The position numbers and the translations under genes were made by a program. Shown one piece after another: positions 1 through 64,000 of a DNA stretch of 64,000 nt. How positions within the stretch are numbered: the first letter of the stretch is position 1; each line of letters begins with the position of its first letter. The notes below the pieces were generated by a model, which saw nothing but the letters and a program-made list of their open reading frames with translations, did not search any database and had not been told where the DNA came from. This DNA comes from Jatrophihabitans endophyticus (GTDB lineage Bacteria > Actinomycetota > Actinomycetes > Mycobacteriales > Jatrophihabitantaceae), in assembly GCF_900129455.1 (NCBI RefSeq), contig NZ_FQVU01000005.1:62001-126000 (forward strand). Direction: 5' to 3'.

Positions 1-415
1 CGGCCCGGGCCGCGTGGACGACCGGCACGAAGGGCAGGGTCGGGTGCTCGGCGGGCAGGACGGTGCACCGGTAGGGCCGCCGCGTCGGGCGCACCACCAT
101 GCCCCCGGCCCAGCGGTGATGCCCCGCCCCGGTCAGGATCAGGACCCGCGCGGAGGGTGGCTGCGCGGCACCGATGCCGCGGATGCGCGCGGCGTCCCAC
201 CCGCTGACGGCGCCGTCGCCACCGGCGACCGCGAGCCCCGCCTGAGCCCAGTCGTCGCGCAGGGGCGGGTCCGGGCGGGTGAACACCACGCCGCGGGTCA
301 GCCGCTGCCAGCCGCGGGTCGCGATCGCGTGTCGGATCGCGGATTCGGACAACCCCAGATCGGACGCGTCCGCGAGCGTGAGCACCCTGGGCAGCGCTGC
401 GAGATCGACCGGCAT
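1..415 (-). CDS. AbiEi/DUF559-type protein, N-terminal fragment (cut by left edge)
   Basis: The ATG at 415 opens a frame that is still open at base 1, so only about 138 N-terminal residues are in the window. Residues ~10-45 look like a small helix-turn-helix (LGLSESAIRHAIATRGW), followed by LTRGVVFT and a mixed segment containing VSGWDAARIRGI. This is the usual start of actinobacterial proteins that join an AbiEi-like (type IV toxin-antitoxin) N-terminal domain to a C-terminal DUF559/Vsr-like nuclease fold. The C-terminal half that would settle this lies outside the window, so neither toxin nor antitoxin role can be claimed. No partner gene is visible. The assignment rests on sequence style and is tentative. 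Confidence 0.6.
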   Translation of the reverse strand, partial: MPVDLAALPRVLTLADASDLGLSESAIRHAIATRGWQRLTRGVVFTRPDPPLRDDWAQAGLAVAGGDGAVSGWDAARIRGIGAAQPPSARVLILTGAGHHRWAGGMVVRPTRRPYRCTVLPAEHPTLPFVPVVHAARA

Positions 416-502
416 CTGCGGAGCGTCCCGGATCGTGGACGTCCTCGGCCGGCTCTTCCGGCGGCTGTGGACGACCGTCGTGCTTGTCCCCAGCCCTGAT
501 CA

Positions 503-630
503 GGTGATCCACATCCACTTGGCTGCGCTAGGACGGCGGTAAATAGATGTGGATCACCAACCGGGGGCAGCGATAAGTGGATGTGGATCACCAACCCAGG
601 ACGGCGAAAAGTGGATGTGGATCACCAACC
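503..630. repeat. 56-bp palindromic element plus tandem 34-bp half-copies
   Basis: Bases 503-558 form an inverted repeat: the left arm GGTGATCCACATC (503-515) pairs with GATGTGGATCACC (546-558), with about 30 bases between. The right arm is then repeated twice at an exact 34-bp period (GATGTGGATCACC at 546, 580 and 614). Two further 56-bp copies of the full palindrome lie at 17535-17590 and 17611-17666. The cluster fills the 260-bp gap between the edge gene and mqnE and ends about 45 bp before the mqnE start. It has no coding potential that I recognise. It could be a REP-like or MITE-like element, or a set of protein binding sites. Confidence 0.85.
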
Positions 631-675
631 GGGGCACGCGGCGTGGTCGGCGGCGGGCGGACGTACGCTGGACGT

Positions 676-1821
676 ATGGCGTTGAGCGAGACCCGCAAGG
701 CGGAGCTGACTGAGAAGATCACCGCGCGCGAGCGGTTGACCCGGCAGGACGGCGAGGACCTCTACGCCAGCGACGACCTCGCGTGGCTCGGAGCGATGGC
801 GCACGGCGTCCGCACCGAGAAGAACGGCGAGGTCGTCTACTTCAACGTCAACCGCCACCTCAACCTGACCAACGTCTGCACCGCGTCCTGCGCGTACTGC
901 AGCTTCCAGCGCAAGCCCGGCCAGAAGGACGCGTACACGATGCGCGTCGAGGAGGCCGTCGAGACCGCGCTGGGCATGAAGGACGACGGGCTCACCGAGC
1001 TGCACATCGTCAACGGGCTGCACCCGACGCTGCCGTGGAAGTACTACCCGCGCGTGCTGCGCGAGCTGAAGGCCGCGCTCCCGGGGGTCGCGCTCAAGGC
1101 GTTCACCGCCACCGAGGTCCACTTCTTCGAGACGATCTCGGGCCTGACCGCCGACGCGATCCTCGACGAGCTCATCGACGCCGGGCTCGAGTCGCTCACC
1201 GGCGGCGGCGCCGAGATCTTCGACTGGGACGTCCGCAAGCAGGTCGTCGACCACGACACCCACTGGGAGGACTGGTCGCGCATCCACCGGCTGGCCCACC
1301 AGAAGGGCCTGAAGACGCCGGCGACCATGCTCTACGGCCACATCGAGGAGCCCCGCCACCGCGTCGACCACGTGCTGCGGCTGCGCGAACTGCAGGACGA
1401 GACGGGTGGCTTCCAGGTCTTCATCCCGCTGCGCTTCCACAACGACAACAACCGGCTCTCGCACCTGCAGATGGCGCAGCCCGCCGACGTGCTCAAGACC
1501 TTCGCCGTCAGCCGGCTGATGCTGGACAACTTCCCGCACGTCAAGGTCTTCTGGGTGATGCACGGGCTGTCGACGAGCCAGCTCGCGCTCAACTACGGCG
1601 CCGACGACATGGACGGCTCGGTCGTGGAGTACAAGATCACGCACGACGCCGACAACTACGGGACGCCGGACAAGCTCACCCGTGACGACCTGCTCGACCT
1701 CATCCGCGACGCCGGGTTCACGCCCAAGGAGCGCAACACCCGCTACGAGGTGATCCGCGACTACGACGGCCCGGTGCCGCTCGCCGAGCGGCGCGCCGAG
1801 CCGCAGGCCGTCTGGGCATGA
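676..1821 (+). CDS. mqnE: aminofutalosine synthase MqnE (radical SAM)
   Basis: MqnE joins the adenosyl radical of SAM to 3-[(1-carboxyvinyl)oxy]benzoate to make aminofutalosine, the second step of the futalosine menaquinone route. The 381-residue protein carries the radical-SAM cluster motif CTASCAYC (C68, C72, C75), preceded by the family's FNVNRHLNLTNVC context, and a GGGAEIF segment near the middle. The length is normal for MqnE. I chose the ATG at 676, which gives the usual short N-terminus; an in-frame upstream extension runs into repeat DNA and is unlikely. The stop overlaps the next gene by 4 bases. MqnA (4900) and MqnC (7162) nearby complete most of the pathway; MqnB and MqnD are not in the window. 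Confidence 0.95.
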   Translation: MALSETRKAELTEKITARERLTRQDGEDLYASDDLAWLGAMAHGVRTEKNGEVVYFNVNRHLNLTNVCTASCAYCSFQRKPGQKDAYTMRVEEAVETALGMKDDGLTELHIVNGLHPTLPWKYYPRVLRELKAALPGVALKAFTATEVHFFETISGLTADAILDELIDAGLESLTGGGAEIFDWDVRKQVVDHDTHWEDWSRIHRLAHQKGLKTPATMLYGHIEEPRHRVDHVLRLRELQDETGGFQVFIPLRFHNDNNRLSHLQMAQPADVLKTFAVSRLMLDNFPHVKVFWVMHGLSTSQLALNYGADDMDGSVVEYKITHDADNYGTPDKLTRDDLLDLIRDAGFTPKERNTRYEVIRDYDGPVPLAERRAEPQAVWA

Positions 1822-2156
1822 GCGACGCCGCCGTGGGCGACGCGAGACAGCAGGGCCCGCAACAGGGAGCCCAGCCGCAGTTCGGCCGCTGGATGGGCTC
1901 GATGTGGCTCTACACCGCGCTGCGGTTCGGGCTGTTCTTCGTGCTGTGGGGCATCCTGCTGCTGGTCGGTCTGGAGGCCCTCTTCGCCGCGCTGGTCGCG
2001 CTGGTGCTCTCGGTGCCGCTGTCGTTCGTCCTGCTCGCCAAGCCGCGGCGTGCGTTCACCGCGCAGCTGGAGGCGCGGGTGGACGCGCAGCGGCGCCGCC
2101 GGGCCGACCTCGACCAGCAGCTCGACCCCGAGGGGCACGAGACCGACCGCGACTGA
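1818..2156 (+). CDS. DUF4229 membrane protein
   Basis: A 112-residue protein whose ATG overlaps the mqnE stop (ATGA), so the two are probably translated together. A Gln-rich N-terminus is followed by two hydrophobic stretches (about residues 34-52 and 54-75, including LFFVLWGILLLVGLEALF) and a basic, charged C-terminal tail (ARVDAQRRRRADLDQQL). This is the pattern of the actinobacterial DUF4229 family, which often sits beside menaquinone genes. The role is unknown; linkage suggests an envelope or quinone-related function, but that is inference only. It converges on the reverse transcriptase gene, with 10 bp between the stops. Confidence 0.8.
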   Translation: MSDAAVGDARQQGPQQGAQPQFGRWMGSMWLYTALRFGLFFVLWGILLLVGLEALFAALVALVLSVPLSFVLLAKPRRAFTAQLEARVDAQRRRRADLDQQLDPEGHETDRD

Positions 2157-2166
2157 CCCGCGCCGG

Positions 2167-3444
2167 TCACGACCAGTCGACCGCGTCGTAGGCGGCGCGC
2201 AACCGTCGGCCGTGCACCGGGTCCAGGCTCTGCACCCAGGCGATCCGCCCGAGGACGTGGGCGGGGAAGTCGTCCCGGTCCCGGGCCTGCGCGCGCCAGC
2301 CCGTCGTCGCGCAGTTGTGCAGCAGCGCTCGTAGCGCGTCCCGCTCCCGACGCGGCACCGCCGGATGGTGGTTGAGCACGACCCCGAGCACCTGCTGCCG
2401 GCCGCTGCGGCCCAGCACCGCCGTCTTGCCGTCGTGCACCCGAAAGCCCTCGTCGCGGACGATCTCGCCCACCCGGTCGAGGAAGCGGGCCGCGCCGAGC
2501 CCGCGGCCGCCGCTGAAGACGAGGTCGTCGGCGTAGCGGGTGTAGGACGCGTCGAAGCGGGCGGCCAGCCCGGTCAGCCGGCGGTCGAGCGAGAACGCGA
2601 TCAGGTTGGCCAGCGCCGGTGAGGTCGGCGCCCCCTGCGGCAGGTGCGGCGTGCGCAGCCGCGGATCCAGGGCCCGGAACGGGAGGGGCGCGACCGTCGT
2701 CACGAGCCCGGTGACGGTGTGCGCCACGCCCTCGGGCACCCCCGCCGTGCGCAGCAGCCGCCAGACGCGCCCGGCGCGCACGGACGCGAAGAAGCTCACC
2801 AGGTCGACGCGGACGACCACGGGCTGCGCCGCGTGCGGTGCGCTCGCCGTGAGCACCGAGCGTCGGCGCACGCCACCGTGGGCCGCCGGGTGCACCGGCA
2901 CCGCATCGAACACGTGGCGCAGCAGCCGGCGCTGGATCTCCTTCAACCGCGGCTTGGGCGCCGCCAGCACGCGGACGCCGCCGGGCTTGGCGACGGTCCG
3001 CCAGCGGTAGTGCCGCAGTGGTTCGGGACTCGACCGTTCCAGCCCCCGGACGTCGGCGAACCAGGCCAGCTCGCCCTGGTCGACGTCGAGCAGTCCGGCG
3101 AGCGCCGCGTGGTCGGGCAGCAGCTCGACCGGCCACGGGCGGACCATGACGTCGGTCGGCACCGGCGACCACGACACGACGCGCGGGGGCGGGCGGCGCC
3201 GGGCCAGCTTCGCGAACTCGGCGGTCGCCAGCAGGAACGCTGCCAGTTCCCGCGGCCGGTCGGCAGGGGGTTGCGGGTAGGCGGTCAGGACCGCGTCGAC
3301 GGTGCGGCCCAGCCACACCGGGGTGCGGGCGGCGCCGAGGGCGTCCCGCCCGCGCGTGCGCATCGCCGGGCGCGTCCAGGGGCCGGCGAGCAGGGCGGTC
3401 GCGAGCCCGTCGGCGAGCGGGCCCGCGGGCCCCGCACCGGTCAC
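2167..3444 (-). CDS. retron-type reverse transcriptase
   Basis: RNA-dependent DNA polymerase of 425 residues. The palm motifs are intact: VRVDLVSFF with catalytic D214, the LPQGAPTSPALAN block (270-276), and YTRYADDLVFSG with D306 and D307, followed by a conserved Lys in DGKT (340). The C-terminal part (FPAHVLGRIAWVQ ... AVDW) is the tail of the retron-like RT family. At the retron-specific region X it reads TASAPH, keeping the His of the NAxxH signature; the region Y VTG triplet reads VLG (352-354). About 120 residues precede the RT core, similar in concept to the longer myxobacterial retron RTs; I see no known effector domain there. The GTG at 3444 starts 4 nt after the inverted-repeat arm of the upstream RNA and has no clear Shine-Dalgarno; an in-frame ATG at 3363 is an alternative. 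Confidence 0.9.
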   Translation of the reverse strand: MTGAGPAGPLADGLATALLAGPWTRPAMRTRGRDALGAARTPVWLGRTVDAVLTAYPQPPADRPRELAAFLLATAEFAKLARRRPPPRVVSWSPVPTDVMVRPWPVELLPDHAALAGLLDVDQGELAWFADVRGLERSSPEPLRHYRWRTVAKPGGVRVLAAPKPRLKEIQRRLLRHVFDAVPVHPAAHGGVRRRSVLTASAPHAAQPVVVRVDLVSFFASVRAGRVWRLLRTAGVPEGVAHTVTGLVTTVAPLPFRALDPRLRTPHLPQGAPTSPALANLIAFSLDRRLTGLAARFDASYTRYADDLVFSGGRGLGAARFLDRVGEIVRDEGFRVHDGKTAVLGRSGRQQVLGVVLNHHPAVPRRERDALRALLHNCATTGWRAQARDRDDFPAHVLGRIAWVQSLDPVHGRRLRAAYDAVDWS

Positions 3445-3448
3445 GGCG

Positions 3449-3612
3449 CGTGGGGGAGGGACGGCGGTAGCCCTTCGCTGTCGTGCGTGCCTGCCGCTGC
3501 ACGCAGTGCAGGCCCTGGCTCGCGACGCAGTGCCTCGCGTGCGGTTGCGCCCCCGGGGTTGCCCCGGAGAGATCGGTGCACCCGATCGTCCTGCCGCCGT
3601 CCCTCCCGCACG
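3449..3612 (-). ncRNA. candidate retron msr-msd RNA
   Basis: On the minus strand, bases 3612-3591 (a1) and 3470-3449 (a2) are complementary over 22 nt with two mismatches (core GGGAGGGACGGCGG / CCGCCGTCCCTCCC). They bracket a 120-nt interior. Reading 5' to 3', the interior holds a 6-bp hairpin (3587-3571, loop GTGCA), a 6-bp hairpin CCGGGG-CAA-CCCCGG (3567-3553), a 5-bp hairpin (3539-3521), and a 6-bp stem GCCTGC/GCAGGC (3513-3489). Terminal a1/a2 pairing, small msr hairpins, then an msd-like stem directly upstream of a collinear RT is the retron order. The G at 3590, next to the duplex, is the natural candidate for the branching guanosine. A weak -10-like TAGAGT lies just upstream of a1. Function is inferred, not shown. 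Confidence 0.72.
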
Positions 3613-3639
3613 GCTCGCACTCTAGTGAGCGCCGAGCCG

Positions 3640-4383
3640 TCAGCCGGTCAGCAGTGCGGTGACCTCGTCCACGGCGCGGCCCGGGCCGGCGACGTGCCAG
3701 CGGTGGCCGTGCGCCTCGATCACCTCGGCGACGCCGCCCGCGGCGCGGACGAGGACGGCACCGGGCAGCCAGTCCCACGGCAGGGAGTCGACCTGCACCG
3801 ACACGCCGAGTCGCCCGGCGGCGACCGCGGCGAGCTCGATGGAGCCCGAGCCGAGCATCCGCACGGTGGCCGCCCCCTGCACGACGCGCAGCCACGGCTC
3901 CCGCAGCACGGGGTCGGGCAGCGTCGTCGGGTGCAGGTACGTGGTCAGCGAGATGTCGGCCAGCGCCCGGTCGCCGAGCGGGGCCACCCGCTCGCCGTTG
4001 CGCGTCGTGGGTCGGCCCGCGCCGCCGACCCACGTCTCGCCGGTGGCGGGCTGGTGCACGGCACCCACCGCGTCGTCGCGCGCGACGGCGGCGCACCACG
4101 CCGGCAGGCCGGAGACGAAGTTGTAGGTGCCGTCGACGGGATCGACGTACCAGGTCCGCGCCGCCGCGCCGGCGTCGGCCGTCCCCTCCTCGCCGACGAT
4201 GGCGTCGTCGGGACGTTCCCGCCGCAGCCGTTCGACGACGAAGGCCTCCGCGGCGTGGTCGGCCGCGGAGACGACGTCGGAGATCGACGTCTTGCGCTCG
4301 ACCGTCAGCCCCTCGCCCAGCATCCGCGCCGCGAGGGCACCGGCATCGCGCACGAGGGCGGCGGCCAGCTCGAAGTCGTCCAC
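3640..4383 (-). CDS. inositol monophosphatase-family phosphatase
   Basis: A 247-residue Mg-dependent phosphatase of the IMPase/FIG fold. Visible metal-site motifs are GEEG, the signature DPVDGTYNF, and the C-terminal WDWLPGAVLVRAAGG. Substrates in this family include inositol phosphate, histidinol phosphate (HisN) and PAP; the sequence alone does not separate them. The GTG at 4383 (VDDFELAAALVRDAG) gives the normal family N-terminus; a longer upstream frame would run into the SRPBCC gene, which ends 11 bp away. The same-strand order SRPBCC, phosphatase, retron RNA, RT means the retron could be read from this transcript as well as from its own promoter; the stop codon is only 27 bp from the a1 arm. 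Confidence 0.85.
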   Translation of the reverse strand: MDDFELAAALVRDAGALAARMLGEGLTVERKTSISDVVSAADHAAEAFVVERLRRERPDDAIVGEEGTADAGAAARTWYVDPVDGTYNFVSGLPAWCAAVARDDAVGAVHQPATGETWVGGAGRPTTRNGERVAPLGDRALADISLTTYLHPTTLPDPVLREPWLRVVQGAATVRMLGSGSIELAAVAAGRLGVSVQVDSLPWDWLPGAVLVRAAGGVAEVIEAHGHRWHVAGPGRAVDEVTALLTG

Positions 4384-4394
4384 GGACCAGGACG

Positions 4395-4844
4395 TTATCG
4401 GGCGAGCTTCTCCAACGTCCGGCGGATGCCCGTGCTGTTCTGCCTCGTCATCCCCGCGACCTCCAGGAACTTGGCCTGCGGGGCCGGGATGTGGCTGTAG
4501 TCGAACACCTCGGTGACCCGGGTGCCGGTCGCGGTGGGTTCGAACTCCCAGCGCCACCGGTGGCCGAGCGGATGGCGCCACTCGACGACGCGGCCGTCGG
4601 CGAAGTCGGTCACCCTGCTGGTGATGCGGTAGGGCACCCCGTACATCTTCATCTTGACCGAGAACCGGTCACCGAGGGCGACCCGTTCGGGTCCCTTCAC
4701 GGTGTCGCGGACGGTGCCCGAGCCGTCCAACTCGCCGTGGCGGTGCGGGTCGGCGACGAGCGCGAACAGCTCGTCGGTGGGGCGGGGGACCTCCGTGGTG
4801 TAGGCGATCCTGCGGGGGCCTCGGTCGACGGCGGAGACGCTCAT
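4395..4844 (-). CDS. SRPBCC (START-like) family protein
   Basis: A 149-residue polyketide-cyclase/START-like protein. Features of the fold are the N-terminal beta strand ending in EVPRPTDELFALVADPHRH, the central GDRFSVKMKMYG strand, and the long C-terminal helix (GMTRQNSTGIRRTLEKL). Such proteins bind hydrophobic ligands in a deep cavity; no ligand can be named here. The ATG at 4844 is preferred because the upstream in-frame sequence would overlap the mqnA promoter region. It is transcribed divergently from mqnA and is followed 11 bp later by the phosphatase gene, so the two probably share a transcript. Confidence 0.75.
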   Translation of the reverse strand: MSVSAVDRGPRRIAYTTEVPRPTDELFALVADPHRHGELDGSGTVRDTVKGPERVALGDRFSVKMKMYGVPYRITSRVTDFADGRVVEWRHPLGHRWRWEFEPTATGTRVTEVFDYSHIPAPQAKFLEVAGMTRQNSTGIRRTLEKLAR

Positions 4845-4878
4845 GCCGGAGGCTTTCCCGGCTGCGGTGGGCCGGTAA

Positions 4879-5730
<852 letters not shown>

Positions 5731-5736
5731 GCCCGG

Positions 5737-6171
5737 TCAGTCGGCGAGCAGGCTCCGCGTTCGCAGCTGCGGGAAGCGGGTGAAGTCGCGGTCGTGCGTC
5801 AGCATCTCGCGCACGCCGTGTGCGATGCAGATCGCCGCTATCCGCGCGTCGTGCACCCGGGGCCCGACGATCCTTCCCGTGCGGAGCAGGTCGGACCAGA
5901 CCGTCCGGTAGTTCGCCGGTTCGGTCAGCAGCCGCACGGTCGGCGAGGCGCACCACGATTCGACCTGGGTGAGCGCCTCGTCGATGGTGCTCGGCGGCCG
6001 GAACACGGCCGGATGTGTGGCCACCGAGTAGAACTCGTTGAGGCACGGGTACGGGATCGCCCAGGGCGATCCAGACTCCGCCAGTCCCCTGAGGGCCGCC
6101 GCGGCACGGGCATGGAAGTGCGAATCGCGGCGATGGGCGTACACGAGAACGTTCGTGTCGACCGCGATCAC
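5737..6171 (-). CDS. vapC: VapC-type PIN-domain ribonuclease toxin
   Basis: A 144-residue PIN-domain endoribonuclease, the toxic half of a VapBC type II pair. The acidic metal-binding residues are all visible: D5 in VDTNVLVYA, E46 in CLNEFYSV, D108 in VHDARIAA, and D127/D129 in THDRDF. The length fits the family. The ATG at 6171 overlaps the antitoxin stop by 4 bases, the usual coupled arrangement in which antitoxin is translated first. VapC enzymes cut specific RNAs such as initiator tRNA or rRNA; the target here is unknown. It converges with mqnA, 6 bp between stops. No sign of truncation, so the toxin is probably active. Confidence 0.92.
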   Translation of the reverse strand: MIAVDTNVLVYAHRRDSHFHARAAAALRGLAESGSPWAIPYPCLNEFYSVATHPAVFRPPSTIDEALTQVESWCASPTVRLLTEPANYRTVWSDLLRTGRIVGPRVHDARIAAICIAHGVREMLTHDRDFTRFPQLRTRSLLAD

Positions 6172-6422
6172 ACGAGGCCGCGTTCCTCGTAGCCGTAGGA
6201 CGCGTCGAGGATCTCCTGGAACGACGCGTTCTCGAACTCGGGAGTCAACCCGCCACCACCCACGCTCGCGTCGCGCAGCACGAATGGTGGCTGCGTCTCG
6301 TGCTCGTCGAGCAGTCGGCGCAGCGCCTGCTCGACCAGGGACTTCGTAGTGGTCCGGCGCTCCCGGGCGAGGGCTTGCACGTCGCGCAGCAGCGGCTCCG
6401 GGATGTCGAACGTGGTCTTCAT
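6168..6422 (-). CDS. vapB: VapB-type antitoxin
   Basis: An 84-residue antitoxin. Residues 1-40 (MKTTFDIPEPLLRDVQALA ... LVEQALRRLL) form a ribbon-helix-helix DNA-binding domain; the C-terminal part (about 55-84, rich in Gly and acidic residues, ending YGYEERGLV) would be the flexible toxin-binding tail. It lies upstream of vapC with a 4-base overlap and is first in the operon. The short palindromes around and upstream of its start codon (6421-6459) are well placed as the sites where a VapB-VapC complex would repress its own promoter; this is inference from position. Confidence 0.88.
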   Translation of the reverse strand: MKTTFDIPEPLLRDVQALARERRTTTKSLVEQALRRLLDEHETQPPFVLRDASVGGGGLTPEFENASFQEILDASYGYEERGLV

Positions 6423-6494
6423 ACTGCTGACAGTACTCCCGGATACTGCTGGCAGTATCAGGTCACGACCACGGCAGTATCAGGTCACGACCAC
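6421..6494. promoter_or_regulatory. vapBC operator-like palindromes and 22-bp tandem duplication
   Basis: Two similar inverted repeats lie at the vapB start: ATACTG-CTGA-CAGTAC (6421-6436) and GATACTG-CTGG-CAGTATC (6442-6459, perfect 7-bp arms). Their centres are about 22 bp apart, two helical turns, as expected for cooperative binding of ribbon-helix-helix dimers. The right part is also tandemly duplicated: a 22-bp unit at 6451-6472 recurs at 6473-6494, adding a third half-site. The second unit contains the stop codon of the neighbouring minus-strand gene (6485-6487). Binding by VapB is inferred. Confidence 0.7.
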
Positions 6495-7120
6495 GCGCGG
6501 GTGCGGTACGCGGTGGCCAAGCGTTCCTGCAGCCGCGCCGTGGTGTGGAACTGGCCGTTCGTGGCGCCGCTCACCCCGCCGCCGTACGTGCTGACCCAGA
6601 CGATGCCGGTCGCAAAAGTGAAGCCCGCGAGGTAGACGGTGTCCTTGTGACGGCCGATCGGTTCCGTGATGGGCTGCGGCTCCGAGCTGCTGCCCGCCGT
6701 CCTCGACAGCTCGGTCGCCGCCGCGGCGAGCCCCTCCGTGAGGGTGACGTGGCCGCCCAGATCCGCGTCCGTCGTCTTGTTGACGACGGCGTCGTAGCGG
6801 CAGACGGTGACGTGGGACGGTCGGGCGTCGGGGACGAGCGACTTCTTGCCGTCCACGCCGGCGGCGTCGGTGGGCACCCAGCCGAACACCTTGTACGGCA
6901 GGTGGTACGTGCTCGGGCAGCTCAGCGCACCGGCGGAGTCGACGTGGCGCCCGGCACGCTCGTCGTTCCCGCCCACCGTCGCGATGAGCAGCGCGACGAG
7001 GCCCGCGATGACCGCCGCGCCGACCAGCGGCCACCACGTCAGCGAGCGGTCCGCACGGGTCGACGTCGCGTCGGCGCCGGGGCCGGCGGTGGGGTCGCGC
7101 GGATCGGTGGGATCGGTCAT
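6485..7120 (-). CDS. membrane-anchored protein of unknown function
   Basis: A 211-residue protein that I do not recognise. A charged, Pro/Asp-rich N-terminus of about 28 residues is followed by one transmembrane segment (WWPLVGAAVIAGLVALLIA, about 29-47) and an outer domain of about 160 residues. The outer domain has two cysteines (SCPSTYH and TVCRYD) that could form a disulfide, and a Ser/Gly-rich end. The topology suggests a protein with its C-terminal domain outside the membrane. It lies just upstream of vapB on the same strand and diverges from mqnC, whose start is 41 bp away. Its last codons lie in a 22-bp tandem duplication shared with the vapB promoter. Confidence 0.7.
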   Translation of the reverse strand: MTDPTDPRDPTAGPGADATSTRADRSLTWWPLVGAAVIAGLVALLIATVGGNDERAGRHVDSAGALSCPSTYHLPYKVFGWVPTDAAGVDGKKSLVPDARPSHVTVCRYDAVVNKTTDADLGGHVTLTEGLAAAATELSRTAGSSSEPQPITEPIGRHKDTVYLAGFTFATGIVWVSTYGGGVSGATNGQFHTTARLQERLATAYRTRAWS

Positions 7121-7161
7121 GTGTCCGCATCCTGCCCGATGGCCCGCCGTAGCCTGTTCCC

Positions 7162-8334
7162 ATGACGTCCGCGACCTCGCTGCAGAGCATCCTCGACCGG
7201 GCGGCCGACGGCGGCCGGATCACCCCCGAGGAAGCGTTGACGCTCTACACCGACGCGCCGCTGCACGCGCTGGGCCAGGCCGCCGACACGGTGCGACGCC
7301 GGCGCTACCCGGACGACGTCGCGACCTACATCATCGACCGCAACATCAACTACACCAACGTCTGCGTGACGGCCTGCAAGTTCTGCGCGTTCTACCGCTC
7401 CCCCAAGCACAGCGAGGGCTGGACGCACCCGCAGGAGGAGATCCTGCGTCGCTGTGGCGAGGCCGTCGAGCTCGGCGCCACCCAGATCATGCTGCAGGGC
7501 GGCCATTCACCCGAGCTCGGCATGGAGTGGTACGAGCAGACCTTCGCCGCCATCAAGGAGCACTACCCGCAGCTGACGCTGCACAGCCTCGGCGCCTCGG
7601 AGGTCGTGCACATCGGCCGGGTCTCGAACCTCGACCACGCCGCCGTGATCAGCCGGCTCAAGGCCGCCGGGCTCGACTCGTTCGCCGGCGCCGGTGCCGA
7701 GATCCTCGTCGACCGGCCGCGTACCGCCATCGCGCCGCTCAAGGAGAAGGGCGACGTCTGGCTGTCGGTGATGGAGACCGCCCACGGGCTGGGGCTCGAG
7801 TCCACCGCCACCTTCATGATGGGCACCGGCGAGACGAACGCCGAGCGCATCGAGCACCTGCGCATGATCCGCGACGTGCAGGACCGCACCGGCGGGTTCC
7901 GCTCCTTCATCCCGTGGACCTACCAGCCGGAGAACAACCACCTCAAGGGCCGCACCCAGGCCACCAGCCTCGAGTACCTGCGGATGGTCGCGGTGGCGCG
8001 GCTGTTCTTCGACAACGTCAACCACCTGCAGGGTTCGTGGCTGACGACGGGCAAGGACATCGGGCAGCTGACCCTGCACTTCGGCGCCGACGACCTGGGC
8101 TCGGTCATGCTCGAGGAGAACGTCGTCTCGAGCGCCGGCGCCAAGCACCGCTCGAACCGGCAGGAGCTCATCGACCTCATCCGCGGCGCCGGTCGTGTCC
8201 CGGCGCAGCGCGACACGCTCTACCGCCACCTCGTCGTCCACACCGACCCGGCCGACGACCCGGTCGACGACCGCGTCCACTCGCACTTCAGCTCCACCGC
8301 CCTCAAGCTCCTCCCGGTCGCCACCGCCAGCTGA
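7162..8334 (+). CDS. mqnC: cyclic dehypoxanthinyl futalosine synthase MqnC (radical SAM)
   Basis: MqnC cyclises dehypoxanthinyl futalosine, the radical-SAM ring-forming step of the futalosine route. The 390-residue protein has the cluster motif CVTACKFC (C68, C72, C75), the family block MLQGGHSPELGMEWYE, and GAGAEILVDRPR. Length and motifs are normal. The ATG at 7162 is the only start that gives the standard N-terminus. MqnC and MqnE are paralogues; the QGGHSP block and the EILVDRPR segment identify this one as MqnC. A DMT-family transporter gene follows about 90 bp later on the same strand. Confidence 0.95.
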   Translation: MTSATSLQSILDRAADGGRITPEEALTLYTDAPLHALGQAADTVRRRRYPDDVATYIIDRNINYTNVCVTACKFCAFYRSPKHSEGWTHPQEEILRRCGEAVELGATQIMLQGGHSPELGMEWYEQTFAAIKEHYPQLTLHSLGASEVVHIGRVSNLDHAAVISRLKAAGLDSFAGAGAEILVDRPRTAIAPLKEKGDVWLSVMETAHGLGLESTATFMMGTGETNAERIEHLRMIRDVQDRTGGFRSFIPWTYQPENNHLKGRTQATSLEYLRMVAVARLFFDNVNHLQGSWLTTGKDIGQLTLHFGADDLGSVMLEENVVSSAGAKHRSNRQELIDLIRGAGRVPAQRDTLYRHLVVHTDPADDPVDDRVHSHFSSTALKLLPVATAS

Positions 8335-8422
8335 GCGCGTCCCGGACGTCCCTCGCCGGCAGGGGCCACGGGCCCTGAGCACGGGGACGTGTTCCCCGCG
8401 TGAAGCCGTTACCCTGACCCGC

Positions 8423-9394
<972 letters not shown>

Positions 9395-9398
9395 CCGG

Positions 9399-10829
9399 TC
9401 ACACGTGGGGGCGGTGCCCCCGCTCCTGGTGCGGACGGCGCTGACGCGCGCCCGGGAGCTCCGGGGCGGGACTCGTCGCCACCTCGTCCTGTGCCTTCGC
9501 CAGCTGCGCCGCGGTGTCGGGCAGCCGCGGTGGGCGTCGCGTCGCGTCGCGCAGTCGGAGTGCCGAGGTCAGGTCACCGAAGGTGCGACGTCGCCACGCG
9601 CTGATGTTCGGCTCGCGCACGCCGGTGACCTGCTCGAGCAGCTGCAGGACCGAGGTGTGGTCGAAGGGCTCGCTCGCGACCCAACCGCCGGCCGTCCAGG
9701 GCGAGACGAGGATGCACGGCACGCGGAACCCGCCGCCGACCGGTAGCCCGTCGACGAACTCGTCGGGCGTGCCGGGGCGCGGCGTCGGCGGCACGACGTG
9801 GTCGAACAGGCCGTCGTTCTCGTCGTAGTCGAGGACGAACAGCGTCTTGGCCCAGACGTCGCGGTTCGCCGCGATGGCGGCGATCTGGCGGGCGACGAAG
9901 TCGGCGCCGGCCGCCGGCAGCTCGGCCGGGTGCTCGGACTGACCGTGGCCGGGCACGAGCCAGGAGACCGTCGGCAGCCGGTCGTGCGCGGCGTCGTAGG
10001 CGAACTGGCCGGGGTCGACGGCCTTGACGCCACGGTCGTACAGCGGCGTGCCCGGGGCAGCCTGCTGGAACGCTCGGAAGTTCGGCAGCATGTTGTACGC
10101 CTTCATGCCGGCCTCGTCGCCGTAGACCTGCCAGCTGACCCCGGCACGTTGCAGGCGTTCGGCGTACGTCGTCCAGGTGTACGGCCCGTGGGGCAGCGTG
10201 TTCGCCAGGATCGGCCCGCCCGCGTCGCCGTTCGGGTCGTTCGTGCCGCTCATCCAGAACAGCCGGTTCGGCCACGTCGGGCCCATCACCGAGCAGTGGT
10301 AGTGGTCGCAGATCGTGAACGCGTCGGCGAGGGCGAACTGGAACGGGATGTCGTCGCGCTCGTAGTAGCCCATCACGTACGGGCCGTTCGCCTTGTCGGC
10401 CGCGCGGTGCGCGGGCAGCCAGTTGTCCATTCGACCGCCGTTCCACGCCGCGTGCTGCACCGCCCAGGCGTGGCTCGTGGACGGGATGGCCTGCGCGCTC
10501 GTGTGCTCGGTGTCGAGGTGGAAGGGCAGCAGGTAGCCGTCGGGGTTGACCGCGTCGGGCTGGTGGAACACGTCCCGGCCGGTCGCGAGCCGGATCGCGT
10601 CCCGGTCGTCGAAGCCGGCGACGCCGGACAACGTGCCGTAGTAGTGGTCGAAGGATCGGTTCTCCTGCATGAGCAGGACGACGTGCTCGATGTCGCGCAG
10701 CCGTGGCCGCCGGGTCGGCGTCGTGGCGAGCGCCTGCTGCACGCTCCGGGGCAGCACGCCCATCGCGGCGCCGGCGCCGGCGGTCGCGGCGGCGGTACCG
10801 AGGAATCGGCGGCGGGTCAGGTCGGGCAT
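9399..10829 (-). CDS. Tat-exported phospholipase C / acid phosphatase-family esterase
   Basis: A 476-residue phosphoesterase of the bacterial PLC/AcpA family, which hydrolyses phosphodiesters or phosphomonoesters outside the cell. The N-terminus LTRRRFLGTAAATAGAGAAMG is a twin-arginine signal. The family motif ENRSFDHYYGTLSG follows at about residue 55, with later HYHCSVMGPTWPNRLFW and YDENDGLFDHVVPP segments that carry metal ligands. The ATG at 10829 is preceded by AGGAG at a good distance. The C-terminal 60 residues are basic and low complexity. Alone on its strand; the divergent neighbour is menG. The exact substrate (phosphatidylcholine or another) is not predictable. Confidence 0.88.
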   Translation of the reverse strand: MPDLTRRRFLGTAAATAGAGAAMGVLPRSVQQALATTPTRRPRLRDIEHVVLLMQENRSFDHYYGTLSGVAGFDDRDAIRLATGRDVFHQPDAVNPDGYLLPFHLDTEHTSAQAIPSTSHAWAVQHAAWNGGRMDNWLPAHRAADKANGPYVMGYYERDDIPFQFALADAFTICDHYHCSVMGPTWPNRLFWMSGTNDPNGDAGGPILANTLPHGPYTWTTYAERLQRAGVSWQVYGDEAGMKAYNMLPNFRAFQQAAPGTPLYDRGVKAVDPGQFAYDAAHDRLPTVSWLVPGHGQSEHPAELPAAGADFVARQIAAIAANRDVWAKTLFVLDYDENDGLFDHVVPPTPRPGTPDEFVDGLPVGGGFRVPCILVSPWTAGGWVASEPFDHTSVLQLLEQVTGVREPNISAWRRRTFGDLTSALRLRDATRRPPRLPDTAAQLAKAQDEVATSPAPELPGARQRRPHQERGHRPHV

Positions 10830-10982
10830 CACGAACTCCTGCTGGTCGGCACGGGGTCGGCCGCGGCGTCGACGCCGCCGGTCGGTGACGGCCCGACCAT
10901 TCCGGGCAAGAGCGACGGACCGTCGCCAATGCTGTGAATAGCACCTGAATCCTCCGCGCAACGCGGATGACAGACTGGCCCG

Positions 10983-11699
10983 ATGAGCCGCGCCAGCCTC
11001 GACAAGCAACCCGTCGAGGTCGCCCGGATGTTCGACGGCGTGGCCCGGCGCTACGACCTGACCAACACCGTGCTGTCCTTCGGCCTCGACCGGCGATGGC
11101 GACGCCGAACCCGGCAGTGCCTCGAGCTCACCGACGGGCAGCGCGTGCTCGACCTTGCCGCCGGGACCGGCGTCTCCACCGTGGAGCTCGCCCGCGGTGG
11201 CGCGCGAGCGATCGCCTGCGACTTCTCGCTGGGCATGCTGCGCGCGGGTCGCGCCCGCGGCGATCGCCGCGACCGCGTGCCCTTCGTCGCCGGCGACGCC
11301 ACCCGGCTGCCCTTCGGCGACGACGCGTTCGACGCCGCCGTCATCAGCTTCGGGCTGCGCAACGTCGTCGACGTGCCGGCGGCGCTGCGCGAGCTGGCCC
11401 GCGTGGTGCGCCCTGGGGGCCGACTGGTCATCTGCGAGTTCAGCCGGCCCACGTGGCGGCCCTTCCGCGTCGTCTACCTGAACTACCTGATGCGCGCGCT
11501 GCCGTGGATCGCCGGCACGGTGTCGTCCAACGGCGAGGCCTACGTCTACCTCGCCGAGTCGATCCGCGCGTGGCCGGCCCAGCAGGAGCTCGCTGCACTC
11601 GTCGCCGGCAACGGCTGGCGCGACGTCCGCTGGCGCAACCAGACCGGCGGCATCGTCAGCCTGCACCTGGCCACGAAAGGCCCCGCCCGTCGCGCGTGA
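10983..11699 (+). CDS. menG: demethylmenaquinone methyltransferase MenG (UbiE family)
   Basis: SAM-dependent C-methyltransferase that converts demethylmenaquinol to menaquinol, the last step of menaquinone synthesis. The 238-residue protein has the SAM-binding motif [16 protein letters not shown], the family segment [25 protein letters not shown] at the N-terminus, and [17 protein letters not shown]. These are diagnostic of UbiE/MenG. The ATG at 10983 gives the normal start. It is transcribed divergently from the phospholipase gene, with 153 bp between the starts. It is the fourth menaquinone gene in the window and supports use of the futalosine route. Confidence 0.93.
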
Positions 11700-11825
11700 C
11701 GCCCCGGTCGCCCGGGGGCGCGGCGAGCCCGGTTAGGGCGGCGGATGCCAGGGGTAGCGCAGTGGTGAGGCGACGGCGCCGCGGTCGGAGTGGCGCCGGT
11801 CCGCCGCAACCCGAGAGGACGGACG

Positions 11826-12086
11826 ATGAGTCTCGACGACGACGACATCCTGACCAGTGACGGCGGCGCGGACGGCGGCGCGGACGGCGGTGCCGACGGT
11901 GGTGCCGACTCCGGTGACGGCGGCGCGGACGGCCCGGCGACGGGCGGCCCCGAGGGCCCGGCCGACAGCGGTGACGGCGGCGCGGACGGCCCGGCGACCG
12001 GCGGCCCCGAGGGCCCGGCCGACAGCGGTGACGGCGGCGCGGACGGCCCGGCGACCGGCGGCCCCGAGGGCCCGGCGGACAGCTGA
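11826..12086 (+). CDS. Asp/Gly/Ala-rich tandem-repeat peptide (possible precursor peptide)
   Basis: An 86-residue acidic peptide. A short leader (MSLDDDDILTSD) is followed by four GGAD units and then three identical 19-residue units, each reading GDGGADGPATGGPEGPADS. It has no hydrophobic core and almost no side-chain variety, so it is unlikely to fold alone. The ATG at 11826 has GAGAGGA six bases upstream, a strong ribosome site. The JmjC-type oxygenase gene starts 2 bases after its stop, and a ferredoxin-like gene follows. That layout resembles a precursor peptide with its modifying enzyme; Asp or Pro hydroxylation would be the natural guess. Function is inferred only. I recall similar DGG-rich peptides beside cupin genes in other actinomycetes. 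Confidence 0.75.
   Translation: MSLDDDDILTSDGGADGGADGGADGGADSGDGGADGPATGGPEGPADSGDGGADGPATGGPEGPADSGDGGADGPATGGPEGPADS
11913..12083 (+). repeat. three 57-bp tandem repeats inside the repeat peptide gene
   Basis: Units at 11913-11969, 11970-12026 and 12027-12083 are each 57 bp and nearly identical at the DNA level; I see a single G/C change (ACG versus ACC) in the first and one GCC to GCG change in the last. They stay in frame and each encodes 19 residues. The near-identity of synonymous positions points to recent duplication or ongoing homogenisation, so copy number probably varies between strains. Just upstream, a 12-bp unit encoding Asp-Gly-Gly-Ala is repeated four times in more diverged form. 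Confidence 0.9.
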
Positions 12087-12088
12087 GC

Positions 12089-13336
12089 GTGGCCCACGCC
12101 ATCGAGGCGACCGGCGGTGCGGGGGGCGCTGCGCTCACGCGCTGCGTCTCCTGCACCGCCGATGTCTTCGCCCGCGAGTACTGGGGCCGCGCCCCGCTGC
12201 TCAGTCGTGCCGCCGAACTGCGCGGTAGCTTCACCGACCTGCTCGACACCGCCGCGGTCGACGAGCTGGTGTCCGAGCGCGGTCTGCGCACCCCCTTCCT
12301 GCGCATGGCCAAGGAAGGCGCCGTCCTCAACGCCGGGACGTTCACTCGCGGCGGCGGGGCCGGTGCGACCGTCACCGACCTGGCTGCCGACGACAAGGTG
12401 CTCGCCCAGCTCGGCGACGGCGCGACCCTCGTCCTGCAGGCGCTGCACCGCAGCTGGCCGCCGCTGGTCGAGTTCGGCTCGCGGCTGGCTGACGAGCTCG
12501 GTCACCCCGTCCAGGTCAACGCCTACGTCACCCCGCCGCAGAACCAGGGTTTCGCGGCCCACTACGACGTCCACGACGTCTTCGTGCTCCAGGTGTCCGG
12601 CCGCAAGAAGTGGACGATCCACGCGCCGGTCGTCGACTCGCCGCTGGACAACCAGCCCTGGGACAAGCGCAAGGACGCCGTCGCCGCGCGCACGGCCGAC
12701 GAGCCGGTGATCGACACGGTGATCGAGCCGGGCGACGCGCTCTACCTCCCGCGCGGCACGATCCACTCGGCGGCTGCGCTCGGCGAGACCTCGATCCACC
12801 TCACCGTGGGCGTGCACCCGCTGACCCGCTACCACCTCGTCAAGCACCTGCTCGCCGCCGTCCAGGAGGATCCGGCGCTGCGGACGTCGCTGCCCGTCGG
12901 CGTCGACCTCGCCGACCCCGACGTCCTCGCCGACGAGCTGAGCGCGACGCTCGCGGCCCTGCATCGCGCGCTCGACGCGCAACCCGTGGCCGCGGCCGCC
13001 GAGCACGTCGGCACGAACCTGATGCAACGCACCCGCCCCGAGGCCCTCGCTCCGTTGGCGCAGCTGACGGCCGCGGCGTCGCTCACCGCCGCCACGCCGG
13101 TACGGCGGCGGGCGGGGCTGCGGATCCGGGTCCGGCGCGACGCCGACGGCGCGACCGCCCTCGTCCTGCTCGACCGCACGGTCACGGTCCCGGCGGCCGC
13201 CGCCGACGCGGTGAAGACCGTCCTGACCGGTGCGGCGTTCACCCCGGCCGAGCTGCCCGGACTCGACGACGACGGCCGGCTCGCGCTCGTCCGCCGGTTG
13301 CTGCGCGACGGCGTTCTCGTTCCGGCGGGCAGCTGA
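12089..13336 (+). CDS. JmjC/cupin-like Fe(II)/2-oxoglutarate oxygenase
   Basis: A 415-residue protein of the cupin_4/JmjC family that includes bacterial ribosomal-protein hydroxylases such as YcfD/RoxA. The Fe(II) facial triad is visible: HYD (H158, D160) in QGFAAHYDVHDVFVLQ and H226 in LPRGTIHSA. The Lys pair in SGRKKWTIH is placed for 2-oxoglutarate binding. The N-terminus has the usual YWGRAPLL. After residue ~245 comes a helical dimerisation region and a C-terminal winged-helix-like segment. The GTG at 12089 is 2 bases after the repeat-peptide stop. Context suggests that the peptide is its substrate, but a ribosomal protein cannot be excluded. Confidence 0.85.
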   Translation: MAHAIEATGGAGGAALTRCVSCTADVFAREYWGRAPLLSRAAELRGSFTDLLDTAAVDELVSERGLRTPFLRMAKEGAVLNAGTFTRGGGAGATVTDLAADDKVLAQLGDGATLVLQALHRSWPPLVEFGSRLADELGHPVQVNAYVTPPQNQGFAAHYDVHDVFVLQVSGRKKWTIHAPVVDSPLDNQPWDKRKDAVAARTADEPVIDTVIEPGDALYLPRGTIHSAAALGETSIHLTVGVHPLTRYHLVKHLLAAVQEDPALRTSLPVGVDLADPDVLADELSATLAALHRALDAQPVAAAAEHVGTNLMQRTRPEALAPLAQLTAAASLTAATPVRRRAGLRIRVRRDADGATALVLLDRTVTVPAAAADAVKTVLTGAAFTPAELPGLDDDGRLALVRRLLRDGVLVPAGS

Positions 13337-13349
13337 CACACTGACCGTC

Positions 13350-14306
13350 GTGAACCCGCGGGACCATCACCCGCCGCGGCCTCGCGAGACCCCGGACCGG
13401 TGCGCGCTGCGCTCGCAGCTGCGCGACGACCCGATGATCGGCACGGCGTTCCCGGCGGCGCGGCTGCTGCTCGTCGAGCAGCCCGGGCCGTGGGGGCGGC
13501 AGGGCCTCGCCGACTCCCACTTCGACCGATCCGTCGCGGCGCAGCTGCAGGCACGGCTCGGGCGGTCGGGGGTCCGCGTGCAGGCCATCCGTCGCCCCGG
13601 CCGCACGCCGGTGGGCACGGTGCGCCGCTGGGCCGTCGTCGACACCCGCGACGAACACGAGTCGCTGTGGTGGGGCAGCTACGTCCACGACGCGGAGCTG
13701 CTCGAGCTCGACCCCGACGACCCGGCCGGCGCCGGCGGTGTCGCCGACGACGATCCGGTCTACCTCGTCTGCGCCCACAGCCGCCACGACGCGTGCTGCG
13801 CCCTGCGGGGCCGGCCGGTGGCGGCGGCGTTCGAGGCGCTGCGTCCCGGCCGGGTGTGGGAGAGCAGCCACCTGGGCGGCGACCGCTTCGCCGCGAACGT
13901 GCTCGTCCTGCCGCTCGGCCTGCAGTACGGCCGGGTGCTGCCGTTCGCGGCGGCCGAGTTCGTCGCGGCGGCCGAGGCCGGCGAGGTCATCGGTGCCCTG
14001 CTGCGGGGACGCATCGGACTGCCGCCGGCGGGGCAAACGGCGCTCGCCCACGCCCACGAGGAACTCGCGCTGCGCCGCCGCCGCGACCTGCAGGTGATCC
14101 ACGTGCCGGCACCGGTCGACGGCGTCGCGGTCGTGCGGCTGCGCAGTCCGCGCGGCGACGTGGACGTCACCGTCCGCGTCGAGGTCGTCGAGGCGACCGG
14201 GCTGACGTGCAGCAACCCACGGCCGAGCAGCTTCGCCGGCTACCGGCCCGTCGCCATCGACCCCGTCCCGGGCCGGCCGGCCGAGCTGGTCGAGCGGGAC
14301 TCGTAA
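13350..14306 (+). CDS. sucrase/ferredoxin-like protein (thioredoxin-like [2Fe-2S])
   Basis: A 318-residue member of the Suc_Fer-like family. The signature is VCAHSRHDACCALRGRPVA, which supplies cysteines for a thioredoxin-like [2Fe-2S] ferredoxin fold, followed by ESSHLGGDRFAANVLVLP. An earlier cysteine lies in RCALRSQLRDDPMIGTA near the N-terminus. The GTG at 13350 is 13 bp after the JmjC gene stop, so the three genes are probably one operon. A low-potential iron-sulfur protein could supply electrons to reactivate the iron oxygenase; this role is inferred. It converges with ppa, with 11 bp between stops. Confidence 0.85.
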   Translation: MNPRDHHPPRPRETPDRCALRSQLRDDPMIGTAFPAARLLLVEQPGPWGRQGLADSHFDRSVAAQLQARLGRSGVRVQAIRRPGRTPVGTVRRWAVVDTRDEHESLWWGSYVHDAELLELDPDDPAGAGGVADDDPVYLVCAHSRHDACCALRGRPVAAAFEALRPGRVWESSHLGGDRFAANVLVLPLGLQYGRVLPFAAAEFVAAAEAGEVIGALLRGRIGLPPAGQTALAHAHEELALRRRRDLQVIHVPAPVDGVAVVRLRSPRGDVDVTVRVEVVEATGLTCSNPRPSSFAGYRPVAIDPVPGRPAELVERDS

Positions 14307-14317
14307 CCGGCCGGGGC

Positions 14318-14878
14318 CTACTGCTCGCGGCGGTTCTCGACCGGGGTCTGGTCGTCGGAGTCGGACACCTCGGCCTCGTGGGCGTCCTCGTGCGGCGACT
14401 CGGCCAGCCGCGTGCGGGAACGGTCGATCTCGGCCTCGGCCTCGCGACGGTTCACCCAGTTGGCGCCCTCGACGCTCTTGCCCGGCTCCAGCTCCTTGTA
14501 GACCTCGAAGAAGTGCTGGATCTCGAGACGGTCGAACTCCGGGAGGTGGTGGATGTCGCGCAGGTGCTCCAGGCGCGGGTCCGCGGTGGGGACGGCGAGC
14601 ACCTTGTCGTCGCCGCCCTTCTCGTCGGTCATGCGGAACATGCCGATCGCCCGGCAGCGGACGAGGACGCCCGGGAACAGCGGGTCCCCGTGCACGAGCA
14701 CCAGCGCGTCCAGCGGATCGCCGTCCTCGCCGAGCGTGTCCTCGATGAAGCCGTAGTCGGCCGGGTACTGGGTCGAGGTGAACAGCGTCCGGTCGAGGCG
14801 CATGCGGCCGGTCTCGTGGTCGACCTCGTACTTGTTGCGGCTGCCACGGGGGATCTCGATGAGGACGTCGAACTCCAC
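14318..14878 (-). CDS. ppa: inorganic pyrophosphatase
   Basis: Soluble type I pyrophosphatase; hydrolyses PPi released by biosynthesis. The 186-residue protein begins [20 protein letters not shown], carries the metal-binding signature around [21 protein letters not shown] (D residues), and has the family's [12 protein letters not shown] segment. The GTG at 14878 is preceded by AAGGAG at a good distance and gives the standard mature N-terminus. The last ~25 residues form an acidic tail ([16 protein letters not shown]) longer than in many orthologues. Divergent from dacB; 99 bp separate the starts and must hold both promoters. Confidence 0.95.
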
Positions 14879-14977
14879 TGCTGTACTCCTTCGGCACGGG
14901 CGGGTCGGGGCCGGTCGGGCTGACGGCGGGACGACGTCGGGCCGCCACGCTGGCCGCTGACGCCGGGTCACCGCCTA

Positions 14978-16369
14978 GTGTGGCGCATCGTGGCCCGGCA
15001 CCGTCTGCGCACGTCAGCTCTCGTGCTGCTCGTCATCGTGCTCGCCGCCGCGGCGGCCGCGGCCGGCTTCCTCGTCACCGACCACCTGCGCAGGCCGCAG
15101 CCGACCGCGCAACAGCGGTCGGTGCCGACACCGTCGGCCTACGCCGGTGCGGACGCGGCGCCACGGGCGGCGGCCGCGACGACCACGCCGGTGCCGTCCC
15201 GCGCCGCGATCGCGACGGCGCTCCGACCGGCACTGCGCGCCGCCGGTCTCGGCCCGCGGGTGCTCGCGCAGGTCGTCGACGCCCGCACCGGCAGCACGCT
15301 GCTCGACCGGTCCGGCGGCACCGGTGCCGCGCCCGCGTCCACGCTCAAGCTGACGACGGCGGCCGCCGTGCTGGCCGTGCACGCGGCGACCGACCGCATC
15401 CGCACCGTGGCGCGCAGCGACGGGCGGGGCACGCTCGTGCTCGTCGGCGCCGGTGACCCGACGTTGAGCGCGGCCGGGGCGGGCGAGCGACCCCGTTACG
15501 CGGGCGCGGCGCGCCTCGCCGACCTCGCCGCCCAGGTGCGCCGCGCCAAGGTGTCGGTGCGCCGGATCGTGGTCGACGACAGCGCGTACCGGGGGGCGAC
15601 CGTCTCGCCCGACTGGGCCGCCGAGGACGTCCCCAGCGAGTACGGCGCGGCCATCACCCCGCTGCTGGCCGACGGCGGACGCGCCGACCCCGACGACGAC
15701 GTCCGCAGCGCCACCCCCGACGTCGCCGCCGGCAAGGCCTTCGCCCGGCTGCTCGGCCGATCCTCGCTGCCGGTGACCAGGACGGCGACCACGACCGCCA
15801 CCGGCCGCGTCGTGGCCGCGGTGCGTTCCGCGCCGATCGCCACGCTGGTCGAGCAGATGCTGCTGCAGTCGGACAACGTGATCGCCGAGAGCCTGGCGCG
15901 CCAGGTCGCCCGCTCGCAGCACGCGACGGCCTCGTTCCCCGGGGCGGCGGCGGCCGTGCGCGCGGTGCTGCGGGACCGGCTCGGCGTCGACATCGGCGGC
16001 GGCCTGCGCGACGGCAGCGGGCTCGCCCCGGCCGACCGGATCAGCCCCGCCGCGCTCACCGCACTGCTGCATGCAGTCGTCCGCTCGTCGAACCAGGGTG
16101 TGCGCGGCATCACCGGCGCCCTGCCGGTCGCGGCCTGGTCGGGCTCGCTCGCCCCCCGCTACCTCTCCGGGGCGAGCCGGGCCGGGGCCGGCCTCGTCCG
16201 CGCCAAGACCGGCACGCTCACCGGCGTCTCCACCCTCGCCGGACTCGTCCACACGCCCCGGGGTGGACTCGTCGCGTTCGCCGTGTTCGCCGACCGCAAC
16301 GACGACACCGCCGCGGCGCAGGCGGCCCTCGACGCCCTCGTCGCCCGGCTCGCCACCTGCCGCTGCTGA
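14978..16369 (+). CDS. dacB: D-alanyl-D-alanine carboxypeptidase/endopeptidase (PBP4 family)
   Basis: A 463-residue exported penicillin-binding protein of the S13 peptidase family that trims peptidoglycan stem peptides. One membrane anchor/signal segment (about 13-33, ALVLLVIVLAAAAAAAGFLV) is followed by a low-complexity linker and the catalytic domain. Active-site motifs are ASTLK (S121, K124), SDN in LLQSDNVIAE, and KTGT near the C-terminus. The GTG at 14978 is used; a second GTG at 14990 in the same frame would remove four residues and is equally plausible. Followed by a perfect 42-bp palindrome and the DUF2342 gene, the order seen in Mycobacterium (ppa, dacB, DUF2342, tilS, hpt). Confidence 0.92.
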   Translation: MWRIVARHRLRTSALVLLVIVLAAAAAAAGFLVTDHLRRPQPTAQQRSVPTPSAYAGADAAPRAAAATTTPVPSRAAIATALRPALRAAGLGPRVLAQVVDARTGSTLLDRSGGTGAAPASTLKLTTAAAVLAVHAATDRIRTVARSDGRGTLVLVGAGDPTLSAAGAGERPRYAGAARLADLAAQVRRAKVSVRRIVVDDSAYRGATVSPDWAAEDVPSEYGAAITPLLADGGRADPDDDVRSATPDVAAGKAFARLLGRSSLPVTRTATTTATGRVVAAVRSAPIATLVEQMLLQSDNVIAESLARQVARSQHATASFPGAAAAVRAVLRDRLGVDIGGGLRDGSGLAPADRISPAALTALLHAVVRSSNQGVRGITGALPVAAWSGSLAPRYLSGASRAGAGLVRAKTGTLTGVSTLAGLVHTPRGGLVAFAVFADRNDDTAAAQAALDALVARLATCRC

Positions 16370-16379
16370 CCCGACCGCT

Positions 16380-16421
16380 TTTTGGCGGCTGAGCGCAGCA
16401 TGCTGCGCTCAGCCGCCAAAA
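16380..16421. repeat. perfect 42-bp palindrome
   Basis: Bases 16380-16400 (starting TTTTGGCGGCTGAGCGC) are exactly complementary to 16401-16421, with no spacer and no mismatch. It lies between dacB and the DUF2342 gene, starting 10 bp after the dacB stop. As RNA it could form a 20-bp hairpin in either direction. It is not a standard intrinsic terminator, because in both orientations the stem is preceded by Us and followed by As. It may act as a transcription-attenuating stem, a protein site or a small selfish palindrome. Confidence 0.9.
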
Positions 16422-16456
16422 GCGCGCGGTTCGCGAGGCGTGGGTAGCGTGTACCC

Positions 16457-17518
16457 ATGCCCCAGGACGGCTCCGGCTCGCTCATCGACTGGAACCTCGC
16501 CGTCCGCGCCGGCAAGCGGTTCAGCCCCGCGTCCCCCGACGTCTCGCGCCGCGAGGCCGACGACGCGGTCGACGAGCTGTACCGCGCCACGGCGCAGGCG
16601 GCCGACGTCGTCGCCGAGCTGACCCACCTGCACGAGCCGCCGGTCACCGCCGTCACGCGGGTCATCGACCGGCCGGCGTGGATCGAGACCAACGCCGCCG
16701 GGATGCGCAACGTGATGGCGCCGGTCGTCGAGCGCCTGACCGAGGACAACCCGGTGGGCAAGGTGGCCGAACGCGTGGGCGGCCGGCTGACCGGCATCCA
16801 GGTCGGCGTCGTGCTGGGATTCCTGTCCGGCAAGGTTCTCGGGCAGTTCGAGTTCTTCGAACGCGCCGGCGGCCAGCTGCTGCTCGTGGCGCCGAACCTG
16901 GTCGCGGTCGAGCGGCAGCTCAAGGTCGATCCCCACGACTTCCGCCTCTGGGTCTGCCTGCACGAGGTCACCCACCGCGTCCAGTTCACCGCCGTGCCGT
17001 GGTTGCGCCGGCACATGCTCGACGAGATCGACGCGCTCAGCGCGAGCATCGACACCGACCCGGCCGAGATGCGTCGCCGGCTCTCCGGCGCGGTCGGCGA
17101 GCTCGTCAAGGTGGTCCGCGGCCAGGGCAACGGTGCCGGCGTGCTCGCCGTCCTCGCGACGCCCGAGCAGCGCGCCGTCCTCGAGCGGGTCACCGCGTTC
17201 ATGTCGCTCGTCGAGGGTCATGCGGAGTACGTGATGAACGCGGTCTCCCCGACCGTCATCCCGAGCCAGCAGGTCATCGAGAACCGCTTCGCGACGCGGC
17301 GTCGGCGCGGCGGGAACCCCCTCGACCGGCTGCTGCGCCGCGTGCTGGGCATGGAGGCCAAGACCCGCCAGTACATCGACGGCTCGGCCTTCGTGCGCAC
17401 CGTCGTCGACCGCATCGGCGTCGACGACTTCAACGCGATCTGGACGTCGCGCGAGACCCTGCCAACCCGGGCCGAGATCACCGACCCCGAGTTGTGGATC
17501 GCCCGCGTCCACGCGTGA
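16457..17518 (+). CDS. zinc-dependent metalloprotease-like protein (DUF2342)
   Basis: A 353-residue member of the actinobacterial DUF2342 family (some members are annotated as F420-biosynthesis associated). The zinc motif HEVTH is at 169-173 in LWVCLHEVTHRVQF, and a conserved downstream Glu-containing segment (MSLVEGHAEYVMN) could supply the third ligand, as in metzincin-like or gluzincin-like sites. The N-terminal DWNLAVRAGKRFSP block and long helices are typical. Peptidase activity and substrate are unproven. The ATG at 16457 has no strong Shine-Dalgarno; a TAGCGTGTACCC segment upstream may be the promoter. Precedes tilS, as in Mycobacterium. Confidence 0.85.
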   Translation: MPQDGSGSLIDWNLAVRAGKRFSPASPDVSRREADDAVDELYRATAQAADVVAELTHLHEPPVTAVTRVIDRPAWIETNAAGMRNVMAPVVERLTEDNPVGKVAERVGGRLTGIQVGVVLGFLSGKVLGQFEFFERAGGQLLLVAPNLVAVERQLKVDPHDFRLWVCLHEVTHRVQFTAVPWLRRHMLDEIDALSASIDTDPAEMRRRLSGAVGELVKVVRGQGNGAGVLAVLATPEQRAVLERVTAFMSLVEGHAEYVMNAVSPTVIPSQQVIENRFATRRRRGGNPLDRLLRRVLGMEAKTRQYIDGSAFVRTVVDRIGVDDFNAIWTSRETLPTRAEITDPELWIARVHA

Positions 17519-17534
17519 CCGGCGGCCCCAACTC

Positions 17535-17666
17535 AGTGATCGACATCCGTTTCTCGTTGCCGGGGCGACGGTATGCGGATGTCGATCACCGGGCCCGGCC
17601 CGCGGCGATCGGTGATCGACATCCGTTTCTCGTTGTCGGGGCGACGGTAGGTGGATGTGGATCACC
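17535..17666. repeat. two 56-bp palindromic elements
   Basis: Copies at 17535-17590 and 17611-17666 are each 56 bp. Left arm GTGATCGACATCCG; right arm CGGATGTCGATCAC in the first copy and TGGATGTGGATCAC in the second; the loop reads TTTCTCGTTG, a G-rich stretch and CGACGGTA. They belong to the same family as the copy at 503-558, including equal length and a loop ending CGGTA. They occupy the gap between the DUF2342 gene and tilS, starting 17 bp after the stop codon. The role is unknown. Confidence 0.88.
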
Positions 17667-17705
17667 GGGACGGGGCGGGCGTTGCGCCCTTCGGGCCGGT
17701 AGCTG

Positions 17706-18662
17706 ATGGGGCCGACGTCGGCGGTGGCAGCGGTGCGGGCCGCGGTGCGCGCCGCGCTGGGTGACGACCGGACGCCGGTGCTGGTCGCGTGCTCCGGTGG
17801 CGCCGACTCGATCGCGCTCGCCGCCGCGACCGCGTTCGTCGCGCCGCGGCTCGGGCTCTGCGCCGGCATGATCACCGTCGACCACGGCCTGCAGCCCGGG
17901 TCGGCCGAGCGGGCGCGACGGGTGGCGGCGTGGGGCTTCGAGCTCGGCCTGGACCCGGTCCAGGCGGCGACGGTCACGGTGGCGGCGTCCGGCGGTCCGG
18001 AGGCCGCCGCCCGCGACGCGCGGTACGCCGCCCTCGACGCCGCGGCCGAGACCCTGGACGCCCGACTGCTGCTCGGCCACACCCTCGACGACCAGGCCGA
18101 GACCGTGCTGCTCGGCCTCGGCCGCGGCTCCGGTCCGCGCTCGCTGGCCGGGATGCGGCCCGCGGCGGGACGCCGGCTGCGGCCCCTGCTCGCGGTGCGC
18201 CGCGCGACGACCCGGCAGGCCTGCGCCGACCTCGACCTGCCGGTGTGGGACGACCCCCACAACACCGATCCCGCGTTCCGCCGCGCCCGGCTGCGGCACG
18301 AGGCGCTGCCGGTGCTCGAGGACGTCCTCGGTGGCGGCGTGGCCGAGGCGCTCGCCCGCACCGCGACGCTGCTGCGCGCCGACCTCGACGCGCTGGACGC
18401 CGGGGCCGCCGGGTACCCGGTGGACGCGACGCTCGACGTCGGCCCGCTTGCCGATCTGCCCGCCGCCCTGCGCAGCCGCGTGCTCCGGCGCTGGGCCACG
18501 GCGGCGGGGGCGGGGCCGCTGAGCGCCGAACGGACGGCCGCCCTCGACACGCTGGTCACCGACTGGCGCGGCCAGGGACCGATCGAGCTGCCGGGCGGCG
18601 TCCGCGTCCGACGGGCGTCTGGAACACTCGGCGTCGTGAGCGACGATTCGCGCGAGGCGTGA
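17706..18662 (+). CDS. tilS: tRNA(Ile)-lysidine synthetase TilS
   Basis: Modifies the wobble cytidine of the minor tRNA-Ile (CAU anticodon) to lysidine, using ATP and lysine. The 318-residue protein has the PP-loop SGGADS at residues 30-35 and the following family blocks [13 protein letters not shown] and [19 protein letters not shown]. It matches the shorter actinobacterial form, without the long C-terminal domain of E. coli TilS. The ATG at 17706 gives a normal N-terminus. It is followed 9 bp later by hpt, a conserved pairing. Confidence 0.93.
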
Positions 18663-18671
18663 CCCCGATCC

Positions 18672-19220
18672 ATGAGTGAACTCGACGCAGACATCGAGCA
18701 GACCCTCATCTCCACCGAGCAGATCCGCGAGAAGATCGGCGAGCTCGCCGCGCAGATCGACGCCGACTACGCCGATCGCGAGCCCATGCTCGTCGGCGTG
18801 CTCAAGGGCGCGGCCATGTTCATGTCCGACCTCGCCCGGGCGCTGGAGCGGCCGTCCACCATGGAGTTCATGGCCGTGAGCTCCTACGGCAGCGGCACGC
18901 AGAGCAGCGGGGTCGTCCGCATCCTCAAGGATCTCGACCGCGACATCGCCGACCAGGACGTCCTCATCGTCGAGGACATCATCGACTCCGGCCTGACGCT
19001 GTCGTGGCTGCTGAAGAACCTGCGCAGCCGCCATCCCCGCTCGATCCGCATCGTGACCCTGCTGCGCAAGCCCGACGCGCTCAAGGTGGACATCTCCGTC
19101 GACTACGTGGGCTTCGACATCCCCAACGAGTTCGTCGTGGGGTACGGCCTCGACTACGCCGAGCGCTACCGCGACCTGCCCTACATCGGCCGCCTCAGGC
19201 CCGCGGTCTACGGGGGCTGA
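18672..19220 (+). CDS. hpt: hypoxanthine phosphoribosyltransferase
   Basis: Salvages hypoxanthine and guanine to IMP and GMP using PRPP. The 182-residue protein has the PRPP-binding motif [18 protein letters not shown], the active-site loop region [13 protein letters not shown] and the PP-binding GVLKGAAMF. Length and motifs are normal. The ATG at 18672 lies 9 bp after tilS, with a GATCC-rich rather than a strong ribosome site, so expression is probably coupled to tilS. ftsH follows after a 119-bp gap. Confidence 0.95.
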
Positions 19221-19302
19221 CGTGTACCGTCGGGGGCTCAGGAGGGCCGGAATCACGGCGGTGGGCTGACCGCCCAGGCCCTCGTCAGCCGTCCAGTCGT
19301 CG

Positions 19303-19339
19303 GAAGGAACGCGAACGGCCCGCCGTTCGTGGTAACGAT
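19303..19339 (+). promoter_or_regulatory. ftsH leader: Shine-Dalgarno separated from ATG by a hairpin
   Basis: An AAGGAA element (19304-19309) lies about 30 bases before the ftsH ATG, too far to act directly. Between them is a 7-bp hairpin CGAACGG-CCCG-CCGTTCG (19312-19329). If it forms in the mRNA it would bring the AAGGAA to roughly 12 bases of the start. No other good ribosome site is seen. This could tune ftsH translation; it is a structural inference from sequence only. Confidence 0.5.
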
Positions 19340-21429
<2,090 letters not shown>

Positions 21430-21433
<4 letters not shown>

Positions 21434-22017
21434 GCGACAGCGAGTTGCTCGGCATCGACGTCGAGCGGGCCGAGGCCGCGGTGCGCGAGCTGCTCATCGC
21501 GATCGGGGAGGATCCCGACCGGGAGGGTCTGCGCAAGACGCCGGCACGGGTGGCACGCGCGTGCGCCGAGGTGTTCGGCGGGCTGAACGCCGAGCCGTCC
21601 GACGTGCTGGAGACCACGTTCGACGAGGACCACGACGAGCTCGTGCTGGTCAAGGACATCCCGATCTTCTCGACCTGTGAGCACCACCTGCTGCCGTGGC
21701 ACGGCACCGCGGCGATCGGCTACATCCCGGGTGCGGACGGTCGGATCACCGGGCTGTCGAAGCTGGCCCGGCTCGTCGACCTCTACGCGCGCCGGCCGCA
21801 GGTGCAGGAGCGGCTGACCAGCCAGGTGGCGGACGCGCTGGCCTCCCGACTGCAGCCCCAGGGCGTCATCGTGGTGATCCAGGCCGAGCACCTGTGCATG
21901 TCGATGCGCGGCATCCGCAAACCGGGGTCGCAGACGATGACCTCGGCCGTCCGCGGCATCTTCAAGGGCGATCCACGCACGCGCTCCGAGGCGTTGAGCC
22001 TGATCCTGGGGCACTGA
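21430..22017 (+). CDS. folE: GTP cyclohydrolase I FolE
   Basis: Converts GTP to 7,8-dihydroneopterin triphosphate, the first step of folate synthesis. The 195-residue protein has the zinc/catalytic motif [10 protein letters not shown], the later [21 protein letters not shown] block, and the N-terminal [14 protein letters not shown] helix. It is a standard type IA enzyme. The GTG start overlaps the ftsH stop (GTGA), showing translational coupling. folP starts 3 bp after its stop. The four folate genes are in the usual actinobacterial order folE-folP-folB-folK. Confidence 0.96.
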
Positions 22018-22020
22018 GCC

Positions 22021-22875
22021 GTGGGCGGCGGACTCCCGCGCTCGCTGCCGCGCCGGCACGACCGCATCGTGGTGATGGGCGTGCTGAACACGACCCCGGA
22101 CTCGTTCTCCGACGGCGGGCGGCACGCCGGCGTCGACGCGGCCGTCGCGCACGGGCTGCGGCTGCGCGACGAGGGCGCCGACCTGGTCGACGTCGGCGGG
22201 GAGTCCACCCGGCCCGGCGCCCGGCGCATCGACACCGCCGAGGAGCTGCGGCGGGTCCTGCCGGTCGTGCGCGAGCTCGCCGCGGCGGGCGTCCCCCTCT
22301 CGATCGACACGTACCGGGCGGCGGTGGCCGACGCCGCGCTCGACGCGGGGGCGGTCATGGTCAACGACGTCTCCGGTGGCCTCGCCGACCCGGCGATGGT
22401 CGACGTCGTCCGCGCCGCGGGGTGCCCGTGGAGCCTGATGCACTGGCGGGCGCATGCCGAGAACATGCGCGAGCACGCGGTGTACGACGACGTCGTCGCC
22501 GACGTGCGCGCCGAACTGCTCGCCCGGGTCGAGTCCGCGGTCGCCGCGGGGATCCCCGCGTCCCGGCTGGTGATCGACCCGGGGCTGGGGTTCGCCAAGA
22601 CCGGCGCGCACAACTGGGCGCTGCTCGCGGCGCTGCCCGCCCTGCTCGAGATCGGGTTGCCGGTGCTGGTGGCGGCGTCGCGCAAGTCGTTCCTCGGCAC
22701 GCTGCTGGCCGATGCCGAGGGCACGCCCCGCGCGGTCGGCGAGCGCGAGGACGCCACCACCGCGATCACCGCGCACTGCGCCGCGGCGGGCGTGTGGGGG
22801 GTCCGCGTGCACGAGGTGCGCCGCAGCGTCGACGCGGCCCGCGCCGTCGCCGCGATCCGGGGAGCGGCGCGCTGA
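22021..22875 (+). CDS. folP: dihydropteroate synthase FolP
   Basis: Condenses dihydropterin pyrophosphate with p-aminobenzoate to give dihydropteroate; the sulfonamide target. The 284-residue TIM-barrel protein shows MGVLNTTPDSFSDGG, DVGGESTRPGA, SIDTYRAAVA and IDPGLGFAKT, all hallmark blocks, with the SRKSFLG segment late in the chain. The GTG at 22021 follows folE closely. Its TGA overlaps the folB ATG by one base (TGATG). No resistance-type insertion is apparent. Confidence 0.96.
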   Translation: MGGGLPRSLPRRHDRIVVMGVLNTTPDSFSDGGRHAGVDAAVAHGLRLRDEGADLVDVGGESTRPGARRIDTAEELRRVLPVVRELAAAGVPLSIDTYRAAVADAALDAGAVMVNDVSGGLADPAMVDVVRAAGCPWSLMHWRAHAENMREHAVYDDVVADVRAELLARVESAVAAGIPASRLVIDPGLGFAKTGAHNWALLAALPALLEIGLPVLVAASRKSFLGTLLADAEGTPRAVGEREDATTAITAHCAAAGVWGVRVHEVRRSVDAARAVAAIRGAAR

Positions 22876-23243
22876 TGACCGACCGCATCGCGCTCCGGGG
22901 GCTCACCGTCCGCGGGCACCACGGCGTCTTCGACGTCGAGCGGCGCGAGGGCCAGGACTTCGTCGTCGACGTCGAGCTGGAGCTCTCGACCCGCGCCGCG
23001 GCGGCCTCGGACGACCTCGCCGACACCGTCCACTACGGCGAGCTGGCGGAGGCTCTCGCGACGGTCGTGGGTGGCGAGGCGGTCGACCTGCTCGAGACGC
23101 TGGCCGAGCGGCTCGCCGAGGTCTGCCTGTCCGACGCGCGCGTCGCGGCCGCGACCGTCACCGTCCACAAGCCGCAGGCACCGATCCCGCTCACCTTCGC
23201 CGACGTCGCCGTCACCATCCGCCGCGAGCAGGCGTCGCGATGA
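22875..23243 (+). CDS. folB: dihydroneopterin aldolase FolB
   Basis: Cleaves dihydroneopterin to hydroxymethyl-dihydropterin and glycolaldehyde. The 122-residue protein has the family start IALRGLTVRGHHGVFDVERR with the conserved His-Gly segment, the DTVHYGELAEAL helix and the C-terminal VTVHKPQAPIPLTFADVAV strand. It forms octamers in characterised members. It starts at the ATG overlapping the folP stop and ends overlapping the folK ATG, so it is translated as part of a coupled chain. Confidence 0.95.
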   Translation: MTDRIALRGLTVRGHHGVFDVERREGQDFVVDVELELSTRAAAASDDLADTVHYGELAEALATVVGGEAVDLLETLAERLAEVCLSDARVAAATVTVHKPQAPIPLTFADVAVTIRREQASR

Positions 23244-23743
23244 GCCGCGCGGTGCTCTCGCTCGGCTCCAACCTCGGCGACCGGCGGGCGGCGCTGCGCC
23301 TCGCGCTGGACGTGCTGGCGCCGTGGGTGCAGGCCGTCTCGCCGGTGTACGAGACGGCGCCCTGGGGCCCGGTCCCGCAGCAGGACTACCTGAACGCGGT
23401 GGTCGTGGTCGCCGACCCGGCCGCGTCGCCGCGGGACTGGCTGGCCCGCGCCCACGCCGCGGAGTCCGCCGCCGGCCGCGTCCGCGACGTCCGGTGGGGC
23501 CCGCGGACGCTCGACGTCGACGTCGTGACCGTCGAGACGGCCGGCGCGGTGGTCGAGAGCGACGACCCCGAGCTCACCCTGCCGCACCCGCGGGCGGCGC
23601 AGCGGGCCTTCGTCCTCGTCCCGTGGACGGCCCTGGAGCCCGACGCCGAGCTCGCCGGCCGCCCGCTCGCCGCGTGGCTCGCGGCGCTGCCCGCCGACGA
23701 GGTCGACGGCGTCCGACTCGTCGCGGCGCAGGGGCGGGCATGA
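23240..23743 (+). CDS. folK: HPPK FolK
   Basis: 2-amino-4-hydroxy-6-hydroxymethyldihydropteridine pyrophosphokinase; activates the pterin for FolP using ATP. The 167-residue protein begins SRAVLSLGSNLGDRRAALR, has YETAPWGPVPQQDYLNAVV and the ATP/metal motif RWGPRTLDVDVV, then LPHPRAAQRAFVLVPW. All are diagnostic. It overlaps folB by 4 bases (ATGA) and the DUF3180 gene by 4 bases. Its placement between those two is the standard actinobacterial order. Confidence 0.96.
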   Translation: MSRAVLSLGSNLGDRRAALRLALDVLAPWVQAVSPVYETAPWGPVPQQDYLNAVVVVADPAASPRDWLARAHAAESAAGRVRDVRWGPRTLDVDVVTVETAGAVVESDDPELTLPHPRAAQRAFVLVPWTALEPDAELAGRPLAAWLAALPADEVDGVRLVAAQGRA

Positions 23744-24198
23744 CCCGGCCGAGCATGCGCCGCACCGCGTGGGGCGAGCTCGCCATCACGTTCGCGGCGG
23801 TCGCCGGCGTGGTCTACCTGTTGCTGCGCTTCGGCTACGACTCGCTGCCCACGCTCGAGTTCGTGGTCCCGGTCCCGCTCGCCGTGCTGGCCGTCGCCGA
23901 GGCGGTGACCGCACGCCGGGTCGCCGCCGCCGTCCGCCACGAGCCGGACGCGCGACCCATGGCGGCACTCGTCGTCGCCCGGTGCGTGGCGCTGGGCAAG
24001 GCATCCGCACTGGTCGGTGCCGGTGTCGCCGGGGCCGCCGTCGGGCTGTTGCTGCGGCTGCTGCCCGACATCGGGTCGGTGGACGCGGTGACCCACGACG
24101 CACTGGTCGGCGGTCTGCTGCTGCTCGCCGCGCTCCTCGCCGTCGCCTCCGGCCTGTGGCTGGAGCGGGCCGGGATCGACCCCGGCTCGCGCACCTGA
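23740..24198 (+). CDS. DUF3180 membrane protein
   Basis: A 152-residue protein with four predicted helices (WGELAITFAAVAGVVYLLL, FVVPVPLAVLAVAEAV, a third around ALVGAGVAGAAVGLLLRLL, and GGLLLLAALLAVASGLWL). This is the DUF3180 family, which follows folK in many actinobacteria (Rv3605c in M. tuberculosis, from memory). The role is unknown. The ATG overlaps the folK stop by 4 bases. The conserved linkage to the folate operon suggests co-expression; there is no direct evidence for pterin transport. Confidence 0.85.
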   Translation: MTRPSMRRTAWGELAITFAAVAGVVYLLLRFGYDSLPTLEFVVPVPLAVLAVAEAVTARRVAAAVRHEPDARPMAALVVARCVALGKASALVGAGVAGAAVGLLLRLLPDIGSVDAVTHDALVGGLLLLAALLAVASGLWLERAGIDPGSRT

Positions 24199-24252
24199 GA
24201 TCGGTGTTTCACCACCCCCGTGGGGGCTGGCGCCGGTGTCTAAACTGGCCCG

Positions 24253-26073
24253 GTGCCATCGCCTGACAAGCCGCCGCTCACCCGGGCGGTCGTGTTGCGT
24301 GCGATCGGCTTCGCGGTGGCGATCGCGCTCGGTGCCGTCGCCGTCTGGCTGATCGTCACCGAGACGACCCAGAAGGGCATCAAGCTCGGCGTCCTCGCCG
24401 GCCTCTGGGGCCTGCTGCTCGGGGCCTACTCGATGTTCGGGGCCCGCCGCGGCTTCGGCGGCGAGGCCGCGGCCTTCGACGAGCCGGGGCACGAGGTCGC
24501 GGTGCGCGCCGCGAGCGCGGTCGAGCGCTCCGAGGCCGCCGAGGCCCGCCGGGACTGGGAGGCCCGTCTCGAGCGCATGATCCAGCGCGAGATCGCGAAC
24601 GCCGTGGGGCGGGAGACGGCCGCGCTGCGCAGCGAGATCGCCCACCTGCGGCAGGACCTCGTCGACAAGGTGGGCGGCCAGCTGCGGCTCGAACGCATCG
24701 AGACGACGCGGCTGATCGGGTCGGACCTCGAGGCGTTGCAGGACGAGGTCCGCCAGCTCAAGGACGCCAGCGACGGCCAGGCCGCGCGCGACCTGCTGGC
24801 CCGCGCCGAGCAGCGCATCGCGGTGCGCCAGGTCGTCGAGCCGGCCCGGATCCGGCCGATCAGCCGGCCGGCCGCCGAGGTCGAGGCCGACGTCCGGCCC
24901 GCGCAGCGCGAGCCGGAATCGCAGTCGGCCGACGCGGCCGCAGCACGTCCCGACCAGCGTCCGGCACAGCCGTTCGTGCCGCAGCGGCTCGTCCCGGCAC
25001 CCGCCGCCGCGGGCGGTCCCCCCGTGGGGGCGGCCGACCAGCGTGCGCAGCAGGCGCCGCGCGGCGACCAGCGTCCCCCCGCCGCGTCGGCGCCGCCGGC
25101 GATCCGGCGCCCGGTCACGCCGCCGGCCGCCGCGGCCGCGCAGCAGCGACCCGACACACCGCAGCGCCCCGACACGCAGCAGCGTCCCGACACGGCACAA
25201 CGGCGAGCGGAGACGCAGCAGCGGCCGGACGTGCAGGAGTGGTCGGCGCCGCGGACGTCCCGCCCGGACGCGCCGCACCATGCCGCCACCGACCGTGCCG
25301 CCACCGACCGTGCCGCCACCGACCGTGCCGCCACCGACCCCGCCGCGCGGGTGCACCAGCCGCCGCCGGCGGCGCCGCCGGTCCCGCCGCAGCGGGCCCA
25401 GTCGCCGGACGACCGCCCCGAGGGCGCGTCCCGGCGCGCGACCGACGAGGAGCCGGCCCGGCCCGCGCAGGCGACGTCACGCTCCCAGCCGGCCCAGCCG
25501 GCCCAGCCCGAACGTGTGGCCGAGCGTGTGGCCGAGCGTGTGGCCGAGCCGGAGCGTGCGGCCGAGCCGGCGCGCCCGGCCGAGCCGGCGCGCCCGGCCG
25601 CGAGCGAGGACCCGTTCGCATCCCTGCCGAGGCTCACCCGCTTCACCGACTTCGAGCTCGACCCGATCGAGACCACGCCCGCGGCGAACGGCACCAGCAC
25701 GGCCGCCACGCCGCCCCCGGTCGAGCGGCCCGCCGGTGGTGGCCACGCCGCGCGTGCCGCGCACGCCGCACCGAACGGTCACGCGCCGGAGCCGGCCGCG
25801 GGCGCCTACACCGGCCGACGCCGCCGCTTCGCCGACGAGGCCGACGACACCGCCACCGGTGCCCCCGACGCGACCGAGGTCAGCACGGCCGCCGACGACC
25901 GCACGACCACCGACGGCGACGTGCGCGACGAATCGCAGGGCCGGCACGCCGGGAGCGCGGCCGGGAGCGCGGCAGGCACCGAGGGTGGGGGGCGCCGGCG
26001 CCGCGACGAGGGCCACGACGAGGGCAGCGAGCTGCTGGCCCGACTGCTCGCGCGCGAGGCCGCCGAGCGCTGA
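24253..26073 (+). CDS. DUF6779-type protein with long disordered repeat tail
   Basis: A 606-residue protein. Two transmembrane segments near the N-terminus (about 15-36 and 42-60, WLIVTETTQKGIKLGVLAGLWGLLLGAY) are followed by a charged helical, probably coiled-coil region (about 80-185). This part matches the DUF6779 family next to DUF3180 in Mycobacterium-type gene order. The remaining ~400 residues are low complexity, rich in Ala, Pro, Gln, Asp and Arg, with several short tandem repeats. The tail is probably intrinsically disordered and lies on the cytoplasmic side. The function is unknown. The GTG at 24253 follows a likely promoter (CTAAACT at 24240). Confidence 0.75.
   Translation: MPSPDKPPLTRAVVLRAIGFAVAIALGAVAVWLIVTETTQKGIKLGVLAGLWGLLLGAYSMFGARRGFGGEAAAFDEPGHEVAVRAASAVERSEAAEARRDWEARLERMIQREIANAVGRETAALRSEIAHLRQDLVDKVGGQLRLERIETTRLIGSDLEALQDEVRQLKDASDGQAARDLLARAEQRIAVRQVVEPARIRPISRPAAEVEADVRPAQREPESQSADAAAARPDQRPAQPFVPQRLVPAPAAAGGPPVGAADQRAQQAPRGDQRPPAASAPPAIRRPVTPPAAAAAQQRPDTPQRPDTQQRPDTAQRRAETQQRPDVQEWSAPRTSRPDAPHHAATDRAATDRAATDRAATDPAARVHQPPPAAPPVPPQRAQSPDDRPEGASRRATDEEPARPAQATSRSQPAQPAQPERVAERVAERVAEPERAAEPARPAEPARPAASEDPFASLPRLTRFTDFELDPIETTPAANGTSTAATPPPVERPAGGGHAARAAHAAPNGHAPEPAAGAYTGRRRRFADEADDTATGAPDATEVSTAADDRTTTDGDVRDESQGRHAGSAAGSAAGTEGGGRRRRDEGHDEGSELLARLLAREAAER
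25281..25340 (+). repeat. 15-bp x4 tandem repeat in the DUF6779 gene
   Basis: Four units of TGCCGCCACCGACCG start at 25281, 25296, 25311 and 25326 (the last with one change), encoding repeated Ala-Ala-Thr-Asp-Arg. A second in-frame array of three CGTGTGGCCGAG units lies at 25513-25548 (Ala-Glu-Arg-Val), and a degenerate CGxCCCGACAC set lies around 25146-25196. All preserve frame, so length changes would be tolerated. Confidence 0.85.
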
Positions 26074-26091
26074 GCGCCGAGCGCCGAGTCG

Positions 26092-26694
26092 TCAGCGGGG
26101 CAGGGTCCGCTCCAGCGTGTGCGCCCACTGCCGGGCGATCCGGCCGCGCCGCGCACCGTCGTCGGTGAGCAGGTTGGCCAGGCCGAGACCGCGCGCGAGG
26201 TCGAGGGTCGCCTGCACGGTCTCGCGCACGCCGTCCACCCGCTCGTCTACGCCCAGGACGTCGACGACCATGCGGTGGACCTCCCGCCCGATCCGCGCCT
26301 CCAGCGGCACGACCTGCTCACGCAGCTGCGGTTCCGCGGCGGCGGCGACCCACAGCATGAGCGCGGCGCGGAAGAACGTGCCGCTGAACAGGCCGAAGAC
26401 CACCTCGACGATGGCCTCGGTCGACAGCTGCCGGCCCTGCTCGGCGAACTGCCGCCGCATCTGCTCGCCCCGCTCGCGGGTCACGTGCTCGAGCGCGGCG
26501 GTGAACAGCGCCTCGCGGGTGGGGAAGTGGTGCTGCGCGGCGCCCCGCGAGACCCCGGCCCGCTCGGCCACGACCGCAACGGTGCTCGCCGACCAGCCGA
26601 GCTCGGCCAGGCAGGTGATCGCGGCCGCCAGCAACCGCGCCCGCGTGGCGCGAGAACGGTCCTGCTGCGGCTCCCGGGCGTCCACGTGGGTCAC
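26092..26694 (-). CDS. TetR-family transcriptional regulator
   Basis: A 200-residue regulator. The N-terminal helix-turn-helix (RARLLAAAITCLAELGWSAS ... VSRGAAQHHFPTREALF) is a clear TetR_N domain; the C-terminal ligand domain is all-helical. The GTG at 26694 overlaps the stop of the enoyl-CoA hydratase gene (GTGA), which places it last in the acyl-CoA operon; an ATG at 26709 would add five residues. A likely target is the palindrome at 35917-35934 in front of the operon's first gene, giving autoregulation by a pathway acyl-CoA; this is inference. Confidence 0.88.
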   Translation of the reverse strand: MTHVDAREPQQDRSRATRARLLAAAITCLAELGWSASTVAVVAERAGVSRGAAQHHFPTREALFTAALEHVTRERGEQMRRQFAEQGRQLSTEAIVEVVFGLFSGTFFRAALMLWVAAAAEPQLREQVVPLEARIGREVHRMVVDVLGVDERVDGVRETVQATLDLARGLGLANLLTDDGARRGRIARQWAHTLERTLPR

Positions 26695-27455
26695 GGCGAC
26701 GCCGCCCACCGCGGCGGCCGCTTCGCCAGGAACGCCAGCATGCCCTCGCGGGCCTCGTCCGAGCCGAAGAGCCGGGCCGACAGCGCCTGCATCTCCGCCG
26801 CTCCCGCGTCGAACGCGGCCCGGGCCCGCGCGGTCGTCAACGGCTTGGTCTCGGCGAGCCCCTGCGGCGAGCAGGCCCGCAGCGCGTCGCAGATCGTCTC
26901 GACCTCCGCGCCGGTGTCCTCGGCCACGGCACTGGCCAGCCCGCTCGCGACGGCTGCCTCGGCGCCGAACGTCTCGCCGGTGAGGTAGTACCGCGACGCC
27001 GCCCGCTCGCCGAGGCGGCCCAGCGTCGTCAGCGAGATGATCGCCGGCGTCAGCCCGAGCCGCACCTCGGTGAACGCGAACGTCGTCGTCGGCCCGACGA
27101 CCGCGATGTCGCAGGCGCCGACGATCCCGACGCCGCCCGCCCGCACCGCGCCGTCCACCCGTGCCACCACCGGTTTGGGCAGCTCCACGACGGTGCGCAG
27201 CAGTCCCAGCATGCGCCGTGTCCCGGCCTCCGGGCCGCCCTCGCCCGCCTGCTCCTTCAGGTCGGCGCCCGCGCAGAACACCGAGCCGGTGTGCGTGAGC
27301 ACCACCGCCCGCACCTGCGGGTCGGCCGCCGCCGCGGCCAGGTGCGCGGTGAGCTCGCCCACCAGCTGCGACGACAGCGCGTTCCGGTTCGCCGGCGAGT
27401 CGAGCGTCGCCACCGCGATCGCCCGCTCCACCTCGTAGTGCACCAGCTCGGTCAT
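26691..27455 (-). CDS. echA7: enoyl-CoA hydratase/isomerase
   Basis: A 254-residue crotonase-fold enzyme that hydrates enoyl-CoA. Visible are the CoA/oxyanion block SVFCAGADLKE, the second oxyanion segment VDGAVRAGGVGIVGACDIAVV and EVRLGLTPAIISL. The Glu of the first catalytic position is replaced in the RAGGVGIV context, so hydratase versus other crotonase chemistry is open. The ATG at 27455 (MTELVHYEVE) gives the standard start. By gene order it corresponds to echA7 (Rv0971c) of the M. tuberculosis Rv0971c-Rv0976c cluster, from memory. 80 bp separate it from the upstream dehydrogenase. Confidence 0.85.
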   Translation of the reverse strand: MTELVHYEVERAIAVATLDSPANRNALSSQLVGELTAHLAAAAADPQVRAVVLTHTGSVFCAGADLKEQAGEGGPEAGTRRMLGLLRTVVELPKPVVARVDGAVRAGGVGIVGACDIAVVGPTTTFAFTEVRLGLTPAIISLTTLGRLGERAASRYYLTGETFGAEAAVASGLASAVAEDTGAEVETICDALRACSPQGLAETKPLTTARARAAFDAGAAEMQALSARLFGSDEAREGMLAFLAKRPPRWAASP

Positions 27456-27535
27456 GTCATCCAGCTGCTTTCGGTCGGTCCGCCGACGGCGGCGTGAGCG
27501 GCGGAACGCCTCGCGTCCCGGGGGTGCGGGTTCCG

Positions 27536-28696
27536 CTAGTAGGACTTCGGCAGACCCAGCGAGAACTGCGCGACGAAGTTCAGGATCATCTCCCGCGACA
27601 CGGGTGCGATCCGCGCGACCCGCGCGCCGATGAGCAGGTTCCCCAGCCCGTACTCGTGCGCGAGCCCGTTCCCGCCGTGGGTCTGGACGGCCTGGTCGAC
27701 GCACGCGATCGACGCCTCGGCCGCGGCGTACTTGGCCATGTTGGCCGCCTCGCCGGCGCCCATGTCGTCGCCGGCGTCGTAGACCGCTGCGGCCTTCTGC
27801 ATCATCAGTCTGCTCAGCTCGAGCTCGACCTTGGCCTTCGCGAGCGGGTGCGACAGGCCCTGGTGCGTGCCGATGGGCTTGCCGCCCCAGACCGTGCGCT
27901 GATTCGCGTACGCCACCGCCTTGTCGAGCGCGTACCGCCCCATCCCCACCGATCCGGCGGCGGCCATGATCCGTTCGGGGTTCAGCCCGGCGAACAGCTG
28001 CGCGAGCGCGGCGTCCCCCTCGCCGACGAGCGCGTCCGCGGGCAGCCGGACGTCGTCGAGGTAGAGCACGAACTGCTGGTCGGGCATGACGACGTCCATG
28101 TCGATGGCCGTGTACTCGAAGCCGGGGGTGTCGGTGGGGAAGGCGAAGAGCGCGGGCCTGAGCTTGCCGGTGTCGGTGTCCTCGGTCCGCGCGACGATCA
28201 GGATCGCCTGCGCGTGGTCGACACCCGAGACGTAGTACTTGCGGCCGTTGAGCACCCAGTCGCTGCCGTCGCGGCGCGCGGTCGTGGTGATCCGGTGCGA
28301 GTTCGAGCCGGCGTCGGGCTCGGTGATGCCGAACGCCATGATCGTCTCGCCGGACGCGATGCCGGGTAGCCAGCGCTGCCTCTGCTCGTCGGTGCCGAAG
28401 CGGCTGATGATCGTGCCGTTGATGGCCGGTGAGACCACCATCATCAGCAGTCCGCAGCCGGCGGCGTTGAGCTCCTCGCCGGCGATGGCGAGCTCGTACA
28501 TGCCCGCCCCGCCGCCACCGTAGGCCTCGGGCAGATTGAGGCCGAGGAAGCCGCTGCGGCCGGCCTCGGCCCAGAGCTCGGTCAGCGGTTCCCGCGCGCG
28601 GGCGCGTGGCGCGGTGTACTCGTGCCCGTAGCGGCGGCCCAGCTCGGCCACGGCCTTGCGCAGCGCCAGCTGCTCCTCGGTCTCGGTGAAGTCCAC
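27536..28696 (-). CDS. fadE12: acyl-CoA dehydrogenase (FadE12-like)
   Basis: FAD-dependent alpha,beta-dehydrogenation of an acyl-CoA. The 386-residue protein shows the FAD/substrate block MAFGITEPDAGSNSHRI, the NGRKYYVSGVDHA segment and the C-terminal QTHGGNGLAHEYGLGN signature. The GTG at 28696 (VDFTETEEQLALRKAV) is the normal start; a longer frame runs into the carboxylase gene. It begins 14 bp after the carboxylase alpha stop and matches fadE12 by position in the Rv0971c-Rv0976c-type cluster. The acyl chain specificity is unknown. Confidence 0.88.
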   Translation of the reverse strand: MDFTETEEQLALRKAVAELGRRYGHEYTAPRARAREPLTELWAEAGRSGFLGLNLPEAYGGGGAGMYELAIAGEELNAAGCGLLMMVVSPAINGTIISRFGTDEQRQRWLPGIASGETIMAFGITEPDAGSNSHRITTTARRDGSDWVLNGRKYYVSGVDHAQAILIVARTEDTDTGKLRPALFAFPTDTPGFEYTAIDMDVVMPDQQFVLYLDDVRLPADALVGEGDAALAQLFAGLNPERIMAAAGSVGMGRYALDKAVAYANQRTVWGGKPIGTHQGLSHPLAKAKVELELSRLMMQKAAAVYDAGDDMGAGEAANMAKYAAAEASIACVDQAVQTHGGNGLAHEYGLGNLLIGARVARIAPVSREMILNFVAQFSLGLPKSY

Positions 28697-28710
28697 GGCA
28701 GCGCCTCTCC

Positions 28711-30678
28711 TCAGTCCGGTTCGGTCACGACGGCGAGCACCGCGCCGACGTCGATCTGCTGGCCCACGGTGACCGGCAGCTCGGTCACCACACCGGCCGC
28801 GGGCGCGGCGATGCGGTGCTGCATCTTCATGGCCTCGAGCCACAGGATCGGGTCACCCGCGCCGACCGCGTCGCCCACCGCGACGGCGATGCGCACGACG
28901 GAACCCGGCATCGGCGCGAGCAGCGAACCGGCAGCCGCCTGCGTACTGGGATCACGGAAGCGCGGGACACGCGTGAACCGCACCGGCCCGAGCGGCGAGT
29001 CGACGTGCACGCCGTCCTCGCCCACCACGACCTGGAAGCGACGACGCACGCCGGCGACGTCCAGCACGACGAGGTCGGGATGTGCGCGAACCAGCTCGAT
29101 GTCGTCCCGACCGTCCACCCGCAATCCGTCCCTGGTGTGGCGGAACCGGACGTCGTGACCCTCGAAGGCCACCGAGCGTGGCTGGCTCACCACGTTGCGC
29201 CAGCTCGACGGCAGCTGCGGCAGCACGGTCGTGGCCGACCGGTCGCCGGCGTCCACCGCCAGCGCCGCGGCGAGAGCGGACAGCGCGACCTCGTCCTCGC
29301 CGGCCAGCGGCGCCGCCAGCGTCGCGAGGTCGTGCCGGTCGAGGAACGCGGTGTCGGTGTCGCCGGCGAGGAAGGCGTCGTGGCGCAGGACGTGGACCAG
29401 CAGATCGCGGTTGGTGACGAGGCCGTGGATGCGGGACCGCGCGAGCGCCGTCGCGAGGGCGGTCGCCGCCTGCCTGCGCTGCGGCGCCCACGAGATCACC
29501 TTGGCGAGCATGGGGTCGTAGTGCACGCTCACCGACGAACCGGCCACCACCCCGCTGTCGACCCGCAAGCCCGCCGGTGCACCGGTGAGGTCGAACTCCG
29601 CCGTCACGCCGGGGACGTCGAAGCGACTCACCGTGCCCGACTGCGGTTGCCAGCCGGCGGCGGGGTCCTCGGCGTAGAGCCGCACCTCGATGGCGTGCCC
29701 GCGGGTCGGTGGCGGTGCCGCGGGCAGACGTTCGCCGTCGGCGACGGCGAGTTGCAGGGCGACCAGGTCGAGGCCGGTCGTGCACTCCGTGACCGGATGC
29801 TCCACCTGTAACCGGGTGTTGGTCTCGAGGAAGAAGAAGCGGCCGTCGTCGTCGGCCAGGAACTCCACCGTGCCGGCACCGACGTAGTCGATCGCCGACG
29901 CGGCCGCCCGGGCCGCCGTGAACAGCGCCTCGCGCATGCCCTCGACCCGTTCGACGAGCGGGGACGGCGCCTCCTCGACGACCTTCTGGTGCCGCCGTTG
30001 GATCGAGCACTCGCGCTCGCCGACCGCCCAGACGGTGCCGTGGGTGTCGGCCATCACCTGCACCTCGATGTGGCGTCCGGTCGCGAGGTACGGCTCGCAG
30101 AACACGGTGGGGTCGCCGAACGCGCTCGCGGCCTCCGCCTGCGCCGCCTCGACCTCGGCGGCGAGCACGGCGAGCTCGGTGACCACCCGCATGCCCCGGC
30201 CGCCGCCTCCCGCGGATGCCTTGACGAGGACCGGCAGGTCGGCCGCGGTCACCGTGGCCGGGTCCAGCTCGGTCAGGACCGGCACCCCGGCCGCCGCCAC
30301 CAGCTTCTTCGCCTCGATCTTGGAGCCCATCCGCTCCACGGCCGCGGCCGGCGGCCCGATCCAGGTCAACCCCGCGTCGATCACCGCGCGCGCGAACACC
30401 GCGTTCTCGGAGAGGAAGCCGTAACCGGGGTGCACGGCGTCCGCGCCGGCGCGTCGGGCCGCGGCGATGACGAGATCCGCGCGCAGGTACGTGTCGTGCG
30501 GTGTCGAGCCGGGCAGCCGGACGGCCGCATCCGCCTCCGCCACGAAGGGGGCGTCCGCGTCGGCGTCGCTGAACACGGCCACCGTGCCGAGCCCGAGGTC
30601 CCGGCACGTCCGGAACACCCGCCGCGCGATCTCGCCGCGGTTGGCCACCAAGACCGTGGTCAGCCTCCGCCCGCTCAC
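28711..30678 (-). CDS. accA2: acyl-CoA carboxylase alpha chain (biotin carboxylase + BCCP)
   Basis: A 655-residue subunit that carboxylates biotin using ATP and bicarbonate. It contains VLVANRGEIARRVFRT at the N-terminus, the ATP-grasp loop KASAGGGGRGMRVV, FFLETNTRLQVEHPVTE, and a C-terminal BCCP domain with the biotinylated Lys in EAMKMQ. Architecture matches actinobacterial AccA-type subunits. The GTG at 30678 overlaps the beta-subunit stop (GTGA). The partner is the carboxyltransferase directly upstream. By order it corresponds to accA2 (Rv0973c, from memory). The acyl-CoA substrate is not known. Confidence 0.92.
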   Translation of the reverse strand: MSGRRLTTVLVANRGEIARRVFRTCRDLGLGTVAVFSDADADAPFVAEADAAVRLPGSTPHDTYLRADLVIAAARRAGADAVHPGYGFLSENAVFARAVIDAGLTWIGPPAAAVERMGSKIEAKKLVAAAGVPVLTELDPATVTAADLPVLVKASAGGGGRGMRVVTELAVLAAEVEAAQAEAASAFGDPTVFCEPYLATGRHIEVQVMADTHGTVWAVGERECSIQRRHQKVVEEAPSPLVERVEGMREALFTAARAAASAIDYVGAGTVEFLADDDGRFFFLETNTRLQVEHPVTECTTGLDLVALQLAVADGERLPAAPPPTRGHAIEVRLYAEDPAAGWQPQSGTVSRFDVPGVTAEFDLTGAPAGLRVDSGVVAGSSVSVHYDPMLAKVISWAPQRRQAATALATALARSRIHGLVTNRDLLVHVLRHDAFLAGDTDTAFLDRHDLATLAAPLAGEDEVALSALAAALAVDAGDRSATTVLPQLPSSWRNVVSQPRSVAFEGHDVRFRHTRDGLRVDGRDDIELVRAHPDLVVLDVAGVRRRFQVVVGEDGVHVDSPLGPVRFTRVPRFRDPSTQAAAGSLLAPMPGSVVRIAVAVGDAVGAGDPILWLEAMKMQHRIAAPAAGVVTELPVTVGQQIDVGAVLAVVTEPD

Positions 30679-32273
30679 AGCCGGAACACCCCGTATCCCG
30701 TCGCGCCCGCGATCGGGCCGGAGTGGATCGCCGACAGCGCGATGCCCAGCACGGTGCGGGTGTCGCGGGGGTCGATGATGCCGTCGTCGTAGCCCATGCC
30801 CGACAGGAACATCGCGGCCGACTCCTGCTCGATCTGCGCCTCGACGTACTCGCGCATCTGGGTGTCGGCCGCCTCGTCGTAGTCCTGCCCGCGCGCGGCG
30901 GCGGCCTGCCGGGCGACGATGGACAGCACCCCGGCCAGCTGCGCCGGACCCATGACCGCAGACCGCGCGTTCGGCCAGGTGAACAGGAAGCGCGGGCCGT
31001 ACGCGCGTCCGCACATGCCGTAGTTGCCGGCGCCGTATGAGGCCCCCATCGTGACGGTCAGGTGCGGCACCGTCGAGTTCGACACCGCGTTGATCATCTG
31101 CGCGCCGTGCTTGATGATGCCGTGACGTTCGTACTCGGCGCCGACCATGTAGCCGGTGGTGTTCTGCAGGAACAGCAGCGGCGTGTCCGCGCGATTGGCG
31201 AGCTGGATGAACTGCGCCGCCTTCTGTGCCTCCTCGCTGAACAGCACGCCACGAGCGTTGGCGAGCACACCGATCGGGTAACCGTGCAGCGACGCCCATC
31301 CGGTGACCAGCGACGTCCCGTACAGCGGCTTGAACTCGTCGAAGTCGCTGCCGTCGACGATGCGGGCGACGACCTCGCGAGGATCGAACGGGGTCTTCGG
31401 ATCGGTGGGGACGAGGCCCAGCAACTCGTCGGGGTCGTGGCGTGGTTCGGCCGGTGCGGGGCGTGGTGCAGCCCCCTGCTTGCGCCAGTTGAGCCGGCCG
31501 ACGATCTGCCGGCCGATGCGGATCGCGTCGTGCTCGTCCTCGGCGTAGTGGTCGGCGAGGCCGGAGTGCCGGGCGTGCAGGTCGGCGCCGCCGAGCGCCT
31601 CGTCGTCGGCGTCCTCGCCGGTCGCCATCTTCACCAGCGGTGGCCCGGCGAGGAACACCTTGGAACGCTCCTTGATCATGACGACGTGGTCGCTCATGCC
31701 GGGGATGTACGCCCCGCCGGCGGTCGAGTTGCCGAAGACGAGCGCGATGGTGGGGATGCCCGCTGCCGAGAGCCGCGTGAGGTCGCGGAACATCCGGCCG
31801 CCGGGGATGAAGATGTCCTTCTGCGTGGGCAGGTCGGCGCCGCCGGACTCGGTGAGGCCGATGACCGGGAGCCGGTTCTCGAGCGCGATCTCGTTGGCAC
31901 GCAGCGTCTTCTTCAGCGTGTAGGGGTTGGACGCGCCGCCGCGGACGGTGGGGTCGGAGCCGTTGATCAGGCATTCGACGCCGTTGACGACGCCGATGCC
32001 GCACACGACCGACGCGCCGACGGTGTAGTCCGACCCCCAGGCCGCGAGCGTGCCGAGTTCGAGGAAGTGCGATCCGGGGTCGAGGAGCAGCTCGATGCGC
32101 TCGCGGACGAGCAGCTTGCCGCGGTCGTGGTGGCGGTCGACGTACTTGGGGCCGCCCCCGGCGACCGCCCTGGCCTGTTCGGCGTCGAGCGCCGCGAGCT
32201 GGTCGAGCAGCGCGGCCCGATTGGCGGCGTACTCCGGCGTGGCCGGGTCGAGCGCGGTCCGCAGCACCGTCAT
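30675..32273 (-). CDS. accD2: acyl-CoA carboxylase beta chain (carboxyltransferase)
   Basis: A 532-residue carboxyltransferase that moves the carboxyl group from biotin to acyl-CoA. Crotonase-like halves are seen with ESGGADLPTQ and GNSTAGGAYIPGMSDH in the N-lobe and NTTGYMVGAEYERHGI and GASYGAGNYGMCGRAYGPRF in the C-lobe. The last two resemble the methylcrotonyl-CoA carboxylase beta type rather than propionyl-CoA carboxylases, which argues for a branched enoyl-CoA substrate. The ATG at 32273 overlaps the upstream dehydrogenase stop (ATGA). Matches accD2 (Rv0974c) by position. Confidence 0.92.
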   Translation of the reverse strand: MTVLRTALDPATPEYAANRAALLDQLAALDAEQARAVAGGGPKYVDRHHDRGKLLVRERIELLLDPGSHFLELGTLAAWGSDYTVGASVVCGIGVVNGVECLINGSDPTVRGGASNPYTLKKTLRANEIALENRLPVIGLTESGGADLPTQKDIFIPGGRMFRDLTRLSAAGIPTIALVFGNSTAGGAYIPGMSDHVVMIKERSKVFLAGPPLVKMATGEDADDEALGGADLHARHSGLADHYAEDEHDAIRIGRQIVGRLNWRKQGAAPRPAPAEPRHDPDELLGLVPTDPKTPFDPREVVARIVDGSDFDEFKPLYGTSLVTGWASLHGYPIGVLANARGVLFSEEAQKAAQFIQLANRADTPLLFLQNTTGYMVGAEYERHGIIKHGAQMINAVSNSTVPHLTVTMGASYGAGNYGMCGRAYGPRFLFTWPNARSAVMGPAQLAGVLSIVARQAAAARGQDYDEAADTQMREYVEAQIEQESAAMFLSGMGYDDGIIDPRDTRTVLGIALSAIHSGPIAGATGYGVFRL

Positions 32274-33418
32274 GCCGTGTACCCCAACGTCTTCGCGGCC
32301 AGGCCGGCCAGGATCTCCGTGGTGCCGCCGCCGATGCCGAGGATGCGCATGTCGCGGTACTGCCGTTCCACCTCGGCCTCGCGCATGTAACCCATCCCGC
32401 CATGCAGCTGGACGGCCTGGTGGGCAACCCACTCGCCGGTCTCGACCGCAGTGTTCTTGGCGAAGCACGCGTCGCGCACGAGGTCGCCGGTCGACGTCGA
32501 GCGGGCCGCGACCGAGCGCGTGTAGACCCGCGCGACCTCGATGCGACGAGCCATCTCGGCCAGCGTGTGCTGGACCTGCTGTCGGCTGATGAGCGGGCGG
32601 CCGAAGGTGTCGCGGTTGCGGCACCACTCGACGGTGAGGTCCAGGCACCGTTGTGCGCAGGCGTACGCCTGCACGGCCAGCCCGATCCGCTCCGCGACGA
32701 ACTGGTCGGCGAGCTGCGCGAAGCCGCCGTGCTCCCGGCCGACGAGGTTGGTGACGGGCACGCGGACGTCGGCATAGGACAACTCGGCGGTGTCGGAGCA
32801 GAGCCAACCCATTTTCGCGAGTCTGCGCGAAACCGTGAAGCCGGGCGTGCCCTTGTCGACGACGAGGAGCGAGATGCCGTGGGCGCCGGCATCGCCGGTG
32901 CGCACGGCGGTGACGACGAAGTCCCCGCGGACCGCCGACGTGATGTAGGTCTTCGCGCCGTCGACGACGTACTCGTCGCCGTCCCGTTTCGCGGTGGTGC
33001 GGATGTTGGCGACGTCGGACCCGCCGTCGGGTTCGGTGATCGCCAGTGAGCCGACGAGGTCGCCGGCCAGGGCCGGGCGCACGTAGCGCTCGATCAGGTG
33101 CCGGTCGCCGCTGCGGACGAGGTGGGGGAGCGAGATGCCGGTCGTGAAGAGCGCGGCGAAGGCGCCGCTCGAGCCACCGGCGTAGTGGAACTCCTCGGCC
33201 ACGACGAGCGCGTCGACGGCGTCGCCGCCGCCTCCGCCGACCGCCTCGGGATAGGCCACGCCGAGCAGGCCCAGCTCACCGGCACGTCGCGACAGCGAGC
33301 GGGGCAGCTCGCCCTCGTCCTCCCACCGCGCGAGGTTCGGCACCACGTCGGCACGGACGAAGTCGCGGACGGTCGCGCGCAGCGCCGTCTGTTCCGCCGT
33401 CGCGAACGGGTCAGTCAT
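32270..33418 (-). CDS. fadE13: acyl-CoA dehydrogenase (FadE13-like)
   Basis: A second FAD-dependent acyl-CoA dehydrogenase, 382 residues, with SLAITEPDGGSDVANIRTT, DGAKTYITSAVRGDF, and the C-terminal QLHGGMGYMREAEVERQYRD block ending RILGIGGGTTEIL. The catalytic region is complete. The ATG at 33418 overlaps the AtuA-like gene stop by 8 bases. Two dehydrogenases flanking a carboxylase suggest successive oxidation steps in a branched-chain acyl-CoA route. Corresponds to fadE13 (Rv0975c) by position. Confidence 0.9.
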   Translation of the reverse strand: MTDPFATAEQTALRATVRDFVRADVVPNLARWEDEGELPRSLSRRAGELGLLGVAYPEAVGGGGGDAVDALVVAEEFHYAGGSSGAFAALFTTGISLPHLVRSGDRHLIERYVRPALAGDLVGSLAITEPDGGSDVANIRTTAKRDGDEYVVDGAKTYITSAVRGDFVVTAVRTGDAGAHGISLLVVDKGTPGFTVSRRLAKMGWLCSDTAELSYADVRVPVTNLVGREHGGFAQLADQFVAERIGLAVQAYACAQRCLDLTVEWCRNRDTFGRPLISRQQVQHTLAEMARRIEVARVYTRSVAARSTSTGDLVRDACFAKNTAVETGEWVAHQAVQLHGGMGYMREAEVERQYRDMRILGIGGGTTEILAGLAAKTLGYTA

Positions 33419-35105
33419 CGAGCAGCTCCTCGGGGACGTCGACGAGCCGCGAGCGCAGCCACTCGCCGATCGCCTTGGCCTGGGGGTCGTGCCGCGCGTT
33501 GTAGGCGACGCCCTCGCCGAGCACGCCCTCGACGACGAAGTTCACCGCGCGCAGGTTGGGCAGCGCGTGGCGGGTGACCTCCAGCCGCGCGACCTCGGGC
33601 AACAGGCGGCGCAGCTCGGCCGCCGTCAGGTAGGACGCGAGCCAGCGGTAGGCGTCGTCCGACCTCGTCCACAGGCCGATGTTCGCCGCGCTGCCCTTGT
33701 CGCCGCTGCGCGCCCCGGCGACGAGGCCGAGCGGAACGCGCCGGGTCGGGCCGACCGCGTACCCGGTCGGCGGCGCAGCGACGAGGTCGTCGAGCTCGCG
33801 CGTCTCGTCGGGCGCGGGGATGTCGACGCGGGTGCCGTCGGGCAGGACGGCGACGTGCGGGACCGCGCTCGCCGGCACGGCGGCGGCGGTGAACACGCCG
33901 TACGGGGCGGCGTCGCCGGGCGGAGCGGTGACGTGGAAACCGGGGACGGAGGCGAGGGCGAGCTCGATCGCTCGTCCGGAGAACGCGCGTCCGACGGCCT
34001 TCGGGTCCGGACCGCGGACGACGCAGTGCAGCAGCGCGGCCGCCTCCTCCTGCACGTCGGCGTCGGGCCGGTCGGTGCGGGCGAGCCGCCATTCGGTGGC
34101 CAGTTCGGCGGTCGCGCCGGTGAGCTGCTGCCGGACCCAGGCGGCCTTGGCCTCGATGTCGAGTCCGGTGAGGACGAAGGTGACCTCGTTGCGGAAGCCG
34201 CCCAGGGTGTTTCGGCCGACCTTGAGCGTGGGGGGCGGCGCCTCGCCGCGCACGCCGCCGAGCCGTACGCGGTCCGTGCCGTCGTCCGCGAGCCGGACGG
34301 TGTCGAAGCGCGTGGTGACGTCGGGGCCGGCGTAGCGCGCCCCGGCGATCTCGTAGAGCAGCTGCGCGGTCACCGTCCCGGTCGTGACCGCGCCGCCGGT
34401 GCCGGCGGGCTTCGTGATCACCGCCGAGCCGTCGGCGGCGATCTCGGCGATCGGGAAGCCGAGTGGCCGGTCCAGGTCGGGCAGTTCGCGGAAGAACGCG
34501 TAGTTGCCACCGGTCGCCTGCGGACCGCACTCGATGACGTGGCCGGCCACGACGGCGCCGGCGAGCTCGTCGTAGGACGTTCGGCTCCACCCGTGGTGCC
34601 AGGCCGCCGGCCCGACGACGAGCGAGGCGTCGGTGACGCGTCCGGTGACCACGATGTCGGCACCGGCGCGCAGGCACTCGGCGATGCCCCACGCGCCGAG
34701 GTAGGCGTTGGCGGCCAGTGGCTCGCCGAGGTCGAGCTCGGCGGCCCGCTCACGCAGGTCGTCGCCCTCGACGTGCGCGACGGCGACGTCGAGACCCAGG
34801 CTGTCGGCCAGGATCCGGACGGCGTTGGCGAGACCGGCCGGGTTGAGGCCGCCGGCGTTGGTGACGATGCGGACGCCGCGCTCCAGCGCCGGGGCGAGCG
34901 CGGACTCCAGATGACGCAGAAACGTCTTCGCGTAGCCGAGCGTGGGGTCCTTCAGGCGGTCCCGGCCGAGGATCAGCATGGTCAGCTCGGCCAGGTAGTC
35001 GCCCGTGACGACGTCGACGCCGTCGGCGGTGACCATGTCGTACAGCGCGGTGGCGCGGTCGCCGTAGAAGCCGGACGCGTTCGCGACGTGCAGCGGCCGG
35101 CTCAC
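33411..35105 (-). CDS. AtuA-like acyclic terpene utilization family protein
   Basis: A 564-residue protein related to AtuA of the Pseudomonas citronellol/geraniol catabolic cluster. Segments such as [55 protein letters not shown] and the C-terminal [16 protein letters not shown] are the family's conserved blocks. The reaction is not established in the literature I recall. The GTG at 35105 overlaps the TIGR03084 stop (GTGA). In M. tuberculosis Rv0976c, from memory, sits at the same position next to accD2/fadE13. Linkage with a methylcrotonyl-type carboxylase supports a role in methyl-branched acyl-CoA breakdown. Confidence 0.85.
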
Positions 35106-35887
35106 GACGCCGGCTCCCGACCGGGACCGGGTGCGCCGGCGAAGGCCTGGGCGATGTCGAGCCAGGCGTCGGCGTCCGCACCGAGCGCCGTCACGCGCAG
35201 CTCGCTGCGGTGCCGTCGTTGCGTGACCAGCAGGCAGAAGTCGAGTGCGGCGCCTGCGACGTGCTGCGTGGCGTCGTGCGGTCCCCAGGCCCACATCTCG
35301 CCGGACGGCCCGGTGAGCTCGACGCGGAACGGCTCCGCCGGCGGGGTCAATCCGCGGATCGCGTAGGCGAAGTCGCGGGTGCGCACTCCGAGATGCGCGA
35401 TGTTGCGCAAACGCGTCGTCGGTGGCCGCTGCACGCCGAGCGTGTCGGCGACGTCCTGACCGTGGGCCCAGGTCTCCATGAGGCGGGCCGTCGCCAGCGA
35501 GGTCGCGCTCATCGGCGGCCCGAACCACGGCAGCTTCACGTCCGGTGGCACGGTGAGGAGTGCGTCGTGCAGCTGCGCGCGCCGCACCCGCCAGCGGCGC
35601 ACGAGCAGGGCGGGGTCCTGGTCCACCAGCTCGGCCGCGGCGTCGTCGACGTACGAGTCGGGCGCCGCCGCCGCGCGCTCGAGGATCGCGGCGAACTCGT
35701 CGGCGTCGGTCGCGGCGGTGAGGGCGACGGCGTCGGTCCAGCTCAGGTGGGCGATCTGGTGCGCGATCGTCCAGCCGACGGCGGGGGTGGGGCGCCGCCA
35801 GCCGTCGGGTGGGAGCGCGGCGACGAGGGCGTCGAGCTCGTCGCTCTCGTCCCGTAGGTCGGCCAGCACGCCGGACACGTCCGCCAC
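35102..35887 (-). CDS. TIGR03084-family metal-binding protein (MDMPI/DinB-like)
   Basis: A 261-residue protein of the TIGR03084 family, related to mycothiol-dependent maleylpyruvate isomerase and DinB folds. The N-terminal four-helix part has the putative metal ligands in [13 protein letters not shown] and [14 protein letters not shown]; the later part ([19 protein letters not shown]) is an SCP2-like C-terminal domain. The function is unknown; these genes usually sit with acyl-CoA or terpene catabolism clusters. It is the first gene of the minus-strand operon. The TetR-type palindrome lies 30-47 bp upstream of its ATG at 35887. Confidence 0.85.
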
Positions 35888-35916
35888 GCCCCGACCCTCT
35901 CATCGTGCGCCAGAAG

Positions 35917-35934
35917 AAGCAAGCCTGCTTGCTT
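35917..35934. promoter_or_regulatory. TetR-type operator upstream of the acyl-CoA operon
   Basis: AAGCAAGC-CT-GCTTGCTT is an 18-bp palindrome with perfect 8-bp arms. It lies 30 bp upstream of the TIGR03084 ATG, where a repressor would block the promoter of the whole minus-strand operon. The TetR gene at the operon's far end (26092-26694) is the obvious candidate binder. The arms resemble sites of lipid-catabolism TetR repressors, but the centre spacing differs from the KstR2 consensus I remember. Confidence 0.75.
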
Positions 35935-36031
35935 GTTTCGTCGGCTGTGGCCGGTCGAGGCAGACGGGATCTGCCGGCGCCTGGCGATGGAGGACGCGGG
36001 GAGTGCAGGAAGATCGCGGGACGGGTGCGCC

Positions 36032-36466
36032 TCAGCGTGACGAGGGGCGGTCCGGCGGGGTGCGCAGCAGCCGGGTGTTCGGGACGGTCTCGACACCGGT
36101 CGTCGTCGCGAGCGTCGTGTTGAGCAGCCCGATGCGCACGACCTCGGCGTCGAGGACCGCGGCGACGTCGGGGGTGTGGAGGCGGACGCGTTCGCCCCGC
36201 TGGTAGGGCCGCACGATCAACAGGCCCAGCCCCGCGAGCAGGTTCGCCGTGACGCGACGGGCGGCGACGGCACCGACGAGCAGGATCACGAGCGCGGCGA
36301 CGAGGACGACCGGGGGAGGCGAACCGAGCGCGAGCAGGACAGCGACCGTCGTCACGATCACCGCGCCGACGGTCGCGACCGCGCCGCCCCCGTGGACCGG
36401 AGTGGCGCAGGCACGACCGCGACGAGCGTCCCGCACCCGTCGGGCGTCACTCCGCAGACTCGTCAT
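36032..36466 (-). CDS. short MscS-like membrane protein
   Basis: A 144-residue protein. Two hydrophobic helices (VATVGAVIVTTVAVLLAL and PVVLVAALVILLVGAVAARRV) are followed by a pore-lining-like helix (NLLAGLGLLIVRPYQRGERV) and a beta segment VLDAEVVRIGLLNTTLATTTGVETVPNTRL. The last two segments match the third helix and beta domain of small-conductance mechanosensitive channels (MscS). It lacks the alpha/beta C-terminal domain and is far shorter than classical MscS, so it may be a minimal channel or a degenerate relative. The ATG at 36466 is followed by basic residues, consistent with a cytoplasmic N-terminus. Confidence 0.7.
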   Translation of the reverse strand: MTSLRSDARRVRDARRGRACATPVHGGGAVATVGAVIVTTVAVLLALGSPPPVVLVAALVILLVGAVAARRVTANLLAGLGLLIVRPYQRGERVRLHTPDVAAVLDAEVVRIGLLNTTLATTTGVETVPNTRLLRTPPDRPSSR

Positions 36467-36638
36467 GTGCCCCACATCCCTTGTGTAGCAAGGGTTTCCC
36501 GCGCGAGCGGCCACCGGTCGCCGACACGTGGGCGACGTCGCAGTGAGGCCCGTCACGCACTTCTGTCGTGGTGGGCAGTGGCCGGCCGCGCTCGACGACG
36601 GGCGTCGACGTCGCGTGCGCGGACGCGACGCCGCACCG

Positions 36639-36965
36639 TCAGCCCTCGAAGGGCCAGGCGTCGTCGGTGCGGGCGCGTGCCTGTTCGGCCTGCTGGGCCA
36701 ACCGGGCCGCCGTGTCGGTGACGACGCGGGCGATGTCCACCCCCGTCTGATCGGCGAGCAGGTAGACGCCGTAGGCGAGCTCGCCCAGCCGGCGCGGCCA
36801 GTCCTCGCCCGGACGGTACGGCCGCCGGCCCCGGTCGGTGTCGCTGGTGACGGTCGCGCCCAGCGAGCCGAGCATCGTCTGCAGCTCGAGCAGCAGCGTG
36901 GGGACGTTGGCGTGCAGGTCGGCGGAGTCGGCGCTCCGGGCGACCGCCTGTTGCAGGTCATCCAC
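36639..36965 (-). CDS. MazG-like family protein
   Basis: A 108-residue all-helical protein. The pattern WPRRLGELAYGVYLLADQTGVDIARVV resembles the second helix pair of MazG-like nucleotide pyrophosphohydrolases, which cleave NTPs to NMP and PPi. The N-terminal helix lacks an obvious EExxE metal motif (PTLLLELQTMLGSLGA), so catalytic activity is uncertain. The GTG at 36965 (VDDLQQAVARSAD) is the best start. It diverges from the DUF2520 gene, whose start is 58 bp away. Confidence 0.6.
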   Translation of the reverse strand: MDDLQQAVARSADSADLHANVPTLLLELQTMLGSLGATVTSDTDRGRRPYRPGEDWPRRLGELAYGVYLLADQTGVDIARVVTDTAARLAQQAEQARARTDDAWPFEG

Positions 36966-37023
36966 GGGACAAGAACTTACCGGCCGCGCGTACCGTGCTC
37001 GCCCGACACTAGGCTCGACGGAC

Positions 37024-37896
37024 GTGGAGGCTGCCCGACCGCGATTGCGCGTGGGCGTCGTGGGTGTCGGCCGGGTCGGCGGCGCGCTCGGCGCGGCCCT
37101 GGCTCGCGCCGGGCACGAGATCGTGGCGGTCAGCGGGGTCTCGGACCGGTCCCGACGACGGGCCGAGCTGCTGCTGCCCGGTGTGCCCGTCCTGCCGCCG
37201 GACGAGACGGTGGCCGCGGCCGACCTCGTGCTGCTGGCGGTGCCCGACGACGCGCTGCGCGGCCTCGTCGCGGGCCTCGCCGACACCGACGGCTGGCGCA
37301 CCGGCCAGCTCGTCGCCCACACGTCCGGCGCCCAGGGGGTCGGGGTGCTCGACCCGGCCGCCGCCCGGGGGGTGCTCGCCCTCGCGCTGCACCCCGTCAT
37401 GACCTTCACCGGCCGCCCCGAGGACCTCGACCGGCTGACCGGCGCCCCGTTCGGCGTCACCTCGCCGGAGGAGCTGCGCCCGGTCGCCGAGTCGCTCGTG
37501 CTGGAGATGGGGGGCGAGCCGGTGTGGGTGCCCGAGCCCGCCCGGGCGCTCTACCACGCCGCGCTGTCGGTCGCGTCCAACCACCTCGTTACGCTCGTCA
37601 ACGACGCGACCTCGCTGCTCGACGGCGTCGGCGTGGCCGAGCCCGCGCGCCTCGTCGCGCCGCTGCTGAGCGCTTCGCTCGACAACGTGCTGCGCCTCGG
37701 GGACGCCGCCCTGACCGGACCGGTCGTGCGCGGCGACGTCGAGACGGTCCGCCGTCACGTCACGACCCTCGCGGCCGACGGGCCGCAGGTCCTGCCCGCG
37801 TACCTGGCCATGGCCCGTCGGACGGCGGAACGCGCCCATGCGTCCGGACGGCTCTCCGACGACGCGTTCGCCGCGGTCGTCGAGGTGCTGGCGTGA
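37024..37896 (+). CDS. Rossmann-fold/DUF2520 oxidoreductase-like protein
   Basis: A 290-residue protein with an N-terminal NAD(P)-binding Rossmann fold (RVGVVGVGRVGGALGAALARAGHEI) and a C-terminal helical DUF2520 domain (YHAALSVASNHLVTLVNDA). It lies immediately upstream of panC with a 4-base overlap, as in Mycobacterium (Rv3603c). A ketopantoate reductase-like role in pantothenate synthesis is a reasonable guess, since it could supply pantoate to PanC, but this is inference from context and fold. The GTG at 37024 gives the start just before the first beta strand. Confidence 0.88.
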   Translation: MEAARPRLRVGVVGVGRVGGALGAALARAGHEIVAVSGVSDRSRRRAELLLPGVPVLPPDETVAAADLVLLAVPDDALRGLVAGLADTDGWRTGQLVAHTSGAQGVGVLDPAAARGVLALALHPVMTFTGRPEDLDRLTGAPFGVTSPEELRPVAESLVLEMGGEPVWVPEPARALYHAALSVASNHLVTLVNDATSLLDGVGVAEPARLVAPLLSASLDNVLRLGDAALTGPVVRGDVETVRRHVTTLAADGPQVLPAYLAMARRTAERAHASGRLSDDAFAAVVEVLA

Positions 37897-38729
37897 GGGT
37901 CGTCCGCACTCGCGCCGAGTTCGCGGCCGCCCGCGCGCAGCTGCCCGCGCCGGTGGGGCTCGTGCCGACGATGGGTGCGCTGCACGCCGGTCACCGCGCG
38001 CTGCTGCAGGCCGCGCGCGACGAGTGCGCGGCCGTCGTCACGACGAACTTCGTGAACCCGATGCAGTTCGGCCCGGGCGAGGACCTCGCGAAGTATCCGC
38101 GCACGCTCGATGCCGACCTCGCGGTGTGCGAGGACGTCGGGGTCGATCTCGTCTGGGCGCCCGGTGTCGAGGACGTCTACCCGCGCGGCGGTGCGACGCG
38201 GGTCCGCATCGAACCGGGACCCGTCGGGGACCTGCTCGAGGGCGCCGTCCGGCCGGGGCACTTCGCCGGCGTGCTCACGGTCGTCGGCAAGTTCCTCAAC
38301 CTGGTGCGCCCCGACCGGGCCTACTTCGGGGAGAAGGACTACCAGCAGCTGACCCTGATCCGCCAGCTGTCCGACGATCTCGACCTCGGTGTGGTGATCG
38401 TCGGCGTCCCCACCGTGCGCGAGCCCGACGGCCTCGCGCTGTCGAGCCGCAACGTCTACCTCTCGCCCGACGAGCGTCGTCACGCGCTCGCCTTGTCACG
38501 CGCGCTGTCCGCGGGCCGGGACGCCGCGCCGCAGGGCGCGCTCGCCGTCATCGCCGCGGCGACGGCCGAGCTCGGCCGGGAGGACGGGACGGGTGCCCTC
38601 GCCGTCGACTACCTGGAACTGCGCGGCACCGACCTCGGCGAGATCCCCGAGCACGGTCCGGCCCGGCTGCTCGTGGCGGCCCGCGTGGGCTCGACCCGGC
38701 TCATCGACAACGTGGCGGTGACCCTGTGA
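37893..38729 (+). CDS. panC: pantothenate synthetase PanC
   Basis: Joins pantoate and beta-alanine with ATP to make pantothenate. The 278-residue protein has VGLVPTMGALHAGHRALL with the HxGH motif, NFVNPMQFGPGEDLAKYPRT, YFGEKDYQQLTLIRQL, and VREPDGLALSSRNVYL. All are diagnostic. The GTG overlaps the DUF2520 gene stop (GTGA). The usual neighbour panD is absent; nadB follows with a 4-base overlap instead. Beta-alanine must come from elsewhere in the genome. Confidence 0.96.
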   Translation: MRVVRTRAEFAAARAQLPAPVGLVPTMGALHAGHRALLQAARDECAAVVTTNFVNPMQFGPGEDLAKYPRTLDADLAVCEDVGVDLVWAPGVEDVYPRGGATRVRIEPGPVGDLLEGAVRPGHFAGVLTVVGKFLNLVRPDRAYFGEKDYQQLTLIRQLSDDLDLGVVIVGVPTVREPDGLALSSRNVYLSPDERRHALALSRALSAGRDAAPQGALAVIAAATAELGREDGTGALAVDYLELRGTDLGEIPEHGPARLLVAARVGSTRLIDNVAVTL

Positions 38730-40378
38730 CGCGACTGCCCATCCGCCTCGCCGCCCCCGAGCCGGGCTGGAGCGTCGACACCGACGTCGTCGTCGTGGGA
38801 TCGGGGATCGCCGGGCTGACCACGGCGCTGCACCTGAGCCGGCAGTCGTCGTTGCGGGTCCTCGTCGTGACGAAGGACGTGCTGGCCGCGGGCTCGACCC
38901 GATGGGCACAGGGCGGCATCGCGGCGGCGCTGGACGCCGGCGACTCCGCCGACGAGCACTTCACCGACACCGTCGTGGCCGGTGCCGGTGTGTGCGACGA
39001 GGCGGCCGTGCGGGTGCTGGTGCGCGAGGGCGCGGCCGCGGTGCGCGAGCTCGCGCAGATGGGCACGCGCTTCGACCGCGGCGCCGACGGCAGGCTGTCG
39101 CTCACCCGCGAGGGCGGCCACCACCGCGACCGCATCGCGCACGCCGGCGGCGACGCCACGGGCGCCGAGATCGAGCGCGCGCTCGTCACGCGGGTGCTCG
39201 ACGCGACCGGCGTGCAGGTCATCGAGCACGCGCTGCTGCTCGACCTGACGACGGACGTCGACGGCGCCGTGACGGGGTTGACGCTGCACGTCATGGGCGA
39301 GGGGCAGCGCGACGGAGTGGGTGCGGTGCACGCCCGCGCGGTCGTCCTCGCCACCGGCGGGTTCGGCCAGGTCTACGCGTCGACCACCAATCCGAGCGTG
39401 TCGACCGGTGACGGCGTGGCCGCGGCCCTGCGGGCCGGCGCCGTCGTCCGCGACCTCGAGTTCGTGCAGTTCCACCCGACCGTCGCCTACCTCGGACCGC
39501 GCTCGTCCGGACAGCAGCCGCTCGTGAGCGAGGCGGTGCGCGGTGAGGGCGCGTTCCTCGTGGACGGCGCCGGCGAGCGGTTCATGACCGGACAGCACCC
39601 GCTGGCCGACCTCGCGCCGCGCGACGTCGTCGCCAAGGCGATCCTGCGCCGGATGCGCGAGACGGGCGCCGACCACCTGTGGCTGGACGCGCGGCACTTC
39701 GGCGTCGAGAAGTGGCGGGTCCGGTTCCCGACTATCCACTCCACGCTGGTCTCCCTGGGCATCGACCCGGTCCACGACCTGATCCCGGTCGTCCCTGCGT
39801 GCCACTACGCCAGCGGCGGGGTGCGCACCGACCTCACCGGCGAGGCGTCGTTGCGCAACCTCTTCGTGTGCGGCGAGTCGGCGTGCACCGGCGTCCACGG
39901 GGCCAACCGGTTGGCGTCCAACTCGCTGCTCGAAGGGCTCGTCTTCGGCCACCGGATCGCCGACACGCTCGTCGCGAGGCTCGGCGAGCCGGCCGATCCG
40001 CGGCCCCGTCCGCCGCACGCGCCGGCCGTCGGTGGCCTGCTCGACGGCGGAGCGCGGGTGCCGTTGCAGCAGCTGATGTCGGCGCAGGTCGGCGTGCTCC
40101 GCGACGAGGTGGGATTGCGCGCCGCGACCGCGGGCCTCGACGACCTCGTCGCGCGCGACGGCGGCGCGCCCGGCACCGAGGCGTGGGAGACGACCAACCT
40201 GCTGACCGTGTCCGCCGCGCTCGTGCAGGCTGCGCTCGAACGACGCGAGACCCGTGGCGCACACTGGCGCGACGACCATCCCGACCGGGACGACGAGCGG
40301 TGGCGTGGCCACCTCGACACCGAGCTGGGGCGCGACGGCGTCTTGCTCACCCGGTTCGCAGCGGGGGAGCAGCCGTGA
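38726..40378 (+). CDS. nadB: L-aspartate oxidase NadB
   Basis: FAD enzyme that oxidises L-aspartate to iminoaspartate for NAD synthesis. The 550-residue protein has the dinucleotide-binding start VVVVGSGIAGLTTALHL, TRWAQGGIAAAL, the active-site segment EGGHHRDRIAHAGGDATG, and ACHYASGGVRTDLTGEASL with a C-terminal helical domain. These features belong to the succinate dehydrogenase/NadB family. The GTG overlaps the panC stop. nadC follows with a 4-base overlap. nadA, the usual partner (quinolinate synthase), is not in the window. Confidence 0.95.
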   Translation: MTRLPIRLAAPEPGWSVDTDVVVVGSGIAGLTTALHLSRQSSLRVLVVTKDVLAAGSTRWAQGGIAAALDAGDSADEHFTDTVVAGAGVCDEAAVRVLVREGAAAVRELAQMGTRFDRGADGRLSLTREGGHHRDRIAHAGGDATGAEIERALVTRVLDATGVQVIEHALLLDLTTDVDGAVTGLTLHVMGEGQRDGVGAVHARAVVLATGGFGQVYASTTNPSVSTGDGVAAALRAGAVVRDLEFVQFHPTVAYLGPRSSGQQPLVSEAVRGEGAFLVDGAGERFMTGQHPLADLAPRDVVAKAILRRMRETGADHLWLDARHFGVEKWRVRFPTIHSTLVSLGIDPVHDLIPVVPACHYASGGVRTDLTGEASLRNLFVCGESACTGVHGANRLASNSLLEGLVFGHRIADTLVARLGEPADPRPRPPHAPAVGGLLDGGARVPLQQLMSAQVGVLRDEVGLRAATAGLDDLVARDGGAPGTEAWETTNLLTVSAALVQAALERRETRGAHWRDDHPDRDDERWRGHLDTELGRDGVLLTRFAAGEQP

Positions 40379-41226
40379 CCGAGTACGACCTGCCGGACCG
40401 TGTCGTCGCCGACGTCGTGACGCTGGCGCTGGCCGAGGATCTCGGCGCCGCCGGCGATGTCACCACGCTCGCCACGGTCGACGCGGCGAGCGTGGCCCGG
40501 GCCGCGCTGGCGGCGCGCCAGGACGGCGTGGTCGCCGGGCTGCCCGTCGCCGAGCGGGTGTTCGCCGCGGTCGGGCAGGGACGGGTCGTCTTCGAGTACG
40601 GCAGCGCCGACGGGGCACGGGTCTCGGCGGGCGAGGTGCTGGCCACCGTGTCCGGGCCGGTCCGGGATCTGCTGACGGCCGAGCGGACCGCGCTGAACCT
40701 GCTCGGTCACCTGTCCGGGGTGGCGACGCTCACCCGCCGCTGGGTCGACGCGATCGCGGGTACCGGCGCGCACGTCCGCGACACCCGCAAGACGATGCCC
40801 GGCCTGCGTGCGCTGGAGAAGTACGCGGTGCGCTGCGGCGGCGGCGTGAACCACCGCATGTCGCTCTCGGACGCGGCGCTCGTCAAGGACAACCACGTGG
40901 CGGCGGCCGGCGGCGTCGTCGCCGCCTTCCGGCTGGTGCGGGCGGCGCACCCGGACCTCGCACTCGAGATCGAGGTCGACACGGTGGAGCAGGCCCGCGA
41001 CGTCATCGCGGCCGGGGCAGACCTCGTCCTGCTCGACAACATGTCGCCGGCCCTCATGCGTGAGGTCGTGGCTTTCACGCGAGGACGCGCAAAGTTGGAG
41101 GCGTCCGGCCGGCTCTCGCTCGACAACGCGCGCGAGGTCGCCGAGACGGGCGTCGACTATCTTGCCGTCGGTGCGCTGACCCACTCGGCGCCCGTTCTCG
41201 ACATCGGCCTGGACCTCGGGGAGTAG
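40375..41226 (+). CDS. nadC: nicotinate-nucleotide pyrophosphorylase NadC
   Basis: Converts quinolinate and PRPP to nicotinate mononucleotide. The 283-residue protein has AEDLGAAGDVTTLATV, LNLLGHLSGVATLT, the active-site blocks RDTRKTMPGLRALEKYAVRCGGG and NHRMSLSDAALVKDNH, and LEASGRLSLDNAREVA. It is a typical quinolinate phosphoribosyltransferase. The GTG overlaps the nadB stop. coaX starts 2 bp after its stop, so a four-gene cofactor operon (panC-nadB-nadC-coaX) is likely. Confidence 0.96.
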   Translation: MTEYDLPDRVVADVVTLALAEDLGAAGDVTTLATVDAASVARAALAARQDGVVAGLPVAERVFAAVGQGRVVFEYGSADGARVSAGEVLATVSGPVRDLLTAERTALNLLGHLSGVATLTRRWVDAIAGTGAHVRDTRKTMPGLRALEKYAVRCGGGVNHRMSLSDAALVKDNHVAAAGGVVAAFRLVRAAHPDLALEIEVDTVEQARDVIAAGADLVLLDNMSPALMREVVAFTRGRAKLEASGRLSLDNAREVAETGVDYLAVGALTHSAPVLDIGLDLGE

Positions 41227-41228
41227 CG

Positions 41229-41993
41229 ATGCTGCTGGCCATCGACGTCGGCAACACCAACACGGTGATGGGGGTGTTCGACGGCGACGAGATGCGCGAC
41301 TCGTGGCGCATCAAGTCCGACGCGCGCACGACCGCCGACGAGCTGGCGCTCGCCTTCCGTGGGCTGGTCGCCGACCTGCCGGTCACCGGGATCGCGGCCT
41401 GCTCCACCGTCCCCGCCGTCATGCGCGAGCTGCGGACGATGCTGGCGCGCTACTACGCGGGCGTGCCCACGGTGCTCGTGGAGCCCGGCGTCCGCACCGG
41501 GGTCAGCATCCTCACCGACAACCCCAAGGAGGTCGGCACCGACCGCATCTGCAACACCGCGGCCGCGTACCACCTCACCGGCAGCCCCTGCGTGGTCGTC
41601 GACTTCGGCACCTCGACCAACTTCGACGTCATCAGCCCGCGGGGTGACTTCCTCGGCGGCGCGCTCGCGCCCGGCATCGAGATCTCGCTGGACGCGCTCG
41701 CCGCACGGGCCGCGCAGCTGCGCAAGGTCGAGCTCGTCGCGCCCCGCAGCCCCATCGGGAAGAACACGGTGGAGTCCCTGCAGTCGGGCATCCTCTACGG
41801 CTTCGCGGGTCAGGTGGACGGCATGGTGCGGCGGCTGTCGAGTGCGCTCGTGCCCGACGACCCCGCCGCGGTGCACGTCATCGCGACCGGGGGGCTCGCG
41901 TCCCTCGTCATCGACCACAGCGAGACGGTGACCCGGTACGAGCCGGCGCTCACCCTGATCGGACTCCGCCTCATCTGGGAAAGGAACGCCTGA
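41229..41993 (+). CDS. coaX: type III pantothenate kinase CoaX
   Basis: Phosphorylates pantothenate in coenzyme A synthesis; the type III enzymes are not inhibited by CoA. The 254-residue protein has LLAIDVGNTNTVMGVFDGDE, the CVVVDFGTSTNFDVISPRGDFLGGALAPGIEIS phosphate-2 region (shown here as two family blocks), and a late TGGLASLVIDH segment. The fold is ASKHA-type. The ATG at 41229 follows nadC directly. Product of panC feeds this step, so vitamin B5 and NAD genes are grouped. Confidence 0.95.
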   Translation: MLLAIDVGNTNTVMGVFDGDEMRDSWRIKSDARTTADELALAFRGLVADLPVTGIAACSTVPAVMRELRTMLARYYAGVPTVLVEPGVRTGVSILTDNPKEVGTDRICNTAAAYHLTGSPCVVVDFGTSTNFDVISPRGDFLGGALAPGIEISLDALAARAAQLRKVELVAPRSPIGKNTVESLQSGILYGFAGQVDGMVRRLSSALVPDDPAAVHVIATGGLASLVIDHSETVTRYEPALTLIGLRLIWERNA

Positions 41994-41994
41994 C

Positions 41995-42915
41995 GTGCAG
42001 CTGCGCATCTTCACCGAGCCGCAACAGGGAGCGAGCTACGACGACCTCCTGCGGGTCGCCCGCGCGACCGAGGACCTCGGCTTCGACGCGTTCTTCCGCT
42101 CCGACCACTACCTGTCGATGGGCGACGGCGACGGGTTGCCCGGTCCGTCCGACGCGTGGATCACGCTGGCCGGGCTGGCCCGCGACACGTCCCGCGTGCG
42201 CCTCGGCACGCTGGTCTCGCCGGCGACGTTCCGGCTGCCCGGGCCGTTGGCGATCAGCGTCGCGAACGTCGACGCCATGAGCGGCGGCCGCGTCGAGCTG
42301 GGGCTCGGCGTCGGGTGGTTCGACGCCGAGCACACCGCGTACGGCATCCCGTACCCGGACACCGCCGAACGCTTCGACCGGTTCGCCGAGCAGGTCGAGA
42401 TCCTCGACGGGCTGTTCCGGACGCCGGCGGGCGAGCGGTACTCCTTCGCCGGCGCGCACTACCGGCTCGCGGACTCGCCCGCGCTGCCGAAGCCGACGCA
42501 GTCGCCCCGGCCGCCGTTCGTCCTCGGCGGTGCCGGGAAGAAGCGCGGCGCCGCGCTCGCCGCCCGGTACGCCGACGAGTACAACGTCGCGTTCTCGTCC
42601 CTGGAACGCACCCGCGAGATCTTCGGCCGTGTTCGCGCCGCCGCTGCCGAGACCGGCCGCGAGCTCGTCTACTCCGCCGCCCAGGTGCTGTGCCTCGGGC
42701 GCGACGACGCCGAGGTCGCCCGGCGGGCCGCCGCGATCGGTCGCGACGTCGACGAGGTGCGGGCGAGCAGTGCGGCCGCCGGCACCGTCGCCGAGGTCGT
42801 CGACAAGCTCGGCGCCTTCGCGGCCGAGGGCGCGACCCGCGGCTACCTGCAGACGCTCGACCTGAGCGACCTGGACCACCTCGAACTGGCCGCCGAGCTC
42901 GCCCGCCAGCTCTGA
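41995..42915 (+). CDS. LLM-class F420-dependent oxidoreductase
   Basis: A 306-residue luciferase-like monooxygenase-family protein. It has the TIM-barrel blocks LRVARATEDLGFDAFFRSDHYL, RVRLGTLVSPATFRLPGPLA, GRVELGLGVGWFDAEH and PFVLGGAGKKRG. This subgroup uses the deazaflavin F420 in actinobacteria (TIGR03560-like). The substrate is unknown. The GTG lies 1 bp after the coaX stop, so it is probably the last gene of the cofactor operon; a lysS-adjacent oxidoreductase is typical in related genomes. It converges with the response-regulator gene. Confidence 0.85.
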   Translation: MQLRIFTEPQQGASYDDLLRVARATEDLGFDAFFRSDHYLSMGDGDGLPGPSDAWITLAGLARDTSRVRLGTLVSPATFRLPGPLAISVANVDAMSGGRVELGLGVGWFDAEHTAYGIPYPDTAERFDRFAEQVEILDGLFRTPAGERYSFAGAHYRLADSPALPKPTQSPRPPFVLGGAGKKRGAALAARYADEYNVAFSSLERTREIFGRVRAAAAETGRELVYSAAQVLCLGRDDAEVARRAAAIGRDVDEVRASSAAAGTVAEVVDKLGAFAAEGATRGYLQTLDLSDLDHLELAAELARQL

Positions 42916-42931
42916 CCCCGAGCACTCCGCG

Positions 42932-43537
42932 CTACAGCCAACCCCGCTCGTCGGCGACCCGGACGGCCTCGGTCCGGTTGCGGACGCCGGTCTTCGCGAT
43001 GGCGGCGGACAGGTAGTTGCGCACCGTGCCCTCGGAGAGGAAGAGCTTGGCGGCGACGTCGGCCACGGTCGCGCCGTCGCGCGCGGCGACCAGGACGTCG
43101 CGCTCGCGCCCGGTGAGCGGTGAGGGGCCGCCGGCGAGGGTGGCGGCGGCGAGGGCGGGGTCGACGACCCGCTCGCCGCGGGCGATGCGGCGCACGGCGT
43201 CGGCCAGCTGCTCGGCCGGGGCGTCCTTGACGACGAAGCCGGACGCACCGGCCTCCATGCCCCGGCGCAGATAGCCGGGCCGTCCGAACGCGGTCAGGAT
43301 GAGCAGCCGGCACGACGGCAGCTCGTGCGAGAGCGCGGCGGCGGCGGCCAGGCCGTCCATCCCGGGCATCTCGATGTCGAGCAGCGCGACGTCCGGGCGC
43401 GCGGCCAGGGCCGCGGCGACGACCTCGTCGCCGCGGGCGACCTGCGCGACGACCTCGAAGTCGTCCTCGAGCTCGAGCAACGCCGCGAGAGCGGTGCGGA
43501 CGAGGTTCTGGTCGTCGGCGAGCAGCAGCCGGATCAC
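42932..43537 (-). CDS. LuxR/NarL-type response regulator (DesR-like)
   Basis: A 201-residue regulator. The receiver domain (1-120) has the acidic pocket LADDQN, the phospho-acceptor Asp in VALLDIEMPGMDG and the Lys in VVKDAPAEQL. The C-terminal LuxR helix-turn-helix (LTGRERDVLVAARDGATVADVAAKLF ... TVRNYLSAAIAKTG) binds DNA. The GTG overlaps the kinase stop (GTGA), so this is the last gene of the exporter-kinase-regulator operon. The likely target is that operon's own promoter, upstream of 46377; no operator was identified. Confidence 0.92.
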   Translation of the reverse strand: MIRLLLADDQNLVRTALAALLELEDDFEVVAQVARGDEVVAAALAARPDVALLDIEMPGMDGLAAAAALSHELPSCRLLILTAFGRPGYLRRGMEAGASGFVVKDAPAEQLADAVRRIARGERVVDPALAAATLAGGPSPLTGRERDVLVAARDGATVADVAAKLFLSEGTVRNYLSAAIAKTGVRNRTEAVRVADERGWL

Positions 43538-44676
43538 GGCGCCCGACTCAGATCGCGCGCGGGCACCGTGGCCGGGGCGGGCACGTCGACCCGCAGCACG
43601 AAGCCGTCGGCGCGTCCCGCGACGTGGAGCCGGCCGCGCAGCGCCTCGACCCGTTCCCGCACGCCGCGCAGCCCGTTGCCCGCCGGTGCGACGCCGCCGC
43701 GGCCGTCGTCGGCGATCTCCAGGCTGCGGGCACCGAGCGTGATGCGTACGTGGGTGGCCCGCGAGTGACGGATGACGTTGGTGAGACCCTCGCGCACCAC
43801 CCAGCCGAACAGCTCCTCGACGTCCTGGTCGACCTCGGCGACGCTCGCCGGCAGCTCGGCGATGATGCCGGCGGCCCGCAGCACCTCCCGCCCGGTGGCG
43901 AGCTCGCCGGCCAGCGTCAGCTCGCGATGCGCCGAGACGGCGGCCCGGACGTCGCCCAGGGTGCGGCGGCTGAGCTGCTCGACCTCGGCGATCTCGGCGC
44001 GCGCACGATCGTCCTCGCCGCGTTCGGCCAGCCGCCGGGCGAGGCCGGCCTTGACGGTGATGGTGGTGAGCGAGTGCCCGAGCAGGTCGTGCAGGTCGCG
44101 GGCGATGCGCGAGCGCTCGTTCTCCGCGGCGAGCCGGGCGACCTCCGCCCGGGCGGCGGCGAGGGCCTCGTTGGCGTCGATGATCTTGAAGAAGCCGAGC
44201 AGCGCGAACGCCACCAGCACCAGGGTGATGCCGAGGTCCCAGTCCGCGGCGGCGTGCCAGCTGGTCACCAGCGGCGGCAGGGCGATCGCGGCCGTCGCGT
44301 ACCCGAGCGTCGCCACCACGATGACGACCGGGCGTCGCGTCGCCACCGTCAGCACCGACAGGTACACCAGGAACGCGAGGGCGTCCTGGTGCGCGAACAC
44401 GCACTCGACCGCGGTCAGCGCGAATCCCAGGCCGTAGAGCACCCAGAAGGACCTCGGGCGGCGGTCCATGCCGCGCTGCAGGGCCAGGAGGTAACCGACG
44501 GCGAAGCACCCGACGATCGTGTAACCGGCCGCGGCCGCGGCCCCCGTCGAGTGCTTCTGCACGCCGGCGACCGTCTGCCCGAGGTAGACGAGCCAGAAGG
44601 CCGGGAAGATGTAGCGGCGCCACCCACGGTCCCAGCGGACGGTGGGGCCCTCAGGCTCGCAGCTCGTGGTGTTCAT
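43534..44676 (-). CDS. HisKA_3-type sensor histidine kinase (DesK-like)
   Basis: A 380-residue membrane kinase. Five to six helices occupy residues ~20-160 (YIFPAFWLVYLGQTVAGV to LGITLVLVAFALLGFFKII), then a coiled region, the phospho-acceptor His in RSRIARDLHDLLGHSLTTI, and a HATPase domain with REGLTNVIRHS and ADDGRGGV. This matches DesK-type membrane-sensing kinases. It lies between the permease gene (25 bp away) and its regulator (4-base overlap). The signal is unknown; membrane state or an exported drug-like compound is plausible. Confidence 0.92.
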   Translation of the reverse strand: MNTTSCEPEGPTVRWDRGWRRYIFPAFWLVYLGQTVAGVQKHSTGAAAAAGYTIVGCFAVGYLLALQRGMDRRPRSFWVLYGLGFALTAVECVFAHQDALAFLVYLSVLTVATRRPVVIVVATLGYATAAIALPPLVTSWHAAADWDLGITLVLVAFALLGFFKIIDANEALAAARAEVARLAAENERSRIARDLHDLLGHSLTTITVKAGLARRLAERGEDDRARAEIAEVEQLSRRTLGDVRAAVSAHRELTLAGELATGREVLRAAGIIAELPASVAEVDQDVEELFGWVVREGLTNVIRHSRATHVRITLGARSLEIADDGRGGVAPAGNGLRGVRERVEALRGRLHVAGRADGFVLRVDVPAPATVPARDLSRAP

Positions 44677-44701
44677 CGCGCGCCCAGGCTACGTCGCGGC
44701 C

Positions 44702-45436
44702 TCACGCCCGGGCGGTGTCGCGCCGGTAGGCCCACATCGCGCCGGCCCCGAGCACGACGGCCCAGCCGACGACGACGAGCCATGCCTCGACCGTCCACGA
44801 CTCGCCGCCGATCCCGGTCTTGCCCGCCTGCACCAGCCAGAACGACGGGATGACGCGCACGAGCTCGTGCAGGAACCCGTGGTCGCCGCCGAGCGGGAAG
44901 TACGCGCCGCCGAGGATGGCGAAGAACGAGACGCCCAACCCGATGACCGGGCCCATGGCATCGCCCTTGACCAGGTGCCCGATCCCGATGCCGAACGCGG
45001 CGAAGGGGACGAGCGCCACCAGCGTCAGGCCGACCGCCTCGAGCCAGTCGGCGGGGTGCAGTGAGACACCGATGGCGAGCGCGGCCGCCGTCAGCAGGAC
45101 GATGACGAGGACGGCGATCAGGTAGGACGTCAGCACCTTCACGCGCAGGTAGGTGCCGGCGGCGAGCGGGGTCAGTCGGAGCTGACGGTTCCACCCGACC
45201 TGCCGTTCGAACGCGATCCGCGCGCCGCCGGTGAACACCGCCGCCATCGTGCCGAGCGCGATCATCCCGGCCAGGTAGTAGCGGGCGAGGGTGACGTCGT
45301 TGCCGTAGGGCTTCACGTCGCGGTTCGAGCCGCCGACGGCGAGGAACACGACGAGCGGCACGACGAGCGAGAACACGAAGCTCTGCCGGTTGCGGAACAG
45401 TCGCAGCAGCTCGTAACGCAGGTAGACGGCGTTCAT
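44702..45436 (-). CDS. ABC-2 type transporter permease
   Basis: A 244-residue permease with six hydrophobic helices (SFVFSLVVPLVVFLAV, YYLAGMIALGTMAAVF, VLTSYLIAVLVIVLLTAAA, ALVPFAAFGIGIGHLV, IGLGVSFFAILGGAYF, LVVVGWAVVLGAGAMWA) and the short cytoplasmic ABC-2 segments. The charged Arg-rich N-terminus (ELLRLFRNRQS) is typical. It partners with the ATPase encoded just upstream with a 4-base overlap. Substrate unknown; exporters of this class with DesKR-like regulators usually move lipids, peptides or drugs. Confidence 0.88.
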   Translation of the reverse strand: MNAVYLRYELLRLFRNRQSFVFSLVVPLVVFLAVGGSNRDVKPYGNDVTLARYYLAGMIALGTMAAVFTGGARIAFERQVGWNRQLRLTPLAAGTYLRVKVLTSYLIAVLVIVLLTAAALAIGVSLHPADWLEAVGLTLVALVPFAAFGIGIGHLVKGDAMGPVIGLGVSFFAILGGAYFPLGGDHGFLHELVRVIPSFWLVQAGKTGIGGESWTVEAWLVVVGWAVVLGAGAMWAYRRDTARA

Positions 45437-46377
45437 GCGGTGATCTCCTCGGTGGCGGGGTCGGTCGGGTCGCCGGTGAGGGCGAGGAAGGCGGCCTCGA
45501 GACCGGCGCTGCTGATCTCGATGTCCTTCGCCTGCGGGTATTGGCCGAGCAGGGCACGCACGGCGGCGTCGGAGTCGGCGCAGGTGAGCACGACCGCGTC
45601 ACCCCGGCTGTCGGTCGCGGTGACGCCCGGCAGCGCGGCGAGCGCGCCGAGGTCCGCCCCGGGCAGGGTGGCGCGCAGCGTGCGACCGCCGACCATCGCC
45701 TTGATCTCGTTGGCCGGCCCGTCCGCCACGACGCGCCCCTGGGCCATGAGGACGACCCGGTCGGCGTAGCGGTCCGCCTCCTCGAGGTAGTGCGTGGCGA
45801 ACAGCACGGTCTTGCCGCCGCGGGCGAACGCGCGCACCGCCTCCCAGAACGTGTGCCGCCCCTCGACGTCCATCGCCACCGTCGGCTCGTCGAGCACCAG
45901 CAGGTCGGGGTTGCTGACCAGGGCCATCGCCGCGCGGACGCGCTGGGTCTGACCACCGGACAGCTTGGTGGTGCGCCGGTCGGCGACGTCGAGGGTCCCG
46001 GTGATCTGCAGGACCTCGTCGACCGGCAGCGGGTCGGTGTAGAAGGAGCCGGTCATGGTCAGCAGTTCCCGCACGCTGAGAAAGGCGATCAGCCCGCCCG
46101 TCTGCAGCATCGCGCCGACGGCGCCCTCGGCGATGGCCTGCGCCGGCGGCCGGCCGAACAGGCCGACCTCGCCGGCGTCGGGCCGGGTCAGGCCGAGCAG
46201 CATGTCGATGGTGGTCGACTTGCCCGCGCCGTTCGGGCCGAGCAGAGCCACCGTCTCGCCCGGCGCGACGGCCAGGTCGAGACCGCGGACGGCCCGGACG
46301 ACACCGGCCGGGGTCCGGAACGACTTGTGCAAACCGCGCAGCGCAACGCCGGCGCTCGGCGCGTCCGATCTCGTCAT
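45433..46377 (-). CDS. ABC transporter ATP-binding protein
   Basis: A 314-residue ATPase that powers the ABC-2 permease. Walker A GPNGAGKST, Q-loop in MLQTGGLIAFLSV, signature LSGGQTQRV, Walker B LLVLDEP and the H-loop FATHYLEEAD are complete. The C-terminal ~80 residues form the extension found in DrrA-like exporter ATPases. The ATG at 46377 gives the normal start; 147 bp separate it from the divergent lysS start, the likely site of both promoters and of regulation by the two-component system. Confidence 0.93.
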   Translation of the reverse strand: MTRSDAPSAGVALRGLHKSFRTPAGVVRAVRGLDLAVAPGETVALLGPNGAGKSTTIDMLLGLTRPDAGEVGLFGRPPAQAIAEGAVGAMLQTGGLIAFLSVRELLTMTGSFYTDPLPVDEVLQITGTLDVADRRTTKLSGGQTQRVRAAMALVSNPDLLVLDEPTVAMDVEGRHTFWEAVRAFARGGKTVLFATHYLEEADRYADRVVLMAQGRVVADGPANEIKAMVGGRTLRATLPGADLGALAALPGVTATDSRGDAVVLTCADSDAAVRALLGQYPQAKDIEISSAGLEAAFLALTGDPTDPATEEITA

Positions 46378-46524
46378 GCCCGCAACTATTCGCCGGTCGC
46401 CGTCGGCGCGGCAGTGTGCGCGCCGCCGTGCTGGCCGTGACATTCGTCAGGTGCGGCGCCCGCTGCGGGCCGGGACCGGCATGCGGCGCAAAGCCGGCCG
46501 ATCGCGTCGATAGGCTCACCCTCC

Positions 46525-48033
46525 GTGAGCGATGACCCAGCCGCCGGCGAGGACACCGCGGCCGACGACCTGCCCGAGCAGCTGCGCGTCCGTCGCGAGA
46601 AGTACGACCGCCTCGTCGCCGATCCGGCCCGCGCGCCGTTCCCTGTCCACGTCGCCCGCACCACCACCCTGGCGCAGGTGCGCGCGGCGCACCCCGACCT
46701 CGGGCCCGGCACCGAGACCGGGGTGGTCGAGGGCGTGACCGGCCGGGTCATCCATGTGCGCAACACCGGCAAGCTGTGCTTCGCGATGCTGCGCGAGGAC
46801 GACGGCGAACTGCAGGTGATGCTCTCGCTCGACCGCGTGGGTGCCGACGCGTTGGCGGCGTGGAAAGCCGACGTCGATCTCGGTGACCTCGTCTTCGTGC
46901 GCGGCGAGGTCGTGTCGTCCAAACGCGGGGAACTGTCGATTCTCGCCGACGAGTACCGCATCACGGCAAAAGCGTTGCGACCGTTGCCGGTGGCGCACAA
47001 ACCGTTGTCCGACGAGATGCGGGTGCGCCAGCGCTACGTCGACCTGATCGTGCGGCCCGAGGCGCGCACGATGGTGCACACGCGCGCGCAGGTACTGCGG
47101 TCGCTGCGATCCACGCTGGACTCGCGTCGGTACCTGGAGGTCGAAACACCGATCCTGCAGGCGGTGCACGGCGGTGCGGCCGCGCGTCCGTTCCACACCC
47201 ATCTGTTCGCCTTCGACCAGGAAATGTCGCTGCGAATAGCCACCGAGCTGTATCTCAAGCGCTGCATCGTCGGTGGTATCGAGCGCGTTTACGAGATCGG
47301 GCCGACGTTTCGCAACGAAGGCGTCGATTCCAGCCACTCGCCGGAGTTCACGATGCTCGAGGCCTATCAGGCCTACGGCGACTACGACACCATGGCCGAT
47401 CTCACCCGTTCGCTGATCCTCGACGCCGCTCGGTCGGTCGATCTCGAGACACCGGTGACCGCCGACGGCACCGAGATCGACCTGGCCGGCGAATGGCGCA
47501 CGGTGCGGGTGCACGACGCGGTGGCCGGCGCGCTCGGCGAGGCCGTGGACGCCGACACCGACGTCCCCACGCTGCGCGCGCTCGCCGAGCGTGCGGGCGT
47601 GACGCTCCACCCGGACTGGGGCGCGGGGGAGATCGTGCTGGAACTCTACGAGAAGCTGGTCGAGCACACCCTGGTGCAGCCGACGTTCGTGCGCGACTAC
47701 CCGGTCTCGGTCCGCCCGCTGGCCCGCCCGCACCGCGACGACCCGCGGCTGGCCGAGGCGTGGGACCTCATCATCGGCGGCGTCGAGATCGCGCCGGCGT
47801 ACTCCGAGCTCGTCGACCCGGTCGAGCAGCGTCGCCGCCTGGTCGAGCAGTCGATGGCCGCCGCGAAGGGCGATCCCGAGGCGATGGAGCTGGACGAGGA
47901 CTTCCTGCGGGCGCTGGAGTACGGCATGCCGCCGACCGGCGGCATGGGCATGGGCGTGGACCGATTGATCATGGTGCTGACCGGGCGCGGTATACGCGAG
48001 ACCATTCTGTTCCCGCTTCTCAAGCCGCTCTAA
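46525..48033 (+). CDS. lysS: lysyl-tRNA synthetase (class II)
   Basis: A 502-residue class II aminoacyl-tRNA synthetase. An N-terminal OB-fold (GVVEGVTGRVIHVRNTGKLCF) is followed by the catalytic core with motif 2-like FRNEGVDSSHSPEFTMLE and motif 3 GMGMGVDRLIMVLTG. Length matches actinobacterial LysS. The GTG at 46525 gives the standard N-terminus. Part of the gene (about 46860-47490) uses more A/T-ending codons than its ends and neighbours, a possible sign of recombination. lsr2 follows after 98 bp, as in Mycobacterium. Confidence 0.96.
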   Translation: MSDDPAAGEDTAADDLPEQLRVRREKYDRLVADPARAPFPVHVARTTTLAQVRAAHPDLGPGTETGVVEGVTGRVIHVRNTGKLCFAMLREDDGELQVMLSLDRVGADALAAWKADVDLGDLVFVRGEVVSSKRGELSILADEYRITAKALRPLPVAHKPLSDEMRVRQRYVDLIVRPEARTMVHTRAQVLRSLRSTLDSRRYLEVETPILQAVHGGAAARPFHTHLFAFDQEMSLRIATELYLKRCIVGGIERVYEIGPTFRNEGVDSSHSPEFTMLEAYQAYGDYDTMADLTRSLILDAARSVDLETPVTADGTEIDLAGEWRTVRVHDAVAGALGEAVDADTDVPTLRALAERAGVTLHPDWGAGEIVLELYEKLVEHTLVQPTFVRDYPVSVRPLARPHRDDPRLAEAWDLIIGGVEIAPAYSELVDPVEQRRRLVEQSMAAAKGDPEAMELDEDFLRALEYGMPPTGGMGMGVDRLIMVLTGRGIRETILFPLLKPL

Positions 48034-48131
48034 TTCGACGCACGGTTCGCGGTCGGTGCTGCCGTCGGCAATTCGAGTGCTGCGCTAGGGTGGCGAGGAC
48101 ACCTCGTTCCTCGTAGAGAATGGTTTTGCAC

Positions 48132-48470
48132 ATGGCGCAGAAAACGGTCGTCACGCTCATCGACGATCTGGACGAAGGCACGGCGGACGAAACCGTTCTG
48201 TTCGGCATCGACGGGTCGAGTTACGAAATCGATCTTTCGTCGAAGAACGCCGCGCAGCTGCGTGACTCGCTCGCGAAGTACGTGGCCAATGCGCGACGCG
48301 CTTCGGGCAGGTCGCGGCAGCCCGGCGCGGTCCGCCGGGGGCGCCCGGCGCGGGGCGACCGCGAGCAGACGCAGGCAATTCGGGAATGGGCCCGTAATCA
48401 CGACTACAAGGTGGGCGAGAAGGGTCGAATCCCGGCGCACATCGTCGAGGCGTACAACGCGCAGAACTGA
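48132..48470 (+). CDS. lsr2: nucleoid-associated xenogeneic silencer Lsr2
   Basis: A 112-residue H-NS-like protein that bridges DNA and silences AT-rich genes. The N-terminal oligomerisation domain (AQKTVVTLIDDLDEGTADE ... SYEIDLSSKNAAQLRDSLAKY) is followed by an RRGRPARGD AT-hook-like linker and the C-terminal DNA-binding helices (IREWARNHDYKVGEKGRIPAHIVEAY). All are classic Lsr2. I chose the ATG at 48132; an in-frame ATG at 48120 would add four residues. Codon use is less GC-rich at third positions than neighbours, as in the middle of lysS. Confidence 0.95.
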   Translation: MAQKTVVTLIDDLDEGTADETVLFGIDGSSYEIDLSSKNAAQLRDSLAKYVANARRASGRSRQPGAVRRGRPARGDREQTQAIREWARNHDYKVGEKGRIPAHIVEAYNAQN

Positions 48471-48767
48471 CGTCGCACCGAATTCGCGGGGCACGGCGGC
48501 ACCGACCGTCGCCTCGTCCGAGCCCGGGCCGGGCACCGCGCCGGCCCGGGCTCGTGCCCGTCGTGGGCGGCGGCCGTTCGCCCGCGGCTTAACGACCGCC
48601 GGCATCATCGGGGCCGCTGCGTCGTTGACCCCGGTGGATGCCCCGCCACCGCGCCTCGGGCGTCCGGACCGGTCCACCACGGGTGAGCCGGGTGTTCGTC
48701 ACCTGTGCGGACTACAGTTGGACGTGCAGGACGCAGCGGAAATCGGCGCGGAAGGAGCTGCCCCCAG

Positions 48768-51278
48768 ATGTTCGAACGGTTCACAGACCGCGCGCGGCGC
48801 GTAGTCGTCCTGGCCCAGGAAGAGGCCAGGATGCTCAACCACAACTACATCGGCACCGAGCACATCCTGCTCGGGCTCATCCACGAGGGCGAGGGCGTGG
48901 CGGCCAAGGCCCTGGAATCCCTCGGCATCTCCCTCGATGCCGTCCGCCAGCAGGTCGAGGAGATCATCGGCCAGGGCCAGCAGGCGCCGAGCGGGCACAT
49001 CCCGTTCACGCCGCGGGCCAAGAAGGTGCTCGAGCTCTCGCTGCGCGAGGCGCTGCAGCTCGGCCACAACTACATCGGCACCGAGCACATCCTGCTCGGG
49101 TTGATCCGCGAGGGCGAGGGCGTGGCCGCGCAGGTGCTGGTCAAGCTCGGTGCCGACCTCAACAAGGTCCGCCAGCAGGTCATCCAGCTGCTCAACGGCT
49201 ACCAGAGCAAGGAGCCCGCCGGCACCGCGGCCGAGGCCACGCCGTCCACGAGCCTGGTGCTCGACCAGTTCGGCCGCAACCTCACCCAGGCCGCCCGCGA
49301 AGGCAAGCTCGACCCGGTCATCGGGCGCGAGAAGGAGATCGAGCGCCTCATGCAGGTGCTCAGCCGCCGCACCAAGAACAACCCGGTGCTCATCGGCGAG
49401 CCCGGCGTCGGCAAGACCGCCGTCGTCGAGGGGCTGTCGCAGGCCATCGTCAAGGGCGAGGTCCCCGAGACGCTGAAGGACAAGCAGCTCTACACGCTCG
49501 ACCTCGGCTCGCTGGTCGCGGGCTCCCGCTACCGCGGTGACTTCGAGGAGCGCCTGAAGAAGGTGCTCAAGGAGATTCGCACCCGCGGCGACATCATCAT
49601 GTTCATCGACGAGATCCACACCCTCGTCGGTGCCGGTGCCGCCGAGGGCGCGATCGACGCGGCGTCCATCCTCAAGCCGATGCTCGCGCGCGGCGAGCTG
49701 CAGACCATCGGTGCGACCACCCTCGACGAGTACCGCAAGTACCTGGAGAAGGACGCCGCGCTGGAGCGGCGCTTCCAGCCCATCCAGGTGGGTGAGCCGA
49801 CGGTCGCGCACACCATCGAGATCCTCAAGGGCCTGCGCGACCGCTACGAGGCGCACCACCGCATCTCGATCACCGACGCCGCGCTGGTGTCGGCCGCCGG
49901 GCTGGCCGATCGCTACATCAGCGACCGGTTCCTGCCCGACAAGGCCATCGACCTGATCGACGAGGCCGGCGCCCGCATGCGCATCCGTCGCATGACCGCG
50001 CCGCCGGACCTGCGCGAGTTCGACGACCGCATCGCCGACGTGCGGCGCGAGAAGGAGAGCTCGATCGACGCGCAGGACTTCGAGAAGGCCGCGTCGTTGC
50101 GCGACAAGGAGAAGAACCTGCTCGCCGAGAAGGGCAAGCGCGAGGCCGAGTGGAAGGCCGGCGACCTCGATGTCGTGGCCGAGGTCGACGACGAGCAGAT
50201 CGCCGAGGTGCTGGCGATCTGGACGGGCATCCCGGTCTTCAAGCTGACCGAGGAGGAGACCGCCCGGCTGCTGCGCATGGAGGACGAGCTGCACAAGCGC
50301 GTCATCGGCCAGGAGCAGGCGATCAAGGCCGTCTCGCAGGCGATCCGGCGTACCCGCGCCGGCCTGAAGGACCCGAAGCGTCCCGGTGGCTCGTTCATCT
50401 TCGCCGGGCCGTCCGGCGTTGGTAAGACCGAGCTGTCCAAGACGCTGGCCGAGTTCCTCTTCGGCGACGACGACGCGCTCATCCAGATCGACATGTCCGA
50501 GTTCCACGACCGGTACACCGTGTCGCGGCTCGTCGGTGCGCCCCCCGGCTACGTCGGCTACGACGAGGGCGGCCAGCTGACCGAGAAGGTGCGGCGCAAG
50601 CCGTTCAGCGTGGTGCTCTTCGACGAGGTCGAGAAGGCCCACCCGGACGTCTTCAACACGCTGCTGCAGGTGCTCGAGGACGGTCGGTTGACCGACGGCC
50701 AGGGCCGGATCGTGGACTTCAAGAACACGGTGCTGATCCTGACCACCAACCTCGGGACGCGGGACGTCTCGAAGGCGGTCTCGCTCGGCTTCGCCGCGGC
50801 CAACGACACCGAGTCGAACTACGAGCGGATGAAGCAGAAGGTCAACGACGAGCTGAAGCAGCACTTCCGCCCGGAGTTCCTCAACCGCATCGACGACATC
50901 ATCGTGTTCCACCAGCTCAGCCAGGCCGAGATCGTGCGCATCGTCGATCTCATGCTCGCCCGCCTCGACGTCCAGCTGCGCAACAAGGACATGGGCATCG
51001 AGCTGACCCAGGACGCGAAGAACCTGCTCGCCGAGAAGGGGTACGACCCCGTGCTGGGGGCGCGTCCGCTGCGCCGCACCATCCAGCGTGAGATCGAGGA
51101 CCCGCTCTCGGAGAAGATCCTCTTCGGCGAGCTCGAGGCCGGCCAGATCGTGCTGATCGACGCCGAGCCGGTCGACCCGATGAAGAAGGACGGCGCCCAG
51201 CAGTTCTCCTTCCGCGGCGAGGCCAAGCCCTCCGCGCTCGCCCTCGACGAGCCGGCGGCGAACGTCTCCGCCGACTGA
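48768..51278 (+). CDS. clpC: ATP-dependent Clp protease ATPase subunit ClpC
   Basis: An 836-residue Hsp100 unfoldase that feeds substrates to ClpP. Two Clp_N repeats at the start (both with [14 protein letters not shown]-type sequence), Walker A GEPGVGKT in the first AAA domain, a UVR-like coiled middle region ([15 protein letters not shown]), and Walker A GPSGVGKT in the second. The ATG at 48768 has AAGGAG ten bases upstream. The 297-bp gap from lsr2 probably contains its promoter, but I see no certain ClgR-type operator. A strong hairpin follows the stop. Confidence 0.96.
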
Positions 51279-51291
51279 CGCGACGCACGAC

Positions 51292-51330
51292 CGACGAGGC
51301 CCCGTGGACACCGTCCGCGGGGCCTCGTCG
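51292..51330 (+). terminator. hairpin terminator after clpC
   Basis: A perfect 13-bp stem CGACGAGGCCCCG (51292-51304) / CGGGGCCTCGTCG (51318-51330) with a 13-nt loop lies 14 bp after the clpC stop. There is no U-run after it, as is common for actinobacterial terminators. It probably ends the clpC transcript before the divergent-function TMEM175-like gene at 51408. Confidence 0.75.
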
Positions 51331-51407
51331 CGTCACCGCCTCTCACCACTCGAGCTGCGTTCCGGCCGCCGGGCGTGGACGGGGCGGCTGCTCGCTAGGG
51401 TGCGGGC

Positions 51408-52064
51408 GTGCCCGACACCGACTCACCGGAGCAGGAACGCAGCCGCGATCTCGACCGGCTGCTGACCTTCGTCGACGCCATCGTGGCGATTGCGATCACG
51501 CTGCTGGTGCTGCCGCTCGCCGAGCTCGCCGGCGAGGTGCACGAGGGCGACTCGGCGTGGCACACGATCCGTGAGCACGGGGGTGAGTTCGGGGCCTTCG
51601 TGCTCAGCTTCCTGGTCATCGCGCGCATCTGGCTCGCCCAACACCGCGTGGTGCGCGGGGCGATCGACAGCGACCGGCGTTTCGCCGCCGGGCTGCTGGC
51701 GTGGTCGCTGACGATCGTCTTCCTGCCGTTTCCCACCGCCCTCCTCGCCGACGCGGGCAGCCAGGCCGTGACGAAGGTCTGCTACATCGGGACGCTCGCA
51801 CTGAGCTCGGCCCTGCTCGCCCTCGTGGCCGTCGGCGTGCGCCGGCAACTGCCCGCAGGTGCCGCGGCCCGGCCACGGGTGGCGCCGGCCGCGATCGATG
51901 CGGTCATCTTCGCCGTCGCGCTCGGCCTCTGCCTGCTGCTGCCGGTGCTGAGCTACTGGCCGCTGCTGCTGCTCACCGTCGCCGACAACGTCGACGGGCT
52001 GCAGCACCGCTACGTCACGCGCCGCCGCCGGCACCGCGTCGAGGGTCAGGACGGCAGCGCGTAG
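51408..52064 (+). CDS. TMEM175-like potassium channel family protein
   Basis: A 218-residue membrane protein with about six helices. The first helix carries the family signature in the form FVDAIVAIAITLLVLPL (FSDxxxAIxxT in TMEM175), and later helices include FLVIARIWLAQHRVV and AAGLLAWSLTIVFLPFPT. Bacterial TMEM175 proteins form tetrameric K+-permeable channels. Activity here is inferred from the motif. The GTG at 51408 gives a start before the first helix. Its 3' end overlaps the convergent mutY gene by 19 bp. Confidence 0.85.
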   Translation: MPDTDSPEQERSRDLDRLLTFVDAIVAIAITLLVLPLAELAGEVHEGDSAWHTIREHGGEFGAFVLSFLVIARIWLAQHRVVRGAIDSDRRFAAGLLAWSLTIVFLPFPTALLADAGSQAVTKVCYIGTLALSSALLALVAVGVRRQLPAGAAARPRVAPAAIDAVIFAVALGLCLLLPVLSYWPLLLLTVADNVDGLQHRYVTRRRRHRVEGQDGSA

Positions 52065-52942
52065 GTGCCGTCGGGCAGCGGGTCGACCAGGCCGTCGGCC
52101 ACCAGGCTGTCCAGCGAGCGCTCCCGCTGCACGTCGTCGGTCCAGACGACGTCCAGGGCGGCCTTGCCGACCGGGTGCCGCGCGTCGCGCAGGACGCCGA
52201 GCAGCAGCCCGCGCACCTGCCGGTCGGTGCCCACGAACCGCTGCGGCCGGACGGTCGGGCCCTCGTACGCCGGTGAGCCGGCGGCCAGCCACGCACAGTC
52301 CGCCGCGACCGGGCACGAGCCGCAGCGGGGTGTCCGCGCGACGCACACCAGCGCGCCGAGCTCCATGAGCGCGACGCCGAAGCGGGCCGATCGCTCGGCG
52401 TCGGCCGGCAGCAGCGCCTCGACCGCGGCGAGGTCACGCGTCGTCGCGGGCGGCCCGGGGTCACCCCGGCCCAGCACCGCGCGGGCGACGACCCGTCTCA
52501 CGTTGGTGTCGACGACGGGATGCCGCTGCCGGTAGGCGAACGCCGCCACCGCTCGCGCGGTGTAGGCGCCGATGCCGGGCAGGGCGAGCAGCGCGTCGAC
52601 GTCGTCCGGAACGATCCCGTCGTGCCGCGCGACGAGCTGCCGGGCGCACTCGTGCAGGCGCAGTGCCCGCCGGGGGTAGCCGAGCCGGCCCCACATCCGC
52701 ACCGCGTCGCCCGGCGCGGCCGCGGCGAGCGCCGCCGGCGTCGGCCAGCGCGCGAGCCACGCGGCGTACGCGGGCAGCACCCGGTTCACCGGAGTCTGCT
52801 GCAGCATGATCTCGCTGACGAGCACCGCCCAGGCCCCGGCGCCCGGCTCCCGCCAGGGCAGCTCGCGCGCCTCCCGGTCGTACCAGGCGAGGACGGGCCC
52901 GGCGAGAGCCGACTCGGCGCGGGCAGGGACGGAGGGCGGCAT
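52046..52942 (-). CDS. mutY: A/G-specific adenine glycosylase MutY
   Basis: Removes adenine mispaired with 8-oxoguanine. The 298-residue protein has the catalytic Glu region SEIMLQQTPVNRVLP, the helix-hairpin-helix LPGIGAYTARAVAAFAY with the following VDTNVRRV Asp, and a [4Fe-4S] motif C-X6-C-X2-C-X5-C (CVARTPRCGSCPVAADC). The C-terminal NUDIX-like domain of E. coli MutY is shortened, as in other actinobacteria. I chose the ATG at 52942. It diverges from the membrane-anchored gene at 53060 and overlaps the TMEM175-like gene at its 3' end. Confidence 0.93.
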   Translation of the reverse strand: MPPSVPARAESALAGPVLAWYDREARELPWREPGAGAWAVLVSEIMLQQTPVNRVLPAYAAWLARWPTPAALAAAAPGDAVRMWGRLGYPRRALRLHECARQLVARHDGIVPDDVDALLALPGIGAYTARAVAAFAYRQRHPVVDTNVRRVVARAVLGRGDPGPPATTRDLAAVEALLPADAERSARFGVALMELGALVCVARTPRCGSCPVAADCAWLAAGSPAYEGPTVRPQRFVGTDRQVRGLLLGVLRDARHPVGKAALDVVWTDDVQRERSLDSLVADGLVDPLPDGTYALPS

Positions 52943-53059
52943 ACCGACCGCATCCTCGCACGCCCGGCGGGCCGCCCCGGCCACGGTGCCGGCCGCCGCC
53001 GGCCCCTTGCGCGCGTCGGCGGGAGCCTGCCCGCTCCAGCCGCTAGCGTTACCCACGAC

Positions 53060-53746
53060 ATGTTCTCGCCCGTCGGAAACCTCCCGCCCTCGGTGTACTG
53101 GCGCCGCCGGCTGATCGTCATCGGGTCACTCGTCCTGCTGGTGGTGCTGGTGGCGCTGACCGTCCGGGCCGCCGTGGCCGGTGGCGGCGACGACGGGCCG
53201 GTCGCGGCGGGCAGCGGCGGCCCGAGCCCGTCGGGGACGACGACCGGGCCGGCCTCGTCGTCCGAGTCGCCCTCGTCGTCGGCGCCCACCTCGTCGACGC
53301 CGGCCAGCACGCCGCGCTCGACCTCGAAGTCGGCGTCGAGGTCGACCTCGGCGGCGCCCGTGCGGTGCGGCAAGGGCGATCTCGCCGTGCAGGCCGTCGT
53401 CGGCAAGAAGTCCTACGACGTCGGCGACCGGCCGGTCGTCGAGTTGCAGGTGACCAACACCGGGTCGCGACCGTGCGTCCAGGACCTCGCCGACCGCCAG
53501 GTCGTGCTCAAGGTCTACAACGGCGAGTCGCGCGTCTGGGGCAGCCACGACTGCGAGATCCAGCCCGGCACCGACGACCGGACGCTGCCGGTCGACCGTG
53601 CGGTACGGGTGAGCATCACGTGGTCGGGCCGGACGTCGCAGGAGGGGTGCAAGGGCACCCGCCAGCGGGTCGGTGCCGGCACCTACACGCTGTACGCGCA
53701 GCTCTCGGGCAAGAACGGCAAGGCGGCGCAGTTCACCATCGGGTGA
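53060..53746 (+). CDS. membrane-anchored protein with Ser-rich linker and beta-sandwich domain
   Basis: A 228-residue protein, probably with its C-terminus outside. One transmembrane helix (LIVIGSLVLLVVLVALTVRAAVA, about 18-40) is followed by a ~55-residue Ser/Thr/Pro linker and a globular domain (about 103-228). The domain has the alternating pattern of an immunoglobulin-like sandwich (SYDVGDRPVVELQVTNTGSRPC, VSITWSGRTSQEG, GAGTYTLYAQLSGK) with four cysteines likely in disulfides. I do not recognise a family; its position between mutY and disA matches Rv3587c in M. tuberculosis, from memory. It converges with disA. Confidence 0.8.
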   Translation: MFSPVGNLPPSVYWRRRLIVIGSLVLLVVLVALTVRAAVAGGGDDGPVAAGSGGPSPSGTTTGPASSSESPSSSAPTSSTPASTPRSTSKSASRSTSAAPVRCGKGDLAVQAVVGKKSYDVGDRPVVELQVTNTGSRPCVQDLADRQVVLKVYNGESRVWGSHDCEIQPGTDDRTLPVDRAVRVSITWSGRTSQEGCKGTRQRVGAGTYTLYAQLSGKNGKAAQFTIG

Positions 53747-53753
53747 GGCCGGC

Positions 53754-54836
53754 CTAGTTGAACCGGTCGATGATCGACACCTCGGCGAGGCGGGAGATGC
53801 CCTCGCGCACCGACCGCGCCCGGCCGTCGCCGACCCCGTCGACGACCTGCAGGTCCTCGACCGAGGCGGCCAGGATCTTCTGCAGCCCCCCGAAGTGCTC
53901 GACGACGCGGTCGAGGATCGACGCCGGCAACCGGGGCACCCGCGACAGCAACCGGTAGCCGCGCGGGCTCACCGCACTGTCCTGCGCCTCGGGCGTGCCC
54001 GGCAACCCCATCGCCCGGGCGACCTGGGTGAGGTCGAGCAGGTCGACGGCGGAGAGCTCGGCGAGCTCGCGCAGCACCGCCCCGGCGGTCCGCCCGGTGC
54101 GCCGCCCCACGGGCAGGTAGTCGCGGGCGATGAACTCGCGATCGGTGTCGGCGCCGGCCATCAGCTCGTCGAGCTGCAGCGCCAGCAGCCGGCCGTCGGT
54201 GCCGAGCTCGACCACGTGCCCGGTGACCTCGTCGGCGATGCGACGCACCATCTCGAGGCGCTGCGCGACGATGGCGGCGTCACGCACGGTGACGAGGTCC
54301 TCGATCTCCAGCGCCGACAGCGCCTGCGAGACCTCCTCCAGCCGCGAGGAGTACCGCTCGAGCGTCGCGATCGCCTGGTTGGCCCGCGACAGGATCTCGC
54401 CGGTGCTCTCCAGCACGTAGCGGCGGTCGCCGACGTAGAGGCTGATGATGCGCATCGACTGCGACACGGAGATGACCGGGTAGCCGGTCTGCAGCGCCAC
54501 CCGCTGCGCCGTGCGGTGCCGGGTGCCGGACTCCTCGGTCGGGATCGCCGGGTCGGGCATCAGATGCGTCGCCGAGTAGACGATGCGCAGCCCGTCGGTG
54601 GACAGCACGACCGCGCCGTCCATCTTGCACAGCTCGCGCAGCCGGGTGGAGGAGAACTCGACGTCGAGCGGGAAGCCGCCGGTGCACAACCGCTCGACGA
54701 CGTCGTCCCAGCCGATGACGATCAGCGCGCCGGTGTTGCCGCGCAGGATCCGTTCGAGGCCGTCACGGAGTCCCGTGCCCGGGGCGACGGTCGCGAGTGC
54801 CCCGCGCAGAGCGTCCTCGTGCTCGCTCGTCGGCAT
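53754..54836 (-). CDS. disA: diadenylate cyclase DisA
   Basis: DNA-integrity scanning protein that makes c-di-AMP from two ATP. The 360-residue protein has the DAC domain with DGA (73-75, [10 protein letters not shown]) and RHR (106-108, [11 protein letters not shown]), a central helical linker, and a C-terminal HhH DNA-binding domain ([19 protein letters not shown]). Length and motifs are normal. The ATG at 54836 follows the radA stop by 37 bp. radA and disA are typically co-transcribed, linking c-di-AMP to recombination intermediates. Confidence 0.96.
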
Positions 54837-54873
54837 GGATCTCCCGTCCGCGGTCCGACCCGCCGGTGCGGGT

Positions 54874-56373
54874 TCAGGACAGTCTAGGTTCGCCCCGCGC
54901 GTCGCGACGCGGCGACGCCACGGGATCGCCGTCCAACGCCGGCACCGGGCGCAGCGTGACCATGGGCGTGCTGGTGGTGCCCGTCGGCTCCGGCGCCGCG
55001 CGCAGCGCAAGCTCGGCCTCCACCAGCGAGCCGACCTCGACCAGCCTGCTCGCTGGCACGCTGCTGCCCAGCCGCGATCGCGTGCCGACCGGGACCAGCA
55101 GACGACGGTAGCCGAGCCGCAACGCCTCGGCGACGCGCTCGCTCGTCATCGGCGACGGCCTGACGTCGCCGGACAGCGTGACCTCGCCGATGGCCAGCAT
55201 GTCGAGCGGCATCGCCTTACGGCTGGCCGCCGACAGGATGGCCAGGCAGACCGCGAGATCGGTGGCGGGGTCGGACAGTCGCATACCCGCCACCGTGGCG
55301 AGGAAGACGTCCTGGTCGAAGAGCCGCAACCGGCCGGCCCGCTCGCTGATCGCGATCAGCATCGCGCTGCGCCCGGAGTCGAGGCCGGAGACGCCGCGCC
55401 GCGGGTTCGGGTTCTGGGTGTGTGCGACCAGGGCCTGGACCTCGGCCAGCAGGGCGCGGTGCCCCTCGACGGTGACGGTCACGCAGGTGCCGGGCACCGG
55501 GGCGTCGCGCTGCTCGCGGAACAGGCTGCTCGGATCGACGACCTCCTGCATGCCGCCGTCGGTCTGCTCGAAGGCCGCGACCTCGAGGGAGCCGAAGCGG
55601 TTCTTGACCGTGCGCAGCAGCCGTAGCGAGGTGTGCCGGTCGCCCTCGAGGGTGAGGGTGGTGTCGACGATGTGCTCCAGGGCGCGCGGGCCGGCGACGG
55701 TGGAGTCCTTGGTGACCTGGCCGACGAGGATCATCGGCAGGTCGCGCGACTTCGCGACGCGGGTGAGGACCTGAGCGACCTCCATGACCTGCGTGACGCC
55801 GCCGGCGCGGCCGTCGACGTCGGCGGAGGCGACGGTCTGCACTGAGTCGACCACGACGAGCGCGGCGTCGGGGTGGGCCTCGATGTGGCCGAGCACGGCG
55901 CCGAGGTCGGTGTCGTCGGCGAGCAGCAGCTGCGGCGTCGCGGCGCCGATGCGCCGGGCACGCACCGCGATCTGCTCGACCGACTCCTCGCCCGAGACGT
56001 AGAGGACCGGGCGCCCGGACGTGCGCGCCACGGAGTCGGCGACCGCCAGCAGCAGCGTGCTCTTGCCCGAACCGGGGGCGCCGCTGCACAGGCACACCTG
56101 ACCGGCGACGAGACCGCCGCCGATGACGCGGTCGAACTCGCCGACCCCGGTGCGGAAGCGGCGGGCCGGCTCGCCCGCGGCGACCTCGGACACCGGACGC
56201 GCGGCCCGGGCCGGCGCGCTGCCCTGGGCGCTCGCCCGCAGCCCGCTGAGCTTCGGCGCCGAGACGGACTCGGCCATCGTGGAGAACTCGCCGCACTTGG
56301 GGCACCGGCCGTACCACTTGCCGGCGGTGGCACCGCACGCCGTGCAGCGGTAGGACGTCGTCGGCCGGGGCAT
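54874..56373 (-). CDS. radA: DNA repair protein RadA
   Basis: RecA-like ATPase that processes branched recombination intermediates. The 499-residue protein has an N-terminal zinc finger (C10, C13, C24, C27), Walker [10 protein letters not shown], the family motif KNRFG in [10 protein letters not shown], and a C-terminal LonC-like domain ([20 protein letters not shown] ... [18 protein letters not shown]). The ATG at 56373 gives the zinc finger at the normal place. It is first in the radA-disA transcript and lies downstream of the lpqE-like gene, which ends 93 bp away on the same strand. Confidence 0.96.
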
Positions 56374-56466
56374 CAGGGGCCTGCTGGCGGGGCCGTCGTG
56401 ATCACCGCCAGACCGTAGCCCGCGGTACCGACACGATCCGTGACGGACGCGCGAGCGCGGGGTGCG

Positions 56467-57366
56467 TCAGCCCGATTCCTCGCTGCTCTCGCCCGCGCCG
56501 GCCTGGCGCGGGAGCGCGGCGAGCTGCACGGGGACGGCGATCGTGACCGAGCCGGCCCGCGCGAACGTGAAGGTCACGCGCACCGTCGCGGCGGGCTGCA
56601 CGGCGCGGGTGAGACCGGTCAGCAGGATCGCGCCCTTGGCCTCGGGCGTGCCGAAGGAGACGCGGACGCCGGGCGGCAGGGTGACCGAGCGGGTGCCGGT
56701 CGGCAGCGGGGCGGCGCTCGACGATGCCGATGCCGACGACGCATCGGCCGACGTGCTGTCACCGGCGCCCTCGGAGCTGGCGCCGGAGTCGTCCGGCAGC
56801 GTGTTCGCGCCGGAGCGTGGCCCGGTGCCCGTGGTCGAACCGGAGACCGAGTCCGACGGATCGGCCGGCGCGCTGCCCGAGCCGGACGACGCCGAACCCG
56901 CCGAGCCCGTCGAGTCCGACGACTCCGACGACTCCGAGGAGCTCGACGACGGCGCCGGCACCGGCGAGCCCGTCACCTGCGCCCCGGCGGCCTGCTGCAC
57001 CTGGTAGGCCTGGTTGTAGTCGGTGAAGGCGGCCCAGCCGCGGGCGACGCCGGAGCGCACCGACACCAGCCGGTCGGCCGTCGAGCCGTTGTTGACGAGG
57101 ACCACCGTGAGCTGGGCGTCGGTGCCCGCCCGGTAGTAGGGGGCCTCCGACGGGGGACTCTGCACCGCCACCGCGCGCAGGTCGATCGGTCCCAGCGACT
57201 GGTTCGTGCCGTCGATGCTCGAGTGCTGGTCGGCGGTCTGTGCCTGCTGCCCCGCGGCGCACGCCGAGCTCAGCACCGCGGCGATCGCGGCGACGCCGGC
57301 GACGCGGGCGATGCGGATGCGTCGCGCCGAACCGGTTCGGCCACGGACGGCCGGGTCTGCGTTCAC
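56467..57366 (-). CDS. lpqE: LpqE-like lipoprotein with Ser-rich insertion
   Basis: A 299-residue lipoprotein. The signal ends in the lipobox LSSAC, so the mature N-terminal Cys would be lipid-anchored outside. The globular sequence ([29 protein letters not shown] and [25 protein letters not shown]) resembles the PCu(A)C-like copper chaperone fold found in M. tuberculosis LpqE, which is next to radA and carD there. Here an ~85-residue Ser/Ala/Gly-rich insert splits the domain. No clear Met/His copper site is visible. The GTG at 57366 has AGGAG six bases upstream. Divergent from carD. Confidence 0.75.
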
Positions 57367-57639
57367 GTCGACTCCTGCGATGACGGTCGTGTCGGGGTGC
57401 TCGGCGAGGCCGGCCGCGCTGGCCGCGCCGGCCGGAGGGGCGTCGCGCTGGTCGCCGACCGGCCGTCGCTCAGCCTAGCGAGCGGTCGCCGGGCCTCGGC
57501 GCCCGGCGTCCGACGCACGTCGCGGGGCGTGCTGTCAAGCCCGTGTAACGGGGGCTGCAGGCCGCTGCACGGCGAATCTCGCGGGGTTCGAACGATGTGC
57601 TGCGTGTTACCCTGGATACAGCGAAAGGGGCCCTATCAC

Positions 57640-58131
57640 ATGACTTTCAAGGTCGGCGAGACCGTTGTCTACCCGCACCACGGAGCAGCTCTGATCGAGG
57701 CGATCGAGGAGCGTCTGCTCGGCGGGGTCAAGAAGACCTACCTCCGACTGAAGGTCGCTCAGGGCGATCTCACGGTGCTGGTGCCGGCCGAGAACGCCGA
57801 GGTGGTCGGTGTCCGCGACGTCGTCGGGCAGGAGGGCCTGGACAAGGTCTTCGAGGTGCTGCGTGCACCGCACACCGAGGAGCCCACCAACTGGTCGCGC
57901 CGGTACAAGGCCAACGGCGAGAAGCTGGCCTCCGGCGACGTCAACAAGGTGGCCGAGGTCGTGCGTGACCTCTGGCGCCGCGACCGCGACCGTGGCCTGT
58001 CGGCGGGCGAGAAGCGCATGCTCGCCAAGGCCCGCCAGATCCTCACCAGCGAGCTGGCGCTCGCCGAGGGCACCAACGAGGACAAGGCCGAGATCGTGCT
58101 CGACGAGGTCCTCGCCGAGGCCGTCGCCTGA
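57640..58131 (+). CDS. carD: RNA polymerase-binding transcription factor CarD
   Basis: Essential regulator that stabilises the RNA polymerase open complex, with control over rRNA and other promoters. The 163-residue protein has the N-terminal RNAP-interaction Tudor-like domain ([22 protein letters not shown] ... YLRLKV) and the C-terminal helical DNA-binding domain ([32 protein letters not shown]). The ATG at 57640 is preceded by GAAAGGGG. A TACCCT hexamer at 57608 could be its -10. ispD follows after 44 bp. Confidence 0.97.
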
Positions 58132-58175
58132 GCGACGCCCACCCCGAACCACCGCGAACGGCGGCGCACGGTCCT

Positions 58176-58847
58176 ATGACCTGCGCCGCCGTTCTCGTGG
58201 CTGCGGGGTCCGGCAGCCGGCTCGGGGCCGACGTGCCCAAGGCGTTCGTCCCGCTCGCCGGACGCACCCTGCTCGAGCACGCGGTCGCGCGCTTCGTGTC
58301 CCACCCCGACGTCGACCGCGTCGTCGTCGTGGCCCCGGCCGACCGGGTCGACGACGCCGCGCGCCTCGCCGGCGTGCCGGCGGTGGCCGGTGGCGACACC
58401 CGCCAGCGCTCGGTCGGCGCCGGGCTCGCCGCGGTCGGCGACGCCCGTCTCGTCCTCGTGCACGACGTCGCGCGCGCCTTCGTCCCGACCGCGGTGATCG
58501 CCGCGGTGGTCGCGGCGCTGCGCGCCGGCGCCGTGGCCGCGATCCCGGTCCTCGCCGTCCACGACACGATCCGCCGCGTCGACGCCGCGGGGGAGCTGGT
58601 CGAGGTCGTCGACCGGGCGTCGCTGGTCGCCGTGCAGACGCCGCAGGGGTTCCGGCGCGACGTGCTCGCCGCCGCGCACGAGGCCGGTCGCGGTCGCAGC
58701 GCGACCGACGACGCGGCGCTCGTCGAGGCGCTCGGGCACACCGTCGTCGCCGTTCCGGGCGCCGAGGAGGCGTTCAAGATCACCCGGCCGTGGGACCTCG
58801 CCGTGGCCGAGGCCGTGGCGGCACGCGTCCACCCGGCGGCGACGTGA
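58176..58847 (+). CDS. ispD: 2-C-methyl-D-erythritol 4-phosphate cytidylyltransferase IspD
   Basis: Third enzyme of the MEP isoprenoid route; transfers CMP from CTP to methylerythritol phosphate. The 223-residue protein has the nucleotide-binding start [39 protein letters not shown], and [16 protein letters not shown], with a late [15 protein letters not shown] segment. It is a normal stand-alone IspD. The ATG at 58176 gives the standard N-terminus. Its TGA overlaps the ispF ATG, so the two are coupled. Confidence 0.95.
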
Positions 58848-59326
58848 TGGCCGAGTTCCGCACCGGGATCGGGGTGGACGTGCACCCGATCGAGCCGGGG
58901 CGCGACTGCTGGCTGGCGGGGCTGTTCTGGCCCGGCGTCGCCGGCTGCGCCGGGCACTCCGACGGCGACGTCGTCGCGCACGCCGCCTGCGACGCGCTGC
59001 TGTCGGCGGCCGGTCTCGGCGACCTCGGGGCCGTGTTCGGCACGTCCGACCCGCGCTGGGCCGGCGCCTCGGGCGTCACGCTGCTCGCCGAGGTCGTCCG
59101 GCTGCTGGCCGGCTCGGACTGGACGATCGGCAACGTCGCCGTCCAGGTCGTCGGCAACGACCCGAAGATCGGCCCACGCCGGGCCGAGGCGCAGGCGACG
59201 CTGCGGGCGACGCTGCGGGCGCCGGTGTCGCTGTCGGCCACCACCACCGACGGCCTCGGGCTGACCGGCCGCGGCGAGGGGCGCGCCGCGCTCGCGACGG
59301 CGCTGATCAGCCGAGCGCCTGGCTGA
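58847..59326 (+). CDS. ispF: 2-C-methyl-D-erythritol 2,4-cyclodiphosphate synthase IspF
   Basis: Cyclises CDP-methylerythritol phosphate in the MEP route. The 159-residue protein has the zinc ligands in [14 protein letters not shown] and [19 protein letters not shown], and the C-terminal [14 protein letters not shown] loop. It forms trimers in characterised members. The ATG overlaps the ispD stop. Its 3' end overlaps the convergent transsulfuration gene by 20 bp. The order carD-ispD-ispF-cysS-rlmB is conserved, here interrupted by that convergent gene. Confidence 0.95.
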
Positions 59327-60416
59327 GGTCGTCCCACAGGTCCTCGACGTCCTCGATGCCGACCGAGAGCCGCAGCAGTGCCTCGGGCACGCCGTAGGAC
59401 GCGTCGCCGGGGTGCCGGGCGCGACGTTCGATCATCGACTCGACGCCGCCGAGCGAGGTGGCGTGGGTGATCAGCCGGACGCGCGCGCAGACCGCCTCGG
59501 CGGCCGTGGCGCCGCCGGCGACCTCGATCCCGATCACCGCGCCGAACGCGTCGTGGTCGCGTGCCGCGACGGCGTGCCCCGGGTCGCCCGGCAGCCCCGG
59601 GTAGCGCACCGCGGCCACCGCCGGGTGCTCGGCCAACCGGCCGGCGAGCACCGCCGCGTTCGACCAGGCCCGCTCCATGCGGACGGCGAGCGTGCGCACA
59701 CCCCGGGTCGCCAGGTAGCTCTCCAGCACGCCGGGCGTGCTGCCGGCGAGGGTCCGGCGGTCGTGCAGGGCGGCGTGCAGGTCGGCCGAGCGGGTCACGA
59801 GGACGCCGATCAGCGCGTCGGAGTGACCGGCGAGGTACTTCGTGGCCGAATGCATGACGACGTCCGCGCCGAGATCGAGCGGGCGGACGGCGAGCGGCGT
59901 CGAGAAGGTGGCGTCGACGCCGAGCAGGGCCCCGGCCTCGTGCGCGATCGCGGCGACGGCCGGCAGGTCCGCGACGGTGAGCAACGGGTTCGACACGGCC
60001 TCGACCCACACCAGCGCCGCCCCTCGCGCGGCCGCCCGCACCGCGTCGTGGTCGGTGACGTCCACGTGTCGCACCGCCAGCCGGCCGAGTGCGTGCTGCT
60101 CGGCGTAGAGCCCGACGTACCCGCCGTACCCCTCCCTCGGCACGACGACGGGGGTGCCGGCCGGTGAGCGGTCCAGCAGGCAGGCGAGCGCGGCGATGCC
60201 GCTGCCGAACGCCAGGGCCCGTCCCCCCTCGAGCTCACCGACCACCGACTCGAACGACGCGACGGTCGGGGACACGTGGTGGCGCGCGTACGGGTTGTCG
60301 GTGCCGTCGTGGCGGAAGGCGCTCGCCGGGGCGATCGGCGTGTTCAGCGGCGCGCCGGGCTCGTGGGGACGGCCGGCCGAGACCGCGACGGACGCGGGGC
60401 GCAGGTGCTCGCTCAC
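59307..60416 (-). CDS. cystathionine gamma-synthase/lyase-family PLP enzyme
   Basis: A 369-residue transsulfuration enzyme (MetB/MetC family). The PLP lysine is in [13 protein letters not shown], with [12 protein letters not shown] and [19 protein letters not shown] upstream and [17 protein letters not shown] near the C-terminus. The exact reaction (gamma-synthase versus lyase) cannot be decided by sequence alone. GTG start at 60416. It lies on the opposite strand between ispF and cysS, an insertion in an otherwise conserved order; sulfur amino-acid linkage to cysS is suggestive only. Confidence 0.85.
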
Positions 60417-60455
60417 CCCGCCACGCTAGCGGCCCGTCGTCCGTAGGATGTGCGC

Positions 60456-61834
<1,379 letters not shown>

Positions 61835-61835
<1 letters not shown>

Positions 61836-62794
61836 TGGCCGGCAACTCGCAACGCCAGGGTGCGATCCGCAAGCAGAAGAAGGGCGCGCAGGTCGGCTCG
61901 GGCGGGCAGCGTCGCCGAGCCCTCGAGGGCAAGGGCCCGACGCCGCGGGCCGAGGAGCGCAAGGGCCACCCCGCCGCGCGTCGCGCCGCCCGCCGCGACC
62001 CCGCGGCCGGCGGCACGCGCAAGCCCCGGCAGGACGCGCAGGCCGCCGAGCTGCTGGTCGGTCGCAACCCCGTCGCCGAGGCGCTGCGGGCGCAGATCCC
62101 GGCCACCGCGCTCTACCTCGCCCAGGGGATCGAGGCCGACGAGCGGATCACCGAGGCGGTCCGCCTCGCCGGCAACCGCAACCTCGCGCTGCTCGAGGTC
62201 AGCCGGGCCGAGCTCGACCGCCGCACCGGCGGCATCCTGCACCAGGGCATCGCCCTGCAGGTGCCGCCGTTCTCCTATCACGAGCTGCCCGACCTGCTGC
62301 GCGAAGCCGCCGAGCACGGCGCGCCACCGCTCGTGGTCGCGCTCGACGGCGTCACCGATCCGCGCAACCTCGGTGCGGTCGTCCGCTCGGCGGTCGCGTT
62401 CGGCGCTCACGGCGTCGTGCTCCCCGAACGGCGGTCGGCGTCGATCACGCCGACGGCGTGGCGGACGTCGGCCGGCACCGCGGCGCGGCTGCCGATCGCG
62501 CAGGTCACCAACATCGTGCGCGCGCTCAAGCAGTGCAAGGACGCGGGCCTGTTCGTCGTCGGTCTCGACGCCGACGGCACCACGTCGTTGGACGACCTGG
62601 AGCTCGCGAGCGAGCCCGTGGTGGTCGTCGTCGGATCGGAAGGGCGGGGACTGTCGCGGCTGGTGACCGAGACCTGCGACCTCACCGTGTCGATCCCGAT
62701 GAGCGCCGCCGCCGAGTCGTTGAACGCCTCGGTCGCCGCCGCGGTCACGCTCGCCGAGATCGCGCGGCGGCGACGCGCCCAGCCGTCAGGCTGA
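61835..62794 (+). CDS. rlmB: 23S rRNA (guanosine-2'-O)-methyltransferase RlmB-like (SpoU family)
   Basis: A 319-residue SPOUT methyltransferase. A basic, disordered N-terminus of ~75 residues ([15 protein letters not shown] onward) precedes the substrate-binding domain ([15 protein letters not shown]) and the knotted catalytic domain with [32 protein letters not shown] and [20 protein letters not shown] motifs. In actinobacteria it is encoded next to cysS. The ATG overlaps the cysS stop. Target site G2251 of 23S rRNA is assumed from the family. The 3' end overlaps the plsC-like gene by 9 bp. Confidence 0.92.
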
Positions 62795-63541
62795 CTTGCG
62801 CTTGCGGTCGACGTAGGTGCGCGTCGGCACGTAGAAGGTGGGGGGCGCGGGCTCGTTGCGCAGCACCGCGACCTGCTGGCGCACCGCGGCCATGATCTCG
62901 TCGGTGATGGCGCGCAGGTTCTCCTGGGTCGGCTCCACGCCCCGCCAGTGGCTGAGGTCGAGCGGCTCGCCGACCGAGGCCTGCGCCGTGCGCCGGCGAC
63001 CGAGGCTCAGGCCCAGCCGCGCCGGCCCGCGACCGCCGCGCTTCTCCGCCCCCCACTGCCCGACCGGTACGACGGGGACGTCCGGCGCGAGCAGGACGAG
63101 GCGGGCGATGCCGGTCTTGCCCTGCATCGGCCAGTTGGCGGGGTCCTTCGTCGTCGTCCCCTCCGGGTAGATGACGATGGCCTCGTGACGCTCGAGCGCG
63201 GCGACGGCGTGACGCAGCGACTGCGCGGCGTCGGTCGTGCCGCGGTGGACCGGGATCTGTCCCGCACCGCTCATGATGCGGCCGACCACGGGCCAGTCGA
63301 AGACACCGGACTTGATCATGAACCGGGGGATGCGGCCGCTCTGCCACACGAGCCGCGCCATCAGCACGGTGTCGACGATCGAGATGTGGTTCATCGCGAT
63401 GAGCACGCCGCTGTCCTTCGGCGCGGGCATGCGGTCGAGGTGCCGCCAGCGGACGCGGAACAGCAGGCCGTCGAGCGGGTAGAGGATGACGACGCAGAGG
63501 CGGATCCAGAATCCGGCCTTCGGTTTGTGCAGACGGCTCAC
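62786..63541 (-). CDS. 1-acyl-sn-glycerol-3-phosphate acyltransferase (PlsC family)
   Basis: A 251-residue membrane-associated acyltransferase making phosphatidic acid or related lipids. The motif NHISIVD (HX4D) is at about residue 51, with [16 protein letters not shown] and [10 protein letters not shown] (motif III) later. An N-terminal hydrophobic helix ([16 protein letters not shown]) anchors it. The GTG at 63541 has GGGAG a few bases upstream. The acyl acceptor is not certain. It converges with rlmB. Confidence 0.9.
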
Positions 63542-63603
63542 ACTGGCTCCCGCTCGTGGTTACGCGACCGTAGGTCAGTCTGCCTGGTGGCGACGTCGCC
63601 CGC

Positions 63604-64000
63604 TCAGCCGACCTCGTAGATGGACGGCGAGAGGAAGAAGGCGAGTACCTCGACATCCTCCTCGCGGGGTTCGCCGGCCGGCTCGTCGACGACGATCCCC
63701 GCCGCGGTGTCGGCGTAGGCCGTCAGCGCCGACACCCGGGTCACCGAGCGCGACCACGCGGGTTCGGCCGGGGTCTGGCGCGCCTGCGTCTCGAGCTGGT
63801 CGAGCTCGGCGGCGAGCGACAGGACGACGCCGCCGCGCGCCAGCAGGCCCGTCGTCCAGGCCGGGGTGGCCACGATGCGCCGCGCGGCGTCCGTGGCCGC
63901 GGCGAGCAGGGCGCGCTCCCGGGTCGGCGCGGTCCACTCGTCGCGCGGCGACCAGCGTCCGGAGGCCTCGATCGCGGCACGCTCGCGCGGTCCGATGCGC
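63604..64000 (-). CDS. unidentified protein, C-terminal part (cut by right edge)
   Basis: An open frame runs from the window edge to the stop at 63604, giving about 131 C-terminal residues. I do not recognise it. It is mostly helical with segments RRIVATPAWTTGLLARGG and SALTAYADTAAGIVVDE, an acidic stretch (PAGEPREEDVEVLAFF), and the end SPSIYEVG. The frame has normal GC-skewed codon use and no internal stop. An internal GTG at 63873 is not needed as start, because the frame continues through the edge. Read away from the plsC-like gene's promoter, same strand. Confidence 0.6.
   Translation of the reverse strand, partial: RIGPRERAAIEASGRWSPRDEWTAPTRERALLAAATDAARRIVATPAWTTGLLARGGVVLSLAAELDQLETQARQTPAEPAWSRSVTRVSALTAYADTAAGIVVDEPAGEPREEDVEVLAFFLSPSIYEVG

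Follow-up and report, generated by a model that had tools for sequence, protein, structure and literature searches.

Genomic evidence for a candidate peptide-modification system pairing an Asp-repeat peptide with a ribosomal oxygenase-type JmjC protein in Actinomycetota

Introduction

The ribosomal oxygenases (ROX) NO66/RIOX1, MINA53/RIOX2 and YcfD/RoxA are proteins of the family PF08007 with an Fe(II)-binding HxD...H triad, and their known substrates are the ribosomal proteins L8/L27a/L16. The carbon hydroxylated by NO66/MINA53 and YcfD is C-3, in His and Arg residues, and FIH, a related enzyme, oxidises Asp as well at this carbon; a selectivity for His has been described for NO66 and MINA53 (PMC9994133). 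JmjC hydroxylases are already known in principle in RiPP pathways. In the case of the biphenomycin-type RiPPs, the JmjC or cupin-like enzymes BipG/BpmG and PbsQ hydroxylate a residue of the precursor peptide (PMC12707348, PMC12257519), BipG being a JmjC ornithine hydroxylase (PMC12707348). Besides, fusions of an RRE-like domain with a PF08007 JmjC protein have been described, with bacterial homologues found in RiPP-like neighbourhoods (Bregman et al., 2025, PMC12710340).

We have analyzed a stretch of 64,000 nucleotides of the actinomycete Jatrophihabitans endophyticus (contig NZ_FQVU01000005.1, positions 62,001 to 126,000; hereafter the window), in which a gene for an Asp/Gly/Ala repeat peptide is followed by those of a JmjC protein and of a sucrase/ferredoxin-like protein (Suc_Fer). 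The JmjC protein has in common with the ROX the family, the triad and the full-length fold, but the known ROX act on ribosomal proteins, and what accompanies the JmjC gene here is an Asp-repeat peptide. Like in the case of BipG/BpmG and PbsQ, the reaction proposed here would be the hydroxylation of precursor-peptide residues; however, those enzymes belong to large clusters, where they account for a single tailoring step at a residue derived from Arg, whereas here no obvious modifying enzyme other than the JmjC protein is present and the peptide consists of a long Asp repeat. The RRE-JmjC fusions resemble the window enzyme in the joining of an RRE-like part to PF08007, and the passages on them mention neither a family of precursors nor Asp repeats, a Suc_Fer gene or a distribution (PMC12710340). 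A search of mainly open-access literature returned no description of the DGGADGG peptide, of its gene pairing or of the pairing with a sucrase-ferredoxin gene. The system is apparently uncharacterised so far.

Results and Discussion

The locus

The three genes lie on the + strand of the window. The proposed precursor, of 86 amino acids (11826..12086), starts with ATG preceded by AGAGGA and consists of a leader, MSLDDDDILTS (11826..11858), DGGADGG units and then three units of 19 amino acids (SGDGGADGPATGGPEGPAD), whose 57-nt copies vary at synonymous sites only. Only 2 bp separate its stop from the GTG start of the JmjC/cupin-4 Fe(II)/2-oxoglutarate oxygenase, of ribosomal-oxygenase type and 415 amino acids (12089..13336), and 13 bp more lead to the GTG of the Suc_Fer gene (13350..14306, 318 amino acids, thioredoxin-like ferredoxin), as the initial annotation of this stretch had laid them out. 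Upstream of the trio is menG (10983-11699, + strand) and downstream, convergent, ppa (14318-14971, - strand). The nearest named relative of the JmjC protein, 70% identical, is found in a Jatrophihabitans MAG (L003). DNA coding for DGGADGGA occurs at a single site of the 4.48-Mb genome, that of the peptide gene. The window peptide had no Pfam or NCBIfam match and, although the three-gene module is conserved, NCBIfam contains no curated model for this peptide, four of its relatives or the JmjC subfamily. A defence system was discarded, there being no PADLOC match.

Linkage across the Actinomycetota

JmjC homologues were gathered at three levels, from 12 named genomes, from 200 of the order and from 396 of the phylum, and their surroundings were read. 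The orthologous clade comprised 106 loci once recognised duplicates were removed, or 104 when the two without readable upstream DNA (L079 and L127) are set aside. An Asp-repeat ORF was located directly upstream of the JmjC gene in 103 of these 104 (in L004, L017 and L085 it was assigned by eye), and this was the outcome of the gene-neighbourhood survey that the initial annotation had proposed. The gap between both genes had a median of 9 bp, and 98 of the 99 measured were within 100 bp. A Suc_Fer gene followed on the same strand in about 84 of the 106 loci. In the exception, L115 (G334), an Asp/Glu/Gln-rich ORF without repeats overlaps the JmjC gene by 4 bp and no Suc_Fer gene adjoins; it is possibly a degenerating or diverged case. 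At least three clades of Actinomycetota have the three genes together, and environmental mycobacteria, Micromonospora and the Jatrophihabitans group are among their carriers.

The flanking genes vary between families while the trio persists. Specifically, the trio has menG and ppa beside it only in the family of the window and, differently oriented, in family f9, which rules out the synteny of housekeeping genes as the cause of the linkage. The same association appears when whole genomes are compared. DNA coding for DGGADG[x]AD/E was found in 86 of the 200 genomes of the order, 84 of which carry the JmjC gene (Fisher p about 1e-22, a value that ignores kinship), and the two matches among the 76 JmjC-negative genomes were both in unrelated reading frames, i.e., they were not peptide genes. 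The shorter 17-nt DGGADG pattern was uninformative, being present in 195 of the 200. The search of plasmids returned paralogues only. The linkage between peptide and JmjC protein is real and phylum-wide.

The repeat peptide is under purifying selection

Three species of Mycobacterium/Mycolicibacterium have an identical peptide of 81 amino acids, and their genes differ pairwise by 18, 20 and 28 nucleotides, all of them at the third codon position; the peptide is therefore not a product of chance. Over 17 close pairs, which are partly non-independent, the differences at codon positions 1, 2 and 3 were 63, 46 and 416. AGGAG-like (Shine-Dalgarno-like) sites precede several of the peptide starts and, together with the changes restricted to third positions, rule out an artefact of GC-rich DNA. 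From the comparison of these sequences we conclude that the repeat peptide is a real gene under purifying selection. A candidate precursor encoded together with its candidate modifying enzyme, as would be expected of a RiPP, is what nearly all the readable loci present.

One peptide is unusually long. In Micromonospora pattaloongensis (L004/L057) it exceeds 200 amino acids and has, beside the usual units, an extra array of GVERGADAGAD-type repeats.

The oxygenase and its ferredoxin-like neighbour

The JmjC protein matches PF08007 (E 4.5e-29) and, among characterized proteins, NO66 (E 6.7e-21), MINA53 and, more weakly, YcfD. The triad that had been read as intact could be located at H158, D160 and H226, and K173 is presumably the lysine that binds 2-oxoglutarate. 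H158, K173 and H226 are invariant in the 106 orthologues, and D160 is found in 105. For modelling we used read-through fusions, i.e., loci in which peptide and JmjC protein are in the same frame, with the peptide stop read as a residue. In the AlphaFold2 model of one of them, L018, whose JmjC protein is 67% identical to that of the window, residues 91-494 align with NO66 (Z 27.9, rmsd 4.4 A over 384 residues), and the match to NO66/MINA53/YcfD (Z 19-28) takes in the C-terminal part. Judging from this orthologue model, the window protein has the ROX architecture of a JmjC plus a C-terminal domain.

The Suc_Fer protein matches PF06999 (E 7.8e-18), and C18, C141, C149, C150, H174 and C287 are conserved among 94 homologues; no sequence match was found in the PDB. 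It has in common with the thioredoxin-like ferredoxins Apd1/Aim32 the family, the CX8C and the first His. However, the published cluster motif, CX8CXnHX3H (PMC8482512), is kept in part only: C141-X8-C150 and H174 are there, but the second His is replaced by Asp178 in 85 of the 94 homologues, and a [2Fe-2S] cluster, if there is one, may use ligands other than those of Apd1/Aim32. At the sensitivity used, no homologue was detected genome-wide in Micromonospora-like genomes and in G067, both of which keep the peptide and the JmjC gene, and in several genomes of family f9 the gene is located several kilobases downstream, beyond inserted genes. The role of Suc_Fer, uncertain from these sequences, would thus be accessory, and the suggestion in the initial annotation that it supports the iron enzyme keeps a weak claim, given the genomes that lack the gene and the substituted His. 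In three of the f9 loci (L144, L145 and L146) the intervening stretch measures about 7-8 kb, and its unrelated genes, which vary from one genome to another, include ABC transporter and menaquinone genes.

Candidate target residue

We defined the core as the last 45 residues of each peptide (n = 96). Ala, Asp and Gly were the sole residues common to all 96 cores, and Cys appeared in none. The core motif differs by lineage (DGGADGG, GDADQGDS, DGTDAD); Asp mostly precedes Gly, Ala or Ser, with 4 as its most frequent spacing. Asp is then the only reactive side chain in every one of these core sequences, and for this reason we propose it as the target. The initial annotation had considered Asp or Pro hydroxylation. 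The former is supported, but Pro is absent from 25 of the 96 cores, which rules it out as the general target, and His hydroxylation of the NO66 type is ruled out as the general reaction in the same way (His is missing in 38, including that of the window). A specificity for Asp would be a change with respect to the selectivity of NO66 and MINA53 for His.

Leader and predicted docking

The motif [DE][DE]D[IM]x(1-3)[TSV] marks the leader. By the strict pattern, [DE][DE]D[IM] followed by Thr, Ser or Val, it was found in 81 of 99 peptides, and several more have a looser form; it is absent from about 13-15 loci, mainly of one subclade. A conserved leader followed by a variable core is, as far as sequences tell, what a precursor peptide looks like. 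In the AlphaFold2 models of fusions L018 and L132 (about 33% identical and from distant lineages, although their alignments share rows) the leader had a mean pLDDT of about 85, while the repeats were disordered, with pLDDT <50. The models place a strand just after the acidic motif (residues 9-12 and 13-16). As DSSP assigns a strand only where there is a pairing partner, the leader presumably extends a sheet of the JmjC protein. The C-terminal part of the enzyme shows a strand-then-helix pattern that resembles an RRE.

A probable mechanism and its alternatives

That the peptide is the substrate of the JmjC protein, as originally proposed, is well supported by genomics, i.e., by the near-universal linkage, the co-occurrence and the conserved leader, and agrees with the predicted docking. 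In the mechanism that we consider probable, the trio would be a minimal peptide-modification operon for leader-guided hydroxylation of a RiPP-like peptide. The repeat peptide would carry at its N-terminus a leader for recognition ([DE][DE]D[IM]xT), and this leader would dock on the JmjC protein as a beta strand, most likely at the C-terminal winged-helix/RRE-like part of the enzyme. The disordered Asp repeats would then pass through the active site with its Fe(II) and 2-oxoglutarate. Many Asp residues may be hydroxylated in this way at C-3, giving 3-hydroxyaspartate, the simplest product that we infer from the action of the ROX relatives and FIH at that carbon. Suc_Fer would be an accessory redox partner, dispensable in some lineages. 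The conserved trio includes no protease, and the neighbours in the window are not conserved across families. The trio has no exporter either, and the peptide has no obvious signal peptide, which suggests that the product is intracellular, polyanionic and possibly metal-binding. A wider reading, which we hold to be rather unlikely, is that of an ancient and vertically maintained system of Actinomycetota that makes an intracellular poly(3-hydroxyaspartyl) peptide, with a lone ROX-type JmjC protein defining a RiPP-like class; the polymer would bind or buffer a metal (iron or calcium) and the ferredoxin-like protein would control the redox state of the bound iron.

Other explanations of the linkage have to be weighed. 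The full-length fold match to NO66/MINA53/YcfD, all with ribosomal proteins as known substrates, would fit an ordinary ribosomal oxygenase with a ribosomal protein as its substrate, the acidic peptide having a regulatory role or travelling along as a small protein without relation to it. We find this quite improbable, because the linkage is near-universal in the phylum over changing flanks, the pattern-positive peptide genes are found only in JmjC-positive genomes, the leader is predicted to dock on the enzyme and a similar leader is present on quite different short Asp/Asn peptides beside paralogues. The peptide could also be an Asp-rich metallochaperone, itself unmodified, that supplies iron to the JmjC protein and Suc_Fer. 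It is dense in carboxylates, keeps its Asp content while the motif changes, and both its partners belong to iron-binding families. However, a conserved N-terminal motif docked on the enzyme, as the models predict, is the usual arrangement of a precursor leader, and 2OG oxygenases elsewhere are not known to depend on a metal peptide of their own; we regard this role as very doubtful.

The remaining alternative accepts the peptide as substrate and changes the chemistry to desaturation, crosslinking or the oxidation of Ala or Gly, both also universal in the cores. The 2OG oxygenases are not limited to hydroxylation, and macrocyclisation by such an enzyme in RiPPs was reportedly recorded by Xia et al. 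in 2025. Nevertheless, the ROX-type relatives hydroxylate C-3 and the cores offer no second conserved residue as a crosslinking partner, so that a different reaction seems to us hardly probable. If the peptide is indeed the substrate, enzymes of the ribosomal-oxygenase type would have a further role, in which they mature repeat peptides by themselves. The system would also be a simple and directly testable source of multi-hydroxyaspartate polymers, and would allow the specificity of the enzyme (His or Arg versus Asp) to be approached from the sequence motif.

Phylogeny of the JmjC proteins and paralogues with other peptides

In a FastTree tree of 119 rows, where some deep branches are weak and the program warns of long branches, the peptide type tracks the JmjC phylogeny with six label changes, the minimum possible. 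By peptide type there were 76 DGG, 11 GDADQ and 15 DxD rows; those of the DxD type (DGTDADG, DGDASDADA and similar) come from distant parts of the phylum and group with a support of 99. Had peptide-less JmjC homologues grouped with that of the window, the substrate proposal of the initial annotation would have been contradicted. Instead, they were distant, long-branch paralogues outside the DGG, GDADQ and DxD groups, a few of them attached between groups at weakly supported points.

Some paralogues have peptides of their own. A peptide of 48 amino acids with IADNDPSDP repeats precedes the paralogous JmjC genes of L151 (3757-3903, on a Streptomyces clavuligerus plasmid, for the peptide) and L090, and its leader (SLEPDEIEV / SLGADDVEV) resembles SLDDDDILT. 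This enzyme superfamily thus apparently has another family of precursors, the second. In another group (L093, L095, L097 and L099, family f14), with Suc_Fer downstream, the short ORFs upstream end in AVDRGKANGAxADNDGND and are possibly a third precursor type.
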